Positions 1 to 64,000 of a stretch of DNA of 64,000 nt are shown here, piece by piece. The stretch's first letter is position 1. The number at the start of each line of letters is the position of its first letter. The DNA comes from Desertivirga xinjiangensis (lineage in GTDB: Bacteria; Bacteroidota; Bacteroidia; Sphingobacteriales; Sphingobacteriaceae). A program made the translations under genes and the position numbers. Where the stretch lies: contig NZ_JAFMZP010000006.1 of NCBI RefSeq assembly GCF_024436435.1, forward strand, positions 1 to 64,000. Direction: 5' to 3'. Under the pieces are notes generated by a model. That model saw nothing but the letters and a program-made list of their open reading frames with translations. It made no database searches and had not been told where the DNA came from.

Positions 1-57
1 GGACGCTAAAAGTAAAAGTTATGGAGCCGAATCTTTCAATCTGAGTATAAAAAAAAA

Positions 58-81
58 CGTCCCATAATTGCTTATGAGACG
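58..81 (-). terminator. Hairpin with a T-run on the minus strand
   Basis: A 10-bp stem (CGTCCCATAA / TTATGAGACG, one G-U pair) with loop TTGC. Read on the minus strand the stem is followed by a run of eight T, the form of a Rho-independent terminator. The rest of bases 1-223 shows no gene I can support. Confidence 0.4.
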
Positions 82-223
82 GCCTCTTTGGTTTAAAATC
101 AATGTTTTCACCTGTTTTGACGTAAAAACAGATCTTTTAATTATTTTAGAGCTGGGTACTCAATCTCAGTTTTACACTTAAAATTGATTAAAAATAATTG
201 ATAAAATTATAAACAGCCACGAG

Positions 224-733
224 GTGATAAATCGACGAAGACGAGCACAAATTAAGAAAGTCCTCGATTGGGTCGGAACCTCAATTGCTTTGATTGCGTT
301 ATCATTGGGCCTGTTTGGCAGTATAGCCGGAGCTGCTAATGATCTAGATCAAGCGATAACTTACACTGGTAGGGTCGAAGATAGTAGAGTCCTTTCACCA
401 AAGGGTAAATCAAATTTCTTTCTGAAATTAGACGGACTCGACACTAGGCTTAGGTGTTACCGCGCTTCTGGCAACTATTCAGATATTATCGATAACGTTC
501 AGGTTGGTGACATTGTAACCGTTTATTATTCCAATCACCAGGACACCTCCCTGGAGGTTTATCAGATCGAAAAGAATGGTAGAGTCATCTTGAATCATTC
601 AGAGTTTCGTACTAAATGGGTAGTTTGTTCTATAATAATCTTTGTAGGAATTATCTGGATAGTAGCATCTAGCTATATTAAACAGTCGGTATTAAGATGG
701 ATCAAGGTGTTCTTAACCAAACTTAGTTCATAG
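224..733 (+). CDS. Hypothetical two-helix membrane protein
   Basis: The 169-residue protein begins at a GTG codon and has a basic N-terminus (NRRRRAQIKK). A first membrane helix lies at about residues 17-38 and a second at about 129-150. The roughly 90 residues between them are rich in beta-forming residues (VQVGDIVTVYYS is typical of a small OB-like or beta-barrel fold) and would face one side of the membrane. I do not recognise the family. It stands alone in an AT-rich block of small unknown genes, followed by about 250 bp without a plus-strand gene. The GTG start is the only reasonable one that keeps the basic N-terminus and first helix. Confidence 0.6.
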   Translation: MINRRRRAQIKKVLDWVGTSIALIALSLGLFGSIAGAANDLDQAITYTGRVEDSRVLSPKGKSNFFLKLDGLDTRLRCYRASGNYSDIIDNVQVGDIVTVYYSNHQDTSLEVYQIEKNGRVILNHSEFRTKWVVCSIIIFVGIIWIVASSYIKQSVLRWIKVFLTKLSS

Positions 734-986
734 AATCGCGTGATTTATTAAAAGGTATAAGTGTCGATTAAAGTCATCCCTTGATTTCCATAAACTTTTC
801 AAAACTTACCTTTATAAGGAGACTTACAAAAAATTTCAATTTAATGGAAAATAGGGTTAAGCCTATGCTCAGATAATTATTTATCTCAAAGGGTTAAAGT
901 ATACCTTTTAATAAGAACCAGTGTATCCTTCTCACTAACTGAAACCCTTATGTCCGAAAACTACTTGAGTTCGTGATCTGCTACAT

Positions 987-1151
987 TTACGCTTTGCGAA
1001 AGAGATATATCGAAGCTGCACTAACCAAGACTGTACAGGTTAACATAAATGCTATCTCTTTGAATTGAGTTACGTCTTTAGCTACAAAAAAAGCCACCAG
1101 CATTATTAATAGCTCTGCTCCAACGATAAAAGAGATCTTCTGAGTAGTCAT
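987..1151 (-). CDS. Small two-helix membrane protein, 54 aa
   Basis: An ATG-initiated frame of 54 residues encodes two clear hydrophobic helices, about residues 7-24 (SFIVGAELLIMLVAFFVA) and 33-51, joined by a short polar turn (KDVTQFKE) and ending in a basic FRKA tail. It lies on the same strand as the HTH gene, about 100 bp downstream of it, so it may be the last gene of that operon. I do not recognise a family. The even helix-turn-helix membrane topology argues for a real product. The flanking 734-986 holds nothing else that I can support. Confidence 0.5.
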   Translation of the reverse strand: MTTQKISFIVGAELLIMLVAFFVAKDVTQFKEIAFMLTCTVLVSAASIYLFRKA

Positions 1152-1255
1152 AGTCTAACTTTTCACTAAGATATAATTAAATGCACAGTCAACAAAGTTT
1201 ACAATTACCGCAGGGTGCCGTTGATGGTTCTTCGTTAATAAATTCCAAATATCTA

Positions 1256-1462
1256 TTAGCTCCAGTCTGTCTCCTCTAATAAAAAGAGTGCCTCAACTTT
1301 AATATCTAAAGCATTAGCCAGCTTAAGAGATAGTAAAACGGATGGAACATACTTACTTACTTCTATCGAAATGATCGTCTGTCGAGATACACCGACCACA
1401 TCAGCTAACTGCGCTTGTGTCAGTTGCTTTTTTTGACGCTCTTCTCGTATGTTATTCTTCAA
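1256..1462 (-). CDS. XRE-family (Cro/CI) helix-turn-helix regulator
   Basis: A compact 68-residue DNA-binding protein. The HTH runs over about residues 4-60: NNIREERQKKQLTQAQLADV, then the recognition helix VSRQTIISIE and the C-terminal helices with KLANALDIKVEALF. The length and layout match the YozG-like single-domain regulators. A longer reading frame exists, but the family start falls at a TTG codon at 1462, giving MKNNIREERQ. That start lies inside the end of the upstream membrane gene (11-bp overlap), so translation is probably coupled. Such regulators usually repress their own operon, and a perfect palindrome sits in the operon promoter at 1935-1958. Confidence 0.85.
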   Translation of the reverse strand: MKNNIREERQKKQLTQAQLADVVGVSRQTIISIEVSKYVPSVLLSLKLANALDIKVEALFLLEETDWS

Positions 1463-1916
1463 TACGGTAATTCGAGTGAACAAAATAATTAAACCGGGCA
1501 ACGTAAGTCAACCAAAAAAGGAAAAGAGCCACAATAAAAAACAGCATTAGTAATCCCTCATTCGGTGACCCCAATATGACCATACTTAGGAACCCCACGA
1601 TAGTGAACACCAGTTGGACAAAGGCTGCAAATTGAAAGCTGTCTAACCTTAACTTATTAATCATTTCATCCTCCACTTTCTCTCTTGAAAAAGAGACGAA
1701 GTACATGCCAGCAAGGAAAGACAGAAATCCAACAGTAGCTAATATAACATTTACTGTGTGGAATAATGAGGCCATGGAAGATGTAGTGGCTGTACCAAAA
1801 ATAACGGTGAGCACTTTTGTAATGAAGCCGAATTGCATCAGTAGCCATACTGCGAAACCGAGTGGTGCAACCGTAGCTCCTATTTTCTTAAAGTAGTAAG
1901 GGAGAAGGAGATTCAT
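1452..1916 (-). CDS. Four-helix membrane protein paired with the HTH regulator
   Basis: From the ATG at 1916 the protein is 154 residues with about four membrane helices: near residues 14-32, 48-72, 90-112 and 120-143. It has a lysine-rich cytoplasmic loop (SFSREKVEDEMINKLR) in the middle. A longer frame runs back to 1964, but its extra N-terminus translates the promoter and operator, so it is rejected. Short multi-helix membrane proteins encoded directly before a YozG-like HTH regulator are a common pairing of unknown function in Bacteroidota and Firmicutes. It is the first gene of a likely three-gene operon with the regulator and the 54-residue membrane protein. Confidence 0.7.
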   Translation of the reverse strand: MNLLLPYYFKKIGATVAPLGFAVWLLMQFGFITKVLTVIFGTATTSSMASLFHTVNVILATVGFLSFLAGMYFVSFSREKVEDEMINKLRLDSFQFAAFVQLVFTIVGFLSMVILGSPNEGLLMLFFIVALFLFWLTYVARFNYFVHSNYRIEE

Positions 1917-1933
1917 AACATTCGTTTTTTTGT

Positions 1934-1965
1934 CAAATGTAAAGTATACTTTACATTTATCCAAA
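1934..1965 (-). promoter_or_regulatory. Bacteroidota-type promoter of the HTH operon
   Basis: On the minus strand a TTTG box (1962-1965) is followed after 20 bases by TACATTTG (1934-1941), an exact match to the Bacteroidota -7 box TAnnTTTG. The start codon follows 17 bases later. Confidence 0.65.
1935..1958. promoter_or_regulatory. 24-bp perfect palindromic operator
   Basis: Every base of 1935-1958 pairs with its mirror position; the half-site is AAATGTAAAGTA. The palindrome fills the space between the -33 and -7 boxes and overlaps the -7 box, so a bound protein would block RNA polymerase. The HTH regulator encoded in the operon is the natural candidate to bind here. Confidence 0.65.
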
Positions 1966-2055
1966 TCATTTTTTGATCTTTACAGCTACGTGTGTGAGGC
2001 GGGCGTAGTTTAAAAAGCACACCTATCATGAGGTAGATTTAATATGCTTACTGAT

Positions 2056-2394
2056 TCAATCCCAAACACTCACCTTACCCTCTGATCGCGGCTTAGAGAG
2101 GGATAAGCCTCGGTTTGGTCTTAAGTTCTCTGCTATCTTCAATCTTTGTCCATTCAACACATTAGCCGCAATCCCCAACCGCACAACCCTATGCAGGTCC
2201 ATCGGCATTCCGAATGACTGTGGGTTTGCATACAGTTCGCCAGATAACGTTTCGTTAATAAGCTTTCAGCACATTAACTCCACTTGCTCCAACGCACGCA
2301 GAGAATTACGGACACAACATATAATAAGAATGGCACCAGACATAAAAACCTGCGCTTCGCAATCTGTCATACAGTATGCTTTAACCAGCGTCAT
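2056..2394 (-). pseudogene. Decayed gene of unknown family, one internal stop
   Basis: A minus-strand frame of 113 codons starts at an ATG at 2394 and ends at 2056, broken by one in-frame TGA at 2266-2268. The part after the stop reads as ordinary protein (KLINETLSGELYANPQSFG, then MDLHRVVRLGIAANVLNGQR), which is why I treat it as a broken gene rather than noise. I do not recognise the family. It lies in a stretch (1965-2700) with no intact gene, inside the putative island, so decayed mobile-element cargo is a reasonable guess only. Confidence 0.4.
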
Positions 2395-2528
2395 TCTACA
2401 TAAAAGCTCTCAAGTCTCTCCAGGAACTTCACGTTCGTTCAGTATCTGTCGATCCTCACGCTTTTCTTGTTAGGCTCGCCTGCTGGTCGCAAAACACATC
2501 ACAACTGTCACAGCTTTTAGGCTGATGC

Positions 2529-2663
2529 TCAATCCTCAGGTAAATCAAAAGCAGCGCCAGTTTCTTGTGTGAACATACCAATGAACGTCCTACGGACTCC
2601 TCTCATTGGATGTTTTGCTCCACTCGCAGGACGGCTCGCTATGCATTCTTTGGAATAATATGG
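2529..2663 (-). pseudogene. Short coding remnant, 44 residues
   Basis: An open minus-strand frame without a start codon encodes a protein-like tail (CIASRPASGAKHPMRGVRRT ... FTQETGAAFDLPED) ending in TGA at 2529-2531. It looks like the C-terminal piece of a lost gene on the same strand as the broken frame at 2056-2394. I cannot assign it. Confidence 0.3.
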
Positions 2664-2722
2664 TTACTTTGGGGAAAGTTTAATCTACACTGCAGAAAAC
2701 ACTCATATTTAATTTCGACTTA

Positions 2723-2893
2723 ATGATTAGGGCTTCAAAACTTCTTATTTCAGTTGCAACTATGATTTTAGGGTACTTCTCCCTTGGCTGGGGTTTTGCA
2801 GAAGCACCTTATCCTATGAATAATATATTGTTCTTGGGTGGATTTGCTTTATTTATTATAGGAGGTGTTTACCTTTTAAAAGCAATGAAATGA
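2723..2893 (+). CDS. Small two-helix membrane protein, 56 aa
   Basis: An ATG frame of 56 residues begins MIRASKLLISVATMILGYFS and has helices at about residues 5-22 and 33-51, the second with a glycine-rich face (FLGGFALFIIGGVYLL). It ends in KAMK. It precedes the secreted TonB-C protein by about 90 bp on the same strand. No family is recognised. The helix pattern and a clean start and stop make it more likely real than not. Confidence 0.5.
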   Translation: MIRASKLLISVATMILGYFSLGWGFAEAPYPMNNILFLGGFALFIIGGVYLLKAMK

Positions 2894-2982
2894 ATCTGTT
2901 ATCAATCCAAAAAATAATTAACCCTTTAAAAAGGCTTTTTTGATAATATTCTGGATTTACTTTACATTGCTTAAAAATAATA

Positions 2983-3408
2983 ATGAAATCCTTATCGCTA
3001 TTTCTACTTGCTATCTTACTGATTACAACCAATTCAGAGGTTAAATCAGCCATTAAAAATTCATTTACCGTAAGTGACACCGTTTATTTTGAAACAGATG
3101 TCGATAAAAAGCCAGAACTAGCCAAAGGGACACAGGATCTTTATAAACAAGTTGCAAAGACCTTCCGATATCCAGCAGAAGCATTAAAGTATGGAGTACA
3201 AGGAAAAGTTCTGATACATCTCACAATATCTTCTGAAGGAAAACTTGTAGAGGTCTCTATAAAAAAGGGTTTAAACCCTGCAATTGATCAAAAGGTTATG
3301 CGGACCTTCAAAGCAATTAAAGGAGACTGGCTTCCAGGAGTGAAAAACAATCAGAAAGATAATACAAGATTCACCTTTCCGTTATCATTGAATTTACAAC
3401 CGTCGTGA
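2983..3408 (+). CDS. Secreted TonB C-terminal domain protein
   Basis: The 141-residue protein has an N-terminal signal peptide (hydrophobic residues 4-16, then EVKSAIKN). Its C-terminal half is a TonB-type energy-transducer fold: FRYPAEALKYGVQGKVLIHL, then ISSEGKLVEVSIKKGLNPAI, then the last strand ending FPLSLNLQPS. It lacks the membrane anchor plus proline-rich linker of a true TonB, so it is probably a free periplasmic relative. Stop and start of the next gene overlap by 4 bp (GTGA), so the two are translated together. Confidence 0.75.
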   Translation: MKSLSLFLLAILLITTNSEVKSAIKNSFTVSDTVYFETDVDKKPELAKGTQDLYKQVAKTFRYPAEALKYGVQGKVLIHLTISSEGKLVEVSIKKGLNPAIDQKVMRTFKAIKGDWLPGVKNNQKDNTRFTFPLSLNLQPS

Positions 3409-4049
3409 CCAATCACAATTGCATCTGCGCTCATCCAGATCATGCTATCCTTGAGTTTTATAGAGGTTATTTCGATACCGTTTATATTGCATTAAGTCCT
3501 TTCCAACAAGTTACAACAGGACAGACTCATCTTAAGTATGTTTCATGGGAAGAAGTCATTCGATTAACAGGATTCTCGGATATCAATCAACTAGATGTGG
3601 CCCTCAGAAGTGCTATTTACGGATTAAACGATACTCGTAAAAATGATTATGATGCTAATCATTTGAAGGCAGTCTGTGATGCAAATAATCTCCTCATACC
3701 AGGAGAAGGATATTTTCAGGACTCCATAAAGGATGAGATGCTTTTGAGTTTACAGGAGCAGGGTCACCATTATATGTTCGTGGGAGACGAACATGGGCTT
3801 GAGAGAAAAGCTGTATTTATACAAGATATGATTGATGGAACAGCAACAGTTGAACTCGAATATGCTGGTCACGAGAACTGGTATACTACTAAACATGAGA
3901 TATTGTATACCACCCATTGGGATAGTTTCTATACATTACTTTGTTCTAATAGGCAAACAGTTGACAGCATACTCGAGAATCATCGATTTGAAGGTTTTTA
4001 TTGCGATGATAAAACAACGATCTATTGGAGTTTAGGCGACATTAGGTAA
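3405..4049 (+). CDS. Hypothetical protein resembling DUF2711
   Basis: A 214-residue soluble protein without signal peptide or membrane helix, starting at a GTG that overlaps the stop of the TonB-C gene by 4 bp. The motifs YRGYFDTVYIALSPFQQ near the start, THWDSFYTLLCS around residue 170 and FEGFYCDDKTTIYWS near the end resemble the DUF2711 family as I remember it. No biochemical role is known to me for that family, and I see no catalytic signature. The tight coupling to a secreted protein is odd for a cytoplasmic product and may simply reflect island packing. The following 4050-4294 holds no gene I can support. Confidence 0.6.
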   Translation: MTNHNCICAHPDHAILEFYRGYFDTVYIALSPFQQVTTGQTHLKYVSWEEVIRLTGFSDINQLDVALRSAIYGLNDTRKNDYDANHLKAVCDANNLLIPGEGYFQDSIKDEMLLSLQEQGHHYMFVGDEHGLERKAVFIQDMIDGTATVELEYAGHENWYTTKHEILYTTHWDSFYTLLCSNRQTVDSILENHRFEGFYCDDKTTIYWSLGDIR

Positions 4050-4294
4050 TATTCTATTACAGTGGTTATTATGAAAATGAGAAACGTGTGGGATTCACTG
4101 ATGGTTATCACTAATGACTTCACAAACTTAAACTTGTGATCTGAACACGTTTAAACAAAAGCGCCAAGCGGGATCATTAGAAGCCAAGCCATTTAAAGGA
4201 GGTGAGTGAACTAACATTCGTAAATCGATTTTATATCCAAGAATTGTCCACCCTGTTATAAAGTGTTTTTTGAAAGTATTTTGGATAGTAGCTT

Positions 4295-4705
4295 ATGCAC
4301 CAGATTGAAGATATATACCAGTTTCTAGAGAAACACATCTATGATGAACCTGTAAAACCTGATTCAGACATCTTTGATGACTTTGGTTGTGTCGGTGATG
4401 ATTTCGATGAATTGATAGGAGACTATGCAACAACCTTTAAGGTTGATATGTCAGATTACCTCTGGTACTTTCATGGAGATGAAGAAGGAAACAACTTCTT
4501 AGCAATCCAGTTGGTCGATCCACCCTACAAACGGGTTAAGCGTATTCCTGTTACTCCAACCATGCTGCTAGACTTTGCTAATAGTGGTAAATGGAGTATT
4601 GAATATCCAGAACACACATTGCCAAAGAGAAGGTATGATATTCTTTTCAATCAGCTTTTGATAGTAGCTTTGGTGCTGTATGTGATTTACTCATTGGTGT
4701 TTTAA
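4295..4705 (+). CDS. DUF1493-like acidic protein with C-terminal membrane helix
   Basis: The 136-residue protein has a strongly acidic N-terminal half (PDSDIFDDFGCVGDDFDELI) resembling DUF1493, a family of small acidic proteins of unknown function with a weak likeness to acyl carrier proteins. A middle section follows (NFLAIQLVDPPYKRVKRIPV). A single membrane helix at the C-terminus (about residues 114-135) would tail-anchor it to the inner membrane. I see no phosphopantetheine serine motif. It sits among other small membrane proteins on the same strand. Confidence 0.6.
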   Translation: MHQIEDIYQFLEKHIYDEPVKPDSDIFDDFGCVGDDFDELIGDYATTFKVDMSDYLWYFHGDEEGNNFLAIQLVDPPYKRVKRIPVTPTMLLDFANSGKWSIEYPEHTLPKRRYDILFNQLLIVALVLYVIYSLVF

Positions 4706-4783
4706 TCTTGAGCATACTTTTTAAAAGCAAACTCGATAAGGCGATATGAAATATAATCTGAATGCAGTATCTTTCTCGTTGCT

Positions 4784-5431
4784 ATGACAAGTAAGTATAT
4801 TCAATACAGATGCTTCAACGATCCAGCCCTTGCAGAGGAGCTAACAGAGACCTTGAATTCAAATAATATTTCATTTATTACTGAAAACAACACTTCATCG
4901 TTCGATTTAACCTTCTCAAATAATGCATTAACGCAGGAATACATCATTAAGCTCAAAAGTGAAGACTTTGATCGAGCTAATGAATTATTAAAGAAAATTG
5001 CAGAGAAGGAGATTAAAGGGATAGATCAGGACCACTATTTGTATACTTTCACCGATGATGAATTAATTGATATCGTTAAAAAGCCTGATGAATGGAACTC
5101 GTTAGACTATGAGCTGGCTCTGAAGCTTTTAAAGGAAAGAGGTGTAGAAGTAGACCTTAATTCTATCAGACAAGAGCGTATTGCGGAGCTATTAAAACCA
5201 GAGGTTTCACAAAAGACCTGGATCATTATAGGGTACATATTTGTGGTTATTGTTCCTCTTATTACTCTATTGGTGGGTTATTTTTTAATGAATCAGAAAA
5301 AAACTTTGCCCAATGGAGAGAGAATTTACTCATATTCTGATCAAGATAGGAAACAGGGTAGAAATCTTTTTATTCTTGGAATTCTGGCTGTCGGTGTTGG
5401 TGTGTTATACAAGGTCTATATCAACATTTAA
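4784..5431 (+). CDS. DUF2007-like protein with two C-terminal membrane helices
   Basis: Of 215 residues, the first 75 (QYRCFNDPALAEELTETLNS to LLKKIAEKEI) resemble the DUF2007 'putative signal-transducing' fold, which is ferredoxin-like. The middle is helical (DDELIDIVKKPDEWNSLDYE, ALKLLKERGVEVD). Two membrane helices follow at about residues 146-169 and 192-211. This domain order is common in Bacteroidota hypothetical proteins. The next two small membrane genes follow at 12-bp spacings, so the three probably form an operon. Confidence 0.65.
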   Translation: MTSKYIQYRCFNDPALAEELTETLNSNNISFITENNTSSFDLTFSNNALTQEYIIKLKSEDFDRANELLKKIAEKEIKGIDQDHYLYTFTDDELIDIVKKPDEWNSLDYELALKLLKERGVEVDLNSIRQERIAELLKPEVSQKTWIIIGYIFVVIVPLITLLVGYFLMNQKKTLPNGERIYSYSDQDRKQGRNLFILGILAVGVGVLYKVYINI

Positions 5432-5443
5432 TAATATAATTTA

Positions 5444-5635
5444 ATGAGAGTATTTTTTGGGGTTATCCTGATCTTAGCTGGAATCTTTGTAATAGCATTC
5501 TGGGGAGCTGGTTCTCATGGACACATGAGATTCCGTTCCCATAAGACTGAAGATTGGTTCTTTCTGACATCATCTCTTATCCTACCACTAGTGGGGCTGT
5601 TCTTATTATTTTATAAGGTGATAGAAATCAATTAA
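5444..5635 (+). CDS. Small two-helix membrane protein, 63 aa
   Basis: Helices span about residues 3-21 (VFFGVILILAGIFVIAFWG) and 40-59, joined by a charged, histidine-containing loop (GSHGHMRFRSHKTEDWF). It starts 12 bp after the DUF2007-like gene and stops 12 bp before the next. The family is not recognised; operon position and topology support it as real. Confidence 0.55.
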   Translation: MRVFFGVILILAGIFVIAFWGAGSHGHMRFRSHKTEDWFFLTSSLILPLVGLFLLFYKVIEIN

Positions 5636-5647
5636 GTAACTATCAGG

Positions 5648-5905
5648 ATGAAAAGGTTTCTACTTTATACGGTCGGTGTGTTTATCCTGTTAACGGTAGT
5701 TTCCACACAGATACATACGACAGATTATGTCCAGCTATACGGTTATCCAAAATGGTTTCTTAAGTATCGGGGTACAGATTCAACTATTAATGAATGCCAG
5801 TCATACATACTTAGACCATTAAACCTTTTAATTGACCTTGGATGTGCTGCACTTCTAGGTGGATTTGCATGGTGGATCTCAATGTTCATTCAAAAACGTA
5901 TATAA
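5648..5905 (+). CDS. Small two-helix membrane protein, 85 aa
   Basis: The N-terminus is a hydrophobic segment (KRFLLYTVGVFILLTVVST) acting as signal or anchor, and a second helix lies at about residues 59-80. The section between them contains a single cysteine and aromatic residues (YGYPKWFLKYRGTDSTI) and is probably periplasmic. Last member of the 4784-5905 run. The following 240 bp up to the RadC-like gene holds no gene I can support. Confidence 0.55.
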   Translation: MKRFLLYTVGVFILLTVVSTQIHTTDYVQLYGYPKWFLKYRGTDSTINECQSYILRPLNLLIDLGCAALLGGFAWWISMFIQKRI

Positions 5906-6145
5906 GACTCCACATTATTTATTTAAAAGCAAACCTGTTATAGTAACTTGTAAAAAAAATGTGGAGGACTAAGAGGTAGGTTGGTTATCATTAATGTCTT
6001 ACACAAAGTTAGGCAAAGAGCTGCTGAAGCGTCCAAAAGATTGCCGAGCATAAACCCACAAACCATTACACACCCCATTTATATCGTTTCCTTTTGGACT
6101 TGATTGCTCTTTACCTGGATAGGTTCCATATTAATTCAAAACATT

Positions 6146-6607
6146 ATGGATACACAAATCAGACTATCTCAGGTAGCAGAGATTGAAGTAAGCTACAAGC
6201 CAAAGTTTAAAGCGTCAGAAAGACCAAGGATCACATGTTCGAAGGATTGTTACCAGATCTTATTACAACAATGGGATCATAATAAGTTAGAGCTCCAGGA
6301 ACAATTTAAAATCATGCTTCTAAACAGAGGTAACAAAGTTTTAGGAATAATGAATGTGTCAACTGGTGGAGTAAGTGGTACAATAGCAGACCCGAAGTTA
6401 ATCTTTGCAACTACTTTAAAAGCTACTGCATCCGGTATTATTCTCTCACATAATCACCCCAGTGGACAATTGAAGCCGAGTCAGGCTGATATAAACTTAA
6501 CGAAGAAGCTGAAAGATGGTGGAGCACTATTGGATATTGCGGTACTAGATCATTTGATTGTTACTTCAGAATCATATTATAGCTTTGCAGATGAAGGGAT
6601 CTTATAA
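6146..6607 (+). CDS. radC: RadC-like JAB/MPN domain protein
   Basis: A 153-residue RadC-family protein consisting of the MPN/JAB metalloprotease-like fold. The metal motif is complete: SHNHPSGQLKPSQAD supplies the two histidines and the aspartate. The preceding strand (VLGIMNVSTGGVSGTIADPK) is characteristic. The helix-hairpin-helix N-terminus of full-length RadC (about 220 residues) is missing, as in the short RadC copies carried by mobile elements. I chose the ATG at 6146 over an upstream frame because the family begins near it. Such genes commonly mark genomic islands; this one lies about 200 bp from a tRNA fragment. Its role in DNA repair is unproven. Confidence 0.85.
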   Translation: MDTQIRLSQVAEIEVSYKPKFKASERPRITCSKDCYQILLQQWDHNKLELQEQFKIMLLNRGNKVLGIMNVSTGGVSGTIADPKLIFATTLKATASGIILSHNHPSGQLKPSQADINLTKKLKDGGALLDIAVLDHLIVTSESYYSFADEGIL

Positions 6608-6813
6608 AATGATTGGAACATGATTTTCCAATCGTCAAAAAGACATGAGATGATAAATATTGTTCTAGAATGAAAAGGTTCATATATTTACCTAGTTTGT
6701 GTGAGCTTGGGTAAAGGCGGTGTACCTTCTGGTGTTCCGAGAATCATTAACACAAGCGACAATACAATTGATAATTAACAGATTATATAAAATAGACGGC
6801 AGGGCTACGTCTT

Positions 6814-6858
6814 CATGGCATGCAAGAGGTCATCGGTTCGACTCCGATATTCTCCACC
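6814..6858 (+). other. 3' half of a tRNA-Ala(GGC)-like gene; candidate attachment site
   Basis: From the anticodon loop (ATGGCAT, anticodon GGC at 6817-6819) onward the sequence is a good tRNA: 3' anticodon strand GCAAG, variable loop AGGTC, T-arm ATCGG-TTCGACT-CCGAT (6832-6848), acceptor strand ATTCTCC and discriminator A (6856). The 5' half is absent: the bases before the loop (TCTTC) do not pair with GCAAG. A tRNA kept only from the anticodon loop to the 3' end is the classic footprint of tyrosine-recombinase integration. It marks the right boundary of the accessory block. Confidence 0.6.
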
Positions 6859-6859
6859 G

Positions 6860-6892
6860 AAAAAAGCCTTTCAGCACTCTGAGGGGCTTTTT
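6860..6892 (+). terminator. Rho-independent terminator after the tRNA fragment
   Basis: AAAAAGCCTTTCAG and CTGAGGGGCTTTTT pair around the loop CACT, with two G-U pairs, followed by T residues. It lies between the tRNA-Ala remnant and tRNA-Val. Confidence 0.65.
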
Positions 6893-6898
6893 AACTAA

Positions 6899-6973
6899 GG
6901 GAGTTTAGCTCAGTTGGTTTAGAGCACTACCTCGACAAGGTAGGGGTCACTGGTTCGAGCCCAGTAATTCCCA
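6899..6973 (+). tRNA. tRNA-Val (anticodon GAC), copy 1
   Basis: A complete cloverleaf can be drawn: acceptor GGGAGTT/AATTCCC, D-stem GCTC/GAGC, anticodon stem CTACC/GGTAG with loop TCGACAA (anticodon GAC at 6934-6936), T-arm ACTGG-TTCGAGC-CCAGT, discriminator A at 6973. CCA is not encoded. Position 33 is C rather than the near-universal U; the second copy has the same base, so it is inherited rather than a recent error. Confidence 0.85.
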
Positions 6974-6981
6974 CAGAATGT

Positions 6982-7025
6982 AAAGCCCATTTGGAGACCC
7001 GTTGGGGGATTTGATGGGCTTTTTT
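6982..7025 (+). terminator. Terminator of the tRNA-Val transcript
   Basis: AAAGCCCAT (6982-6990) pairs with ATGGGCTTT (7014 onward) and is followed by T residues. Confidence 0.65.
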
Positions 7026-7204
7026 GTTTGGGGGAATGGTAGGAGTTGTTTACGGATCAGTGCCAAGAGCTGTGGACTAAGCGTAACCTGATGAGTCTGG
7101 GTTTACAATGAAATGATCCATAAGGAACCAAAGATATAAAACGGATCAAGTGGAAAGGTTGGGGGGGGCAGCTAAGCGCATTAATGCCAACTTTTTAAAA
7201 CGGT

Positions 7205-7589
7205 CGTCATGCCGAACTAATTTCACTGTTGTCCGGTAAAAGATTTTCGTAAAATGTTTACCGGACAGCCGGAATCAAAATGGCTGCGATATTCTGCGAT
7301 AAAAACCTTTGAAAGTGCTGTATGGCAACCATAAGCGGTCAAACGCAGAAAAAAGGTTTGATTTGGTTAAATGTTTACCGGACAGCCGACTTTTAAATAC
7401 AATTGTAATTTTTAAGATTTCGGGGGCTTGGAATCTAGTATGAACAAAAAAGGCCTCATTGGAGGCCAGAATAAGGGTTTTTAAATGCTACTTAAAATTT
7501 TACCGGACAACAGTGAACTCATTTCGGCATCTCTTGGACTATAAAGGAAATGCTTAAGCAGGAGGTCCTGAAACAAGTTCAGGATGACG
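7205..7589. repeat. Cloverleaf-forming dispersed repeat, interrupted by a MITE
   Basis: Removing the inserted element at 7225-7514 restores a copy of the dispersed repeat seen intact at 53781-53868: closing ends CGTCA (7205-7209) and TGACG (7585-7589), an arm TGCCGAA/TTCGGCA split by the insertion, a central arm CTCTTG/CAGGAG, and an arm TCCTGAA/TTCAGGA. The orientation is opposite to the 53.8-kb copies. Apart from this repeat, its insertion and the tRNA terminator, 6974-7887 shows no gene I can support. Confidence 0.65.
7225..7514. mobile_element. 290-bp MITE-like element with 17-bp terminal inverted repeats
   Basis: The ends are perfect inverted repeats, ACTGTTGTCCGGTAAAA on the left and its complement on the right. 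They are flanked by an 11-bp direct repeat with one mismatch (GAACTAATTTC and GAACTCATTTC), which looks like a target-site duplication. The inside holds no open frame of useful length, so it cannot move itself. It carries two further copies of TTTACCGGACAGCCG that echo the terminal TACCGGAC core. It sits in the loop of one arm of the dispersed cloverleaf repeat. Confidence 0.7.
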
Positions 7590-7887
7590 AAGCAAGGAAG
7601 GCCCCCAACTTTTAAGCTTGATCCTATAAAACAGTGGAACAATGGTGCTCCGCCGATGAGCTCGAACGTTAAAAGTCAAAGATTTTACTCACCAGTTCAC
7701 TTATAGTTCCTTTCTCGAATTCGTCCAGTATGTCTTGTCTAAACTTTCTGCTTTTTTGCTACATTAGTGCAGCTTAGGACTTAAGTGCTTTTAATTGGCT
7801 CAACATAGCACTTGGTGTTCGCTCTGAATATAATCAATACGAAGCAACTGCTAATCAATCATATCCAGAAGCAAAAAAAGAAACAGT

Positions 7888-8259
7888 ATGAAATTAGGTG
7901 CATTTTCAATTAGTCTCAGTGTCAAAGATCTCGAGACTTCAAAGCAATTTTATGAAAACCTAGGATTCAAAGAGTTTGCAGGCAGCATGGCTCAGAACTA
8001 TCTCATTATGAAAAATAACAACGCTCTTATCGGACTATTTCAAGGAATGTTTGAAGGAAACATATTGACTTTTAATCCAGGCTGGGATGAAAATGCTACC
8101 AATGTTGAAGATTTTAATGATATCAGAGAAATTCAGCTACACCTAAAAACCAAGGGCATTGATTTAATGAGCGAGGCTGATGGAGATATATCTGGGCCTG
8201 CAAGTCTTATGGTAGCTGACCCAGACGGGAATGTTATACTGATTGATCAGCATCGTTAA
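7888..8259 (+). CDS. VOC-superfamily (glyoxalase/bleomycin-resistance fold) protein
   Basis: The 123-residue protein has the single vicinal-oxygen-chelate module pair expected of the family: first beta-alpha unit LGAFSISLSVKDLETSKQFY, then YENLGFKEF, second half ending GPASLMVADPDGNVILIDQH. Such proteins bind a divalent metal and act on or bind small molecules. Of the usual ligands only the acidic and histidine residues near the end are easy to see, so activity is uncertain. It lies between the two tRNA-Val copies, alone on its strand except for the stress protein 100 bp downstream. Confidence 0.8.
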   Translation: MKLGAFSISLSVKDLETSKQFYENLGFKEFAGSMAQNYLIMKNNNALIGLFQGMFEGNILTFNPGWDENATNVEDFNDIREIQLHLKTKGIDLMSEADGDISGPASLMVADPDGNVILIDQHR

Positions 8260-8357
8260 ACAAATCAGACTATAGTGTTAATTTTCCTATATACTTACGT
8301 TGTGGCTAGCTTTTTGATAAGAGAGAGCAGCTATAAAAGCGATAAACTTACAACACT

Positions 8358-8891
8358 ATGGAAAACACAACTAACAGTAGTAGCAGAATGCTAACCGGAA
8401 TGTTTCGTGACAGAGAGAGTGCCGAACGTGCTTACAATTCTCTCCATGAAAGAGGTTACAGCCAGGATGAAATCAACTTAATGATGTCAGACGAAACAAG
8501 GAAAAAGCATTTTCAAAATTCTGACAATGACACAGAATTAGGAAACAAAGCCCTTGAAGGCGCAGGAACAGGATCTGCTATTGGAGGAACCGCGGGTGCT
8601 ATAATAGGAGCTATTGCAGCAATTGGAACTGCTGTAGCGATTCCAGGATTAGGCTTAGTAGTTGCTGGCCCCTTAGCTGCCGGTCTTGCAGGTGCAGGTG
8701 CAGGAGGTTTAACAGGTGGTATTGTTGGAGCATTAATCGGATCAGGTATTCCTGAAGAAAGAGCCAAACATTACGAATCCGGGATCAAAGACGGTGGAAT
8801 TGTGATGGGTGTAAATCCGCGCACAGATGAAGACGCCGAACACTTTGAAACAGAATGGCGAAATAGCAGAGGTGAGCATATTTACCGTTAA
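8358..8891 (+). CDS. General-stress-type protein with glycine-zipper membrane segment
   Basis: 177 residues. The first 50 (MLTGMFRDRESAERAYNSLH, then RGYSQDEINLMMSD) resemble the ferredoxin-like module of general stress protein 17M/YflT relatives. Residues about 68-125 are a long Gly/Ala-rich stretch with GxxxG spacing (GTGSAIGGTAGAIIGAIAAI, GAGGLTGGIVGALIGSGIPE), a glycine zipper likely to insert in or associate with membranes. The C-terminus is polar (DGGIVMGVNPRTDEDAEHFE). Related genes are induced by osmotic or envelope stress in other bacteria; no regulatory site is visible here. A strong terminator follows. Confidence 0.75.
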   Translation: MENTTNSSSRMLTGMFRDRESAERAYNSLHERGYSQDEINLMMSDETRKKHFQNSDNDTELGNKALEGAGTGSAIGGTAGAIIGAIAAIGTAVAIPGLGLVVAGPLAAGLAGAGAGGLTGGIVGALIGSGIPEERAKHYESGIKDGGIVMGVNPRTDEDAEHFETEWRNSRGEHIYR

Positions 8892-8910
8892 TATACAGTT
8901 TTATGCATGC

Positions 8911-8948
8911 AATGAAGGGCTTTGATTTCTCAAAGCCCTTCATGTTTT
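8911..8948 (+). terminator. Strong Rho-independent terminator
   Basis: AATGAAGGGCTTTGA pairs with TCAAAGCCCTTCAT around a TTTC loop, followed by GTTTT. It ends the stress-protein transcript. Confidence 0.8.
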
Positions 8949-9159
8949 ATAGAAAGCTCTATGAACAACAAAAGCTACTTAGAATTACCTTCGGAATAAT
9001 AGCTTGAATCAATATGGAGCTGACTCAGGCATAAAAAAATCAGCAGGTCAATGAGTAGATGGTACCTTTTAATTAAGTAAGGGATGTATAATATTGTTAA
9101 CCCCAATCACTTTACACAACCATTATTATGCACATTTTTCGATATTCTCTACCGAAAAC

Positions 9160-9189
9160 AAAGCCTTTCAGCACACTGAAGGGCTTTTT
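9160..9189 (+). terminator. Terminator in front of the second tRNA-Val
   Basis: AAAGCCTTTCAG pairs with CTGAAGGGCTTT around CACA, followed by T residues. Counterpart of the hairpin at 6860-6892. Confidence 0.6.
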
Positions 9190-9195
9190 AACTAA

Positions 9196-9270
9196 GGGAG
9201 TTTAGCTCAGTTGGTTTAGAGCACTACCTCGACAAGGTAGGGGTCACTGGTCCGAGCCCAGTAATTCCCA
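9196..9270 (+). tRNA. tRNA-Val (GAC), copy 2, possibly decaying
   Basis: Identical to copy 1 over the acceptor, D and anticodon arms, including C at position 33. It differs in the T-loop: TCCGAGC instead of TTCGAGC, which removes the U at position 55 that is almost always present and converted to pseudouridine. This may weaken folding, so the copy could be a relic of the duplication. Confidence 0.65.
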
Positions 9271-9277
9271 CGTATTG

Positions 9278-9374
9278 AAAAGCCCCATTTAAGACCCGCC
9301 GAGGAATTTGATGGGCTTTTTCAAAATTAAAAAGCCCCGTTTAAAACGTCCTCGAGGTCCTTAAACAGGGCTTT
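9278..9374. terminator. Two back-to-back terminator hairpins
   Basis: The first hairpin (GCCCCAT 9282-9288 with ATGGGC 9311-9316, then T residues) ends the tRNA-Val transcript on the plus strand. The second (AAAGCCCCGTTTAA 9331-9344 with TTAAACAGGGCTTT 9361-9374) is followed on the minus strand by a T-rich stretch and ends the beta-helix protein gene. Confidence 0.65.
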
Positions 9375-9391
9375 GCATTTCAATATTTATA

Positions 9392-11338
9392 TTATAGTTT
9401 CACAACTTTCAGCACCTCAGTATTTGCTGTGCCGCTTAGCATTACCATATAAGTACCTGCATTTAAATTAGCCAGTGATAAAACCTCACTGGTACTCTCC
9501 GGAGTTATTTTTTTACTCAGTAGTTTTCTACCATTTATATCATTTATATGCAAAGTCTGATAAACCTTTGCAGCATATCTTACAGTAATTTTCTCATGAG
9601 TTGGATTGGGATATATCGTTACGGAACCGCCGGGCGGGTCAAAGCTTAAATTTTTAATACCTAAGCTGCTTATTTTGCCATCCAGATCTTGCTGTTGTAA
9701 AGAGTAATAATTCATTCCATTGAGGGGATTGTTGTCAGAAAAAACATAACTGCTATAATTTCCTTTGGCGTTCACTACTCCTAGTTCTGTAAAGTTTCGT
9801 CCATCGGCACTGCGACTAACAATAAAACCTTTGTTATTACTTTCTAAAGCGGTACTCCACTCGATCAAAGCTTCATTAAGCTGTTTTCTGGCATTTAACT
9901 TTGTTAAGGTAACCGGCATTACCGGATCGTTTTGCAGTTCAAAAGCACCCATATCTATTTGTGACCCGAAAACCCGCGGATTACCAGCCAGATCTATTGT
10001 GATGGCAGAAAGATCCGGACTTAAACCAGTATTGAAAAAAGTTTTATCACCTTTATTTATTACCGGGCTATTTACAAGCAAGGTATAATCGCCACCAGTA
10101 AATGGCGCTGTACTATAGTCGGGTGCACTGGTAAAAACCTGTGCGGCTGTAATTCCTGTAGCGTCAAGATTGCCATCGGCAGTACTTGTTAATCCTTGTA
10201 TCAAGCTGCAGTAAATACTCTGTGTATCACTTCTATTTACCCCGCTGCTATTACCCAAAATGATGCTATTCCTTATTGTGCAGGTTGAACTGTTATTGAA
10301 AATCCCTCCAGCATTAATTGCTTCGTTTCCCGAAAGTACGCTATTGGTAATTATTGGAGAGCAGAAAAAATCATTAAACAATGCTCCTCCATTCTTAGTA
10401 GCAATATTTCCCGAGAAAACTGTATTAATAATAATTGGAGAACAACCACTAATGTTATTTATTCCTCCGCCATCAACAGCAGCGTTTCCTGAAAAAACAG
10501 TATTAGTAATGAATGGAGATGCATTTGACTCGTTATGGATACCTCCACCGCTGTTCGCAGTGTTTTCTAAAAAAACGATGTTGTTAAGAACCGGCGAAGA
10601 ACTAGCGGAGTTCTCAATTCCCCCACCGTTTGTAGCCGTATTTCTTAAAAATTTCGTATTACTAACAAGAGGCGAAGATCCGGCCGTGTTATTTAGCCCA
10701 CCGCCTCCACCAGAATTATTAGCAGAAAAAATGATATGATCTATTATGGGAGAGGAATCAAAATTCAACATACCTCCACCGTAATTTCGGGCGCATGGTT
10801 TGCCATTTACAAATATAGAGCTTCCTGAATCATCACCATTGGCCGCCGTAATCGTAAATCCATTGAGTTCCGCTAGTCCAACGTCGCCGGCGCTTACAAC
10901 TATATGATAAGTGTTATCAGATTTGTCTCCTTGCGCTTCTATATCTCCGGATAGAATACTCTTATTCTCAGTCAGACTTAAATCTCTATCACTCAACGTA
11001 GCTTCTGTACCGGCAAATCCACCGTATACTTTAACATTATTCACCAGTAGGAAGGCTTTGTCTCTGGAATTAGCCGGGCTCGCCGTAAAATTTTGCCCGT
11101 CCTCGGGGGTATACAACGGTTTGTAAGTTCCCCCGGCTACCCATATTTCTTTGATCTGAGAACTGCCTGAGGCGGCTTTCAAGGCATCGGCCAGCTCTTT
11201 TACAGGGCTATTCCAGCTGTTTCCTGTACCATTAGTTTTGCTGATATTAACAAACAAAACCCCGTTTGAATTGGGCGTTTGCGCATATAATTTAACGCTT
11301 AAAATAAGCAGTGCCGAGCAGAGTAGAAATTCTTTCAT
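9392..11338 (-). CDS. Secreted parallel beta-helix protein with T9SS sorting domain
   Basis: Starting from the ATG at 11338 the protein is 648 residues and begins with a signal peptide (MKEFLLCSALLILSVKLYAQ). Residues about 190-380 are a run of near-identical right-handed beta-helix turns with the repeated core SGNxAxxGGGIxNxSxxSPxI, typical of polymorphic outer-membrane/choice-of-anchor proteins and of adhesins. The last about 80 residues form a type IX secretion sorting domain (VTIYPNPTHEKITVRYAAKV ... GTYMVML ... EVLKVVKL), so it should be exported through the outer membrane. A frame beginning 72 bp upstream would precede the signal peptide with unlikely residues. Ligand or substrate cannot be read from the sequence. 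Confidence 0.85.
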   Translation of the reverse strand: MKEFLLCSALLILSVKLYAQTPNSNGVLFVNISKTNGTGNSWNSPVKELADALKAASGSSQIKEIWVAGGTYKPLYTPEDGQNFTASPANSRDKAFLLVNNVKVYGGFAGTEATLSDRDLSLTENKSILSGDIEAQGDKSDNTYHIVVSAGDVGLAELNGFTITAANGDDSGSSIFVNGKPCARNYGGGMLNFDSSPIIDHIIFSANNSGGGGGLNNTAGSSPLVSNTKFLRNTATNGGGIENSASSSPVLNNIVFLENTANSGGGIHNESNASPFITNTVFSGNAAVDGGGINNISGCSPIIINTVFSGNIATKNGGALFNDFFCSPIITNSVLSGNEAINAGGIFNNSSTCTIRNSIILGNSSGVNRSDTQSIYCSLIQGLTSTADGNLDATGITAAQVFTSAPDYSTAPFTGGDYTLLVNSPVINKGDKTFFNTGLSPDLSAITIDLAGNPRVFGSQIDMGAFELQNDPVMPVTLTKLNARKQLNEALIEWSTALESNNKGFIVSRSADGRNFTELGVVNAKGNYSSYVFSDNNPLNGMNYYSLQQQDLDGKISSLGIKNLSFDPPGGSVTIYPNPTHEKITVRYAAKVYQTLHINDINGRKLLSKKITPESTSEVLSLANLNAGTYMVMLSGTANTEVLKVVKL

Positions 11339-11820
11339 TGAACTTATGTAAATATTTAATTCGTTAAAAGTGCCTATTTTGAAAGGTTTTTCCAAACTAT
11401 TGAAGAGCAAAGCTACTGCACTCTGTTATGAGAATTACCGTAAGGGATTGTTAACTAAGGGAATGGATAAGACCTCTGCCCGAGTAATATTAGTTGAAAA
11501 GTACGGCTATGCGAGGAACGGCTCCTGCTTAATACCAGGAAGTAGCGAAATGGCCCTGTCACCTGCTATACCGGTATGCGTAGATGCAATTGAATAAAAT
11601 CAATAAGAGAATCCAGCTATAATAGTTTCAAAGAATTTAAGACGGCTAAACGAATGAGATTAGGAACGAAAAGGACCTGGCAACCATCAAACATTTACAA
11701 CAGAATTGCAGGGAATCTGGGGTGGGTTACAAACCATCATTGTTAAAAAGTATAGGAAGCTCTGGCTGATGGCAATGTGTTTTTTAAGGAACTTACCTCA
11801 TCACACCTGGCCTTTTAAAT
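11339..11820. other. Gap with no gene that can be supported
   Basis: About 480 bp between the beta-helix gene and a decayed NAGPA gene. A plus-strand frame at 11370-11597 (75 codons) starts inside the leader of the beta-helix gene and resembles nothing I know. The rest looks like degraded sequence. Confidence 0.4.
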
Positions 11821-12388
11821 AGCAGTCCGTGCAATCTTAGCAATAAAAACCGTACCCTCCTACCCACACAGCGTAAAGCAGGGTCTCCCATAAGGATACC
11901 CTCTGGCATTCAGATTGTCAATGGAAAAACTATTTTCAATGAAAGCACCACCGCATATACCTTAGGTATTAAAGATAATAATGAGCTTTTGGCTTATAAA
12001 CCAGGTATTAAAGCTGAAGACATACTGAAAGATGGTACAAACAACGCCCTTACCGCATTTGTACCATTGATTGAGAATTATAAACAAGTATCTGACGACG
12101 TACTGAAAATCAGGATAATTTTAGCGTAAAGCATCCAAGGCAAATTATTGCACAGTATGAGAACCTCGATATTGTATTCCTAAGCTGCGGTGATAGAGGA
12201 TTTGACGGTGAGGGAATGACAGCAGAAGATCTGATAAGAATTCTCCAGGGGCTAAAGGTGCGATTTGCTTTTATGCTGGATGGGGGCGGAAGTACAACAG
12301 TAATTCTAAAAGGAAAGTTAATCACCAGGAAGATCGATGAAAAAGGAACCCTGGAGAGAAAGAGACCAAATTTCTTGTATATAGATTA
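11821..12388 (+). pseudogene. Decayed phosphodiester glycosidase (NAGPA-type) gene
   Basis: Two frames together encode the C-terminal part of a NAGPA/phosphodiester glycosidase domain. The first frame reads IQIVNGKTIFNESTTAYTLG, then NNELLAYKPGIKAEDIL, up to a stop near 12129. The reading then shifts and continues as ENLDIVFLSCGDRGFDGEGM, then the family hallmark FAFMLDGGGSTTVILKGKL, ending in TAA at about 12388. No start codon or N-terminal region is visible, so the gene is both truncated and frameshifted. Intact members cleave phosphodiester-linked sugars or occur on phage particles. Confidence 0.65.
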
Positions 12389-12396
12389 AGCCCCTT

Positions 12397-12445
12397 TTAA
12401 AAATCTTCAGCCCCAATCTTTTGAAAGATTGGGGCTGAAGATTTT
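12397..12445. terminator. Long bidirectional terminator
   Basis: A 22-bp stem (AAAAATCTTCAGCCCCAATC on the left with its complement on the right) around a short loop, A-rich on the left and T-rich on the right, serves both strands. It sits directly downstream of the minus-strand pectate lyase gene. Confidence 0.8.
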
Positions 12446-12472
12446 TGTCTATGATCCTTCTAAGCTATTTGC

Positions 12473-14002
12473 TTAACTAATCGTATCAACGTTATTACCC
12501 AAATTCCGGTAATTGACTTTTTCTTGTGGATTAGTACCGTTAAGGAATTCTTCAACATTGGTATAACCATCGCCGTCAGAATCTAAAGCGCCATCTTTAG
12601 AATTTTTAGGATCAAGCTTGTTTTGTGTTTCCCATTTATCAGGCATACCATCACCGTCGCTGTCAGCAGGAACCTGGGCAGCGTCGTATTTCAAGGTAGG
12701 ATAACCACCCACTTCGGATACATCTTTAATGATACCGGTTGCCGTCATCGGCTTGCCTGAGCGTACCATTTCTGTAACACGTTTGTCAACAGCGTCACGT
12801 TTTGGTAGAGTCGCCCCAGCTTTCGCTAATACCGACTCAAAAGCAGCATTGGCTGTCTGGTGAGGTGCCACCGGCCATCCTACGAAAGGAGTATTTACAC
12901 GGGCCAGGTTTTCAGGTCCGCGCATACCTGCCCAGTTATTGTTAGTTACCTCGTTATTGTCGTGCATGATATTGCCGGCAACATACCATTTACCAGGACG
13001 GTTGCTTGCTTTAGGGTACCAGTCACCTTCTTTCCAGGCGCTGCCAGGAGAATACATACTACGTTGTTCGATGCGGGCAAACACTGCGCGCATGTTTTCA
13101 TTAGTAGCAGGCCCTGGTTTGAAATAGTTGTTGATAAGATTGATCTCAGAAGTTTCGTCCCCACCATCTATGGAACGGTGGCGCCAGTTGAATATCACAT
13201 TGTAACGGAAATCAAAGGGGCCCGACATACCTATCGACGGGTTTCGCGCGGTGTTACTTGCGAAGAGGTTGTGATGGAATGTAGATGGGTTTCCTCCCCA
13301 GGTGCCACCAAAAGCATGCCCTCTGGCGTCAAGAGCTTCGCTGGAAATAGTCCACTGAATACTAATATGTTCTGCCGGATCTTTTATTTGAGTTTTGCCG
13401 TCCAGTGATGGTCTCATGGTCCGGTAGGCCGAAATATTTTCGTCCATGCCCCAGCTTGTAGAACAATGGTCAATGATGATGTGATGCGTTGGATATCCAC
13501 CAATATTATCATCCCCTTGTCCGCCGGTAGGAACTCCGCGGCGTACACGCAGGTGGCGAATGATTACATTATGGGTGTTGATATTAAGCGTACCGGCGAT
13601 ACAAATACCATCGCCAGGTGCAGATTGGCCTGCAATAGTAATATCAGGATTCGAGATATTTAAGTCATCCTGCACCTTGAGCGTGCCTGCGACACGGAAC
13701 ACAACAATACGTGGTCCTTTCGCTTCCAACGCAGCACGAAGGCTGCCTGGACCACTATCGTTAAGATTGGTAACGGCGATAACCTTGCCTCCACGGCCTC
13801 CGGTAGTAAACATACCGCCTCCCCATGCTCCGGGAAATGCAGGAATAACTGCTTCAGGCAGTCGTGGCGGATGTGGAGGTATTTGGCCAGCTTCAGGCTG
13901 TCGGGCGGCAGAGTTGCTGTTCTGTGCTTTTGCGTCCATACCTGGAGATAAAAAAGCAAGTGAAAGCAAACTTGCGGCAACCATTTGATGGGATTTTTTC
14001 AT
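12473..14002 (-). CDS. Secreted pectate lyase, polysaccharide lyase family 1 type
   Basis: The 509-residue protein starts with a signal peptide ending near AKAQ. The catalytic beta-helix opens with AFPGAWGGGMFTTGGRGGKV, then VTNLNDSGPGSLRAALEAKG, typical of Bacteroidota PL1 enzymes. Further motifs are IIRHLRVRRGV, IIDHCSTSWGMDENIS (the Asp/Trp region that binds substrate and calcium) and FRYNVIFNWRHRS. The last 70 residues hold two DxDGDG calcium loops (DSDGDGMPDKW and DSDGDGYTNVEEF), a thrombospondin-type-3-like tail. It would cleave de-esterified homogalacturonan outside the cell by beta-elimination. It has no adjacent SusCD pair. Confidence 0.9.
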   Translation of the reverse strand: MKKSHQMVAASLLSLAFLSPGMDAKAQNSNSAARQPEAGQIPPHPPRLPEAVIPAFPGAWGGGMFTTGGRGGKVIAVTNLNDSGPGSLRAALEAKGPRIVVFRVAGTLKVQDDLNISNPDITIAGQSAPGDGICIAGTLNINTHNVIIRHLRVRRGVPTGGQGDDNIGGYPTHHIIIDHCSTSWGMDENISAYRTMRPSLDGKTQIKDPAEHISIQWTISSEALDARGHAFGGTWGGNPSTFHHNLFASNTARNPSIGMSGPFDFRYNVIFNWRHRSIDGGDETSEINLINNYFKPGPATNENMRAVFARIEQRSMYSPGSAWKEGDWYPKASNRPGKWYVAGNIMHDNNEVTNNNWAGMRGPENLARVNTPFVGWPVAPHQTANAAFESVLAKAGATLPKRDAVDKRVTEMVRSGKPMTATGIIKDVSEVGGYPTLKYDAAQVPADSDGDGMPDKWETQNKLDPKNSKDGALDSDGDGYTNVEEFLNGTNPQEKVNYRNLGNNVDTIS

Positions 14003-14532
14003 TTTGATTAGTACTTCAATTTTGGTTCTAATTCTGTTTAGCGCTTCAATATAGAAAATAAGGTAATTCTAAAATAGATGAAATCTCCCAATCAGGATTT
14101 TTTCGGCATGAAGAGGGATATATTGTTGTTGAATATTGTTGCGTTGGTTGATCGTGACATATTTCGTGGTTTTGCCACAGGTGTGAATGATGCCAGTTGC
14201 TTCCTGGAAATCTAAATCCAGGGCTGGTGTAAAGCTATAGCAGGACTAGACATCTCCCACCCCCACTCGCACCATACAGGGATCTGTTTCCGAGATCCCT
14301 GCGTCCTCGTTGCGAAAATCCGCAAGAAGCTAGCATGAGAGTCAGAGGGAGATCAATGGGAGGTCTATGGAATTACGAACGCTGTCTGGGAGCGGTTTAG
14401 GAGAAATTTAAGCTTCGGTTAAGCTTTATATATTGAAGAAAAGGTAAAACTTTTGATTAACTCCACCCAATCTATTTCTACTTCGGTGGACTTTGATGTT
14501 TTGGAAAAAGAGCTCAACGAACTCTACTAAAC
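14003..14532. other. Intergenic region with a gene tail and a hairpin
   Basis: No intact gene is visible. A 9-bp perfect hairpin lies at 14277-14301 (CAGGGATCT/AGATCCCTG). Just before the repeat element, 14423-14530 reads as a short protein tail without a start codon (EEKVKLLINSTQSISTSVDF, then DVLEKELNELY, stop), which may be the end of a lost plus-strand gene. Confidence 0.35.
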
Positions 14533-14596
14533 AAAAAAAAGTCTTCAAACGGGGAGGATGAAGACTTTTAACTAACCAATTATAAACCGATACAAA
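14532..14596 (+). repeat. Type A hairpin element, copy 1
   Basis: Run of A, stem AAGTCTTCA/TGAAGACTT with loop AACGGGGAGGA, then the tail AACTAACCAATTATAAACC followed by GATACAAA. The same arrangement recurs at 43791-43857. It lies in a region between divergent genes, where no terminator for a flanking gene is needed on the plus strand. Confidence 0.6.
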
Positions 14597-14863
14597 CATA
14601 CATTTATTTTGCTATAATTTCAAATATCTTCAACAAATTTTAACACATTCATAGCATTGAATACCCTATTGTTATAAAAAACAAAACCTTCAACTGATCA
14701 ACCAAGTCTGAAAATGTTTCTGACGTCGTCAGGATAAGACAGTCAGCAGATGCGTTAGTGAGGAGATTTAACTCCTAACATCCGATTTAAGATATATTAT
14801 CCTAATATTTAACATTAACAATTAACTTAAACTTAACCTCTCAATGATACCTTTGAACCTGAT

Positions 14864-15448
14864 ATGAAACAATATTCGGACATTGGCTTATTGACTCTCA
14901 TGAGAGAGGGCGATCACCGTGCGTTCCGGGTATTTTTCGACAAGTATTGGGAGAAACTCTTTGCAAGTGTGTATTCGAGTTTGCAGGATGAAGATGAAGC
15001 GAAAGATATTGTTCAGGATATTTTTATCCAGGTTTGGAATAGCAGGGATACTATCTACCTGGAAAACTCCTTTGAACCATTCTTATTTAAAAGCGCACGA
15101 AACCAGGTGATTTCACTCTACAGGAAAAAGCAGGTTAAGCTGAATAAGGAAGATGAATTGATCGAACGTCTTTCGCGTCTGGATGAAACAGACGATCATC
15201 TTCTGGAAAAAGAGCTGAATAGCCTTATCGATTCAGAGCTTGAAAAAATGCCCTTGTTTGTTAAACAGTGCTTTCAGCTAAGTCGCAAGGAAGGCAAATC
15301 CATCAGCGAAATTGCCGCGCAATTATCTCTTTCTGAGCAAACAGTAAAAAACTACATCAGCGAATCTTTGCGCAGGCTAAGAATCCAACTAAAGAACCAT
15401 TCTATTGAATATCTTGCCCTCGTTTTGATTATCTCCGAACAGCGATAA
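14864..15448 (+). CDS. ECF-family RNA polymerase sigma factor
   Basis: 194 residues with the two ECF modules. Region 2 at about residues 20-85 (GDHRAFRVFFDKYWEKLFAS, DEAKDIVQDIFIQVWNSRD) binds core enzyme and the -10 region; region 4 at about 128-180 (KSISEIAAQLSLSEQTVKNY, ISESLRRLRIQL) binds the -35 region. A hydrophobic tail (YLALVLIIS) is usual in Bacteroidota SusCD-linked sigma factors. It precedes the FecR gene by 87 bp, so it should be held inactive by FecR and switched on when SusC binds its ligand. A TACCTTTG box lies at 14848-14855, only 8 bp before the ATG. Confidence 0.93.
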   Translation: MKQYSDIGLLTLMREGDHRAFRVFFDKYWEKLFASVYSSLQDEDEAKDIVQDIFIQVWNSRDTIYLENSFEPFLFKSARNQVISLYRKKQVKLNKEDELIERLSRLDETDDHLLEKELNSLIDSELEKMPLFVKQCFQLSRKEGKSISEIAAQLSLSEQTVKNYISESLRRLRIQLKNHSIEYLALVLIISEQR

Positions 15449-15535
15449 ACCGGCACACAAAAAAGCAATCATTTCTTAACATTATTTTAAAGTACTTCTG
15501 CTACTCTCAAGCTATATAGTATAAAGAGTACAGAA

Positions 15536-16501
15536 GTGGACGACAAAATAAAAGACCTTTTTGAACGCTACCTGCGTAAGGCTATTACAGAGAAAGAGCA
15601 TGCTGTTTTGAATGCTTGGTTTAAATCTCTGGAGAATGAATACCGGGCTCCCTCTTTACAGGATACCTCAAAAAAGGAAGAACTCAAGGCGAGAATATGG
15701 GAAGCTGTAGACAGATCCGTTGGAAGACCTGATGCTAAAGTAATTCCTTTCAAATACCGCTATATTCTGAAAGTTGCTGCTTCGCTCTTTCTCGTGATGA
15801 TATTCGGATGGCAGCTTTACCGCTACTATAAACCTGCCGGCAATTCTGGGTTTAACTCTGCTATGATCACCGCCTATGCCGCACAAGGCAAGGTAAAAAA
15901 AGTGCGGCTTCCCGACGGTTCCCTGGTATGGATCAATTCCAAAGGAAGTATAAAGTTTCCGCAGCAATTCAGCACTACTACTCGCGATGTTTATATAGAG
16001 GAAGGAGAAGTTTTTTTCGAGGTGAAGCATAATAAAAAGAAGCCCTTTATTGTCCATTCAGGGCAACTAACAACTACCGTATTAGGAACTTCATTCAATA
16101 TCAAATATTACAGGGACTTGCAGAACAGCAGTATATCTGTTCAAACGGGTAAGGTTGGCGTAAGCATGAAGGGTAAACATTTATCTTTTTTAACACCGCA
16201 CCAGGTAATGCATGTAAATAAAACTACCGGGAATTTTTCAACCACAACCAGTACTATTTCTTCATTTAATGGTTGGATAAGCGGCGACCGGGAGTTTGAA
16301 AATGCAAGCTTCGATGAGATTGCCCTTGCACTACAGAACAACTATGGCGTGAAACTGAGGTATCAACGTCAAAGATCACCGGAATATAGCTATACCGTAC
16401 AGATGGATTTCAAACAACCCATTGAACATAACATCAACATACTTTGTAAAATGCACAATCTTAATTACAGGAGGACAGCCCATGAGATAACGCTGTACTA
16501 A
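15536..16501 (+). CDS. FecR-family anti-sigma factor
   Basis: The 321-residue inner-membrane protein starts at a GTG. The N-terminal cytoplasmic segment of about 75 residues (IKDLFERYLRKAITEKEHAV) would contact the sigma factor. One membrane helix follows at about 77-99. The periplasmic FecR domain (VRLPDGSLVWINSKGSIKFP, RDVYIEEGEVFFEVKHNKKK, FIVHSGQLTTTVLGTSFNIK) covers about 118-215, and a DUF4974 domain ends the protein (REFENASFDEIALALQNNYG to the C-terminus). It relays ligand occupancy of the SusC transporter, whose N-terminal STN domain should touch the periplasmic part. Confidence 0.92.
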   Translation: MDDKIKDLFERYLRKAITEKEHAVLNAWFKSLENEYRAPSLQDTSKKEELKARIWEAVDRSVGRPDAKVIPFKYRYILKVAASLFLVMIFGWQLYRYYKPAGNSGFNSAMITAYAAQGKVKKVRLPDGSLVWINSKGSIKFPQQFSTTTRDVYIEEGEVFFEVKHNKKKPFIVHSGQLTTTVLGTSFNIKYYRDLQNSSISVQTGKVGVSMKGKHLSFLTPHQVMHVNKTTGNFSTTTSTISSFNGWISGDREFENASFDEIALALQNNYGVKLRYQRQRSPEYSYTVQMDFKQPIEHNINILCKMHNLNYRRTAHEITLY

Positions 16502-16658
16502 ACAAACCGGTGGTGCGCTAACACCACCGGATAACATGCGCCAGGGGCGTGTGTTTTATAATGATCCGTTAAATCACTAATCAAAGTTAAGAATCCTGCA
16601 TCAATTATACTTACCCATAATTAATGCGGATGAAAATTTTGAAATCAAGACAATTAAG

Positions 16659-19600
16659 ATGAAATCAATCAAGGTGGTATCAAGCCACTTATTACTCTTT
16701 GCTGCATTATGTTTGCTTACAGCTCATCCCTTAAGTACCTATTCCGCGGTTAAAATTACTGGTATCCCGATTACAGATCAGCTTATATCTGTTAAAATTA
16801 AAAAAGGAACCTTAGAAGATGCCATCAGGCAAATCCGTATTCAAGGAAAACTAAACATTTCCTACGACTCCAAATATCTCAAATTAAGCCAGCACACCAC
16901 TCCCGCTATGGTATTTGAGGCTGTTAAATTAGGTACCATACTCAACAAACTATTCGAGAATACTCCTGTCGGATTTCAGGAGATGGGGAATACATTGGTA
17001 TTATTCAGCAAAAATGAACAAGATGTACTTAAGGCTGGAAAACAGGTAAAGGGCCAGGTTTTGGATTCCCGTACTTCGGAACCCATTCCCGGAGCTATCG
17101 TATCTCTGAAGAATTCAAAAACGCTTGTGCTGGCCGACAATAATGGCTTTTACAAGGTCAATACTACAGGTTCTGCAGCAGATACACTGGTATTCTCATT
17201 TTTGGGTTACGAAAACAAGATTGAACCCATCACGGGCAGAACTACAGTCAATGCAACGCTGTTAGCCATCAGCAGAATGCTAAACGACGTGGCGGTTATT
17301 GGCTATGGTACTCAGAGAAAATCAAAGGTAACAGGTTCAGTAGCCCAGCTTAGACGCGAAACATTTGAAGGACAGCAGGTAACCAGTATGGAGCAGGCGC
17401 TTGCCGGGCAAATGGCCGGCGTTCAGGTTATACAAAGTTCGGGCGCTCCGGGTAGCGCAAATACGATCAAGATCAGAGGCTCGGCCTCTATTACAGCCGG
17501 CACTAATCCGCTTATTGTTATTGACGGTTTTCCACTTACAGATGCCAATACCTCATCTTTACTTAATCCAGCCGATATTGAATCTATTGATGTGCTGAAA
17601 GACGCTTCAGCAGCGGCCATCTATGGATCAAGAGGCTCGAATGGGGTTATCCTTATCACCACAAAAAAACCAGTAGCGGGAAAAGCCGACATACAGTTTT
17701 CTTCCTTTTATGGCACTCAGAATGTAAGTAAAACCTTAGATCTGATGGATGCCTATGAATACGCGCGTTTCGTGGCTGTAGCGCGAAATAACTATTGGAT
17801 AGAACTGAACCCCGCAGTAAATAAAGCGAGCGATGCTAATGCCATACGGGCAAAAGCGGCAAGAATTCCTGATTACCTAAAACCCTACCTTGATAATGTA
17901 CCCGGCTTAACTAATACAAACTGGCAAAATGAGCTCTTCAGAGATGCTCCCATACAACAATATTCATTATCAGCGTCTGGGGGAAAAGAACCACTCTCCT
18001 ACTTTTTGTCGGCCAACTATCTGGATCAACAGGGAGTGATCAGGCACTCGGGATTTACACGACTAAACGTTAGGGCTAATATAGAATCGCGCCTGTCAAA
18101 AAAACTGAAATTGGGTATGAGCCTGGCTCCCTCTTACACAAAATACAGGCTTATTTCTGAAGATACTCATAAAAAGGATGGCCTGGTGTTGTTAACGGCC
18201 TTATCTAACCCTGCCGTTCCAGCTTACCACTCTGATGGAACTGTGGCCTATGGTGAGCAGATTGCTAAAGGTTTGGAGTGGGGCACTGCAATTATCGAAA
18301 GTCCCTTGGCTCTGGCTCAGGCCATATCAGATGACTATTCAAGATTCCGTTTTTTAGGCAATACTTCTTTACAATACAATATTGTTAAAAACTTACAGCT
18401 TAAGACCTATTTTGGCGCCGAAGTAAGCAGCACCAGTGATGATTATTTCAGGCCCTCTGTTTTGGGCGGATATAACATTCAGGCACCCTCTCAGGCCACC
18501 GGACGCTCTGAAACTTATACCAGATTAAACTGGATCATTGAAAACTCGCTGGACTATTCATTTACTGCGGGCAAAAAAAACACGTTTAAGATACTTCTGG
18601 CAAACACTGCACAAAAAGAAGATACGAACCTCAACCAGTTATCGGCAAGTAACTTCCCTAACGATAATGTAAAAACATTGAATGCAGGCATTGTCACCGG
18701 TGGCTTATCCGAACAGGAACAATGGTCACTCCTATCCTACCTTGCCAGGTTGAACTATGATTATGATAGTCGCTATCTGCTGAATATTTCGCTTCGCAAG
18801 GATGGGTCATCCCGCTTTGGAAAAGATTCTAAATGGGGTTATTTCCCGGCCGCATCTGTGGGATGGGTCATCAGTAATGAACCGTTTTTTACTGATCACA
18901 ATGTATTAACCGACTTGAAACTAAGGGCCAGTTATGGCAAAACCGGTAATTTTCAGATTCCTAATTACGGCTCTCAATCTCTATTAATTACCAGTAACTA
19001 TATTTTCGGGAACTCATTAAGCAATGGACAGGCACCTTCTACATCGCCAAATTCTGACCTTTCATGGGAGAAAACACGGCAACTTAACATCGGGCTTGAT
19101 GCCGGATTCTTGAAAGCTCGCCTAACGCTAAGCGCAGAATATTATGATTCCAAGACCAATGGGTTATTGCTGGATGTCCCGGTGCCCACATCATCAGGAT
19201 TTGCATCATCCCTGCAAAACCTTGGAAGTGTAAGTAATAAAGGCTGGGAAGTGTCCCTGAAGGCTAATGTAAAAGCGGGCAAACTGAAATGGAACCCATC
19301 ATTCAATGTTTCTAAAAACATCAACGAAGTTATTGAACTCGGTCCTTCGCAAACTGAAATCATTAGCGATATTCATATAACCAAAGTGGGCAATCCTATC
19401 GGGGCTTATTATGGATACCATATCATCGGTGTATTTAAAGATCAGCAGGACCTGGATTCGTATCCTCATTTAAGTACCGCCGCTATCGGGACGTACAAAT
19501 ATGAGGATATAAGCGGTGATAATAAGATCACCGATGCCGACCGCAAGATCCTGGGTAAATATTCTCCTGACTACACCTTTGGCTTTAACAGCTTTCTTAA

Positions 19601-20075
19601 GTATCGTAACCTTGATTTCAGTTTCCTGATACAGGCGGTACAGGGCTTTGAAATATTCAACAATTCAAAGGTTTTTACCCTTAATGGTGAAGGCTGGGGT
19701 AACGGTTTGAAAGAATTGTCGGAAGGTTATTTTGTAGATGCTGATAATCCCGGAAACGGATATGCCAGACCTACGGCTAAAACCAAAGATAAACTTTATG
19801 AAAAATCGAGCCATATGGTTGAAGATGGCTCATTTATACGGTTCAGGAACATTACTGCCGGCTACACGCTGCCTGTAAAAATAAGTGGTAAGGCAGGCAT
19901 TAAGAAGATCCGGGTTTATGCATCGGCAGAAAATCCCTTTACCATTACACGCTATTCGGGTTATAACCCGGAAGTCAGCTCATCTACTTACGACAGTCCG
20001 ATCACTCCCGGCGTTGATTACGGCGCCTATCCGATAAACAAATCGCTGGTATTTGGATTAACCGCTACTTTTTAA
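16659..20075 (+). CDS. SusC/RagA-type TonB-dependent transporter with STN domain
   Basis: The 1138-residue outer-membrane transporter has a signal peptide, then an STN signalling domain (VKIKKGTLEDAIRQIRIQGK, about residues 44-118), a carboxypeptidase-regulatory-like domain (VKGQVLDSRTSEPIPGAIVS, about 128-210), the SusC plug (VIGYGTQRKSKVTGSVAQ, GVQVIQSSGAPGSANTIKIR, DVLKDASAAAIYGSRGSNGV) and a long beta-barrel ending in the aromatic FGLTATF. The STN domain shows that it signals to the FecR/sigma pair upstream. It works with the SusD protein encoded 5 bp downstream. The substrate cannot be read directly; a glycerophosphodiesterase in the operon hints at a phosphodiester-containing ligand. 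Confidence 0.95.
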   Translation: MKSIKVVSSHLLLFAALCLLTAHPLSTYSAVKITGIPITDQLISVKIKKGTLEDAIRQIRIQGKLNISYDSKYLKLSQHTTPAMVFEAVKLGTILNKLFENTPVGFQEMGNTLVLFSKNEQDVLKAGKQVKGQVLDSRTSEPIPGAIVSLKNSKTLVLADNNGFYKVNTTGSAADTLVFSFLGYENKIEPITGRTTVNATLLAISRMLNDVAVIGYGTQRKSKVTGSVAQLRRETFEGQQVTSMEQALAGQMAGVQVIQSSGAPGSANTIKIRGSASITAGTNPLIVIDGFPLTDANTSSLLNPADIESIDVLKDASAAAIYGSRGSNGVILITTKKPVAGKADIQFSSFYGTQNVSKTLDLMDAYEYARFVAVARNNYWIELNPAVNKASDANAIRAKAARIPDYLKPYLDNVPGLTNTNWQNELFRDAPIQQYSLSASGGKEPLSYFLSANYLDQQGVIRHSGFTRLNVRANIESRLSKKLKLGMSLAPSYTKYRLISEDTHKKDGLVLLTALSNPAVPAYHSDGTVAYGEQIAKGLEWGTAIIESPLALAQAISDDYSRFRFLGNTSLQYNIVKNLQLKTYFGAEVSSTSDDYFRPSVLGGYNIQAPSQATGRSETYTRLNWIIENSLDYSFTAGKKNTFKILLANTAQKEDTNLNQLSASNFPNDNVKTLNAGIVTGGLSEQEQWSLLSYLARLNYDYDSRYLLNISLRKDGSSRFGKDSKWGYFPAASVGWVISNEPFFTDHNVLTDLKLRASYGKTGNFQIPNYGSQSLLITSNYIFGNSLSNGQAPSTSPNSDLSWEKTRQLNIGLDAGFLKARLTLSAEYYDSKTNGLLLDVPVPTSSGFASSLQNLGSVSNKGWEVSLKANVKAGKLKWNPSFNVSKNINEVIELGPSQTEIISDIHITKVGNPIGAYYGYHIIGVFKDQQDLDSYPHLSTAAIGTYKYEDISGDNKITDADRKILGKYSPDYTFGFNSFLKYRNLDFSFLIQAVQGFEIFNNSKVFTLNGEGWGNGLKELSEGYFVDADNPGNGYARPTAKTKDKLYEKSSHMVEDGSFIRFRNITAGYTLPVKISGKAGIKKIRVYASAENPFTITRYSGYNPEVSSSTYDSPITPGVDYGAYPINKSLVFGLTATF

Positions 20076-20079
20076 AATT

Positions 20080-21519
20080 ATGAAAGCATATAATTTATCA
20101 TTTTTAGCACTCCTGGTCACTGGAACCCTATTAGCATCTTGCGGAAAAGATTTTCTTGATCTGAAACCTATTTCGGGCAGCAGTTTAGAAGGCTTTTACC
20201 AGAATGCTGCAGATATTGACCAGGCTGTTAGCGGGGCTTACGACGCCCTGCAATCTCATACCCAATACGGACAGTACTTTATGTACTTTATGGAAGTAAG
20301 CTCTGATAATTCTAAAACGGAGAGTATTACAAATAGTGGCGGTATATATGGCGACTTTGATCTTTTTCGTACCGCAGCATCTAATATTATACTCAGTGAT
20401 ACCTGGCAATCCTGCTACAACGGTATACAGCGGTGTAATATCGTGTTGAACCGGATCGATAAAATCGAGATGGATGAAAAAACAAAAGAGAACCGTAGGG
20501 CAGAGGTTAAATTCATCAGGGCTCTTACTTATTTCAATTTGGTTCGGATCTGGGGGCCTGTATCTTTAGTAACCGAAGAAGTGAGCAATCCATTTGACGC
20601 ATTTAAATTTGGAAGAAATCCAACTTCAGAGGTCTACACACAGATCATCAAAGATTTGCGGGAGTCGGCTGACGTTTTACCACCATCATACACGGCTGCA
20701 AAAGACGTTGGACGGGTAACCAAAGGTGCTGCCCAGGCTTTATTAGGCAAGGTATTATTGACCACCAAAGATTATGATGCTGCTGCTATAGTTCTGAAGA
20801 CGGTAATAGATTCGAAAACCTACGGATTGCTGGGCAATTACGCCGATGTATTTAAAGTAGCTAATAAAAACAATAAAGAATCCATTTTTGAGATCCAGTT
20901 TTTAAAGGGCGGCTTAAACGAAGGCAGCAGTTTTGCCAACATCTTTGCCCCGGCCGGCAGTACGGTTTTAACAGGTGGTATCGGACCAACCATGGGAAAC
21001 AATATGCCTACGCAGAATCTGGTGGATGCCTATACTGCTTTAGATTCGAGAAAATCTGCAAGTATAGACCGGCTAAATGATGGCCGCTACTATGTAAAAA
21101 AATACATGGACATCCCTTTTCAGGCGAATGATGCAAGCAGTAACTTCATTGTATTGCGCTATGCCGATGTTCTTTTAATGTATGCAGAGGCTTTGAATGA
21201 GCTTAAATACATTGCCAATGGCGACGCCCTTTTTTACTTAAATGTAGTAAAGTTTAGGGCGGGGCTTACTAAACTGGATGCTATGTCATTACCAGATCAG
21301 AACACATTCAGAGATGCGATATTTGCTGAACGCCGCCTTGAACTTGCTTTTGAAAATCATCGTTGGTTTGACTTGCTTAGATCAGGCAAAGCAATTGATG
21401 TTTTAAATGCTTCCTCTGGAGGCTTTACGGTTCAATCTCACCAGGTATTGTTTCCTGTTCCACAAAGCCAGATCAATACCAATCCGGGCATAATTTATCA
21501 GAACCAGTATTATAATTAA
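20080..21519 (+). CDS. SusD/RagB-type surface nutrient-binding lipoprotein
   Basis: 479 residues with a lipoprotein signal peptide (LLASCGKDFLDLKP, lipobox cysteine near residue 21). The N-terminal SusD-like domain (YQNAADIDQAVSGAYDALQS) and TPR helices (RAEVKFIRALTYFNLVRIWG, TKGAAQALLGKVLLTTKDYD) are followed by the RagB domain (RYADVLLMYAEALNELKYIA, FAERRLELAFENHRWFDLLR) and the usual ending with FPVPQSQINTNPGIIYQNQYYN-like residues. It forms the lid of the SusC barrel and captures substrate on the cell surface. Its stop codon overlaps the next start. Confidence 0.95.
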   Translation: MKAYNLSFLALLVTGTLLASCGKDFLDLKPISGSSLEGFYQNAADIDQAVSGAYDALQSHTQYGQYFMYFMEVSSDNSKTESITNSGGIYGDFDLFRTAASNIILSDTWQSCYNGIQRCNIVLNRIDKIEMDEKTKENRRAEVKFIRALTYFNLVRIWGPVSLVTEEVSNPFDAFKFGRNPTSEVYTQIIKDLRESADVLPPSYTAAKDVGRVTKGAAQALLGKVLLTTKDYDAAAIVLKTVIDSKTYGLLGNYADVFKVANKNNKESIFEIQFLKGGLNEGSSFANIFAPAGSTVLTGGIGPTMGNNMPTQNLVDAYTALDSRKSASIDRLNDGRYYVKKYMDIPFQANDASSNFIVLRYADVLLMYAEALNELKYIANGDALFYLNVVKFRAGLTKLDAMSLPDQNTFRDAIFAERRLELAFENHRWFDLLRSGKAIDVLNASSGGFTVQSHQVLFPVPQSQINTNPGIIYQNQYYN

Positions 21520-22445
21520 TGCTTAAAGATAATCTTATGAATATCTATAAAGAAATACTGATAACTGTTGCATCGATCAGTCTGGCGGCTTTGCAAAGCT
21601 CTGTATGTGTCGCCCAATATTCTAAAGCCGACACACTAATGGCAATTTACAACAATCCTGCGGATAAGCAGGTGCTTGTAGCTGCGCATCGCGGCGACTG
21701 GAGAAATGCACCGGAAAATTCGCTACAAGCCATTAGCTTTTGTATTGAAATGGGTGTCGACATTGCAGAGATCGACGTGCGCCCAACTAAAGACGGGCAC
21801 CTGGTGCTAATGCATGATAAATCTGTAGACCGTATGACTAATGGAAAAGGAGAAATAAAGGACTTCACCTTAGAGCAACTTCAATCTCTCTTTCTGAAGA
21901 ACGCCTATGGAATGCCTACCCGTTTTAAAATACCGACGCTCCGGGATGCACTATTGTTAGCGAAAGGAAAGATCATTCTCTTTATTGATAAGGGTTATGA
22001 AAACATCCCTGAGATCATTGCTGATCTGATAAAAACAGGTACAGAACACCAGGTTTTACTGGAGGGAAAAAAAACGCTTTCTGAAACACTCAGCACTTAT
22101 CCTGACCTGAAAAGATTAGGCATTAAGTACATGCCACGGGTGAATAATGATGACCAGGTTACCGAATTACTTACCAGTCCACAAAAGCCTGAAGCTATCA
22201 TCCTGGCTTTCCAAAAAGAACAAAACTCCGTCTTGCAACAACTGGCCGCAGCTAACAAAAACAGTTACCGTTTAATGGTTAACACTTTATGGCCGGAGAC
22301 CTGCGCGGGCCATGACGATGATCTTGCTATTACTGATCCGGATGGATCATGGGGATGGGCTGTAAAAAATGGAGCTGGCATTATCTGTACAGATCGACCG
22401 GCATTATTGATCAACTACCTAAGAAAGAAAAACCTTCATCAGTAA
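21519..22445 (+). CDS. Secreted glycerophosphodiester phosphodiesterase family protein
   Basis: The 308-residue protein is a GDPD TIM barrel: AAHRGDWRNAPENSLQAISF gives the HR and NS signature, MGVDIAEIDVRPTKDGHLVL the metal-binding E/D pair and LMHDKSVDRMTNGKG the catalytic histidine. It ends with GAGIICTDRPALLINYLRKK. An N-terminal signal peptide (about residues 8-32, ending CVAQ) places it in the periplasm or outer membrane. The first ATG overlaps the SusD stop (TAATG); an ATG 18 bp later would also suit. It would hydrolyse glycerophosphodiesters to glycerol-3-phosphate and an alcohol, after import by the adjacent SusCD pair. Confidence 0.88.
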   Translation: MLKDNLMNIYKEILITVASISLAALQSSVCVAQYSKADTLMAIYNNPADKQVLVAAHRGDWRNAPENSLQAISFCIEMGVDIAEIDVRPTKDGHLVLMHDKSVDRMTNGKGEIKDFTLEQLQSLFLKNAYGMPTRFKIPTLRDALLLAKGKIILFIDKGYENIPEIIADLIKTGTEHQVLLEGKKTLSETLSTYPDLKRLGIKYMPRVNNDDQVTELLTSPQKPEAIILAFQKEQNSVLQQLAAANKNSYRLMVNTLWPETCAGHDDDLAITDPDGSWGWAVKNGAGIICTDRPALLINYLRKKNLHQ

Positions 22446-22487
22446 ATCTTATAGCGTCCAGTTCACGCATTTAAATTGAAACACATT

Positions 22488-23747
22488 ATGAAACATACAA
22501 TCTTTACATTATTGGTTCTGTTCAGCCTTACTGCCTATGGGCAAATAAATATCAGTACTTCCTCTTTTTACCATGAAACGTTTGATAATATATCCATAAC
22601 AACCAGAACCATGCCTGCAGACACAAAAATAGATAAGCCTGCAGCGGTAAGAACAGTCGGGGCATACTCGGCTGCTTTTACTCAGATGAACCGTGCCGGT
22701 GGAAATGGAATGTTATCAGACGCCGGAAATGGAAATTACCTGTTCAGCGCAGGAGATCCGGCTACGGCTAGCGACAAAGCAGTTGGCTTTCTTTCATCCA
22801 GCACCAATACAAAATCAGGCAACCTGTATATCTATTTCAAGAATAACGGATCAACACCTATTAAGTCTCTTAGTATTCAGTATAATATTGAAAAATACCG
22901 GAATGGAAGCAATCCTAAGGGTTATACCGTACAATTATATTATTCTACCGATGGTAATAACTGGACAAGTATGGGCGATAATTTCAAAACAACATTTTCA
23001 AAAGATGACGATAGTAATGGCTATTCCACCGCTCCCGGCATATCTATACCTTTAAACGCGGTGTTTAATTTGCCTGCAGCTGTTGCTGGAAATGAAAATT
23101 TTTACCTGGCTTGGAACTATTCGGTAACAAGCGGAACTGACACGTATGATGCACAAGCTCTTGGCATAGATGACATCAGGGTAACTGCAAATTCAACGCT
23201 ACCGGTTAAGCTTGCTGGCTTTAGCGCTGAGTTTGTTGCCAATACAAGCAGACTAGGCTGGACAACGGTGTCAGAACAAAACAATAAGGGTTTCGAGATT
23301 TTAAGATCGGGCAACGGAACGGACTTTATATCTATTGGCTGGGTAAAAAGTCATGCTGCGGATGGAAATTCTGCATATGGTCTGAATTATTCGTTCACTG
23401 ACTTTTCCCCATTACCTGGCACATCCTATTATCAGCTTCAGCAAACGGACATTAATGGAACTATCGAGAAATCGGAGATTAGAGCGGTTGATGGGAAACT
23501 GGATCCAGAGAAGAGCATAATGGTTTATGCGACAGATAATGAAGTGAAGGTGCAGGTTTATTCTGCAAAAAAACAAATTGCAAAGCTTCAGTTATTTAAC
23601 CTGTTAGGACAAAAAATTTATGAGAGTATAGCGAGCATGGAGCAAGGGCAAAACTATCAAACGCTGCCTGTTGCTCTTAATAATGGCATTTATGTGGTAA
23701 GCCTGGCTCAGGGGGTTGATTCAACGCGAAAGAAGTTTGTGAAATAA
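22488..23747 (+). CDS. Secreted protein with T9SS sorting domain, function unknown
   Basis: From the ATG at 22488 the protein is 419 residues with a signal peptide (MKHTIFTLLVLFSLTAYGQ). The main domain, about residues 20-235, looks like a jelly-roll beta sandwich (SGNLYIYFKNNGSTPIKSLS, YTVQLYYSTDGNNWTSMGDN, NENFYLAWNYSVTSGTDTYD). A linker with LPVKLAGFSAEFV opens the type found before T9SS tails, and the C-terminus (AKLQLFNLLGQKIYES ... NNGIYVVSLAQG) is the type A sorting domain. It is the last gene of the SusCD operon and is likely a surface protein acting on or binding the same substrate. A few upstream in-frame codons (TTG start) are ignored. Confidence 0.8.
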   Translation: MKHTIFTLLVLFSLTAYGQINISTSSFYHETFDNISITTRTMPADTKIDKPAAVRTVGAYSAAFTQMNRAGGNGMLSDAGNGNYLFSAGDPATASDKAVGFLSSSTNTKSGNLYIYFKNNGSTPIKSLSIQYNIEKYRNGSNPKGYTVQLYYSTDGNNWTSMGDNFKTTFSKDDDSNGYSTAPGISIPLNAVFNLPAAVAGNENFYLAWNYSVTSGTDTYDAQALGIDDIRVTANSTLPVKLAGFSAEFVANTSRLGWTTVSEQNNKGFEILRSGNGTDFISIGWVKSHAADGNSAYGLNYSFTDFSPLPGTSYYQLQQTDINGTIEKSEIRAVDGKLDPEKSIMVYATDNEVKVQVYSAKKQIAKLQLFNLLGQKIYESIASMEQGQNYQTLPVALNNGIYVVSLAQGVDSTRKKFVK

Positions 23748-23759
23748 TTTTTGCGACAA

Positions 23760-23818
23760 CTTAATTCTTTAATTAAAAGCGCCGGTGTTTCACCGGCGCT
23801 TTTAATTAAAGAATTAAG
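23760..23818. terminator. Very long perfect terminator stem
   Basis: Bases 23760-23787 pair perfectly with 23791-23818 around a TTT loop: a 28-bp stem with GCGCCGGTG near the loop and AT-rich outer parts. It ends the SusCD operon and would act on both strands. Confidence 0.85.
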
Positions 23819-23970
23819 ATTTAGAGCTGAAGGCACTTGTTTAATTACGCTGATGGGCAGGACCAGATTCTTTTTGCCGTTAAGTTATAATAATTAAATA
23901 AACAGGCCTTGAAGTTTTTAATATCACTAAATGAAATATATGTAACCTAAAACGCGGGTATTCCTAATAG

Positions 23971-24025
23971 TGTATTTTACTAACCAATAAAGTTGTATTT
24001 TACTAACGAACACTTTGTATATTTG
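23971..24025 (+). promoter_or_regulatory. Promoter with two direct repeats before the AAA ATPase
   Basis: TATATTTG at 24018-24025 matches the -7 box TAnnTTTG exactly, and a TTG lies about 22 bases before it. The repeat TGTATTTTACTAAC occurs twice, at 23971-23984 and 23994-24007, with 23 bp between starts. This is about two helical turns, as expected for side-by-side binding of a regulator. The start codon follows at 24044. Confidence 0.6.
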
Positions 24026-24043
24026 CATCGATAAATTATCTCT

Positions 24044-25252
24044 ATGATGCTTCAGTCAGATATCAACCAAATCATAGAAACCCAAAAAGCGAACCTCGCT
24101 AAAAAAGACCCAGGCTTGAAAAGAGATGCGCTGGCAACTTTCCCAGATCTATCGGCCTTTGCATTGATTGTTTCTGGCATAAGAAGATGCGGAAAGAGCA
24201 CGCTGCTTTTCCAGCTACTGAAAGAAAGATATCCTGATGCACTATATCTCAATTTTGAAGATCCCAGGTTTTACGAATTCGGTCCTACCGACTTTGCAAG
24301 GCTGGATGAATCTATAAGGGCCAGCCGAAGTGATGTGCTTTTCTTTGACGAAATTCAAATTATACCGGAATGGGAAAGGTATGCGAGGCAAAAGCTGGAT
24401 GAAAATTACAAGTTAGTTATCACTGGCTCTAATGCTTCGCTATTAAGCAGAGAATTAAGTACCAGGTTAACCGGTCGGCACATCACAAAAGAGCTCTTCC
24501 CTTTTTCTTATCATGAATTTTGCTCATTTAAAAAATTATCGTTTGATAAGTCCTCTTTATTGAGCTATTTAGAACTAGGCGGCTTTCCGGAGTATTTGAA
24601 GCAAGGGATACCTGAAATATTAAATCAATTATTCGAGGATATACTGATCAGAGACATCGCAGTGCGCTACAGCATCAGGGATGTTAAAACGTTGCAGCGG
24701 CTGGCATTATATCTTCTTTCTAATGTTTCAAAGCCTATCACAGGTAACAGGCTTAAGACTCTTTTTGAGATTGGCTCTACAAGTACGGTAATGGAGTATC
24801 TGTCTCATCTGGAATATTCGTATCTGTTACAATTCGTGCCTAAGTTTAGCTACTCGTTAAGAAAGCAGATCGTTAATCCGAGGAAGGTGTATGCCATAGA
24901 TACCGGCCTGATCAATGTTAATTCGGGGTCTTTCTCCGAGGACAACGGGCGAAAGTTCGAGAATTTAGTTTATCTGTACTTACGTCAAAAATATAGGGAA
25001 ATATATTATTTTGCTGAGAAAAATGAATGCGATTTCATTATAGTCAATAACGGTAAATTAGTTGAGGCCGTTCAAGTCTGTTTTGAGTTGAACGCTGATA
25101 ATATGACCAGAGAGTTAGACGGTATAATCGAAGCGCTTATCTTTTTTAACGCCAGTGAAGGTTTTATAATTACGCTTGATCAAACCGACCGGTTAGAAAA
25201 AGACGGTAAGGTTGTATATGTAGTACCGGCGTATAAATATTTATCAAAGTAA
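24044..25252 (+). CDS. AAA ATPase with DUF4143 domain
   Basis: 402 residues. The AAA_14 ATPase module has Walker A IVSGIRRCGKSTLLFQLLKE (about residues 44-63), Walker B VLFFDEIQIIPEWE (about 97-110) and sensor motif LVITGSNASLLSRELS. The C-terminal DUF4143 part includes NPRKVYAIDTGLINVNSGSF and the nuclease-like YYFAEKNECDFIIVNNGKLV, where D and the following hydrophobic strand resemble a PD-(D/E)xK core. The biological role of this very common bacterial and archaeal family is unclear. It is a stand-alone gene with its own promoter. A broken relative lies at 28478-28612. Confidence 0.88.
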   Translation: MMLQSDINQIIETQKANLAKKDPGLKRDALATFPDLSAFALIVSGIRRCGKSTLLFQLLKERYPDALYLNFEDPRFYEFGPTDFARLDESIRASRSDVLFFDEIQIIPEWERYARQKLDENYKLVITGSNASLLSRELSTRLTGRHITKELFPFSYHEFCSFKKLSFDKSSLLSYLELGGFPEYLKQGIPEILNQLFEDILIRDIAVRYSIRDVKTLQRLALYLLSNVSKPITGNRLKTLFEIGSTSTVMEYLSHLEYSYLLQFVPKFSYSLRKQIVNPRKVYAIDTGLINVNSGSFSEDNGRKFENLVYLYLRQKYREIYYFAEKNECDFIIVNNGKLVEAVQVCFELNADNMTRELDGIIEALIFFNASEGFIITLDQTDRLEKDGKVVYVVPAYKYLSK

Positions 25253-25380
25253 TGACTATGGAACTTGCAATGCTTGGCCCTGGCAGTGAACTGTTAAAAC
25301 CTTTTGTCAAAAACATTGAGCTGCATCAACTGATGCTGGAAGCTGCTGGTGTTACAACTGTAATTTCCGAAGAGCGTTAA
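25252..25380 (+). CDS. Short open frame coupled to the ATPase, 42 aa
   Basis: The ATG overlaps the ATPase stop codon (TAATG), a sign of translational coupling. The peptide (MELAMLGPGSELLKPFVKNI, then ELHQLMLEAAGVTTVISEER) is hydrophilic with amphipathic helices and has no membrane segment. I do not recognise it; it could be a small partner of the ATPase or the relic of a longer gene. Confidence 0.35.
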   Translation: MTMELAMLGPGSELLKPFVKNIELHQLMLEAAGVTTVISEER

Positions 25381-25444
25381 ATCTCCAAATTTGGGAAACA
25401 GAATAATTAGGCGCCAGCAAGCTTCACCTGGGATCAATCATATA

Positions 25445-26473
25445 TTAACTCCTTATTTCCCTGCGCATAAAAACATAATAAGAAAGTGCGAAACAAGCTA
25501 CTGTTGCAGCGATTAAACCGCTAACCTGGGGCCACACAATCATCAGGCTTTCTTTGAAAGGCAGTGGCGATGGAATGGCGCCTGCCATTTGCTCCATGGT
25601 TATTGGTCCGAGACTGCGAACTGATGGCATCAGCAATGTGGTGGTAGCATCTGTATAAAGCTGATTCGGCGCTATGCGCAGCAGACCTAAAATAATTTCG
25701 TTATAAGCCAGGATCTCACCCTGTGAAAGCAAAGCAGGATCAGGCAAAACAGATCTTACGACAAGGTTGATAACAATTTGGTAGAACACTGTAAAGAATA
25801 GCCAGATACCAATTGCCATAAGCGCAGAGGTTGCTGCTTGTTTGAACTTGATGGACAAAAAGATAGATAAGCTTAACCAAAAAGCTACATAGGCTATACT
25901 TATTATAACAAAACCCAGTATGCGCAGCAATTCCTGAGGCTCCATTCGCACTCCCGTTAACAGCAAGCCTGCTCCTATCATCAGTAAAGCCAATGCTAAG
26001 AACAAGGAACTTACAACAATTAAGGAACTTACAAATTTGGAAAGCAGCAGATTATCCCGGTAAACGGGTTGTGCCATTAACCTGGTAAGCGTCCCACCAT
26101 TCTGCTCTGCATTGATCGCATCAAATCCTAAACTGATCCCTAGTAAAGGGCCCAGAAAGCTGAGAAATACATGAAAGGGAGGGATCGAATTATCAGTGAT
26201 CGTTAATAGTTTTAGATATAAAAAAAGGTGATCCGGGTCGTTTGTATTACCGACCGATGATCTGATATTACCCAGAGAAACGTACATTGAGGCCATAAAT
26301 GTAAGTACCACTAAGCCCATAAGTACGATGAGGCGCCAACTGCGTATATGGTCAGCTATTTCCTTATGTACGATTACGTTAAAAGGCCGCGAACCGGAAG
26401 ATCTATTCGACGCCTTAATATTTTTTATATTTTGTAAAGAAAGACCTTTGAAAGAAACCGACTGACTTTTCAT
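25445..26473 (-). CDS. ABC-2 family transporter permease (NosY-like)
   Basis: 342 residues with about six membrane helices, at roughly 50-70, 100-120, 150-180, 185-205, 215-240 and 310-335. The central sequence GISLGFDAINAEQNGGTLTR, then LMAQPVYRDNLLLSKFVSSL, is the hallmark of ABC-2 permeases of the NosY type. It pairs with the ATPase encoded just upstream. The two frames overlap by 59 bp, so about 20 N-terminal residues may be uncertain: the conserved part begins near VIVHKEIADHIRSW. What is transported is unknown. Confidence 0.85.
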   Translation of the reverse strand: MKSQSVSFKGLSLQNIKNIKASNRSSGSRPFNVIVHKEIADHIRSWRLIVLMGLVVLTFMASMYVSLGNIRSSVGNTNDPDHLFLYLKLLTITDNSIPPFHVFLSFLGPLLGISLGFDAINAEQNGGTLTRLMAQPVYRDNLLLSKFVSSLIVVSSLFLALALLMIGAGLLLTGVRMEPQELLRILGFVIISIAYVAFWLSLSIFLSIKFKQAATSALMAIGIWLFFTVFYQIVINLVVRSVLPDPALLSQGEILAYNEIILGLLRIAPNQLYTDATTTLLMPSVRSLGPITMEQMAGAIPSPLPFKESLMIVWPQVSGLIAATVACFALSYYVFMRREIRS

Positions 26474-27434
26474 TACTAGTATTCTCAGTTAAATTGTTCT
26501 CAAAACATTTTTCGTAAATATCATCCAGACCGTAATCTTTCCTATGCACACCCTGGATGTCATATCCCTTTTCTACTAAAAAGCGGACTATTGCGGGTGT
26601 GATGTCACGACTGCATGTAAATTCCAGCGACTTTTCGTTTACACTGATCCGGGTAACCGCTTCCCACTGCATAAGATCCTGTTCAAATGGCAAGGGTTCG
26701 GCAACTGGCTGCTCGACTGTAACTGACGTGACATACCCTTCCCTGCCGAATAAGTTGCCAGACAAGGTATCAATGTTCCCCTCTGCCATTAATTTGCCGT
26801 TCACAAAAATGCCCACCCTGTCGCATACCTGCTGTACATGATGGAGATGATGCGAGGAAAGCAGTACGGTAAGTCCCTGTTGCCTGCTTAACTCTTTTAT
26901 TAGAGCCAGGAAATCTTTTACCCCACTGGGATCAATACCGAGCGTAGGCTCATCTAAGATGATCACGTCCGGATGTTTGATCAAAACATCGGCCAGCCCC
27001 AGACGCTGTTTCATACCGCGGGAAAAGGTCGCCGTCTTCTTATTCATGTCTTTAGCAAGACCCACTATTTCCAGTACCTCAGTAGCACGTGCTTTAAGCT
27101 GCTCTTCGGGCAACCCATTCAACCGGCCTATATATATCAGGTTATCGAGCGCCGACATATCATCATAAAAACCTACGCTATCGGGCATATATCCCACTTT
27201 TCTCTTAACAGCAATAGGACTGCTGGTGGCGTTCTGTCCACAAACATAAGCCGTACCGCTTGTTGGATCGGTGAGCCCCAGCATCATTAATATGGTAGTA
27301 GTTTTACCTGCCCCGTTTGGTCCCAGCAATCCGAAGATCTCCCCCTTATAAATTTCCAGGTTCAGATCATCGACTGCTTTCAGGGAACCATAGCATTTGG
27401 TTAAACCCTTCAGTTGTATGATAGGATCCTTCAT
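26415..27434 (-). CDS. ABC transporter ATP-binding protein (NosF-like)
   Basis: 339 residues. The nucleotide-binding domain has Walker A GLLGPNGAGKTTTILMMLGL (about residues 34-53), Q-loop region RKVGYMPDSVGFYDDMSALD, signature FSRGMKQRLGLADVLIKHPD, Walker B VIILDEPTLGID and the switch histidine LLSSHHLHHVQQVC. The C-terminal about 110 residues are a regulatory extension ending in a lysine-rich tail that overlaps the permease gene. It energises the ABC-2 permease encoded next; the NEW3-domain protein upstream is likely the extracytoplasmic partner. Confidence 0.92.
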   Translation of the reverse strand: MKDPIIQLKGLTKCYGSLKAVDDLNLEIYKGEIFGLLGPNGAGKTTTILMMLGLTDPTSGTAYVCGQNATSSPIAVKRKVGYMPDSVGFYDDMSALDNLIYIGRLNGLPEEQLKARATEVLEIVGLAKDMNKKTATFSRGMKQRLGLADVLIKHPDVIILDEPTLGIDPSGVKDFLALIKELSRQQGLTVLLSSHHLHHVQQVCDRVGIFVNGKLMAEGNIDTLSGNLFGREGYVTSVTVEQPVAEPLPFEQDLMQWEAVTRISVNEKSLEFTCSRDITPAIVRFLVEKGYDIQGVHRKDYGLDDIYEKCFENNLTENTSNEKSVGFFQRSFFTKYKKY

Positions 27435-27481
27435 GTTTAATCGTTATTGTGTTTGATATCGCTTAGCGGACGAGGTTCACA

Positions 27482-28333
27482 CTATCTTCTACCGTATTTT
27501 CGGATGAGATAATATACAATGCCTACAGCCAGTAAGATCACCAGAATGCCGATCCAACCAGAAAGCACTGAAGTTTTCACAACCATCCGGAAGGCAGCGT
27601 CTGCATTGTCATTGTTATTCTTTACAGAAAAAGTGGCGGCGTAATCACCAGCGATGGTTTTGTCGGGAACTTTTAACCTGACAGTTATATCCATAGTTTT
27701 TCCTGGCTGCAGGTTTTCTATTTTTGAGGGGTCAAACGAAGATTCCCAATTAGTGGGTAATTGGGATGAAAGCTCCAGATCATTTAAAGGCAGGGTTCCT
27801 GAATTTTTTACTACCAGATGAACATCCTTCTGACTGCCAGAGGTCACTTCCTCGCTCAACCTGCCTGAAGGTGTAGTTAGCTCTAAACTGTAAGAACCCT
27901 TTACTACAGCCTCCAGGTTCAGCAACAGAGTATCATTCGGTGATACTGCTTTTACCGGTATCTTGTATTTTTTAGGATCAGCATTTTCTGTGGCACTAAT
28001 TTCAAGCGTGATATCCTGCGTTTTACCTGCATCCATGTTAAGCGAGGTAACCTGGCTGCCGTCTACCCGGTAGGTGATCATCCAGCCTGCCGGTAGCTCG
28101 GCTTTCAGTTCATAGATAGCGGCTTTGCTGGAAGCATTAAGCAAGGTGGTGTTGTAACGGAATGTTTCATTAGCAGCTGCTTCAATGTTCATAAGCCGTG
28201 CTGTAAAGCTGGATTTAGCAGCTGCTGGTGCTTGTTGGGCTTGTAATGCTAAGTTGAACGAAAAAAAGACCAGGAAAAAAAGTAAAAATTTGTGCGATAC
28301 GCAGATACGTGTAAATAAAAATTTAATTAACAT
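27482..28333 (-). CDS. NEW3-domain protein with C-terminal membrane anchor
   Basis: The 283-residue protein has a signal peptide, then two immunoglobulin-like beta domains of the NEW3 type: residues about 40-140 (NASSKAAIYELKAELPAGWM, KTQDITLEISATENADPKKY) and about 150-250 (VVKNSGTLPLNDLELSSQLP, SKIENLQPGKTMDITVRLKV). One membrane helix (GWIGILVILLAVGIVYYLIR) anchors the C-terminus, leaving the domains in the periplasm. It is the first gene of a three-gene operon with the ABC ATPase and permease, an arrangement known in several Bacteroidota whose substrate is undefined. Confidence 0.82.
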   Translation of the reverse strand: MLIKFLFTRICVSHKFLLFFLVFFSFNLALQAQQAPAAAKSSFTARLMNIEAAANETFRYNTTLLNASSKAAIYELKAELPAGWMITYRVDGSQVTSLNMDAGKTQDITLEISATENADPKKYKIPVKAVSPNDTLLLNLEAVVKGSYSLELTTPSGRLSEEVTSGSQKDVHLVVKNSGTLPLNDLELSSQLPTNWESSFDPSKIENLQPGKTMDITVRLKVPDKTIAGDYAATFSVKNNNDNADAAFRMVVKTSVLSGWIGILVILLAVGIVYYLIRKYGRR

Positions 28334-28370
28334 GATTCAATAACTAAAATTATATAATAGCTTCAAAAGA

Positions 28371-28410
28371 TGTCGGTTCAATATTTATTGTCTGAATAAA
28401 TGACGGTTCA
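28371..28410 (-). promoter_or_regulatory. Candidate operator of the NEW3/ABC operon
   Basis: Two near-identical sites, TGTCGGTTCA (28371-28380) and TGACGGTTCA (28401-28410), lie exactly 30 bp apart and enclose a 7-bp inverted repeat (ATTTATT / AATAAAT, 28383-28401). The cluster is 38-77 bp upstream of the first start codon, in promoter position. The binding protein is unknown. Confidence 0.45.
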
Positions 28411-28477
28411 AATCAAAAAAACTAAATAAATTTTTCAAACGTCTTTAACATATTTTAACAAATCGAAAACATTGTTG

Positions 28478-28612
28478 ATGGGTGCCAGGTTAAGCGAGCA
28501 ATTAATCAAGGCTCAACAATCGAAGCTTCCTGTTTTGGCTTTAATCGGACCTAGGCAGTCTGGAAAAACGAATTACCGGGTCATAAACTGGCGGGATATC
28601 GAATGCCAATGA
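28478..28612 (+). pseudogene. Truncated AAA/DUF4143-type ATPase gene
   Basis: A 44-residue frame begins like the DUF4143 ATPases: MGARLSEQLIKAQQSKLPVL, then ALIGPRQSGKT with a complete Walker A. After GKT the family sequence stops abruptly and the frame ends in unrelated residues (NYRVINWRDIECQ). The remaining roughly 350 residues of the family are absent, so this is the 5' stump of a deleted gene. Confidence 0.6.
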
Positions 28613-28627
28613 TCAACAGTTCCTTGC

Positions 28628-29767
28628 TTAAACGTCAAAACAGAAATTAAACCTGTCAGCCAGCTCGGCATGCCCTTCAACGGTTAGCTGGTGCGGAATA
28701 GTGTAATACTCCCCTGTAAGATTTATACCTGCCTCGACACGACTTAATGATATCTTAAGAAAGCCATGCTTATTCTCACAGTAATTTTCCAGTTTAACAT
28801 CCTGCAATAAGGGATGCTGCGCGCTAAATGCGGGATTATCAATCGTGGCTATCGAATGAAGCTGATCAAATCCACCTGCCCCGGCTACAATAAAAGGAAG
28901 TATCTTACCATCAGGGTACTGTTTATGAAAACGCTGATAATTATGAACATGCCCACTGAATACAATATCAGCCCGAACACCACTTTCTTCAAATGCTTCT
29001 TCCAGGAAACTGATCATCGGCAAGCTTGAGCCGTGATTTATATCGGCAGTATAAGGCGCATGGTGAAGGCAAACAAGAATAGCCTTGCCGGGACGCTCTG
29101 CGCCTGCAGCTTTAAGCTCTTCTATAAACCAGTTCCGTTGCTCGTTTTCGATCACGCCATACTTAGGCGTATTGCTATACAACCCGATGATGTTTGCCAA
29201 AGGCGTTTGCAGCGTCCAGTAAACGTTTGGCTGGACCATGCTCTTCCAACCGGTGTCCCCGCAAAAGTTGATTTTCCGGGAAGCCGTGTCGCAAAAGACC
29301 GCAATAAAGGCATCCAGGCTTTGATACGGAATTTTATTATCGGGATTAATATCACTGTCGTGATTTCCTGCAATGGCAAATACCGGGGCAGGGTATTGCC
29401 TGTACGGCGCGAAGAATTGCTGGTAATAATGCTCCGCCTCACCATGGTGGTATACAATGTCCCCGAGATGATAAAGAAACTGAGGACTATCGTGTGCGAC
29501 ATTTGCGATATTAAACTGCCGGCTCATTTCAGCTGCAACCTTACTTTGAAAGTCGGGATTTAGTATTCCGCCGGTATCCCCTACCATATGAAAAACCAGC
29601 TTCTGATCGCTTGCTGCTTGTATATCTTCAAGGGGTAAATGGTATGGATACCTGCCGGATGGCTTAGGCAATGGTCTGAATTTATGACTATCATCCGGCT
29701 GATTAAGTTTGATCACCGGCGTATCGTGTCTCTCGTTTGTTACTGCACTCATCAGCAAAGGTAACAT
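28628..29767 (-). CDS. Calcineurin-like metallophosphoesterase
   Basis: 379 residues with the complete metallophosphoesterase motif set: VGDTGG, then FLYHLGDIVYHHGEAEHYYQ, AIAGNHDSDIN (the GNHD signature), ILVCLHHAPY and VFSGHVHNYQR near residue 280. No signal peptide is evident, so it is probably cytoplasmic. The substrate could be a phosphomonoester or phosphodiester; the fold does not tell. A second ATG 15 bp downstream (MSAVTN) is an equally good start. The 279 bp to the next gene hold only the promoter of the CNNM-like gene. Confidence 0.85.
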   Translation of the reverse strand: MLPLLMSAVTNERHDTPVIKLNQPDDSHKFRPLPKPSGRYPYHLPLEDIQAASDQKLVFHMVGDTGGILNPDFQSKVAAEMSRQFNIANVAHDSPQFLYHLGDIVYHHGEAEHYYQQFFAPYRQYPAPVFAIAGNHDSDINPDNKIPYQSLDAFIAVFCDTASRKINFCGDTGWKSMVQPNVYWTLQTPLANIIGLYSNTPKYGVIENEQRNWFIEELKAAGAERPGKAILVCLHHAPYTADINHGSSLPMISFLEEAFEESGVRADIVFSGHVHNYQRFHKQYPDGKILPFIVAGAGGFDQLHSIATIDNPAFSAQHPLLQDVKLENYCENKHGFLKISLSRVEAGINLTGEYYTIPHQLTVEGHAELADRFNFCFDV

Positions 29768-30008
29768 CCTAATATTAAAGAGGTGTCACATTAAAATAAA
29801 AATGGCTCACGATAGTAGCCTGGCGCTAACTGGCAATTATGGTAGGCGCTTGATAGGGGTTGTTTGCAGTCTCTTTCCGGCCACTTTGCTTTTAGCACTC
29901 CAGTCACCAATTAACCATAGGTTAAAAATAAAAACATTTATCATACATCAAAATGATGAGAAAAAAATCTGCCTCTAAATTTCCCTGTTTAATCACACTT
30001 ATGCTTCA

Positions 30009-30040
30009 TTGTGTTTGTTGTTGAATTTTAGATAGATTTG
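30009..30040 (+). promoter_or_regulatory. Promoter of the CNNM/CorC-like gene
   Basis: TTG at 30009-30011 and TAGATTTG at 30033-30040 match the Bacteroidota -33 and -7 boxes with 21 bases between. The ATG follows 6 bases after the -7 box, so the transcript would be leaderless or nearly so. Confidence 0.5.
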
Positions 30041-30046
30041 GAATAA

Positions 30047-31333
30047 ATGGAAATACTTATTATTGCCCTGCTGATTCTGCTTAACGGGGTTTTCTCGATG
30101 AGCGAAATAGCTCTTGTGTCTTCCCGAAAGTTTAAACTGGAAAGTGCTGCAAAAAAAGGGAACAAGAACGCCCAAAAGGCTCTTGACCTTTCTAACAATC
30201 CCAATACCTTTCTTTCCACAGTTCAGATAGGCATCACCCTTATCGGCATATTAACCGGTATCTTCAGTGGCGAAAAACTCACCTCCGACTTTATCGCTTT
30301 ATTTAACTCAATTGCCATACTTGCACCTTACTCAGAAACCATTGCCGTAATTTCCGTGGTCGTTATTATCACTTATTTTTCCATAGTATTTGGTGAGCTT
30401 ATTCCCAAAAGAATTGGCTTAACGTTTCCGGAAACGATTGCCTCTTTGGTCGCGCGGCCCATGAACGCCATTTCAAAGGGAACCAAACCTTTTATCTGGC
30501 TGCTGGCAAAAACAAACGATCTGTTCTTGCGCCTGTTCGGGATTAATGAAAAGAAAGACGGGATAGTTAGCGAGGAGGAAATAAAATCAATTATTGCTGA
30601 AAGTACGAGCCTTGGGGAGATCCAGGAGATTGAGCAGGATATCGTAAAACGGGTTTTCGCTTTGGGCGACCGGAAAGCGGGAGAATTGATGACGCACCGG
30701 TCTGACCTTACCTGTATTGATATAAATGACAGCATTGAAACCATCAGGAGAAAAATAGAAGCAGATCCTCATTCGGTTTACCCCGTGATCGACAAATCGC
30801 CGGATAAACTATTGGGCACTGTGGCTGTGAATAAAATCTTCACAAATGATCTGGCCTCAGCCAAGTTCGACCTGAAGTCGATAGTCCAAAAGGCATTTTT
30901 TGTACAGGAGAACCTGGCCGCGTACAAAGTACTGGAAAAGTTTAAGGAGAACCGCACTCATTTGGTGATCGTATTAGATGAGTATGGATCCATCGAAGGG
31001 GTTTTATCGATTACAGATGTAGTGGATGAATTGATCGGCGATGTATCCATACAGGACCCTGATGATTTCAATATCATTAAACGCGATGATAATTCCTGGC
31101 TTGCAGACGGGCAGTATCCCTTTTATGAGTTTGTTAACTTCTTTGGCTTAGATGATGTAGAAGAACCCGAAGGTTTTACCACCATTGCTGGTTTGATCCT
31201 GAAAAATGTTAATCATTACCCGGTGACAGGGGAAAGGATCAGATGGAAAGATTTCGAGCTTGAGATTGTGGATATGGACGACAGGAGAATTGATAAGGTA
31301 TTGATCACGAGGCTGGAGAGTGATGAATTGTAG
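30047..31333 (+). CDS. Hemolysin C / CNNM-CorC family membrane protein
   Basis: The 428-residue protein has an N-terminal CNNM (DUF21) domain of about 190 residues with four membrane segments (IIALLILLNGVFSMSEIALV, FLSTVQIGITLIGILTGIFS, VVIITYFSIVFGELIPKRIG). Two CBS domains follow (LMTHRSDLTCIDINDSIETI ... THLVIVLDEYGSIEGVLSIT), then a CorC/HlyC C-terminal domain (DNSWLADGQYPFYEFVNFFG ... HYPVTGERIRW). The family includes magnesium/cobalt efflux proteins; older 'hemolysin' names are misleading. Length and domain order are normal for the family. Confidence 0.9.
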   Translation: MEILIIALLILLNGVFSMSEIALVSSRKFKLESAAKKGNKNAQKALDLSNNPNTFLSTVQIGITLIGILTGIFSGEKLTSDFIALFNSIAILAPYSETIAVISVVVIITYFSIVFGELIPKRIGLTFPETIASLVARPMNAISKGTKPFIWLLAKTNDLFLRLFGINEKKDGIVSEEEIKSIIAESTSLGEIQEIEQDIVKRVFALGDRKAGELMTHRSDLTCIDINDSIETIRRKIEADPHSVYPVIDKSPDKLLGTVAVNKIFTNDLASAKFDLKSIVQKAFFVQENLAAYKVLEKFKENRTHLVIVLDEYGSIEGVLSITDVVDELIGDVSIQDPDDFNIIKRDDNSWLADGQYPFYEFVNFFGLDDVEEPEGFTTIAGLILKNVNHYPVTGERIRWKDFELEIVDMDDRRIDKVLITRLESDEL

Positions 31334-31365
31334 AGTTGAGGCGGCTTCGAACTATTCGTTGGTTA

Positions 31366-31393
31366 GCACACGCGGCACGCATGCCGCGTGTGC
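31366..31393. terminator. 12-bp GC-rich hairpin
   Basis: GCACACGCGGCA pairs perfectly with TGCCGCGTGTGC around CGCA, between two convergent genes. A partly similar sequence (GGCACACGCGGCACGCGTGC) lies at 36621-36640, so the hairpin may belong to a small repeat family. Confidence 0.55.
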
Positions 31394-31453
31394 TTGAACT
31401 ATTCTCTCTCAATCAATTTTTCATAAAATCGCTTGTGATTTGAACATTAAACT

Positions 31454-33850
31454 CTAAAATTTATAACCAATACTACCCACAAAGGTACGCGGAGCCATAG
31501 GTTCCAAAGTAGTCCATCCCTTGTAGTATTCCTTATTGGTAAGGTTGTTTAATTTCAGTCCGAAAGTAAATGGTCCTGAGCCATATGAGGCTGAAGCATT
31601 TAAAATGGTGTACGCAGGTAAAGTGAATACGCCGACTATGGAATTATCAGTAATATTATTCTTACCGGCGTAGTTTCCTCCAAAACCTAGTCCCAGCCCT
31701 TTTACAGGTCCAGCCTGAAATTTGTAGCTTGCCCAGAAGTTTACCAGGTCTTTGGGGCCTGCACCTACGGGACGCCTGCCTTCAGTTTCGTCAGAAACAT
31801 TTGTTAATTTGCTTTTATTATAAGAATAGCCGGCAATAATGTTCAGCCCGGAAACCGGATTTGCGGTAAACTGAGCTTCAAAGCCTTTGCTGTACTGCTC
31901 GCCTCCCTGGATACTTACGTTAACGTCGGTGCTGGAAGAGATAACATTTGAAACCTTAATATCATAATAGCTCAGAGATCCTGACAACTTCCCGTTAAAA
32001 AGATCGCCTTTGATTCCTGCCTCAAATTGATTGGCGTGTTCAGGCTCGAAAGTTGTCAGTACTGAAGTTCCGTCAATCACTTGTGTCCTAGGCGCCACGT
32101 TTGTGAACCCGTTCATATAATTACCAAAAAGCGACAGCTTATCTTGCAGCACCTGGTATACCAGGCCAAATTTTGGAGATAAAGCCGTTTGGTCATATTT
32201 CTCGTCTTCAGATGCGCTTAATCCCCCGTTACGGAAATGATCGATCCTTAGGCTTGCCATTGCAGATAATGCCGGCGTGATGTTAACCACATCCGAAATA
32301 TAAGCACTGTAAACGTTCTGAGTAGCTCTCATACTTCCACCATAGCCGGCAGCGGTTATTGCAGCATCCGCCGCCTGAGTAGTTAAATTTTCCGGAATCT
32401 CCGGTTCTTCCTGAGGGTTAACTGTTCCAAAACCTGCGTAATTTGAATTATTGCTGAGCGCGGTATTGTTATAGTAGTCTAGTCCCACAACTACGCGGTT
32501 ACGAATGGTTCCGACATTAAAATCCCCGATAAAGTTCTGCTGAATATCTGTGGTTTCAGTATTCGAGTTCTGATCAGTAATGTATCTGGCAAACACACCT
32601 GTACCTACGCCCGACGCTGCCCCTTCAAACAAATAAGTATAATATCCTTTTGATCTTGCGCTTCCTCTTGAAACGAGCGTCTGTGAAGTCCATTGATCTG
32701 ATAATTTATACTTCATCTGAGCCTGCATAGTCGTCACCGGGTTTCTCATGGTAAGGTTATCGCTTGTATACGATCTTCTGTTGTTATAACCCAGGGCATC
32801 CAGAGTGCTTGATCGTAATGGTGCGCTTCTATTAAAGAACAACATGGTTGGATTAGTACCTTCCGAACTTAGAAACTGCGCATTTAACAACAGGGATAAC
32901 CTGTCGTTCACATGGTAGGATAATGAAGGAGCAAAAAACAGTGACTTTCTAAAGCCTGCATCCTGAAAGCTGCTTTCCTCATGAAAGGCAGCATTCATAC
33001 GGAACAGCACCTTGCGATCTGCATCCAGAGGAGTATTCACATCGGCTGTAATACGATTCAGTCCGTAGCTACCTGCCGTGTAGTTCACATCTACAGCAGT
33101 AGTGCTGAACGGTTGTTTGGTTACCGTATTGATCAAACCTCCGTAGGAAACCAGGCTGCTTCCAAATAAAGTACCTGAAGGGCCCTTGATCACTTCTATA
33201 CGTTCTACGTTTGAAACGTCAAGACTTCCGTTTGTTAAACCAGGCAAGCCATTTACGAGTGTGGGCTGCACTGCAAATCCCCTAAGGGAAAAATATCCAG
33301 CACCATCGCCAGCGCGACCAGTTGAAGACCATAATTTATCAATGCCGGGAGCATTTTTAAGCGCATCGTCGAAGTTCGTCACGATCTGATCTGCCATCAA
33401 TTCTTTAGAGATAACTGCATAGACCTGCGGATTTTCGATATTTGCCAGTGGCATTTTAGATACATATTCGCTCTCTTTAACGGAAAACTTATTCGTCTTG
33501 CCCCCCCTTATAACCACTTCTTTTAATTGTTGATTAGATGCTTCCAAAGTAATATTGAGCGTAACGGTCGATCCGCCAGTAACGGTGACCTGATTGGTAC
33601 TCGGCGCTAAGCCAACCAGCCTGGCGACAACTGTATAGCTGCCTGCCGGAATATTTTTCAAAATGTAGTTCCCATTGGCGTCTGCCATCGTACTGGCAAT
33701 GCCCTTAATTGAAACTTCAACGGCCTCTGCCGACATACCTTCGGAAGTTCTGATTGTCCCCTTAATCGCTCCCGTACGGGTTTGCGCAAAAGACATTGCG
33801 CAATGTAAGGTCATTATGAAAGCTATGAAATAAGTAATTGTTTTCTTCAT
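31454..33850 (-). CDS. TonB-dependent siderophore receptor
   Basis: 798 residues: a signal peptide, a carboxypeptidase-regulatory-like domain at about 25-110 (GAIKGTIRTSEGMSAEAVEV), a TonB-siderophore plug at about 130-260 (IVTNFDDALKNAPGIDKLWS, RGFAVQPTLVNGLPGLTNGS, NVERIEVIKGPSGTLFGSSL) and a 22-strand-type barrel ending TFVGSIGYKF. The barrel segment YSYNKSKLTN and FGLKLNNLTNKEYYKGW are typical of ferric-siderophore receptors of the FhuA/FpvA group. It imports an iron-siderophore across the outer membrane using TonB. The exact siderophore is unknown and no biosynthesis genes are nearby. A palindrome sits next to its promoter. Confidence 0.9.
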   Translation of the reverse strand: MKKTITYFIAFIMTLHCAMSFAQTRTGAIKGTIRTSEGMSAEAVEVSIKGIASTMADANGNYILKNIPAGSYTVVARLVGLAPSTNQVTVTGGSTVTLNITLEASNQQLKEVVIRGGKTNKFSVKESEYVSKMPLANIENPQVYAVISKELMADQIVTNFDDALKNAPGIDKLWSSTGRAGDGAGYFSLRGFAVQPTLVNGLPGLTNGSLDVSNVERIEVIKGPSGTLFGSSLVSYGGLINTVTKQPFSTTAVDVNYTAGSYGLNRITADVNTPLDADRKVLFRMNAAFHEESSFQDAGFRKSLFFAPSLSYHVNDRLSLLLNAQFLSSEGTNPTMLFFNRSAPLRSSTLDALGYNNRRSYTSDNLTMRNPVTTMQAQMKYKLSDQWTSQTLVSRGSARSKGYYTYLFEGAASGVGTGVFARYITDQNSNTETTDIQQNFIGDFNVGTIRNRVVVGLDYYNNTALSNNSNYAGFGTVNPQEEPEIPENLTTQAADAAITAAGYGGSMRATQNVYSAYISDVVNITPALSAMASLRIDHFRNGGLSASEDEKYDQTALSPKFGLVYQVLQDKLSLFGNYMNGFTNVAPRTQVIDGTSVLTTFEPEHANQFEAGIKGDLFNGKLSGSLSYYDIKVSNVISSSTDVNVSIQGGEQYSKGFEAQFTANPVSGLNIIAGYSYNKSKLTNVSDETEGRRPVGAGPKDLVNFWASYKFQAGPVKGLGLGFGGNYAGKNNITDNSIVGVFTLPAYTILNASASYGSGPFTFGLKLNNLTNKEYYKGWTTLEPMAPRTFVGSIGYKF

Positions 33851-33874
33851 TATTTAGAATTAATTTAAACAACG

Positions 33875-33919
33875 CAAACTTACATCATTTCCAGACTTTT
33901 CAAGACATTATTTATAATG
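33875..33919 (-). promoter_or_regulatory. Promoter and adjacent palindrome of the siderophore receptor gene
   Basis: On the minus strand TTG (33901-33903) and TAAGTTTG (33875-33882) form a good -33/-7 pair with 18 bases between. A perfect 6-2-6 inverted repeat, CATTATTTATAATG (33906-33919), abuts the -33 box. It is AT-rich like Fur sites, but it is not a clear consensus match. Confidence 0.5.
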
Positions 33920-33972
33920 ATTTTAAACAAGACAATACTATGACATTACTATTGCCGGGAAACCGATAAGAT

Positions 33973-34034
33973 AAAAACCCTCACCGGGATGGTGAGGGTT
34001 TTTGGGTTACATTTGGTTAGTTGAATACTTAAAG
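33973..34034 (+). repeat. Type B hairpin element, copy 1
   Basis: Stem AAAAACCCTCACC/GGTGAGGGTTTTT with loop GGGAT, then the tail GGGTTACATTTGGTTAGTTGA. The tail recurs in the copy at 43941-43990 and is the reverse complement, over its core, of the type A tail. It lies between divergent genes, so it is not needed to end either of them. Confidence 0.55.
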
Positions 34035-34156
34035 GTAGGTATTTTTTTTAAATTCACAAATAAGATCGCTTTATCCGCATCAAAATTGCGAATATCATAA
34101 TTTTACAAAAAAACCTTAAGCGTTCTTGCTTGTTTTCGTTTAGGTAAACACACATT

Positions 34157-34432
34157 ATGGAACAAAAGAATCAAGGAAAAATAACGATCCAGCAGGGCAC
34201 TCAGCAAGGCGAAGATCTTGCTTGGAGCGAAATTCTAGGAGAAAAAGAGTATTTGTATTTCGGCGAGGCTAAGGAAGCTGTAGAAATGATTACATGGCAT
34301 ACGGCTGAAGAAATATGTAACAGAAAATTAGAGGCTTCACCTGCCATTCTCATCAAACCCTGGAGGAAGACAGAAGAAAATGAATGGAAGTCTAATGAGG
34401 AGCGTGTTCTTTTGATGTTTGATGATAAGTAG
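34157..34432 (+). CDS. Hypothetical protein, 91 aa
   Basis: A soluble, acidic 91-residue protein without signal peptide or membrane helix. It begins MEQKNQGKITIQQGTQQGED and contains EILGEKEYLYFGEAKEAVEM near the middle, and AILIKPWRKTEENEW. I do not recognise the family. It stands alone, facing away from the siderophore receptor, with a decayed repeat region directly after it. Confidence 0.55.
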   Translation: MEQKNQGKITIQQGTQQGEDLAWSEILGEKEYLYFGEAKEAVEMITWHTAEEICNRKLEASPAILIKPWRKTEENEWKSNEERVLLMFDDK

Positions 34433-34469
34433 AATTCAGCTTCCTGGCTAGTACAAACGAACATGCTTG

Positions 34470-34670
34470 ATCGACAAGCTTAGGCAAGAGGTCCTGAATC
34501 AAGTTCAGGATGACGAAGAAACAGGGCAATCGTCATGCCGGTTCCTGAATCAACTTCAGGATGACGAAGAAACAGGGCAATCGTCATGCCGGTTCCTGAA
34601 TCAACTTCAGGATGCCGAAAAACAGGGCGATCGTCATGCCGAATTTAGTTCGGCATCTCTGGAACTATAA
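34470..34670. repeat. Tandem 51-bp units made of dispersed-repeat pieces
   Basis: A 51-bp unit runs about three times in a row. Each carries the arm TTCAGGATGACG, a spacer AAGAAACAGGGCAAT and CGTCATGCCGGTTCCTGAA. The block ends with CGTCATGCCGAA..TTCGGCAT. All these parts come from the cloverleaf repeat seen intact at 53781-53868. Because 51 is a multiple of three it produces an artificial open frame. Confidence 0.6.
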
Positions 34671-35660
34671 TTATATCAACCCTGCCTCTTTCAATATTTC
34701 TTTAAGCTTATTAAGGTCCTTTTTCATGGCGTCCGCTGCTTCCTGGCGGGAAATGCTAAGTTTCCTGCTTCCGGATTCTGCGCCGCCAAGAGGATATTCA
34801 AAATGCATGGAAAGAGGTCCGGTGATACCATATTGTTTTATCAAGCTAAAATAATTCTTGAAGTTCACCATTCCCGAGCCCAATGGTACTTTTTTGATTC
34901 CCCATTTTCCCTCATTGTTTTCCCAGTGAAAATCCTTGATATCGATGGTTTGAATGTAGTCTTTCAATAGCTTTAGATCATTTTTCCAGGAGTTGGCTCC
35001 TTCTACGGTAGCATGCAGAATATCAAACTGGCAGCCCAGATATCGAGGATCGATATCTTTAATCGCTAACCAGATATCCCATACAGAAGCTCCGAAATTT
35101 GTTCCCGAATGATTTTGATACTCTCCCCGTATACCATACTTCTTATTCATAGCGGCCAGGGTCGCAAGCTGAGAGCTGACAGATTTTATCTGCTCCGGAA
35201 TAGCAGCGTCGGGCTTGTAAGGAATCCAGCCCATGCGGTAACTGGGAATACCGAGACCGGCAGCTGTCTTTAAAATGTCTTCCGTAAAACTGGAAGTAGC
35301 CACTATATCGGTTGTAAGCATATGAACCTTAAGTCCTGCTTTTTCAATTGAAGTTTTGGCGCGGGGCAGATCCTCTTTGACCCTTTCGGGCGAAACATGC
35401 CCGTTCTTTCTCACCGTAAGATCTATTCCATCAAAACCAAGATCTGCCGCAAAGGAAGCCATCTCGTAATAGTCTGAAATCCAATGAAGATGTTTGGAGA
35501 AGATGCATATTTGAGGCTTGACAACTGGATTCCGATAGCCCTCTTGTGGCGCCTCATCCCCGCCGTTTATAACGCTGCCAAAAGCGTTTGATTTTAAGGA
35601 TAAAGCAGCTGCAGCAAGCAGCGATGAATTCAGAAAGCTCCGTCGTGAATAGTTTGGCAT
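34671..35660 (-). CDS. Sugar phosphate isomerase/epimerase-type TIM barrel protein, Tat-exported
   Basis: The 329-residue protein starts with a twin-arginine signal (NYSRRSFLNSSLLAAAALSL), so it is exported folded. The body is an AP-endonuclease-2-like TIM barrel (EMASFAADLGFDGIDLTVRK, KAGLKVHMLTTDIVATSSF, CQFDILHATVEGANSWKNDL, IQTIDIKDFHWENNEGKWGI, LGSGMVNFKNYFSLIKQYGI). Glu, Asp and His residues on the strand ends (near QFDILHA and KDFHW) would bind the metal. Bacteroidota carry many such secreted isomerase-like proteins next to sugar-utilisation genes; the substrate is unknown. Confidence 0.85.
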   Translation of the reverse strand: MPNYSRRSFLNSSLLAAAALSLKSNAFGSVINGGDEAPQEGYRNPVVKPQICIFSKHLHWISDYYEMASFAADLGFDGIDLTVRKNGHVSPERVKEDLPRAKTSIEKAGLKVHMLTTDIVATSSFTEDILKTAAGLGIPSYRMGWIPYKPDAAIPEQIKSVSSQLATLAAMNKKYGIRGEYQNHSGTNFGASVWDIWLAIKDIDPRYLGCQFDILHATVEGANSWKNDLKLLKDYIQTIDIKDFHWENNEGKWGIKKVPLGSGMVNFKNYFSLIKQYGITGPLSMHFEYPLGGAESGSRKLSISRQEAADAMKKDLNKLKEILKEAGLI

Positions 35661-35737
35661 AGCGGTTATTTGAAAACTAAAGTATGATTTTTTTATTTCC
35701 GTAAAAGGAGAAAAACTGATTTTGTACTTTTACCGCT

Positions 35738-36613
35738 GTGACTACCAACAAACATGTTCCTGTACAAAGAAAGGCGGCAATAAAAAAGAAGAGAGTCGCT
35801 AAAAAGAAGCAACAACCAGGCTTAGCGACAAAATGGAAGGTTCTGCTTGCTGGTATCGCCCTGATCCTGCTTTCTCCTTTTTACTACGGATACGTTCTGC
35901 AGGTTTTTTCTTCCACCTGGCGCTGGGTTAAAGATATTGGCCAGGACCCGAACTATCGTAATTACGACGGTTACAACATCCAGATCCCTTCAAAAAAATA
36001 CAGTATCCATGGAATTGATGTGTCGTACTACCAGGGCAAGATCAACTGGGAAAAAGTGAAGGAGATGAAGGAGGATGAAGTGAAGGTCGGATTTGCGTTC
36101 ATTAAAGCTACAGAAGGTGTTACCCGGGTAGATCCATATTTCCAGCGCAACTGGCGTGAAGCTCCAAAGGCAGGAATAGTTTGCGGTGCTTACCATTACT
36201 TTAAACCTTCTAAAAGTGGTAAATGGCAGGCGCGATTCTTTCTTCAGAATGTAAAGCCAGAAAAGGGAGACCTTCCAATGGTGGTGGATATTGAGGAGTT
36301 AAATGGTGTGCCGGCTTCCGCTATGAGGAAAGAGCTAATGGCTTTTATCAAACATATAGAGGACAAAACCCTGGTGAAACCTATCATCTATACTAATTTA
36401 AGCTTTTACAAGGACTACTTAAAAGGCTATGCGGATGAATATCCCTTGTGGATAGCACATTATTATAAGGCGGAGTTAAAGGTTGATAAGGAAACGAACT
36501 GGAAGTTCTGGCAACATTCAGACAAAGCTACCATCGATGGGATAAATCATGTGGTAGATATGAATGTTTTTAATGGAGACAGTATTGAGTTTAGACAGAT
36601 GCTGATTAAGTAG
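35738..36613 (+). CDS. Membrane-anchored glycoside hydrolase family 25 (lysozyme-type) protein
   Basis: The 291-residue protein has a lysine-rich cytoplasmic start (KRKAAIKKKRVAKKKQQPG has most of the charge), one membrane helix at about 35-55, and a GH25 TIM barrel at about 88-285: IHGIDVSYYQGKINWEKVKE, VGFAFIKATEGVTRVDPYFQ, MVVDIEEL (catalytic Asp and Glu), PIIYTNLSFYKDYLKGYADE, FWQHSDKATIDGINHVVDMN. GH25 enzymes cleave the muramyl-glucosaminyl bond of peptidoglycan. The anchored form acts on the cell wall from the inner-membrane side. The start codon is GTG. Confidence 0.88.
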   Translation: MTTNKHVPVQRKAAIKKKRVAKKKQQPGLATKWKVLLAGIALILLSPFYYGYVLQVFSSTWRWVKDIGQDPNYRNYDGYNIQIPSKKYSIHGIDVSYYQGKINWEKVKEMKEDEVKVGFAFIKATEGVTRVDPYFQRNWREAPKAGIVCGAYHYFKPSKSGKWQARFFLQNVKPEKGDLPMVVDIEELNGVPASAMRKELMAFIKHIEDKTLVKPIIYTNLSFYKDYLKGYADEYPLWIAHYYKAELKVDKETNWKFWQHSDKATIDGINHVVDMNVFNGDSIEFRQMLIK

Positions 36614-36687
36614 GTGGGCAAATGGCACACGCGGCACGCGTGCGCCAGTAAGTAGTATCGATACCACTTATAATACTTCAGTATTAG

Positions 36688-37659
36688 CTATTTCTTTGCT
36701 TCTTTTTCTTTTTTGCGGAAATATCCTCTCAGCAAAAAGCTATGCTGCAGGGCATCCATAGTTTCGTTAAGCTTTGCAGAGCTTGTTTCAAGGTTGCTGA
36801 TCATTGTTTTTACACTTTCAGCTGTAGGAGCATCGTGCAGTAATACATTCGCAGCAGAACCTTCAGTGTTCAATCCGGCACTGGCTTCTTTCAGATTTTC
36901 AGCAACACTGTTTGCGTTTACCGATACCATTTGAATTTGTTTAACCGCCGACCTGATATTACTGAATATAGCAGTATCTGTGATCAGATCGTTCGCGAAG
37001 GTGCCTTTCCTGTTAAAACCAGCTGAATAGGCAGATAGATTTGCAGTTAAGCGATTGGTATTGTCTGAAGCATTTTTTAACACGGCAAGTGTGGCTCCAA
37101 GGTCATTGAACAACTTATCATCTGTAAGCAACTTACCAATCGTTCCCTGTCCCTCTGCCATGTTTTTGCTGATCACTTTAAAGTTTTTAGTGATGTCTAC
37201 GAGGTTTTTATTATTTTCCTGCAGGGTAGCCATCAGCTCCTCTGTGTCTACTGGCTTTGCAACAGCAAGCACATCTCCACTCGAAATTACAGGTGCCTCT
37301 GCCGAACCACCTTCCAGTACAACGATCTTGTTTCCAACTAAGCCATCGGTGCTCATTTTAGCCTTAGCATCTTTGTGAATATAGGGAACTGAATTCTCCT
37401 CTATTACCATTTCAACCGTAACGGCCTCATTAGAGTTAAAAGTGACCTTTTTAACAGTACCCACTTTAACGCCCGAGAACCATACGTTATTCCCTTTCAC
37501 CAAACCATTAACATTTTCAAAGTTTGCACTTATCGCAATAGTCTTTGAAAATAGACTTCCCTTTCCGCCCACTATCAACAGGCCTCCAATAAATATAACT
37601 ATCCCAAGAAAGATGAATATTCCAACTATGGCAGAGTTTTTATTTTTTTCGATATCCAT
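36688..37659 (-). CDS. MlaD-family lipid-transport substrate-binding protein
   Basis: The 323-residue protein has one N-terminal membrane helix (IVGIFIFLGIVIFIGGLLIV), the MlaD/MCE domain at about 37-120 (ISANFENVNGLVKGNNVWFS, GVKVGTVKKV, ISTDGLVGNK-like segment KMSTDGLVGNKIVVLEGGSA) and a long helical C-terminal half with repeated polar heptads. It is anchored in the inner membrane and collects phospholipid in the periplasm for the MlaEF complex encoded upstream. It is the third gene of the operon, starting 2 bp after the MlaF stop. Confidence 0.9.
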   Translation of the reverse strand: MDIEKNKNSAIVGIFIFLGIVIFIGGLLIVGGKGSLFSKTIAISANFENVNGLVKGNNVWFSGVKVGTVKKVTFNSNEAVTVEMVIEENSVPYIHKDAKAKMSTDGLVGNKIVVLEGGSAEAPVISSGDVLAVAKPVDTEELMATLQENNKNLVDITKNFKVISKNMAEGQGTIGKLLTDDKLFNDLGATLAVLKNASDNTNRLTANLSAYSAGFNRKGTFANDLITDTAIFSNIRSAVKQIQMVSVNANSVAENLKEASAGLNTEGSAANVLLHDAPTAESVKTMISNLETSSAKLNETMDALQHSFLLRGYFRKKEKEAKK

Positions 37660-37661
37660 TA

Positions 37662-38429
37662 TTAATTTATAAAATTATAGTCGTAAAAGCTTTGTATTCT
37701 TGGATCCTTTGTGGCAAATACCTCGTCGAAGGTGCCTGTCTTGACAAACTGGCCATCCAGCAACATGGCAATACGATCGCCAGTGGTTTTAGCACAGGTC
37801 AAGTCGTGTGTAATAATGATAGAACTGGTATGGAACCGGGCTCTTACCTCATTTATCAAATTGTTTATTTCGATACTAGTGATGGGATCTAACCCAGCTG
37901 TAGGTTCGTCGTAAAGCATTATTTCCGGCTGAAGGATCAATGTCCGGGCAATACCAATTCGTTTTCTTTGTCCGCCAGACAATTCCGCTGGCAGCTGATT
38001 TAAAGACTGCAAAAGACCTACTGCATCCAGTACCCCTTCGATCCGGGAGTTAATTTCTTTGCGGCTCAAATGTCTCACATTCCGGATCAATGGAAATTCG
38101 AGGTTCTGCTTTACAGTCATACTATCGTATAAAGCACTGTTCTGAAAAGAGAAGCCGATCTTTTGGCGCAAGGCGCGTAAGCTAAGTTCATTCAGTTGGC
38201 TTACCTCCTGCCCCAAAACTATAGCGGTACCCCTGTCCTGCTTTAACAATCCGGAAAGTATTTTGATCAAAACCGATTTTCCTGTTCCTGAGCGTCCTAA
38301 TACAACCAGGTTTTCACCTTTACTCAGCTCCAGTTCTACTCCCCTCAATACGTGATTTTCATTGAACGATTTGTACAGATCCTTAACTTCAATGACCCGA
38401 CTCAGGTTATTTATCTTCTGTTCTGCCAT
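37662..38429 (-). CDS. Mla-type ABC transporter ATP-binding protein (MlaF-like)
   Basis: 255 residues with Walker A VVLGRSGTGKSVLIKILSGL (about 41-60), signature LPAELSGGQRKRIGIARTLI, Walker B MLYDEPTAGLDPITSIEINN and switch ITHDLTCAKTTGDRIAMLLD. Sequence and operon place match MlaF, the ATPase that drives lipid transfer between inner and outer membrane to keep the outer leaflet asymmetric. It shares one base with the permease gene. Confidence 0.93.
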   Translation of the reverse strand: MAEQKINNLSRVIEVKDLYKSFNENHVLRGVELELSKGENLVVLGRSGTGKSVLIKILSGLLKQDRGTAIVLGQEVSQLNELSLRALRQKIGFSFQNSALYDSMTVKQNLEFPLIRNVRHLSRKEINSRIEGVLDAVGLLQSLNQLPAELSGGQRKRIGIARTLILQPEIMLYDEPTAGLDPITSIEINNLINEVRARFHTSSIIITHDLTCAKTTGDRIAMLLDGQFVKTGTFDEVFATKDPRIQSFYDYNFIN

Positions 38430-39220
38430 TATCTAAACCAGTTAATAACCTGTACCAAAATAACTTCTTCAATGAAAATAAGGAACATGGAGGCTACTAC
38501 CGCAGCATTGGCGGCTTTACCTACCCCCTGCGTACCTTGCGAGGTGTTATATCCCTTATAACAACCCACAATTCCTATTGTAAATCCATAAGCCAGCGAA
38601 CGTATTACCGACGATACGATATCCAGCATGGTGATCTTTTCAAACGCATTGTGAAAAAAAGCAGTCAAGGTGGTTAGCTCATTCTGACTGACATTCAAAA
38701 AAGAGCCCATTAAACCTACAAAACCGGCATACATCATCAGCACCGGAATCATCAGCGTACTTGCTGTTACACGGGTTACAATAAGGTATTTATAAGGGTT
38801 CACAGCTGAAACCTCCATGGCATCGATCTGTTCGGTCACTTTCATCGAGCCTATCTCGGCCCCGATACTTGATCCAACTTTACCTGCGCATATTAATGCT
38901 GTCACCAGCGGAGCCAGAGCCCTGATCATAGCGATTCCTACGAGAGAAGGAATCCATGAGGTTGCTCCGAATTCAGATAAAGACGGGCGGGACTGTTTGG
39001 TAAACACGTAACCAGTGATAAAACTGGTGAGTGTTATAAGAGATAAGGAACGGTATCCGATATTGTAGCACTGCTGCACAAATTCACCTACTTCATGGGG
39101 AGAGGTAACCAGTTCTTTAAAATACCTGATGGTAAAGGAGGAAGCTTTATGTACTTTAATAAAGAACCTGTCTACTTTTCTGCCTATAAGGTATTTTTTT
39201 GCCTTACTGTCTGTATCCAT
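38429..39220 (-). CDS. Mla-type ABC transporter permease (MlaE-like)
   Basis: 263 residues, about five membrane helices, and the MlaE signature: GYVFTKQSRPSLSEFGATSW, LICAGKVGSSIGAEIGSMKV (with the conserved Glu) and TEQIDAMEVSAVNPYKYLIV. It is the first gene of the mlaEFD-like operon, upstream of the ATPase and MlaD. The MlaC/MlaA-type partners are not in this window. A normal length for the family. Confidence 0.93.
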   Translation of the reverse strand: MDTDSKAKKYLIGRKVDRFFIKVHKASSFTIRYFKELVTSPHEVGEFVQQCYNIGYRSLSLITLTSFITGYVFTKQSRPSLSEFGATSWIPSLVGIAMIRALAPLVTALICAGKVGSSIGAEIGSMKVTEQIDAMEVSAVNPYKYLIVTRVTASTLMIPVLMMYAGFVGLMGSFLNVSQNELTTLTAFFHNAFEKITMLDIVSSVIRSLAYGFTIGIVGCYKGYNTSQGTQGVGKAANAAVVASMFLIFIEEVILVQVINWFR

Positions 39221-39325
39221 AAATTATAATGCCACCCACGGAAGCCTATTTTTTATTTTCGCAAAAGTCGTCAATTCAATAAGTTTTTCAACTACTTTAT
39301 TTTTATTTCTTTATAAGCCTAAAAA

Positions 39326-39376
39326 GCCATAGGGGTTTTTATCCCCTATAGCTCCTCTTTGTGTGTGTGTGTGTGT
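39326..39376. terminator. Hairpin plus (TG)n simple repeat
   Basis: ATAGGGG (39329-39335) pairs with CCCCTAT (39343-39349). On the minus strand this would end no gene directly, and on the plus strand it is followed by CTCCTCTTT. Immediately after lies a 17-base TG dinucleotide repeat (39360-39376), the only obvious microsatellite in the window, 17 bp before the stop of the barrel protein. Confidence 0.5.
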
Positions 39377-39393
39377 TGTGTATGACTATTTAA

Positions 39394-40011
39394 TTAGAAG
39401 TGGAATTGCACACCAATTTTTGGGGTGAAGAAGCTTGTACCAATAGCGAAAGTTTCTCTTCCTTCACCTTCTAAATCATTGTCATTACCGTCTTTAACTT
39501 TATAGCTTTCATAAGAAGCTCCCTGAAATGCGAATTCGATTCCAATTTTCTTTGTAGGGAAATACGCAAAACCGGGGGAAACTGCTACACCTATGGAGGT
39601 AGAAGTTCCGGTTTTAGCTCCTGTATCTCCACTAGCGTCAGTTGCTTTTACTGTTCCGAATGCCATTGGCACAGAAGCTTGTCCGAAAAACTTGAATTTT
39701 TCGCCAAGATCAACATAATACCTACCGAAAGGACTTACCACGAAAGCTTCATTCTGGCCAAAGGAACTAGCGTGGTCTAATTTTGAGTAGTTATAACCAA
39801 CTCCGGTACCAACCGCAATATTGTTGGCTACGAAATAACCGATGTTCGGAACCAGGGAAAGGTTCTCTGCTGCTTTTGCTCCGTCAGCATCCGACTTTGA
39901 AGAAGTGTAAGATGCGGTACCTCCTACAATAATTTTTCCTTTTTCTGTTTGTGCCTGACCTGCAAATGCAAATGCTGATAGTAATGCGATTGATAATACT
40001 AATTTTTTCAT
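39394..40011 (-). CDS. Outer-membrane beta-barrel protein (OprF/Opacity-like)
   Basis: Starting at the ATG at 40011 the protein has 205 residues and a signal peptide (MKKLVLSIALLSAFAFAGQA). The mature part is a small eight-stranded-type barrel with alternating aromatic strands: GKIIVGGTASYTSSKSD, GYFVANNIAVGTGVGYNYSK, VSPFGRYYVDLGEKFKFFGQ, SIGVAVSPGFAYFPTKKIGI and a closing FFTPKIGVQFHF with terminal Phe. The longer frame adds residues upstream of the signal peptide and is rejected. The function is probably structural or adhesive. A good promoter lies at 40112-40140. Confidence 0.85.
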   Translation of the reverse strand: MKKLVLSIALLSAFAFAGQAQTEKGKIIVGGTASYTSSKSDADGAKAAENLSLVPNIGYFVANNIAVGTGVGYNYSKLDHASSFGQNEAFVVSPFGRYYVDLGEKFKFFGQASVPMAFGTVKATDASGDTGAKTGTSTSIGVAVSPGFAYFPTKKIGIEFAFQGASYESYKVKDGNDNDLEGEGRETFAIGTSFFTPKIGVQFHF

Positions 40012-40111
40012 TGTGTGATTTGTTTTAAATTTTAAATACACTAAGTCGCCTTCGGCTCTCTATCGCCTCTTCCGGCTTAGCACTTCAGTAATCTTTCTTT
40101 CGACTACATGA

Positions 40112-40140
40112 CAAATATAGTCCAAAAATCTAAAATCAAA
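40112..40140 (-). promoter_or_regulatory. Promoter of the beta-barrel protein gene
   Basis: On the minus strand TTTG (40137-40140) and TATATTTG (40112-40119) with 17 bases between match the -33 and -7 boxes. The predicted leader is about 95 bases, long for this window. The rest of 40012-40398 shows nothing else I can support. Confidence 0.55.
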
Positions 40141-40398
40141 TATTATTTTTCAGGTGGTAACGAGGGGCAGACTATAAGTAATTGATCTATCAGCGGTATT
40201 ATTTATTGCTGACATAAGCTTTACTTTCTACTGACTTTTTTAAAATACTCTAAACTATTTACCTATATTAGCGTAGAAAATATTCCGGCATTCCGGATCA
40301 CATTATTTAAAATAAAAAGTATAATTCACTGTTTATTTTTATTAGCAGCTAAAACATTCAGCGGTAATGAATGTAGAACATTTTACAATATTAGTCGA

Positions 40399-40992
40399 AT
40401 GCAACAAACTCAAAGGGACGAAAAAACAGTAAAAGAGATATTAGAAGCAGCACGTATTATCTTCTCTCATTATGGTTTGAAAAAATCGACGATGGATGAT
40501 GTAGCTAAGGCTATAGGTAAAGGAAAGAGCACTTTATATTATTACTATCCGGGCAAAAACGAGCTTTTTGAAGCTGTTGTTGCCGATGAGCTTCAAAAAC
40601 TTATCAGGATCACCAGGCTTGCCATGAATTCGGCAAATACCTCCAGGGCGAAGTTGAAGGCTCTTCTATTGAAACGGCTTGAACTTAGTAAACATATGCA
40701 TAACCTTGGCCAGGTAATCAAGCAGGATATCTTCGACAATTTTGAGAAGATATGTAATCTTAAAAGGCAGTTTGAGCAAACTCAGGTTGAATTTATTAGA
40801 GAGATAATTTTGGGCGGCGTTCAGTCAGGCGAATTCAAGGCAATGACTGCGGAAGAAATTACCTTCTTTTCTAATTGGGTTATCGCCGGGTTTAACGGAC
40901 TTCTCCTCCCGACCACTTCTGAATGTCTCATCGAATCGGACGAGGCTGCCGAAAAAGTCATACAACTAATGTTATATGGAATTGGAAAATAA
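40399..40992 (+). CDS. TetR/AcrR-family transcriptional regulator
   Basis: 197 residues. The N-terminal HTH spans about 10-57 (TVKEILEAARIIFSHYGLKK, STMDDVAKAIGKGKSTLYYY, YPGKNELFEAVVADEL) in the classic TetR form. The C-terminal helical domain, about 70-190, is variable and would sense a ligand. The neighbouring helicase starts 51 bp downstream on the same strand, but TetR targets are usually divergent genes; the only divergent gene is the beta-barrel protein. The ligand is unknown. Confidence 0.9.
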   Translation: MQQTQRDEKTVKEILEAARIIFSHYGLKKSTMDDVAKAIGKGKSTLYYYYPGKNELFEAVVADELQKLIRITRLAMNSANTSRAKLKALLLKRLELSKHMHNLGQVIKQDIFDNFEKICNLKRQFEQTQVEFIREIILGGVQSGEFKAMTAEEITFFSNWVIAGFNGLLLPTTSECLIESDEAAEKVIQLMLYGIGK

Positions 40993-41043
40993 TTCGGGTA
41001 CCTCTCTGAATTATTCCTTTTCCCCTTCATTTAACAAGAACAG

Positions 41044-42963
41044 ATGTCCGCACTATATTTTAAAAAGTTGCTCGATCTCCTGAAAATTGAGCGCGAAGAA
41101 GATCAACGAAACTATCAACAGCAGACTGAATCTTCATCAGCCGCCGAGCGCCGGGCAGCCGGACTTACCTGGTATCCCATTGCGATAAGGGGTACAGAGA
41201 TGAGCAGAGGTGATTATATTACCGTTGAAATTGAGCGAACCAGTCACCAGGATATTCCTCACCAGCTTCGGTTTGGCGCTTCCTGCGCCCTCTTCTCAAA
41301 TCACGATGCTAAAGAAGACAGAATAAACGGAACTGTTACACATGCAGTCGGCAACATTGTTAAAATAAGTTTCAGAACAGAAGAACTGCCCGATTGGTCG
41401 CGCAACGGTAAGCTGGGAATTGATCTGCTCTTTGATGATAATAGCTATGACGAGATGCAGAAAGCTCTGAAAGAAGCAGAAAGCAGTTTCGAAAGTGCCT
41501 CTGGCAAGGGGAGCAATGTCCGGCTGATCAAAGTTTTAACCGGAGAAGAAACACCGGCTTTTAAGGAAGCTTTCCCTGGCTTCAATATTACACTCTTAAA
41601 TCCTTCTCAGCAGGCAGCAATTAATAAAATTTTATCCGCAGGGGATCTGGCTATTGTTCATGGTCCCCCGGGAACCGGAAAAACTACTACCCTGGTACAA
41701 GCCATAAAAGCACTTTATCAAAGAGACAAAAAACAGATCCTGGTGGTTGCGCCAAGTAACACCGCAGTTGATTTATTAAGCGAGAAACTGGCAGGTGAAG
41801 GAATGAATGTCTTAAGGGTGGGCAACCCTGCCAGGGTTTCTGAAAGCCTGATGTCATTAACGCTCGACAGCAAAATGGCTGGACATAGCAGAATGAAAGA
41901 CGCTAAAAAGTTAAAGAAGCAGGCTGCAGAGTACAGGAACATGGCTCATAAGTACAAGCGCAACTTTGGCCGTGCTGAACAGGAGCAACGAAAAGCCCTG
42001 TTTAATGAGGCTTATAAAATTATGCGGGAGGTGGATCACACAGAAAAGTTCATAGCAGATGACTTGATTGCTAAAGCTCATGTGATCACAGCAACCTTAG
42101 TTGGTGCGAATCATTACACCGTTAGAAACTTAAAGTACGACACCTTAGTAATTGATGAAGCCGGCCAGGCCTTGGAACCCGCCTGCTGGATACCGGTGAT
42201 GAAGGCGCAAAAGGTAATTTTGGCTGGTGATCACTTCCAGTTATCTCCTACCATCAAATCAGATGAAGCGGCCAGACAGGGCCTGGGTACCACCTTATTA
42301 GAAAAATGCGCAGCACTCCATCCTGAAGCTGTTGCTCTACTAGAGGAGCAATACCGTATGCATGAGAGAATTATGGAGTACTCCTCCGGTGTATTTTATA
42401 ACAACCGGTTGAAAGCTCATCCTTCGGTCGCGGGCCAGTTGTTATTTCCTGAGGATGTACCGCTAAGCTTTGTGGATACTGCCGGCTGTGGGTTCAATGA
42501 AACCCAGGAAGGAACCAGTACAACTAATCCGGAGGAAGCGACCTTTTTATGCAAGCATCTTACGCAACTTACTGAAGCGCTTAAACTGCGTTACACAGAG
42601 GATGAATTCCCTTCGATAGCCGTCGTATCTCCTTATAAGCAACAAATTGCTGTACTCAGGGAAACGTTTTTGAACAGCCCGGAACTTCAGTCGTTTGCCG
42701 GGAAGATTTCAGTAAATACTATAGACAGTTTCCAGGGACAAGAGCGCGACATTGTTTATATAAGCATGACAAGAAGTAATCCCGAAGGGACCATAGGTTT
42801 TCTTTCCGACATTCGCCGGATGAATGTGGCGATGACAAGGGCCAGAAAAAAACTGGTTGTAATTGGAGACAGTGCGACACTTTCACGTCTGCCCTTCTAC
42901 AGCGATTTTATACGCTATGCTGAAAACTGCGATGCTTATCAGAGCGCTTGGGAATATGTTTAA
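41044..42963 (+). CDS. SF1-type helicase, IGHMBP2/UPF1-like
   Basis: 639 residues. An N-terminal beta-barrel domain, about 40-150 (GDYITVEIERTSHQDIPHQL), precedes the helicase core: Q-motif LNPSQQAAI, Walker A IVHGPPGTGKTTTLVQAIKA (about 204-223), motif Ia LVVAPSNTAVDLLSEKL, motif II TLVIDEAGQALEPACWIPVM, motif III ILAGDHFQLSPTIKS, motif IV-V region IAVVSPYKQQIAVL and NTIDSFQGQERDIVYISMTR, motif VI RRMNVAMTRARKKLVVIGD. It resembles the IGHMBP2 group of 5'-3' DNA/RNA helicases found in many Bacteroidota. The exact role is unknown. Confidence 0.9.
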   Translation: MSALYFKKLLDLLKIEREEDQRNYQQQTESSSAAERRAAGLTWYPIAIRGTEMSRGDYITVEIERTSHQDIPHQLRFGASCALFSNHDAKEDRINGTVTHAVGNIVKISFRTEELPDWSRNGKLGIDLLFDDNSYDEMQKALKEAESSFESASGKGSNVRLIKVLTGEETPAFKEAFPGFNITLLNPSQQAAINKILSAGDLAIVHGPPGTGKTTTLVQAIKALYQRDKKQILVVAPSNTAVDLLSEKLAGEGMNVLRVGNPARVSESLMSLTLDSKMAGHSRMKDAKKLKKQAAEYRNMAHKYKRNFGRAEQEQRKALFNEAYKIMREVDHTEKFIADDLIAKAHVITATLVGANHYTVRNLKYDTLVIDEAGQALEPACWIPVMKAQKVILAGDHFQLSPTIKSDEAARQGLGTTLLEKCAALHPEAVALLEEQYRMHERIMEYSSGVFYNNRLKAHPSVAGQLLFPEDVPLSFVDTAGCGFNETQEGTSTTNPEEATFLCKHLTQLTEALKLRYTEDEFPSIAVVSPYKQQIAVLRETFLNSPELQSFAGKISVNTIDSFQGQERDIVYISMTRSNPEGTIGFLSDIRRMNVAMTRARKKLVVIGDSATLSRLPFYSDFIRYAENCDAYQSAWEYV

Positions 42964-43003
42964 TAATGCCGATTTTGCTTAAATCATAATTACACTTTAA
43001 ACA

Positions 43004-43792
43004 ATGAAAATCAGATTATTTCAGGTCGATGCTTTTACAGATAAGCCTTTTAAAGGCAACCCGGCTGCTGTTTGTTTACTAGAACAAGAATTGCCTGAAC
43101 CTTTAATGCAATCCATCGCCGCTGAAAATAACCTTGCGGAAACGGCATTCCTGGTAAAAGCTGAGAATGGCTATAAGCTCAGGTGGTTTACGCCGACAGT
43201 AGAAATTGCACTGTGCGGACATGCTACCCTTGCCAGTGCGCATATCTTATACGAGGAAGGTCTGTTAAAAAATGATGAGGAAGCCAGGTTTCATACCAAA
43301 AGCGGCCTGCTTACAGCTAAAAAGCTGGGCAACTGGATTGAGCTTGATTTCCCTGCGGCATCAAATACAGATACCACCCTACCCGTGGAGCTGAAAAAAG
43401 CCCTTAATATTGAACCGAAACAGCTTGCACATACCGGCGACAGGTATATTATTGAACTAGCGACTGAGGAGGAGGTGAAGGCCTGCAGCCCCGATTTTAA
43501 AATCTTGAAGGACTTCGACGCTGTGATCATAACCAGCGCAACTAAAGCTGGTTCTCCCTACGATTTTATTTCCCGGACATTTGCGCCCTCCCATGGAATA
43601 GATGAAGATCCTGTGACTGGTTCTTCGCATTGTGCACTTGTTCCTTATTGGGCAACGAAACTTGGAAAAGAGGAAATGTTTGCATATCAGGCTTCATTAA
43701 GAGGAGGAGAACTTAAGGTTAAGTATGCCGGAGACCGGGTTTTATTTTCGGGAGAAGCGCTAACCGTTATTGAAGGAAATCTGCTGCTATAA
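43004..43792 (+). CDS. PhzF-family isomerase-like protein
   Basis: The 262-residue protein has the two PhzF halves: QVDAFTDKPFKGNPAAVCLL, then AENNLAETAFLV with the catalytic Glu, LRWFTPTVEIALCGHATLAS, and in the second half FAPSHGIDEDPVTGSSHCAL followed by LRGGELKVKYAGDRVLFSGE. Members fold like diaminopimelate epimerase and include phenazine-pathway and stress-related isomerases; most have no known substrate. The gene ends exactly at a type A hairpin element. Confidence 0.9.
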   Translation: MKIRLFQVDAFTDKPFKGNPAAVCLLEQELPEPLMQSIAAENNLAETAFLVKAENGYKLRWFTPTVEIALCGHATLASAHILYEEGLLKNDEEARFHTKSGLLTAKKLGNWIELDFPAASNTDTTLPVELKKALNIEPKQLAHTGDRYIIELATEEEVKACSPDFKILKDFDAVIITSATKAGSPYDFISRTFAPSHGIDEDPVTGSSHCALVPYWATKLGKEEMFAYQASLRGGELKVKYAGDRVLFSGEALTVIEGNLLL

Positions 43793-43857
43793 AAAAAGGT
43801 CTTCAAACGGGGAGGATGAAGACCTTTTAACTAACCAATTATAAACCGATACAAATA
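43791..43857 (+). repeat. Type A hairpin element, copy 2
   Basis: AAAAAAAGGTCTTCA pairs with TGAAGACCTTTT around the same loop AACGGGGAGGA as copy 1 (14532-14596), with one compensating base pair (G-C for A-T) in the stem. The tail AACTAACCAATTATAAACC is identical to copy 1, and similarity extends weakly downstream. It overlaps the last base of the PhzF stop codon and could serve as its terminator. Confidence 0.65.
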
Positions 43858-43940
43858 TAAGCACATTAGCATCTATTCAAAGAATATTAACATTTTTTAA
43901 CACTTTTTCAAAGTAGTGCACCAAACTGTATTGAAATAAA

Positions 43941-43990
43941 AAAACCCCTGCTAAATGGCAGGGGTTTTGGGTTGTATTTGGTTAGTTGAG
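43941..43990 (+). repeat. Type B hairpin element, copy 2
   Basis: AAAACCCCTGC pairs with GCAGGGGTTTT around TAAATG, then the tail GGGTTGTATTTGGTTAGTTG. The stem differs in sequence from copy 1 (33973) but pairs fully, while the tail is conserved. With the type A copy 83 bp upstream, the region 43793-44163 holds two elements whose tails are complementary and no gene. Confidence 0.6.
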
Positions 43991-44163
43991 CGTCTAAATA
44001 TACATACGTTTTTGATAATCACAAATTTAACACATCAGTATGTGTAAAAAGTGTGCAAACAGAATTGGTTCCGGAAAGATCTCTCATTGATCTATAGCAC
44101 GACTAATCTCACAATTTTCATTAATTTTCCCGTCGGTTTAATTTTAGATAAGACCATTTGCAT

Positions 44164-44979
44164 ATGAGTAATATTAATAATTATCATAATACTGGAACCC
44201 CCCTCAGGACCGTAAATGTTATCCGGTATGTGACTCCCCTTCGTGAAGGCGGGTCTTTACCTGCAATCGCAGAAGCGGATGATGAGTTTTTATATGTTCT
44301 CAAATTTAGAGGTGCCGGCCAGGGTGTTAAAGCTCTGATTGCTGAGCTCATCGGCGGTGAGATTGCACGATTACTAGGTTTAAAGATCCCTGAAATTGTG
44401 TTTGCTAATCTTGATCCTGCTTTTGGCCGTACTGAGGCTGACGAAGAGATCCAGGATCTGCTAAAATTCAGTTCCGGACTTAACCTTGCGCTGCATTACC
44501 TTTCGGGAGCTATAACTTTCGACCCAACCGTTAGTAAGATAGATCCGCAGCTCGCATCAAAGATCGTATGGCTGGATTGTCTCCTGACTAATGTTGACCG
44601 CACTGCCAGAAATACCAATATGCTGATCTGGCATAAAGAGTTGTGGCTGATCGATCATGGGGCATCGCTGTACTTTCATCATTCATGGAACAACTGGGAA
44701 GAACAGGCAACGAAACCTTTTTTACTGGTGAAGGATCATGTACTTTTGACGCTTGCCACTCAATTGGACGAGGTTGATGCTGAATTTCGCTCCATTTTAG
44801 ACGTTGAAAGAATCCGTTCTATTGTAGCAATGATCCCGGATGAATGGTTGGGTTTTGAGCCTTCCCTCGAGTCACCGGAACAATACAGGCAGGTATATTC
44901 GCAGTTTTTAGAGGCCAGGATAAGTAGTTCGCAAACTTTTGTAAAAGCAGCACAAGATGCAAGAAGATCTTTTATTTGA
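44164..44979 (+). CDS. HipA-like kinase-fold protein
   Basis: The 271-residue protein resembles the C-terminal kinase domain of HipA: EFLYVLKFRGAGQGVKALIA carries a phosphate-loop-like lysine region, LIGGEIARLLGLKIPEIVFA follows, VWLDCLLTNVDRTARNTNML gives the catalytic DxxxxNxDR-type loop and LWLIDHGASLYFHHSWNNWE the DHG metal motif. The HipA N-terminal domain and a HipB antitoxin are missing. It overlaps the DUF3037 gene by 23 bp, a pairing known in Bacteroidota. An upstream TTG is ignored in favour of the ATG at 44164. The target of the kinase is unknown. Confidence 0.78.
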   Translation: MSNINNYHNTGTPLRTVNVIRYVTPLREGGSLPAIAEADDEFLYVLKFRGAGQGVKALIAELIGGEIARLLGLKIPEIVFANLDPAFGRTEADEEIQDLLKFSSGLNLALHYLSGAITFDPTVSKIDPQLASKIVWLDCLLTNVDRTARNTNMLIWHKELWLIDHGASLYFHHSWNNWEEQATKPFLLVKDHVLLTLATQLDEVDAEFRSILDVERIRSIVAMIPDEWLGFEPSLESPEQYRQVYSQFLEARISSSQTFVKAAQDARRSFI

Positions 44980-45340
44980 GTATGCAGTGATTCGCGTGGT
45001 ACCAAGGGTTGAACGCGAGGAGTTTATAAATGTAGGGGTGATTTTGTTCTGCTCCAAACAGAAGTTCCTCCAAACGAGGTTTGTGCTTAAGGAAGAACGA
45101 GTATTAAGCCTTCATAAAGAAGTTGATATTGAACAACTGAAAGAAAATCTCTGGTCTTTTGAAAGGATCTGCAAAGCGGGAAGTGATAGTGGACCAATAG
45201 GAAAACTGACTCATGCGGAGCGGTTTAGGTGGCTAACCGCAACACGAAGTAGTGTGGTGCAGTGTTCTAAGGTACACCCGGGTTTGTGCAAAGATGCACA
45301 GGAAACCCTTGAAAAGTTATTTGAGCAGCTGGTGTTGTAA
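44957..45340 (+). CDS. DUF3037 protein paired with the HipA-like kinase
   Basis: 127 residues, beginning LFEYAVIRVVPRVEREEFIN and VGVILFCSKQKFLQTRFVLK, the DUF3037 signature; the C-terminal half is helical (FERICKAGSDSGPIGKLTHA ... AQETLEKLFEQLVL). The start lies inside the end of the kinase gene (23-bp overlap), so the two are co-translated and probably interact. No function is established for DUF3037. A perfect terminator follows directly. Confidence 0.85.
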   Translation: MQEDLLFEYAVIRVVPRVEREEFINVGVILFCSKQKFLQTRFVLKEERVLSLHKEVDIEQLKENLWSFERICKAGSDSGPIGKLTHAERFRWLTATRSSVVQCSKVHPGLCKDAQETLEKLFEQLVL

Positions 45341-45373
45341 AGTACCTGGGAGTCTTCGACTCCCAGGTACTTT
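45339..45373. terminator. Bidirectional terminator between convergent genes
   Basis: AAAGTACCTGGGAGTC pairs perfectly with GACTCCCAGGTACTTT around TTC, between the stops of the DUF3037 and DinB genes. Confidence 0.85.
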
Positions 45374-45374
45374 A

Positions 45375-45887
45375 TTAAGCCGTTTCTGCTGCAAAGCTCA
45401 CTTCATCAGCGCTTGGACCATAGCTTCCGGGGATTGGAATATCCAGTAAGCGCAGATACACTCCCAGCTGTGCTCTGTGATGAATGATCTGTGAAAAGCT
45501 CATACGCATGACGTCATATTTGCTCGAAGTATCGTAGATCGTATCTCCCTCGCGAAGCGTCCATAATTTAGCAAACTCTGCTTCATCGGCATTTGCCAGG
45601 TGTTCTCTACCGCTTTGTAAAGAGCGCTCAAAGTATGCAAGCAGATCTTCGTTGCTGCTTATCGGCTCCTGCTTGTATGGGTTGCTTGCAAAATCAAGTT
45701 CATCGGTTGTTAAAACCATAGTAACCCACGCTGGTAATTCAGCAACATGTGTGGCCAGGCTGATCAATTTCATGCTCTTTGGGTGCGGCTGCCAGTCAGC
45801 TTTGTCAACAGGTACGCGCTCAAGCATTCTACGGGTTGTTTTGGATTCCTGATCCAGTTCTTTCAATAGCAATTCAATACGTGACAT
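45375..45887 (-). CDS. DinB-family protein
   Basis: 170 residues forming the four-helix DinB/YfiT bundle: ELDQESKTTRRMLERVPVDK, MKLISLATHVAELPAWVTMV (first metal histidine), and SFSQIIHHRAQLGVYLRLLD (the HxxxH pair on the last helix). The three histidines would bind a divalent metal. Family members include thiol-S-transferases and damage-inducible proteins; the substrate is not predictable here. Confidence 0.88.
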   Translation of the reverse strand: MSRIELLLKELDQESKTTRRMLERVPVDKADWQPHPKSMKLISLATHVAELPAWVTMVLTTDELDFASNPYKQEPISSNEDLLAYFERSLQSGREHLANADEAEFAKLWTLREGDTIYDTSSKYDVMRMSFSQIIHHRAQLGVYLRLLDIPIPGSYGPSADEVSFAAETA

Positions 45888-46055
45888 AAGTATATTTTAA
45901 GTTTATACTCCAAAGTAACAACTATCTGATGACAACCCTATGTCAGCAGGATTTTAAATAGTATATATGCCGATTAATTAGTTTACCTTTAGACAAATAC
46001 TTAGACCAGCACGATAAGTCTTTGTTTTATTCCACAATTCCTGTCCCAAGAGATC

Positions 46056-46271
46056 ATGAACGATATTCAATCACAAATAGAGCAGTTAAGTCAGCTCATC
46101 TCAGTAACATCGAACCGAAAATTGCTTAACAGAGCCCTGGTAGAAGAATTTGTAGCCTGCGGTTATGCAAGAAGTGGCAATGGATTCAGCTCTATTACGA
46201 GAGAGGGAGAGAAGGCATTAAATAATCTGAAGGTTCTTTTTTCTTTCAAACATCCTAACACGTTTAGTTAA
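46056..46271 (+). CDS. Hypothetical protein, 71 aa
   Basis: A soluble 71-residue protein with helical N-terminal half (SQIEQLSQLISVTSNRKLLN) and a segment FVACGYARSGNGFSSITREG that could be a small winged-helix-like hairpin. I do not recognise the family. The next gene begins at the base after its stop codon, so the pair forms one operon. Confidence 0.5.
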   Translation: MNDIQSQIEQLSQLISVTSNRKLLNRALVEEFVACGYARSGNGFSSITREGEKALNNLKVLFSFKHPNTFS

Positions 46272-46559
46272 ATGAACACTATCTTGTTTTCTAAGCGTAA
46301 TCTTTTTTATAATGATTACCTCTGGTCTGAATTTCCTAAAACTGATCCAAAGGTTTCGGGGAAACCAGACGTAACACAATTTAACGCCATGGAGGGCAAT
46401 GAAGTTGTATATCTTATTAATAAGCTTATGAACCTGTGGTCCTACCGCTTTTCAAATACTGGAAATAAAATGGAAAAGATGATCCGTGAGAAAATGCCCG
46501 CAACTGTTAAGACACAGGAAGAGGTGCTAACCTGGCTTAAAGAGAACCTGGCGTTCTAA
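46272..46559 (+). CDS. Hypothetical protein, 95 aa
   Basis: A soluble, basic 95-residue protein: FNAMEGNEVVYLINKLMNLW is an amphipathic helix and MPATVKTQEEVLTWLKENLA ends the chain. No signal, membrane segment or catalytic motif is visible and I do not recognise the family. It directly abuts the 71-residue gene and converges on the desaturase gene. Confidence 0.55.
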   Translation: MNTILFSKRNLFYNDYLWSEFPKTDPKVSGKPDVTQFNAMEGNEVVYLINKLMNLWSYRFSNTGNKMEKMIREKMPATVKTQEEVLTWLKENLAF

Positions 46560-46562
46560 GGA

Positions 46563-47630
46563 TTAAGAGTTTCCAAGCTTCCTGATATGTGACAGATGCG
46601 ATCCGAATGCCTTTAATACCGTTGGAAACTCGGTGTAGGGCACATTAAACTCTGAACAAGTTTGTTTCACGAGTTTGTTAATGTGCGGATAATGAACATG
46701 ACTGATCCTTGGAAATAAGTGGTGTTCCACCTGGAAATTCAGACCACCTAAAAACCATGAAGTCATTTTGCAATTGGTGGCAAAATTAGCGGTAGTACGT
46801 ATCTGATGCACAGCCCACTCCTGTTCAATCTTATTTGTTTCTTCGTCAGGCTCAGGAAAATTAGTTCCTTCAACCACATGTGCCAACTGGAAAACAATAC
46901 TAATACAATACCCACAAGAAAACCCCACGATCATAAAGCCAATCAGGGTCTTAATCACACCTACCATCACTATTGGTAAAACGAGGTATATACAAATGTA
47001 ACACAGTTTAGTAAACCAGAAAATGAAATGCTCCCTGGTATTAAGTTTTTTGGCGGTATCATGTATCCCCATTTTTCCACTGAAGTACTTTTGAAAGTCC
47101 TGAATCAGAATCCAGGCCATGTAGGAGATTCCGTAAAGCACAACCCAGTATACATGCTGAAATCTATGGTACCAAAACCTCGGCTGCTCTTCGTGCATTC
47201 GCATATACTTAATATTGATATCATGATCCATACCTTCAATATTAGTATAAGTATGGTGATTGATGTTGTGTTTTTGCTTCCAGAAATGAATGGTGCCACC
47301 CATGATGTTCAATGAATAAGCGGAGATAGAATTTAGCCATTTCCTTTCAGAAAAGCTACCATGTCCGCCTTCATGCATAATATTGAACCCTATTGCAGCG
47401 AGAGTAAGCCCCAGGATACAGCAAAGAATTATGGAAATTAGAACCCCGGGAGTGAAAAACACCAGGGTGGTGAAGCAAAAAAACGTGGTGAACACTATCA
47501 GGAATCCCTTAATAACGAGCTGATTTCCGCCACTGCTTTTAAGTTTAGTTTCGCGGAAATAGTTGTCGACTTTTTCCTTTAAAGAGGTATGAAAAGGATT
47601 AGGATTGTTATTAAAGGAAACTCTGGACAT
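46563..47630 (-). CDS. Membrane fatty acid desaturase (acyl-lipid/acyl-CoA type)
   Basis: The 355-residue membrane protein has the three histidine boxes of the front-end desaturase group: HEGGHGS near residue 97, HNINHHTYTN near 133, and FQVEHHLFPRISHVHYPHIN near 310, the last with the Q in place of the first H typical of delta-6-like enzymes. Two pairs of membrane helices flank the boxes. The diiron centre would insert a double bond in acyl chains at the membrane. No cytochrome b5 domain is fused, so an external electron donor is needed. A single-gene transcript. Confidence 0.9.
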   Translation of the reverse strand: MSRVSFNNNPNPFHTSLKEKVDNYFRETKLKSSGGNQLVIKGFLIVFTTFFCFTTLVFFTPGVLISIILCCILGLTLAAIGFNIMHEGGHGSFSERKWLNSISAYSLNIMGGTIHFWKQKHNINHHTYTNIEGMDHDINIKYMRMHEEQPRFWYHRFQHVYWVVLYGISYMAWILIQDFQKYFSGKMGIHDTAKKLNTREHFIFWFTKLCYICIYLVLPIVMVGVIKTLIGFMIVGFSCGYCISIVFQLAHVVEGTNFPEPDEETNKIEQEWAVHQIRTTANFATNCKMTSWFLGGLNFQVEHHLFPRISHVHYPHINKLVKQTCSEFNVPYTEFPTVLKAFGSHLSHIRKLGNS

Positions 47631-47738
47631 AAGAAATCTGAAAAAGTATAATATTACGATTTAATTTGTGAAAGGAGTATTAAATTATTCAGATCCATTA
47701 TACCGTTTGTTCTTATACTCTAATTATTTCCAAGGGTT

Positions 47739-50060
47739 TCAGTTATGTAATACAGGTCTCATAATAATATCTGCACGCCTGTTTTCGGGGATAACCTTGA
47801 TTACTTGCATTTTACCATTCTCCAGTTTCGCTTCTACGGTAGTTTGATAGGCGGCATGTAACTTGAAATGAACGTCCTTATCTTTTGGCCAGGCGGGGAA
47901 CAAATAAATCTTCCTGCCGTGGCTTTGCATGAGCATTTCCTGCAGTCCGATCATTCCGGAACCTCCCCAGTTGTGATCAGGTGTCCAGTCGAAACCGGGG
48001 CCGTAGAACGCCGGGAAACGTCGGCCAGAGTCTTTAAGTTTCAGCGTGGTAAGTTCCGCAGCTTCTTTGGTCAATCCCAGGCGGGCTGCAAAGATATTAT
48101 CCTGTTTCCATCCAACATGGCTTCTGAATTTCAGAACATCGGTATCGTATTTGAAGGTATTAATCGCCGTATCAAGCCCTGGCCTTCCAATACCGTAAAT
48201 TCCCCACGGGAACACGGGGTATAATTGGGGGCTTTCGGTATTGTTTATTCTCTCCCATAGTTTGGCAGGAGCGATGGTTGGCTTGCCGTTAAATTCGCGG
48301 AAAGTAATTGGAGGAATCCTTTTTAACATTTGTCGCCAGGCTTCTTTTTTCTCTTCAGCAAGGACCGATGAAGGCAATTCGAGTAAACGGGAGAGCACTG
48401 TTCTTAACGCAGCGAGGGTTGAGTTTGCATTATATGCCATCTTATAGGTTTCCGCAGCCGATCCCGGGTAAAAGACGAGATGTCCGTTCGCATCAAATGT
48501 CTTACTTCCTCTCTGTTTTGCAAGATATTGGTAATGCTCATTAAAGAAGGTCAGGCAACTTTCAATAAAGGGAACATACTCCCTGATATCTTTGCCGGTA
48601 TACCGCTCGGTTTCGAGCATCATCAGGCAGAATTCTAAAACCGTATCCCACTGGTATTCCAGCCAGGCATTGTGTTCCATGCCTTTATCGTAACCGGCGG
48701 GACGTTTCCAGTTGTATTCTGCAGGATTAGGAAGCCCAAAGTTCTCCAGTTGTTCAGTGAAAGAGGCTCCCTTATGATCCCAGTAGGTTTCACTACGCAA
48801 CTCTGCATTGCGGAGTGTTTGCTGATAAAATTTAAACTGCGGCTTCATCAAATCGAAGTCGCCGCTCCTCAGCATCGGCCAGTAAACCAAACGCTGATTT
48901 TGAGCGGTATGTGTCCCTCCTCCCCAGTTTCGAAAATCAGGAGTGAATTTATGCGCACTGTCGGTTAACGATGGATCAAAGGTAAAAAGGCCTCCGTTAA
49001 ACTTAGTAGGATAGGCTCCATAGGCGTTGCAGCCGAGCATATAGCGCATTAGCTGGTAGTTACGGCCTACCTGCCAGTCTTCAGAATTACTATCGGGCTT
49101 ATTCCCTTCGATAGCAATAAAGCTTCTGTTCCAGTACTCGTTCCACCATTTCCTGGTTTTTTTGAAGGCTTGTGCCGGATTCTTTTTTGCTGTCGCAAGA
49201 GTTTTATTTAATCCCGTGTTCCAATTGTCAACAGCGGCTGTATACTCTGTATGAAGTGCTAAAGTAAGCCTCTGTGAGCGGCCCGATTTTGCGCTTTTTA
49301 ATGTCCAGCTCCTGAAATCAGTATCCATATACCGCCCCTCAGCGGTACCAGCGGAGATCATCTTTTCTCCGGAGAGAATTCCACCAAAGACCAGGTTCTT
49401 TAGGGGATTAAACAGCTGATCTTTCACATTGTCCATCCCCTGCTGCTTTACAGTAACATCAAATACCGTGTAGGCCTGGTTCTGATGATAAAACATGACC
49501 GCATTTTGCTGAAACGCGATTTCATCCTTCAGTGTCTTAACTTCGCCCTGTGGCGCCCATTTATAAGAATTCGCATTGTTCTCTCTTCCCCTGGTTGCAC
49601 GATCCTTATACCGCCAGCTTTCGTAACTTGCTGCTGTTGTGACAGGCTTAGTGCTGTTAACTTCAACATTTACCACGGGATTAAATACATCCACCCAGAC
49701 CTTGATCTCCGATTCCAGATCACCTTTTTTGCCATTTATCTTCACATAGCCGTCTTTTAGGATAAGTTCTTGCCTGAAGTTGTCTGAACCATCGAAGGGA
49801 TTTGGTGAAAGCTTTATCCGCACGCGGCCCTGCTTAAGTAAAGTGTTGTTTTCGTCGAAAGTACCGCTTCGGGAAACATAAAACAGAACCTCGCCCTTCT
49901 CCACCCAAACGTTTAAGCCGATATCGCCACCGCCGCAGGGCATTGATTCGCCAGAGTTTTTCGACTGGCTGGTCCAGAGAGGGTTGTAAGATGCCAGCTG
50001 AAACTGGGCGTTTGCAGTTATGTTAGTAAGGAGTAGAAAAAGGGTTAAGTATCTTTTCAT
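47739..50060 (-). CDS. Secreted DUF5703-type glycoside-hydrolase-like protein
   Basis: From the ATG at 50060 the protein has 773 residues with a signal peptide (MKRYLTLFLLLTNITANAQF). The N-terminal DUF5703 beta domain (NSGESMPCGGGDIGLNVWVE, KGEVLFYVSRSGTFDENNTL) covers about 30-300. The rest is an (alpha/alpha) barrel-like region (WNEYWNRSFIAIEGNKPDSN, QLMRYMLGCNAYGAYPTKFN, AWLEYQWDTVLEFCLMMLET, WTPDHNWGGSGMIGLQEMLM), laid out like GH95/GH65-type enzymes. Its catalytic residues and substrate are not established, to my knowledge. It is the last gene of the long carbohydrate cluster, separated from the esterase by a dispersed repeat. The longer frame upstream reads through that repeat and is rejected. 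Confidence 0.8.
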   Translation of the reverse strand: MKRYLTLFLLLTNITANAQFQLASYNPLWTSQSKNSGESMPCGGGDIGLNVWVEKGEVLFYVSRSGTFDENNTLLKQGRVRIKLSPNPFDGSDNFRQELILKDGYVKINGKKGDLESEIKVWVDVFNPVVNVEVNSTKPVTTAASYESWRYKDRATRGRENNANSYKWAPQGEVKTLKDEIAFQQNAVMFYHQNQAYTVFDVTVKQQGMDNVKDQLFNPLKNLVFGGILSGEKMISAGTAEGRYMDTDFRSWTLKSAKSGRSQRLTLALHTEYTAAVDNWNTGLNKTLATAKKNPAQAFKKTRKWWNEYWNRSFIAIEGNKPDSNSEDWQVGRNYQLMRYMLGCNAYGAYPTKFNGGLFTFDPSLTDSAHKFTPDFRNWGGGTHTAQNQRLVYWPMLRSGDFDLMKPQFKFYQQTLRNAELRSETYWDHKGASFTEQLENFGLPNPAEYNWKRPAGYDKGMEHNAWLEYQWDTVLEFCLMMLETERYTGKDIREYVPFIESCLTFFNEHYQYLAKQRGSKTFDANGHLVFYPGSAAETYKMAYNANSTLAALRTVLSRLLELPSSVLAEEKKEAWRQMLKRIPPITFREFNGKPTIAPAKLWERINNTESPQLYPVFPWGIYGIGRPGLDTAINTFKYDTDVLKFRSHVGWKQDNIFAARLGLTKEAAELTTLKLKDSGRRFPAFYGPGFDWTPDHNWGGSGMIGLQEMLMQSHGRKIYLFPAWPKDKDVHFKLHAAYQTTVEAKLENGKMQVIKVIPENRRADIIMRPVLHN

Positions 50061-50114
50061 TAAATAATTTATTTCTTTTATTTCAATTGTATCCCGAACA
50101 AGTAGTCCTTCCTT

Positions 50115-50203
50115 CGTCATCCTGAACTTGTTTCAGGACCTCTTGAGTTTGGAATAGTTCAAGAGATGCCGAACCCTGAACTTGCTTCAGGGTCGGCATG
50201 ACG
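50115..50203. repeat. Dispersed cloverleaf repeat, copy between esterase and DUF5703 genes
   Basis: CGTCA...TGACG ends close the structure. Arms are CCTGAA/TTCAGG, CCTCTTG/CAAGAGA and TGCCGA/TCGGCA; the last arm is extended here by an inserted stem ACCCTGAA/TTCAGGGT that keeps the pairing. It lies in an operon-internal gap. Confidence 0.7.
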
Positions 50204-50248
50204 ACCCGCATTGCTAGCGCACGGGTGCCACTTGTGCTAAAAAACAAA

Positions 50249-51682
50249 CTACCAGTCATCCGTCCTGAAAGAACTGGCAGGTAGTCCTTCCGTATTAAAC
50301 AGATCGCCTGTTACAAAATCTTTAAAAGCATACCTCACAGCCGCAGGTTCCTTTACCATAGGTGACGAAACAGAAACAGAGCTTCCGTTTATAACAGCCT
50401 TTGCCGGGTAAAAGACCTTGTTAGCACCTGCTACTTCAAAGGTAGAAAGTTCCTTACTGAAAGAGGTCAGTCCATTTGCGGCATTATCAAAACTCACAGT
50501 AGCCACACTACCATTGAAGCTCACAGATTTATACAATGGACTTGCTGCACCGAAACCTTTCAAGCCGTAAATATTACTCAGGGCTAAAAGCGCCAGTCGT
50601 TTTCCTCCGGCTTCTTTATTCGAAGGGTGGATCATATTTTCCTCTCCGATATCCATAACTACTGCCATAGCAGAGTTAGGGATCTTGCTGAGGGATTTAC
50701 GCTGCGCATCCCGCAGGTAAGCCGAGTTGAATTTTCCTCCAAAGTTGTGTGGCGGAAGCTGCAGGTAATTATACGGAGCTATCTGCACATAATAGAAAGG
50801 GAAATCCCCCTGTCCCCACAAAGAACGCCATTCTCTAACCATTGCAGGGAACAGCTCTTCATACCTGTCAGGCCGTTCATAATTTGATTCGCCCTGGTAG
50901 AAGATCGCGCCTTTGATTCCATAACCGGTAATGGGATATAACATTCCATTGTACAAAGTTGTAGGTGTCCGGCTTACCGCTTTAATAGTATCGCCTTTTG
51001 CCGGAACTTTAATTTCCGGAAAAGCTTTTAAAGCATCAGGCGACATCCATGCTTCTGCGAAAGAACCACTGAAGCTTACGTTTATCAGCCCGACAGGAAC
51101 GTCAAGCATCTCATTCAGCAGCCTTCCGTAGAAATAGGCTGTTGCACTAAAGTTTGCTACAGATTCTGGTCCGGCAGTTTTCCATGCCGATGTCTTACTG
51201 TTTGCTTGAAGTTCTGTTTGTGAAGAACGGGGAACGGTATATAAACGAATCTTGTCGTTCTTCGATTTTAAGATAGCGTCGTTCGACCCAAGAATGGGTT
51301 GTCCTTTGAACCCCTTTAAAGGCATTTCCATATTGGATTGTCCGCCACAGATCCAAACTTCGCCAATCAGAACGTTTTTTAGTTTTATAGGATTTCCGTC
51401 ACTTATTGTTACTTCATAAGGGCCTCCCGCTGAAGGCGTAGCTACCTTTACAATCCATTTTCCTGAAGCATTGGCGTTTGCCGAATAGCTCTTACCGTTC
51501 CATGAAGTACTTACTCTTATCCTGCTTCCTGCTTTTGCCCATCCCCAGATGGCTGCATTACTTTTCTGCTGCAACACCATATTATCAGTAAAGATGGACG
51601 CCAGTTTTACCTCGGCATCGACAGAGGTAAAGGTAAAAAGTGAGATTATTAAAAAATAAAAAGTGATCGAAAGTTTATTCAT
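50249..51682 (-). CDS. Sialate O-acetylesterase-type carbohydrate esterase
   Basis: 477 residues with a signal peptide, a small beta domain (LASIFTDNMVLQQKSNAAIW, GWAKAGSRIRVSTSWNGKSY), then an SGNH-type hydrolase: GEVWICGGQSNMEMPLKGFK gives the nucleophile serine in GQSNM, GAIFYQGESNYERPDRYEEL the FYQGESN motif. The catalytic His of the family lies in the region GEENMIHPSNKEAGGKRLAL. It removes O-acetyl groups from sugars in the periplasm; in this cluster acetylated pectin sugars are the probable substrate rather than sialic acid. 5 bp separate it from the transporter gene. Confidence 0.88.
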   Translation of the reverse strand: MNKLSITFYFLIISLFTFTSVDAEVKLASIFTDNMVLQQKSNAAIWGWAKAGSRIRVSTSWNGKSYSANANASGKWIVKVATPSAGGPYEVTISDGNPIKLKNVLIGEVWICGGQSNMEMPLKGFKGQPILGSNDAILKSKNDKIRLYTVPRSSQTELQANSKTSAWKTAGPESVANFSATAYFYGRLLNEMLDVPVGLINVSFSGSFAEAWMSPDALKAFPEIKVPAKGDTIKAVSRTPTTLYNGMLYPITGYGIKGAIFYQGESNYERPDRYEELFPAMVREWRSLWGQGDFPFYYVQIAPYNYLQLPPHNFGGKFNSAYLRDAQRKSLSKIPNSAMAVVMDIGEENMIHPSNKEAGGKRLALLALSNIYGLKGFGAASPLYKSVSFNGSVATVSFDNAANGLTSFSKELSTFEVAGANKVFYPAKAVINGSSVSVSSPMVKEPAAVRYAFKDFVTGDLFNTEGLPASSFRTDDW

Positions 51683-51687
51683 ATGTA

Positions 51688-53028
51688 TTATGATTCAATT
51701 GTCTTTGGCTGCGAAGAAGATCCTTCAAAAGTGTTTTTCTGTTGTTCTTGTACTGCTTCTTCTTTCAAAGCCAGTTTCCGCCAGTAATTGGCAAGGATAG
51801 ACCCTGAAATGTTCATCCAGGGACTAAACACTGCCGCAGCAAGTCCTACGGTTCCCAACTTACCCATAGAACCGGCCAATCCTGATGCCATTCCGCCGTT
51901 CTGCAAACCTACTTCAAAGGCAACCGTACGTGAAGAAGGCTTATCAAGGCCAAACCAGCGACTCAGGTAATATCCGAAGAAATATCCGGCAGCATTATGA
52001 ATTACTGAGGCAATAAAGAGGATGAAACCTACCTGCAAAAGGTTCTCGCGACCCGCGGCAGTGGTGACAGTGGTAAAATAAACAATACCGAACATGGATA
52101 TGTAAGGCATCATATGATCGAGTTTCGCAAATTTCAATGTAGCGAGATGGTATAACAATCCCACTAATACAGCACCGGCGAAGAAACTGAAGATCTCTAC
52201 GGAATGCATGGCTTCCTCAGATAAGAGGCCAGCTAAACTATTCCAGAGACCAAAGCCTAAAGCGACAAGCCAGATGACGGCCAGGGCGGAGATGACCCTG
52301 ATCGTCTTCCAGCCTTTGGCTGAAGCGGTTTTGAGATAATCATGGATCAAGGCGGCTCCGATGGGTACAATTACTATTTTAATAATCTCCATCATCATGT
52401 TTAGGAACTTTACTTCTATAAGAGTTCCGGCAAGTAGTTTCATTAGCATTGGAGTCATAAAAGGCGCGATCAATGTTGCCATAGCCGTTACCGTAACGGA
52501 TAAGACCAGGTTTGCCCTGGCTATATAAACCATTACGTTTGAGGCCAATCCGCTTGAACAGGAACCGATAAGAATGATACCTGCAGCGATCTCTGTTTCA
52601 AAATGGAATACTCTGGTAAGCAGCAAGCCCATTAAAGGCATGATGGAGAAATGGCATAACAGCCCGATCACAACTCCTTTACCTGTACTGGCAAGCCCTG
52701 AGAAATCTTTAAGGCTCATTTGGATCCCCATGCCGAACATAACTAGCTGAACCACCAGGAGGATCAGCCATTTATTCCTCAGATCAAAGTCGCCCCATTT
52801 TAGAAAGGCAGCGGGATAGATCATCCCGGCAACTACTGCCGTAATGATCCATGCGGTGTACTGGTAATTTGCCAGAGCTGGGATAGCCCCGATACCGATA
52901 GCAGCGCTTACAGAAAAAGCTACCGCAGCAGGCTGCCAGATGGAGGAATTATCACCGAGTAATCCGACTAGCAGAAATACTAAGGATAACCCGCTTATAC
53001 CCAGACAAAGCTTACGTATATTTTTCAT
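51688..53028 (-). CDS. Bile acid:sodium symporter (BASS) family transporter
   Basis: 446 residues with about ten to twelve membrane helices. BASS features include VQLVMFGMGIQMSLKDFSGL, GVVIGLLCHFSIMPLMGLLL, GIILIGSCSSGLASNVMVYI (the conserved crossover with GSCSSG), and FEVGLQNGGMASGLAGSMGK with the second crossover. It carries about 70 extra N-terminal residues with two more helices than typical members. BASS proteins import organic anions with sodium. Encoded next to a RuBisCO-like protein, a sugar-acid-type kinase and a racemase-family protein, it may import a sugar acid. The ATG at 53028 is preferred over a GTG overlapping the upstream stop. Confidence 0.85.
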   Translation of the reverse strand: MKNIRKLCLGISGLSLVFLLVGLLGDNSSIWQPAAVAFSVSAAIGIGAIPALANYQYTAWIITAVVAGMIYPAAFLKWGDFDLRNKWLILLVVQLVMFGMGIQMSLKDFSGLASTGKGVVIGLLCHFSIMPLMGLLLTRVFHFETEIAAGIILIGSCSSGLASNVMVYIARANLVLSVTVTAMATLIAPFMTPMLMKLLAGTLIEVKFLNMMMEIIKIVIVPIGAALIHDYLKTASAKGWKTIRVISALAVIWLVALGFGLWNSLAGLLSEEAMHSVEIFSFFAGAVLVGLLYHLATLKFAKLDHMMPYISMFGIVYFTTVTTAAGRENLLQVGFILFIASVIHNAAGYFFGYYLSRWFGLDKPSSRTVAFEVGLQNGGMASGLAGSMGKLGTVGLAAAVFSPWMNISGSILANYWRKLALKEEAVQEQQKNTFEGSSSQPKTIES

Positions 53029-53033
53029 GACCA

Positions 53034-53699
53034 CTAATCTTTACATAGTTCAGCAATATGTTGTACAGCTAATGCGGGACTGGAAAGAATTGGAACTTTT
53101 CTTTCGTCTTCTGACAAAGTATCTACTACCCTTGCCATGGATGCCTGGGCCAAAACGATTACGTCGACCTGCGAAGAAAGCTCTATCAGCGCTTTGGAAA
53201 CCATTTCGTCGTGCTTTTCAGGATTACCACCCATCAAAGCTTCGAATGCACCTTCGCACAAACGAGCCGTAAGCTCTATATCTTTTCCTGCAACGATCGC
53301 TCTTCTTTTTACGAGATCGCTTGTTGGGGCCAGAGTAGTGGGAAGAGTGGCTATAACACCGATCTTTGTGCCGGTTTGCACGGCAAGATCTGCCATAGGC
53401 TGGTCTACGCGCAAAACGGGAACTCCTGTTAGTTCCGCCGAAGCCTCCACAGCAGAGCCGATGGATGAGCAGGTAACCATTATGAACTCTGCTCCTGCTG
53501 CTTCTGCTGAACCTACATAGTTTACTACCCGGCGTGCGGTCTGGTTGGTTAACTCATTTTTAGAGATCACATCTTTGATCAAACTGTCGTCTACTATATT
53601 GAATACACTTACTCCGGGAAGGTAATCGTTGCAAAGTTTTTGAAACACCGGTACTAAAGTTGCAGATGTGTGTACTAGTCCTAAGGTTTTTAATTTCAT
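53034..53699 (-). CDS. Aspartate/glutamate racemase superfamily protein
   Basis: The 221-residue protein has the two pseudo-symmetric Rossmann-like halves of the family: LGLVHTSATLVPVFQKLCND, GAEFIMVTCSSIGSAVEASA with Cys77 as one catalytic position, KIGVIATLPTTLAPTSDLVK and VDVIVLAQASMARVVDTL. Where racemases have a second cysteine this protein has Ala-Gln-Ala (VLAQASM), so a simple two-base racemase mechanism is doubtful. One-cysteine relatives act as isomerases or decarboxylases. The gene lies in a sugar-acid-type operon; the substrate is unknown. Confidence 0.8.
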   Translation of the reverse strand: MKLKTLGLVHTSATLVPVFQKLCNDYLPGVSVFNIVDDSLIKDVISKNELTNQTARRVVNYVGSAEAAGAEFIMVTCSSIGSAVEASAELTGVPVLRVDQPMADLAVQTGTKIGVIATLPTTLAPTSDLVKRRAIVAGKDIELTARLCEGAFEALMGGNPEKHDEMVSKALIELSSQVDVIVLAQASMARVVDTLSEDERKVPILSSPALAVQHIAELCKD

Positions 53700-53780
53700 G
53701 TTATTGGTTGTTTAATTTTTTGTTTTGTTTGTTAGACGGCATATTGTTGACGTCTAGTGATGCGCAAAAGTAAATTACTT

Positions 53781-54241
53781 CGTCATCCTGAACTTGTTTC
53801 AGGACCTCTTGCCTAAGCATGAGCGCTATGCGTAGTTCAAGAGGTGCCGAAATAAATTCGGCATGACGACCGCGTTACAGCAAGACGACCGTGTTAACAG
53901 CTAGACGGCCGCGTTAAATAGCTAGACGGCCGCATTAAATAGCTAGACGACCGTGTTAACAGCTAGACGACTGTGTTACTCTTCGTCATCCTGAACTTGT
54001 TTCAGGACCTCTTGCCTAAGCATGAGCGCTATGCGTAGTTCAAGAGGTGCCGAAATAAATTCGGCATGACGGCCGCGTTACAGCTAGACGGCCGCGTTAC
54101 AGCTAGACGACCGTGTTAACAGCTAGACGGCCGCGTTAAATAGCTAGACGACCGCGTTAAATAGCTAGACGACCGCGTTAAATAGCGAGACGACCGTGTT
54201 ACTCTTCGTCATCCTGAACTTGTTTCAAGATCGGCATGATG
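53781..54241. repeat. Higher-order repeat array: cloverleaf repeats and 19-21-bp tandem units
   Basis: Two identical 88-bp cloverleaf copies (53781-53868 and 53984-54071) and a truncated third (54207-54241) alternate with runs of 19-21-bp units. The units are variants of GACGACCGCGTTAACAGCTA: about six between copies 1 and 2 and seven between copies 2 and 3. The period of the first two copies is 203 bp. The units begin where each cloverleaf ends (TGACG), so they arose from its flank. The block fills the 596-bp gap between the racemase and kinase genes. Confidence 0.8.
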
Positions 54242-54264
54242 AGCTGCTACTTTTGGGACGCCCC

Positions 54265-54283
54265 CTCTGTGTACTCTGTGGTT
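54265..54283. repeat. CTCTGTG-type dispersed repeat
   Basis: CTCTGTGTACTCTGTGGTT. Related sequences lie at 58985-59004 (as its complement, AACCACAGAGGGCACGGAGT) and 59207-59240. Such CACAGAG repeats are common between genes in many bacteria. Confidence 0.5.
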
Positions 54284-54295
54284 CCTTCCATTCTT

Positions 54296-55657
54296 TTAAC
54301 CTGCCGCAGAAAGAAAATAATCTTCCTTTCCTACCTGCCCGCCTTTAAAGTTCACTTCCATCCCATCAATGGAAGATCCAGGTGCGTAAGCCTTACAAAG
54401 CGGGGCTCCGGGACTTAGGGGAGCAATCATTTCTACCGCTTCAATGCCCATAGCCCGGGCAGCATAACTGGACGTATCACCTCCAGCTATGATGATTCTC
54501 TTTAAGGGATACAGCTCTGCAGTTTTGCGGGATATCTCTCCCAATAAAGTGCCGTACAATAAAGCTGTCTCTGTTTTTGGCATTCCTTTTTCTGTAAAAA
54601 TACGTTCAGTATTCCTTACCCGGATGTCGTCGTTCCCTCGGCTGGTATGTACAAGCACATTTTCACCAGCAGATAATAGCAATGCGGCCTGGCGTGCATG
54701 TTCATTCGCAATCTCAGAGCTATTGCCTCCTGCGGCAAGCGCTTCTGTATCAATTGCTACTTCTTTAAAACCATTTGCAAGGGCATAAGCTATCTGACCA
54801 GAGGTTACGGGTGAACAACTGCCAGAAACCACCAGTACAGGACCGACAGCTCCTGCATCCGTCCAGTCCGGAGTAGTGCTGATCATTCCCTTTTCCTTCC
54901 AAAAAGCACCCAGAGCCATCTCTATTCCTGAAGAGCCTACTGAAAAAACTGTCTTATCTGCAGATGAATAGCTATCAATAACTTCTCCTATTCTGGCCAT
55001 CTGCTGCTGATACATCGCGTCGAAAAGGATAATTTCATTACCCTCGCTTAGCAATCTGTCGACAGCCGCTTTAGTTTTAGAAAATTCTTCTTCAATCTGA
55101 AGGATGTCGATCAATCCCGATTTTTTATCAGTTTGCCTGCTCAAATGCAAACGCAGATCGCTTTCATCTGCCGGAGTTGTTGGATGTTTACTCATCGACG
55201 GATGCCTGTCCAGCCTGTAGATAGAACCATTGCTCCCGATACCCATCCGGGCAAAGAGATTGCCGAAGGCACAATACCGGCCGAGGACTGGAGCGGCAAC
55301 CAAAAGTGGTATAAAACCTGCTTCAAAGATCTTCGCACCAACTTCTATGGCTTTTCCGATACTTCCAATGTCAGGTGAGGAATCAAAGGTTGAGCATACT
55401 TTGTAGTGCACATGACGGGCTTGCAGATTCTTTAAAGAAGAGAAGGCCGTGTTCAATTCCTCTTCCATATCATCCGGCTTCATCGCTCTTGTTTTTCCGG
55501 CAACACCGATGGCTTCGACATCCTTATAACGGCTCAGTTGCTCCTTTGAAGGAGGTTCTATAAAAAGTACGGTTTTGATCCCGGCTTTGCTCAAAAAGTC
55601 TAATGCATCAGTAGATCCTGTAAAGTCATCTCCATAAAAAGTGATTAATAGTGGCAT
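54296..55657 (-). CDS. DUF1537 four-carbon acid sugar kinase family protein
   Basis: 453 residues with the N-terminal sugar-acid-binding domain opening in LITFYGDDFTGSTDALDFLS and containing HYKVCSTFDSSPDIGSIGKA, and the C-terminal nucleotide-binding domain with VLVVSGSCSPVTSGQIAYAL, RIIIAGGDTSSYAARAMGIE and APGSSIDGMEVNFKGGQVGK. Known members phosphorylate C4 acid sugars and, as OiaK, 3-oxo-isoapionate. It is encoded 22 bp after a RuBisCO-like protein, the pairing used in apionate breakdown. The assignment as 3-oxo-isoapionate kinase is an inference from that pairing. Confidence 0.88.
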   Translation of the reverse strand: MPLLITFYGDDFTGSTDALDFLSKAGIKTVLFIEPPSKEQLSRYKDVEAIGVAGKTRAMKPDDMEEELNTAFSSLKNLQARHVHYKVCSTFDSSPDIGSIGKAIEVGAKIFEAGFIPLLVAAPVLGRYCAFGNLFARMGIGSNGSIYRLDRHPSMSKHPTTPADESDLRLHLSRQTDKKSGLIDILQIEEEFSKTKAAVDRLLSEGNEIILFDAMYQQQMARIGEVIDSYSSADKTVFSVGSSGIEMALGAFWKEKGMISTTPDWTDAGAVGPVLVVSGSCSPVTSGQIAYALANGFKEVAIDTEALAAGGNSSEIANEHARQAALLLSAGENVLVHTSRGNDDIRVRNTERIFTEKGMPKTETALLYGTLLGEISRKTAELYPLKRIIIAGGDTSSYAARAMGIEAVEMIAPLSPGAPLCKAYAPGSSIDGMEVNFKGGQVGKEDYFLSAAG

Positions 55658-55679
55658 CTGATTGATCTAACTTTTAAGA

Positions 55680-56924
55680 CTATTTAGAACCGAATTTCTC
55701 TACTGATTTGGCAAACTCAGGATACTTTGCAGCGCCCTCCTCAATCGATAGGCCATCCACCGCAGCTTCCCATGCCTGGTGCAGAGCTACCACTCCGCCG
55801 GTCGGGCCATTAGGATGAGCCATAATACCGCCGCCAGCCATATACAGCAGATCGACCGTTTGTGTGCGGCGATAAGTTTCGGGAGCCTGACCTCCCCACT
55901 GACCTGAAGATACTACCGGAAGCACTGAAAAACCTCCCAGCATTGGCTTCAGACAGGCTTCTATAGAGCGTACAACGGAGTCATCTGATTCCCAGAACTT
56001 ATTCTGAATACCGTTAACATGGATCTGATCTACCCCTGCCAGCCGCCATAACTTCTGGTAAGCAGGAAACTCAATCCCCAGTAAGGGATGCCTGTTCATC
56101 ATTCCCCAGCCATTACGATGCCCGTGGATGGCAAGCGCTCCGATATCGCAGATCTTTTTCGTTGCAGACATTCCCACACTGTTCAAACTGATCATGGCGC
56201 AGGTGCCTCCTGCAGTCAGTATTTTTTCATAATTCGATTGCATCCGGTCTATATCATCGCTGATATTGAAGGCATACATTACTTTTTTGCCAGTTTTATC
56301 TGCATAATTATTGATCACCTGCATTACCGCATCCACCCTTTTATCGAAAGGCGAATTAGCAGATGACGAAAGCAACTCATCGTCTTTGATAAAATCAATC
56401 CCTGCTTCGGCCAGCGTTCTTACAAGCGTGGCCGTTTGTTCCGGACTCATGCCAATACTGGGTTTGATGATAGTGCCGATCAGCGGCCGGTTATACGCAT
56501 TAGTCAATTTACGGCATCCTTCTATACCGAAACGGGGGCCTTTAAAAGCCTGAGCGTATGAGGCGGGCACTTCCAGGTCCATTAATTTGAGACCGGTGAA
56601 CTGTGTTAACTCATAAAGGTTTCCCTGAAGCGTAGAGATCATTACGGGCAGATTGTACCCGAAGTTCTCTATCGACCATGAAACTTCGATCATTGCCCGC
56701 TGATATTTACCGGTGGTAGTCATTACTCCGGGAATGGCCGGTTCGCTTACTGTATCCAGTGGAGTGATAGATTCTACCCTGGCGGCAAAGCGGCTTTTTA
56801 ATTCTTCAGTCTCTCCCGGAACTTCAACAAAGGTTCCTGACGACTGCTCTCCCGCTAATACCTGCGCCGCCTTTTCAAGGTTCAGCGGTGTTTCGATATA
56901 ATATTTCGCTGTGATTCTTTCCAT
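55680..56924 (-). CDS. RuBisCO-like protein (candidate OiaX/OiaT-type)
   Basis: The 414-residue protein has the RuBisCO large-subunit fold. Several functional positions are kept: GTIIKP with Lys154, the metal-binding FIKDDE with Lys180, Asp182 and Glu183, His267/His269 in IHGHRNG, Ser339/Ser340, and the phosphate loop AGGGIMAHPNG at about 363-373. The loop-6 region reads VNGIQNKFWE, with Lys309, unlike true RuBisCO, so CO2 fixation is not expected. RuBisCO-like relatives next to DUF1537 kinases decarboxylate or cleave 3-oxo-isoapionate-4-phosphate. The ATG at 56924 gives the conserved MERITAKYYIETP start and lies 5 bp after the previous stop. Confidence 0.9.
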   Translation of the reverse strand: MERITAKYYIETPLNLEKAAQVLAGEQSSGTFVEVPGETEELKSRFAARVESITPLDTVSEPAIPGVMTTTGKYQRAMIEVSWSIENFGYNLPVMISTLQGNLYELTQFTGLKLMDLEVPASYAQAFKGPRFGIEGCRKLTNAYNRPLIGTIIKPSIGMSPEQTATLVRTLAEAGIDFIKDDELLSSSANSPFDKRVDAVMQVINNYADKTGKKVMYAFNISDDIDRMQSNYEKILTAGGTCAMISLNSVGMSATKKICDIGALAIHGHRNGWGMMNRHPLLGIEFPAYQKLWRLAGVDQIHVNGIQNKFWESDDSVVRSIEACLKPMLGGFSVLPVVSSGQWGGQAPETYRRTQTVDLLYMAGGGIMAHPNGPTGGVVALHQAWEAAVDGLSIEEGAAKYPEFAKSVEKFGSK

Positions 56925-56929
56925 TAAAC

Positions 56930-58966
56930 TTATTTTGAAACTGGTAGCCAAACAGACATTTCCGCATGCCCACGGTTGCCCCAGGCATAATATGGAACCA
57001 TGCGTATCTTTGTAGTTGTATTTTTATCGGTAACTTCCCTGTATAAAACGTTCTTCCAGTCCTTATTTTCGAGGAGCTTTGCTTCGCCTTCCAGGCTCAT
57101 TATGTCTGAACCTGCAATTTTAACCGGTGCTGGTTTCAGACTTATGGAAGATGGAAGAATGACATTGTAGATTTCCTTACCCTGAAAATCAGGAGATTCA
57201 AGGCAGTAAACAACAGGTCCACGCTTAACAGCGACCTGGTTACGGGCTTCTTCTACCAGAGGGTTAGCTTCTACCAGCTTTGCTTCCATAGGAAGGATCA
57301 ACTCTATCTTGTCGCCTTTTTTCCATTTACGGTTAAGTTCTGCATAGGTACCTGCACTTAGTTGCAGCCCGGAAGCTTTTCCATTGACGGATAGCTTTGC
57401 TCCCTGCGCCCATGCCGGAATACGAAGGAACATAGAGAAAGGCTGTGACGAAGTTTCTTTTACTGTTAACAGTATATTACCATCCCATGGATAGTTCGTT
57501 TCCTGGCTAAGGCTGAGCTTAGAACCGTCTTTTAGGGTAGTACTTACGTTGTTTCCGCCATAGAGATTTAACCAAAGACCTTTCTCGGATACACTGTAGG
57601 CGTAATTGCCGACTTCAGCAATAGTACGTACCACGTTTGGAGGACAGCAGTTAGAAAGACCGATATATTCTACCCTGTCTTTTGACCAGCGCTGCTTGAA
57701 TGGCAGGTCGTCCGAGAAACTTAACGGGTTGGTATATAAGAATTTAGTCCCATCCAGACTGATGCCTGAAAGCACGCTGTTATGAAGGGCAAGTTCCATG
57801 ACATCAGCATATTTGGCATCGCCAGTTAATTGAAGCATACGCCAGTTCCATAATACGTTACCGATATTGGCGCAGGTTTCATTGTGCGCTGTATGGTTAG
57901 GTAATTGGAAATCACGTCCAAATGCCTGATGGATCTTCTGAACTTCTGCAGGATTGTAAGAAGTTCCGTCGGGTGAAGTTCCGTCATACAGGGAACCGCA
58001 GCCACCGGTGATATACATTTTGTGAGAAGTAACATCATCCCACATTAAATTGAGAGTGTTTAATAAGGTTTTGTCACCGGTTTCAGCATAGACGTCGGCT
58101 GCCCCTGCATATAGATAGTTTGCTCTTACTGCATGGCCCATGGCCTTTTTCTGATCGCGGAAAGGAATTCTGTCCTGATTGTCGTCTGTCCCGTCTTCAA
58201 TCTTCCCCTTGATATCGATCAGGTGTTTTGCCAGTTCAAGGTATCTGGGATCATTAGTGGTGCGGTACATCTCGATCGTACCCATATAATGGGAAGGACA
58301 GATCGCATTACGGGCTAAGGTTGGGGATGCCTGCTTATAGAAGTTATATAAATAGTCTGTTGCTTTTTTAGCTACATTAAGCAAAGATGTTTTCCCGGTA
58401 GCCCTGTAATGCACGCAGGCAGCCGTCATCAAATGCCCGATATTATAAGCTTCAAAGCTCAGCCTGTCCTGGAATTGATTTTTGTCGCCGGTTTTTCTTT
58501 GCTCGATCATCGCCTTGGTGTAGATATAGCCGTCTGAACGCTGCGATTTAGCAATGACAGAAATAGCTTTATCCATCATCTCATCGAGTTTTTTATCGCG
58601 CGTTACAGCATAAATACTAGCTACAGCTTCAAGGGTTTTGTAATAGTCACCGTCGTGAAAGGATGGACCTTTGTGAGAACCGGTATCCAGGCCTGCGGCA
58701 ATCTCAAAGTTTTTAAATGCATGGCTGATTTCGGCATCGTTATAGATGCGCCACATGTTGGGCACCATCGTTTCTTTGGCTACTTTGAAGCGATCTGCCC
58801 AGAAGCCTTTAGTCCAGCTTACGTCGGTCATGTTTAAACTCTGGAGCTTAGCGTAAGGGCTTTTTGATGTATTGACAAGGCTTTTATCCTGGGCATGAGA
58901 TTTAAAAGCCATCATGCCTGTGAGGAGGGCAAGGGTTGTTTTGGTGATGATCTGATTCGTTTTCAT
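56930..58966 (-). CDS. GH127-type beta-L-arabinofuranosidase
   Basis: From the ATG at 58966 the protein has 678 residues with a signal peptide ending SHAQ. GH127 (formerly DUF1680) features are clear: WTKGFWADRFKVAKETMVPN near the start, the (alpha/alpha)6 barrel with DHKLDE-like helices, and the zinc cysteine cluster HNETCANIGNVLWNW (Glu and Cys) plus YIGLSNCCPPNVVRTIAEVG (two adjacent Cys). These are the zinc ligands and the Cys nucleophile of the family. It would release L-arabinofuranose from plant glycans, possibly from pectin side chains. The next gene starts 5 bp after its stop. Confidence 0.9.
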   Translation of the reverse strand: MKTNQIITKTTLALLTGMMAFKSHAQDKSLVNTSKSPYAKLQSLNMTDVSWTKGFWADRFKVAKETMVPNMWRIYNDAEISHAFKNFEIAAGLDTGSHKGPSFHDGDYYKTLEAVASIYAVTRDKKLDEMMDKAISVIAKSQRSDGYIYTKAMIEQRKTGDKNQFQDRLSFEAYNIGHLMTAACVHYRATGKTSLLNVAKKATDYLYNFYKQASPTLARNAICPSHYMGTIEMYRTTNDPRYLELAKHLIDIKGKIEDGTDDNQDRIPFRDQKKAMGHAVRANYLYAGAADVYAETGDKTLLNTLNLMWDDVTSHKMYITGGCGSLYDGTSPDGTSYNPAEVQKIHQAFGRDFQLPNHTAHNETCANIGNVLWNWRMLQLTGDAKYADVMELALHNSVLSGISLDGTKFLYTNPLSFSDDLPFKQRWSKDRVEYIGLSNCCPPNVVRTIAEVGNYAYSVSEKGLWLNLYGGNNVSTTLKDGSKLSLSQETNYPWDGNILLTVKETSSQPFSMFLRIPAWAQGAKLSVNGKASGLQLSAGTYAELNRKWKKGDKIELILPMEAKLVEANPLVEEARNQVAVKRGPVVYCLESPDFQGKEIYNVILPSSISLKPAPVKIAGSDIMSLEGEAKLLENKDWKNVLYREVTDKNTTTKIRMVPYYAWGNRGHAEMSVWLPVSK

Positions 58967-58984
58967 TGTTGTGTATTTTTTGTT

Positions 58985-59240
58985 AACCACAGAGGGCACG
59001 GAGTATTGTGTATAAGTTCTAAAAAACTGATCCTTACTGTCCGTAGTCTGTGTACGGTCTGCTGCGTTGAGGACTACGGATTCTCATATAAATGAGAGTC
59101 TCTGACTCGATTAGGCGTCAAGTATAGCGCTTTGGCGAGTCGGAGACTTTTTTTTATTTATAAATCATTAGAGACGCTTTGCTAACTCTAACGACAGAAT
59201 ACAGTATCTCTGTGGCTTTCTCTGTGTTCTCTGCGGTTTA
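58985..59240. repeat. Gap with CACAGAG repeats and a hairpin
   Basis: The 289 bp between the GH106 and GH127 genes carry AACCACAGAGGGCACGGAGT (58985-59004) and a CTCTGTGG..TTCTCTGCGG pair (59207-59240). Between them is a hairpin in which AGTCTC.GACTCG pairs with CGAGTC.GAGACT (about 59097-59151), followed on the plus strand by a run of T. No gene is visible. Confidence 0.5.
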
Positions 59241-59255
59241 TCTGCTACTATTCAT

Positions 59256-62200
59256 TTATTTTTCTTCCATGAGCACCACCGCGCCTAGAAGACCTGCCTT
59301 TTGCAAGGGCTGTCCCTCTAATCGATAAGGAGCTGTGGTGTTCGTGATCCTTTTATCTGCAGGCAAACGCTGATCTCCCATCAGGCGGTTTGCCCAGGTA
59401 TTTGTTACTTCAACCTGTATTTCATTTTTTCCTTTTTTGATCGCATTGCTGATATCTACCCGGTATGGAGGCGTCCATACTATTCCACAGGAAATACCAT
59501 TCACCTTCACTTCCGCCATATTCGCTACCGCACCAAGGTCGAGCAATACGTTCTTTTTGCCGGATACATCCAACTTAAAGCTATTGGTATAAACAGCTGT
59601 TCCTGAATAGTACTTTATGGTTGAGTCCTGATGGGCCGTCCAGTCGGTTAAAGCAGAAAATTCCATGGGTTTAGCAGGTCCGCCAAAAGCAGGATCAAAC
59701 TTTACCTGCCAGCCACCATCAATGGTCTGCACCTTTTTTAGCTCCTGCCAGTTGCTGTTTTTCTTTTCTTCAGCGCCCTTGTTAACTTTATCAAGCTTGT
59801 TAGTTTTATTAAAGATCACAAAGACAGACCCATTTGCGGCCAACTTAATTGGAAGCAGTGTACGGCCATTCAGCACCTTCCAGTCTTTTGCCTGCCATCT
59901 GCGGTTTGTAACAGCGTCGTAGAAATCTATACTATTAGTTTCAGTTCTGAAAGAAAAATCAAGGACTCTCTCCTGCTCTTCCTGGTTGGAGATGAAGTAA
60001 ATGTCGTTAGTTCCATCCTCCCGGTGCGTAAAAGCAATATTGCGGGCATAAGAACCATCATTATCCTTAATATCCAGATCCCGTTCAATTCCAAGGTTTA
60101 TAAAGGTTTCATTTTGATAAACACCTTTCAATACCCTCCCTGAGAAATCTCCATCCCACAATAAATTAATAAGCTTGGTAAACTCAGAAGCACTGCCTTG
60201 TTGCAAGCCAGGCTGATTTTGTGGTTTTTCAGCTAAGATAATTCTTGCGCCATTGCGGGCAAGCTCAAACAGTTTACTTACCACCGCAAGGCTCATCCAG
60301 TCGTTATTAGGGTTTAAGCGACTCTTTCCCGGAATAACAAGCAATTTATATTTTACCCCGCTTTCAAAGACAACTTCACCATCCACAACCTTTGCAGATA
60401 GTAAAACGTCCGGATTGAAAGAATCATAGGCATATCCGCGTAAAGGATTTACCCAGTCCTCGGCATCAGCCATGTTGGCTGAATTGGAAACCCCAACGGG
60501 AATCTGCCGTGTAGGCTGTCCCTCGTTAGCCAGACGCTTAATTTCGGAGGCTACGACTTCCTTTCCAAATATACCGGGAAGAAATGGCACCAATCTATCC
60601 GGCAAGACAGAACGTCGCGGTATATCCTCACCGGTAAAAACAGCGATATCCGCCACTGGTCTCCCCTGCTGCAAAAGGTGCTGGCATCGCTCCGCATAGT
60701 CTACCCAGGCTTTTCCTGGCTTCCACCAGGTCTGATCCCGCTGAAAATATAAGCCAACACCATCCAGGGTCATTCCTGGTTTTCTGTCTGTCCAGGGGTT
60801 GTGCGTAAATACATGGTATACCATTTTATTTATACCCAGGGCATAATTTCTATCCTGAATTGTTTTTAGCATCCCCGGATGTTCGTTCCATGCCATGCGC
60901 ACTGTAGTAAATGCTTCAGCCTGTACGATGTTCTTCCCATAGATGTGAGCCCCTGAGATAGCATCAAGCATGTCGTTTGGCTTATCATGGGTAGGGCTGT
61001 TCAGCCAGAATTCGCCCATTGGTATATCAACCATTTTGTAATGAAGCAAACCATCACTTGTCATAGTGGGTGCCACGCTTTCCGCGGTAAACGTTACTCC
61101 TTTTGCTTTTGCAGCTTCGGCAAGGGTTGTATAGAACTTGTCGACAACCAGTTCCGAAATAGTTTTCCGTACATCGTACAGGAATTTTTCAGATACTTCT
61201 GCACTTTCTACAGGTATACCGGCCATGGCAGGCAGGTAAGGTAAAAGATCGTAGCCACGTCTTTTGCTAAACTCCTCTCTAAAAACGGGGGACCAGTTCT
61301 GGCTGCCGCATTCCCAACTATCCACATGAAAGGAGTTCAAAACCCGCGGTGTAAGCTCCGGACCTGCCTGTTTTAAAGCTTCTCCATACCAACTGTTGAA
61401 CTGAAGTTTTATCGCTTCAGGATTAAACTTATCGCACTCCAGGCCTTTACCGGCGCCAGCGGTTGCATTGGTATGCCCGGTAGAAGTATGACCAACTCTT
61501 AAAATTGTCCATTTTCCCTTTGGTGCTTTCCAGCTCAAAGAACCATCGGGATTAAGTTTGTCAGAGAGATTTAGAATTTTATTGATCGGAACACATAAGT
61601 TTGCAGGTACCTGCTGCTCTGAAGTGCGTTTACCCACTCTCCATACGGCGGCACTCTTAGCTTCAAAATGATCGATCCGGGGTTCCGAAGAAAGCTCAAG
61701 GTTGACGACTTTAAAAGAAGGCTTCCATTTGGCTGCATCAAGGTCTTCCGCACCGGGTTCGGTTCCCGACTTATCGTACGTAAAACGGAAATAGCGGGCT
61801 GTGGCTGCGGGAATCACATGTGTATAATCGGCATCTGTATCCTGCCAGCCATGTCTTGGGGCCTCCAAACGCCCGAGTGAACGAAAATCTTTTCCATTGC
61901 CCGATACTTCCACCAATAAGCGTTGTGCCTGGTAGTTATTACCATTGGTCCTGATGGTGATGGTCCTGGTGGTAAAAGGCTTCGCAAATTCATACTGAAT
62001 CCAGCAGCGTTCACTGCTTTTGAATGCCTCCTTATTCCCGGCTATAACTAAAAAGGACGCATCGGCACCGGTACTTGTGCTTATCTTCGGAATTACAGAG
62101 CGGGTGTCTGTTCCGGTTCCTTCCGGCGAAGGGTAGGCATAAACGGCAATATCTTTATAATAATTAGCCATAGTCTCCGGTTGAGGCAGGGATATTTTAA

Positions 62201-62651
62201 GTTTAGGGTTACCTCCGGTGATATTCGTTTGCGTGGAAACCACTTTCTGCATGGAGAGCTCGGGGGTGATCCATGGCCCACCTGCAAGAGCGAATCCATC
62301 ACTTACATGCATTCCTATTTTCAATCCTAAACGATCCGCTTCTTTAAGCGAATGTTTCACCATCTCCCACCAGCGGGGACTCAACTGTTCTGCTACCGGT
62401 GTATATAAAGGAGGATTTGCAGCACCTTTGATGGGCATCAGGTAGGCTCCGCCAATTCCTGCTTCTTTCATGGCTTCCAAATCCGCGGTAATACCTTCCT
62501 TTGAAACGCCAGCCTGCATCCAGTACCAGAAAACCCAGGGTTTAGTGGTTCCGGTGCTCTGTGCATAAATCGGGGTTGAAAAACAAAAACAGAGCAGGAA
62601 AGCGATTCCCACCGCTGTAATTTGAGAAAGATCTATCTTTTTGAATATCAT
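59256..62651 (-). CDS. GH106-type alpha-L-rhamnosidase
   Basis: Starting at the ATG at 62651 the protein has 1131 residues and a signal peptide (FLLCFCFSTPIYAQ). The GH106 opening is typical: KPWVFWYWMQAGVSKEGITA, DLEAMKEAGIGGAYLMPIKG, then GMHVSDGFALAGGPWITPEL. The TIM-barrel core continues with VLNSFHVDSWECGSQNWSPV, VTFTAESVAPTMTSDGLLHY and FWLNSPTHDKPNDML, where the catalytic Glu residues are expected. A beta-sandwich closes the chain (YSGTAVYTNSFKLDVSGKKN, GIVWTPPYRVDISNAIKKGK). It removes alpha-L-rhamnose from pectic glycans such as rhamnogalacturonan. Its start is 1 bp from the stop of the symporter gene, so the two are one transcript. Confidence 0.9.
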   Translation of the reverse strand: MIFKKIDLSQITAVGIAFLLCFCFSTPIYAQSTGTTKPWVFWYWMQAGVSKEGITADLEAMKEAGIGGAYLMPIKGAANPPLYTPVAEQLSPRWWEMVKHSLKEADRLGLKIGMHVSDGFALAGGPWITPELSMQKVVSTQTNITGGNPKLKISLPQPETMANYYKDIAVYAYPSPEGTGTDTRSVIPKISTSTGADASFLVIAGNKEAFKSSERCWIQYEFAKPFTTRTITIRTNGNNYQAQRLLVEVSGNGKDFRSLGRLEAPRHGWQDTDADYTHVIPAATARYFRFTYDKSGTEPGAEDLDAAKWKPSFKVVNLELSSEPRIDHFEAKSAAVWRVGKRTSEQQVPANLCVPINKILNLSDKLNPDGSLSWKAPKGKWTILRVGHTSTGHTNATAGAGKGLECDKFNPEAIKLQFNSWYGEALKQAGPELTPRVLNSFHVDSWECGSQNWSPVFREEFSKRRGYDLLPYLPAMAGIPVESAEVSEKFLYDVRKTISELVVDKFYTTLAEAAKAKGVTFTAESVAPTMTSDGLLHYKMVDIPMGEFWLNSPTHDKPNDMLDAISGAHIYGKNIVQAEAFTTVRMAWNEHPGMLKTIQDRNYALGINKMVYHVFTHNPWTDRKPGMTLDGVGLYFQRDQTWWKPGKAWVDYAERCQHLLQQGRPVADIAVFTGEDIPRRSVLPDRLVPFLPGIFGKEVVASEIKRLANEGQPTRQIPVGVSNSANMADAEDWVNPLRGYAYDSFNPDVLLSAKVVDGEVVFESGVKYKLLVIPGKSRLNPNNDWMSLAVVSKLFELARNGARIILAEKPQNQPGLQQGSASEFTKLINLLWDGDFSGRVLKGVYQNETFINLGIERDLDIKDNDGSYARNIAFTHREDGTNDIYFISNQEEQERVLDFSFRTETNSIDFYDAVTNRRWQAKDWKVLNGRTLLPIKLAANGSVFVIFNKTNKLDKVNKGAEEKKNSNWQELKKVQTIDGGWQVKFDPAFGGPAKPMEFSALTDWTAHQDSTIKYYSGTAVYTNSFKLDVSGKKNVLLDLGAVANMAEVKVNGISCGIVWTPPYRVDISNAIKKGKNEIQVEVTNTWANRLMGDQRLPADKRITNTTAPYRLEGQPLQKAGLLGAVVLMEEK

Positions 62652-62652
62652 A

Positions 62653-63966
62653 TTAAGCTTGAGCTGGTTTATATCCTCTGACTCCAAAGAACCAGATCAC
62701 CACATAACACAGTAATGGTATTATATATCCAATCTGAATATTGTCTCCGTTCATGTCTATTATCGTTCCCATTACATAAGGAAGTATAGCACCACCTACG
62801 ATAGACATAATAATCCAGGAAGAGCCAGCCTTAGTTCCTTCGCCGAGGTTGCTTATCCCAAGAGCAAAGATGGTAGGGAACATGATCGACATGAAAAACC
62901 CTAAGCCTCCAAGTGCATAGATCACGTAAGCACCATCACCCAGGATGGATACCAGACACAGGATTACTGAGATGATAGAATAGATCGATAAGAGTTTCTG
63001 AGAACTGATGAATTTCAGGAAGGCGGTTCCCACAAAACGACCCGCCATAAACAGGAAGCCATAGATCATCAGGTAATAACCTGCAGTTTTCTCATCAACT
63101 CCCGCTCCTTGCTGAGCCATCCGGATAAAGAAACTGGTTACACAAACCTGAGCGCCAACATAAAAGAATTGCGCCACTACTGCCCAGGTTAGATGCTTGT
63201 GTTTTAATACCTCGAAGAAGCCCCCTTTATTGCTGCTTTCTTTATCACTTACGGGTTTAACCTCCGGAATATGCATAAAGTAGAAGATTATGGCAATCAG
63301 CACAAGCACGCTTCCTAAAATAATATAAGGCATTTTTACGGATGCCGCTTCTTCCATAAGGTAGGACATCCTTGAAGCATCGGGCATGGCGTTCAATTGT
63401 TCTTCGGTATATTCCTTGCCCGAAAGAATAAAAGTTGCCCCTACATAAGGAGCTACCATCGCTGCCAGTCCGTTGAATGAAGCTGCCAGGTTCAAGCGCG
63501 TGGATGCTCCTGCAGGATCGCCCAGCACTGCTGCGTATGGGTTGGCCGAAGTTTCCAGAATAGTCAGGCCGCAACCGATGATAAAAAGGGCAACCAGGAA
63601 CAGCTCATAAGCCCTGGTATTGGCTGCCGGGACGAACAGGAAAGCACCGAAAGCAAAAACAAGCAGCCCGAGAATGATACTGCTTTTATATCCCCATTTT
63701 TTCAGGATCGCACCGGCCGGTATAGCCATAAGGAAATAAGCCAGAAAAACCGCCGTGTCAACCAAGGTAGATTGACGGTTATTTAACTGGCAGGCCTTCT
63801 TCAGGTGAGGGATCAAAATCGAGTCGAGATTATGAGCCATTCCCCACAAAAAGAAAAGACAGGTGACCAGTATGAAAGGCAGCAGGTAAGTGTTACCGCC
63901 CTTGTTATTCTGAGAAGCTCCGGTTGTGGTAGCTCCGTTTACAATTTCTTGACTTGCAAATGCCAT
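62653..63966 (-). CDS. FucP-type MFS sugar:proton symporter (FHS family)
   Basis: 437 residues, about twelve membrane helices, with FHS motifs: LFFLWGMAHNLDSILIPHLK at the first helix, AYFLMAIPAGAILKKWGYKS, ETSANPYAAVLGDPAGASTR and LNLAASFNGLAAMVAPYVGA. The family imports L-fucose, other 6-deoxysugars or hexoses with protons. As the first gene of the minus-strand cluster here, its sugar is probably one released by the enzymes after it (L-rhamnose or L-arabinose), but family members cannot be told apart by motif. The promoter is upstream, at or beyond the window edge. Confidence 0.92.
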   Translation of the reverse strand: MAFASQEIVNGATTTGASQNNKGGNTYLLPFILVTCLFFLWGMAHNLDSILIPHLKKACQLNNRQSTLVDTAVFLAYFLMAIPAGAILKKWGYKSSIILGLLVFAFGAFLFVPAANTRAYELFLVALFIIGCGLTILETSANPYAAVLGDPAGASTRLNLAASFNGLAAMVAPYVGATFILSGKEYTEEQLNAMPDASRMSYLMEEAASVKMPYIILGSVLVLIAIIFYFMHIPEVKPVSDKESSNKGGFFEVLKHKHLTWAVVAQFFYVGAQVCVTSFFIRMAQQGAGVDEKTAGYYLMIYGFLFMAGRFVGTAFLKFISSQKLLSIYSIISVILCLVSILGDGAYVIYALGGLGFFMSIMFPTIFALGISNLGEGTKAGSSWIIMSIVGGAILPYVMGTIIDMNGDNIQIGYIIPLLCYVVIWFFGVRGYKPAQA

Positions 63967-64000
63967 TATAATTTGGTTGGTTTATTATTGTCGGTTATTT

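Follow-up and report, generated by a model that had tools for sequence, protein, structure and literature searches.

The 89-nt unit at 50115-50203 of the window (the whole 64,000-nt stretch of DNA that was analysed) is a head-to-head pair of CGTC-tagged repetitive extragenic palindromes (REPs), a known repeat kind, and not a new multi-arm RNA. The explanation that we consider probable, with good confidence, for the observations as a whole is that this is a non-autonomous mobile palindrome, part of whose copies are carried in ISL3-type MITEs and whose third arm serves an IS4-type element as a place to land. What is new here is the way of carriage, with the REP pair as MITE cargo, rather than the repeat kind itself. 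The 2013 survey that defined CGTC REPs (PMC3733652) left the mover open where it describes the class, and for part of these repeats our observations offer a concrete and testable route.

The unit and the reading frames on either side of it are as follows.

50115..50203, + strand: complete CGTC-REP head-to-head pair, 89 nt, of the class we call bare
50249..51682, - strand: SASA-domain (carbohydrate esterase) reading frame, with its stop codon 45 nt from the pair
47739..50120, - strand: DUF5703 reading frame, downstream, whose longest form begins within the pair

Because the longest DUF5703 frame begins inside the pair, its true start probably lies further in. No outer inverted repeats were found within 80 nt of the unit, and it was not classed as an ISL3-type MITE. 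The unit starts with CGTCATCCTGAACTTGTTTCAGGA and ends with GGCATGACG; within the closing CGTCAT/ATGACG it holds arm 1 (CCTGAA-CTTGT-TTCAGG), arm 2 (CTCTTG...CAAGAG) and an arm 3 with a second hairpin, CCCTGAA-CTTGC-TTCAGGG (CCCTGAACTTGCTTCAGGG), in its loop, and the anatomy of the family reads CGTCAT / CCTGAA-CTTGT-TTCAGG / AC or AT / CTCTTG...CAAGAG / RT / GCCGAA...TTCGGC / ATGACG. There are three arms because two REP hairpins face each other, with the heads pairing and the spacer ends (CTCTTG/CAAGAG) pairing as well. The preliminary description of this DNA had noted one arm lengthened by a new stem, and the extra stem is indeed present, being a further REP hairpin in the arm-3 loop of a kind that recurs in other copies, mostly those of class A (defined below). 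The three-arm fold proposed there was borne out by calculation: the single-stranded DNA of 50115-50203 takes this form with a z of -7.6 (0/200 shuffles equally good), and it is the minimum-energy fold in four of the five copies tried (with z between -6.6 and -8.5 in these), the remaining copy, L001, folding otherwise. Folded as RNA, 50115-50203 keeps the three arms whichever strand is taken, as does copy L041 on the one strand tried, and for 53781-53868 the fold of lowest energy is a single long hairpin.

As the survey describes them (PMC3733652), CGTC-tagged REPs have a CGTC head, stems of 8-9 bp and loops of 4-5 nt, occur mostly as head-to-head pairs, often of unlike partners and some with spacers whose ends are complementary, and lie at gene 3' ends in five phyla including Bacteroidetes; no dedicated transposase is given in its description of them, and in H. 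neapolitanus such pairs also lie within 41-bp palindromes. The present family shares with that description the CGTC tag (the consensus of 63 copies begins CGTCAT), the 5-nt loop (CTTGT, on a CCTGAA/TTCAGG stem kept in 99.7% of cells), the head-to-head pairs, often with unlike partners, the complementary spacer ends and the position at gene 3' ends. It departs from it in that the outermost A-T pair is often broken, being intact only in GGAT copies, whereas the consensus has GGAC. It also differs in its tail, which is CTC or CCT here and mostly CCA in the survey (whose word is 'most', so that CCA is not exclusive), and in that many pairs here lie within an ISL3-type MITE with target duplications, whereas the survey's account of the class names no mobilising element. 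The suggestion that the multi-arm shape sets the repeat apart from REPs therefore has to be given up, as it is a REP pair in an arrangement that the survey describes and that appears as a 'clover' form in a supplementary legend of the work on REPINs (PMC3116915). A REPIN, defined there as two inverted REPs plus spacer forming the moving unit, resembles the present family in that an inverted pair of REPs can fold as a single unit, and differs from it in that REPINs are tied in that work to a cognate RAYT, none of which was found in this genome.

Searching more widely for the repeat, we found no stretch matching the full-pair pattern with its spacer in 84,980 species genomes (a set from which this genome or very near ones may be absent), and the exact 28-mer CGTCATCCTGAACTTGTTTCAGGAYCTC was therefore used instead, which occurs in at least 103 stretches of that set. 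The titles among the 80 stretches listed comprise Sphingomonadales, Bacteroidota, Patescibacteria, Treponema, Gastranaerophilales, Neomarinimicrobiota, Rickettsia, Sulfurovaceae and others, and since many of the records are metagenome bins some of these labels may be contamination. By our own rule, 34 of 89 matches among those listed had a facing partner. A 23-mer of the repeat was not found as an unbroken string in the open-licence literature searched.

The dispersed family recognised in the window extends across the genome, with the seed CGTCATCCTGAACTTGTTTCAGGA (the first 24 bases, ≤2 mismatches) matching 58 times forward and 43 times in reverse, 101 in all, against 0 matches of the reversed seed in the same 5,509,061 bases (26 contigs, 99.98% complete). 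Stretches fetched around the matches merged into 73 stretches of 364,978 bases in total, within which 107 seeds were counted at ≤3 mismatches. Head-to-head pairs predominate: 68 of the 107 seeds were faced, within 150 nt, by a right-hand end (TTCGGCATGACG or TTCAGGATGACG, with few mismatches), giving complete pairs of 74 to 108 nt, and the remaining 39 are halves, interrupted copies or copies with a right end too altered for the rule. All four places first named in the window hold copies with the closing ends CGTCA/TGACG or parts of them, although the make-up of three of these places, two of which are listed here, had to be corrected.

34492..34641, - strand: three 51-bp tandem units of REP hairpins, in a degraded pair reaching about 34670
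53781..53868, + strand: complete pair with a short arm 3
53865..53971, + strand: 21-bp tandem array that begins in the 3' end of the first pair
53984..54071, + strand: complete pair, its core identical to that of the pair 203 nt earlier
54068..54201, + strand: 21-bp tandem array that begins in the 3' end of the second pair
54207..54241, + strand: collapsed pair remnant

The stretch 34470-34670, described before as a scrambled copy, is thus a degraded pair with tandem units, and 53781-54241, taken before as one copy, consists of two full pairs and a collapsed third that are separated by the tandem arrays. The first letters of the 21-bp unit in the arrays at 53865-53971 and 54068-54201 are the final bases of the REP pair, which looks like a multiplication of the pair's 3' end.

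The copies lie mostly at gene ends. With genes taken as simple open reading frames, 40 of 89 copy groups stood between same-strand genes, 35 between convergent and 9 between divergent ones, with 3 more inside a reading frame and 2 at an edge; as a control, 62 gaps from these stretches that are free of the element and at least 120 nt long comprised 30 same-strand, 12 convergent and 20 divergent. Convergent positions were accordingly enriched (35/84 classifiable groups vs 12/62, p 0.004) and divergent ones depleted (9/84 vs 20/62, p 0.002).

The 68 complete pairs were sorted by their surroundings, which gave 21 class A, 10 class B and 37 bare pairs under loose rules and 19, 11 and 38 under strict ones; C22:20573 (a class B frame) and C26:168433 (bare), entered as class A at first, were chance matches according to the strict recount. 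An ISL3-type end was found at 19 of the 68 complete pairs and at 25 of the 107 seeds, with both ends in 15 pairs and one end in 4. These class A elements have long inverted repeats, GGATCAAGCGGAAAAGTTGGGGG, and measure 169-194 bp when both ends are found (n=15). Target duplications with at least 7 of 8 bases equal flank 12 of these 15 (8/8 in 10) against 2 of 210 mispaired controls, and 3 of the 15 are without a clear in-register duplication. In the window, the class is represented by a copy in which elements are nested within one another.

7143..7624, - strand: ISL3-type MITE with CGTC-REP pair, inverted repeats GGATCAAGTGGAAAGG.../...TTAAGCTTGATCC, and TATAAAAC at both 7135-7142 and 7625-7632
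7205..7589, - strand: CGTC-REP pair within that MITE, interrupted in arm 3
7225..7514, + strand: 290-bp IS4-family element derivative in arm 3, inverted repeats ACTGTTGTCCGGTAAA, flanks GAACTAATTTC (7214-7224) and GAACTCATTTC (7515-7525)

The copy at 7205-7589 had been called interrupted; in detail, the pair is split by the 290-bp element and itself lies inside the MITE, so that it is nested three deep (window 7135-7632), and these three levels are useful for ordering insertion events.

The frame has counterparts in relatives. Its inverted-repeat pattern GGATCAAGCGGAAAAGTTGG (≤2 mismatches) occurs in 30 of 201 family genomes, and in relatives it marks the ends of elements of 1358, 1412, 1403 and 1411 bp. 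Perfect 8-bp duplications flank two of the three such elements for which both flanks are available, and the elements code for ISL3-family transposases (PF01610 in 5/5 frames), the 443-aa frame of L249 matching PF01610 DDE_Tnp_ISL3 at 3.6e-57 and the NCBIfam ISAon1 model with 552.7 bits (cut-off 250). Class A thus agrees with these ISL3-family elements of the ISAon1 group in its inverted repeats and its 8-bp duplication and differs from them in that the transposase gene is replaced by the REP pair. In this genome that ISL3 protein is represented by four fragments, each with stops, and no intact copy was found in the assembly. The exact junction between inverted repeat and CGTC hairpin has 9 matches here and none in the other 200 of the 201 family genomes searched. 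From these sequence comparisons we conclude that in this lineage a REP pair appears to have been taken up by an ISL3-type MITE and multiplied by it. The enzyme that moved the MITE copies was presumably an ISL3 (DDE) transposase, which would have acted on the outer inverted repeats and carried the REP pair along as a passenger. Core identity has a median of 0.90 in class A and 0.88 in bare copies (loose classes), a difference so slight that it does not demonstrate a recent burst. The open-licence literature searched yielded no ISL3 MITE in connection with a repetitive extragenic palindrome, or with Bacteroidetes and a repeat. One class A MITE, at C25:108543-109041 of this genome (duplication CGGAAAAG), adjoins decayed ISL3 gene fragments and seems to sit in the end of a decayed ISL3 element.

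A second mobile element makes use of the pair. Of the element with ends ACTGTTGTCCGGTAAA the genome has six complete copies, one measuring 1383 bp and the other five 290 bp. Five of the six occupy one and the same point of arm 3, flanked by the 11-bp duplications GAATTGAATTC, GAAATAAATTC (twice), GAACTAGATTC and GAACTAATTTC/GAACTCATTTC; the sixth lies in a similar stretch (9/11 equal), and a seventh element, cut by a contig end, is again in arm 3. The family of the 290-bp element was assigned from the 1383-bp copy elsewhere in the genome, two overlapping frames of which encode an IS4-family transposase (NF033592, 152.5 bits against a cut-off of 115). The GAA-N5-TTC loop of arm 3 is a preferred landing site of this IS4-family element. 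ISRm22, also of the IS4 family, is reported to insert in REPs of Sinorhizobium meliloti (PMC1525189), and the likeness extends to insertion at the symmetry axis of the REP as that report gives it; the differences are the 11-bp duplications here against the 6 bp given for ISRm22, and that here a 290-bp derivative does the same.

Class B is loosely delimited, as several of its members have only a single GGTGTCC-like end. To the eye its frames look like terminator stems whose loop holds the pair. Outside the bare copies (loose classes) conservation amounts to a few bases, TTTCTT before and ACC after, so that some of them may be decayed MITEs rather than independent movers, and target duplications at bare copies, tested for lengths 2-14, showed no clear excess. 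A second palindrome family (about GCTAGCGCACGCGTGCCGCGTGTGCTAA) was also seen near some REP pairs, at 50213-50240 in the window and beside the copies at C25:35975, C25:21567, C26:168433, C8:14824 and C20:705374 of this genome; it lies, judged by eye, inside similar frames at L137, L140 and L141 too, and a GCACACGCG-like 9-mer stands within 60 nt of 10 of the 107 seeds.

The mobile-palindrome explanation runs as follows. Two facing CGTC-REP hairpins and the pairing ends of their spacer let a single strand fold as a cloverleaf, and the copies are a single family that has expanded in this genome and lies between genes, mostly at 3' ends. Beside the ISL3 route suggested for the MITE copies, bare copies may have been spread by another enzyme, plausibly one acting on single strands, which is the weaker part of the proposal.

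Three other explanations were weighed against it. That the repeat is a structured RNA, such as a terminator or RNA stabiliser, kept by selection on its fold is most unlikely in our estimate. Its strong folding and its position at gene ends speak for such a role, and some class B frames resemble, by eye, terminator stems followed by T-runs, but no terminator-like site was found at 49800-50500, the sole Rfam match in the window at the gathering threshold is a tRNA elsewhere, and in same-strand gaps with a single copy the pair shows no orientation preference relative to the gene (19 against, 15 with). Covariation speaks against it too. The preliminary description had seen compensating changes between copies, and a lack of covariation in a genome-wide alignment, which is what we find, was its own criterion for refutation. 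Our alignment contained 63 distinct complete copies, with 24 pairs and 1510 cells, and was compared with 500 shuffles (three of 66 distinct complete copies were left out, namely window 34531-34617, which is no ordinary pair, and the self-facing L040 and L058 in their second orientation). Both sides had changed in 2 of 24 pairs and 3 of 1510 cells, values that 109/500 and 22/500 shuffles reached; structures shifted by one to three columns gave 0 to 4 both-side-changed pairs; and the covariation score of 0.031 was reached by 31/500 shuffles and exceeded at slide +2 (0.038). At the outermost pair, column 1 had changed in 7 rows and column 113 in 4, 9 rows in total, 2 of them still able to pair (T-G). 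One measure alone, the share of cells paired, exceeded all shuffles (96.0% vs 95.6% shuffled, 0/500 as high). Within this genome, compensating changes thus show no excess over the controls, and it is the conservation of the sequence, rather than paired change, that preserves the fold. Across organisms the stems do vary in a paired manner: in 45 unfiltered partner hairpins beside the exact 28-mer, stem pair 1 is CG in 16, GC in 12, TA in 5 and AT in 1, stem pair 3 is TA in 23 and CG in 11 with other combinations in the rest, and GCTGAA...TTCAGC and CCCGAA...TTCGGG forms recur among the matches listed from relatives in the family. This is variation between REP types and no evidence on the copies of this genome.

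A REPIN moved by its own RAYT, recently lost from the genome or lying in an assembly gap, would account for the head-to-head hairpin pair, although we regard it as improbable. The preliminary description had proposed looking for a RAYT gene elsewhere, and profile searches returned none: neither PF01797 (Y1) nor NF047646 (RAYT) has a match in this 99.98%-complete genome, whereas among 201 family genomes PF01797 matches in 109 and NF047646 in 108, above its cut-off in 75. Over these genomes the RAYT model and the repeat go together, with any match in 57 of 65 repeat-bearing genomes and 51 of 136 others (by genus, g13 24/25 vs 5/10, g14 23/25 vs 6/10, rest 10/15 vs 40/116), counts that include IS200 proteins because these match the RAYT model weakly. 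Above the cut-off the figures are 42/65 and 33/136; the link then holds within g13 (19/25 vs 3/10, p 0.02) but is absent in g14 (16/25 vs 5/10, p 0.47) and weak outside the two (7/15 vs 25/116, p 0.05), and none of these counts are independent, since the genomes are related. Single genomes point both ways, as G031, of the same genus, has four RAYT-model matches (best E 2.8e-21), but G169 has 17 repeat copies and no RAYT-model match. At ≤5 mismatches the repeat is absent from all 80 loci of relatives inspected (30 RAYT and 50 Y1 loci). Each locus was read with some 1.5 kb of flank on either side, as far as its contig reaches, and a genome supplied one locus or several, picked for the best score or because the genome is rich in the repeat. 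Eight proteins from strong Pfam matches all passed the IS200 cut-off of NCBIfam and fell short of the RAYT one, so that the first 50 loci are probably mostly IS200 genes and the 30 are the RAYT test proper. Other hairpins flank the RAYT genes of L275, L281 and L282 on both sides, and the look at these loci was therefore able to find flanking REPs. On the zero counts in this genome and at the 80 loci we set aside a RAYT as the driver here; in relatives, a RAYT may yet act on the repeat from a distance. The RAYT genes at L275, L276, L280, L281, L286 and L296 have hairpins of their own, several of the form AGTCGGGATT-nnn-AATCCCGACT, which is a different REP type.

It could also be that all copies, the bare ones too, are passive cargo that came from ISL3-type or other MITEs with decayed ends. 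TTTCTT or TTCCTT before the pair is common to class A, class B and bare copies, and the frames of class A differ from those of class B in their inverted repeats; but over half of the 68 pairs (38 by the strict recount) have no recognisable frame, and other organisms have the same REP in unrelated flanks among the 28-mer matches listed, which leaves this account rather doubtful. The mobile palindrome carried in part by MITEs is the reading we prefer over all three. A wider and speculative idea, to which we give little credence, is that CGTC-REP pairs in general spread by repeated capture in MITEs of cut-and-paste elements (ISL3 here), with their hairpins as landing pads; the pairs would then be without an enzyme of their own because such capture spreads them, and the cycle, if true, would account for the presence of an identical 28-base REP across many phyla.

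Two further repeats were seen in the window. A dispersed hairpin repeat of about 68 nt, AAAAAAAGTCTTCAAACGGGGAGGATGAAGACTTTTAACTAACC..., lies at 14533-14600 and 43791-43859 (95-97% identical) and in L133 near 2365, and a 165-nt repeat, 90% identical between its copies, lies at 6860-7024, where it contains a tRNA gene, and at 9157-9321, which may be a tRNA relic.
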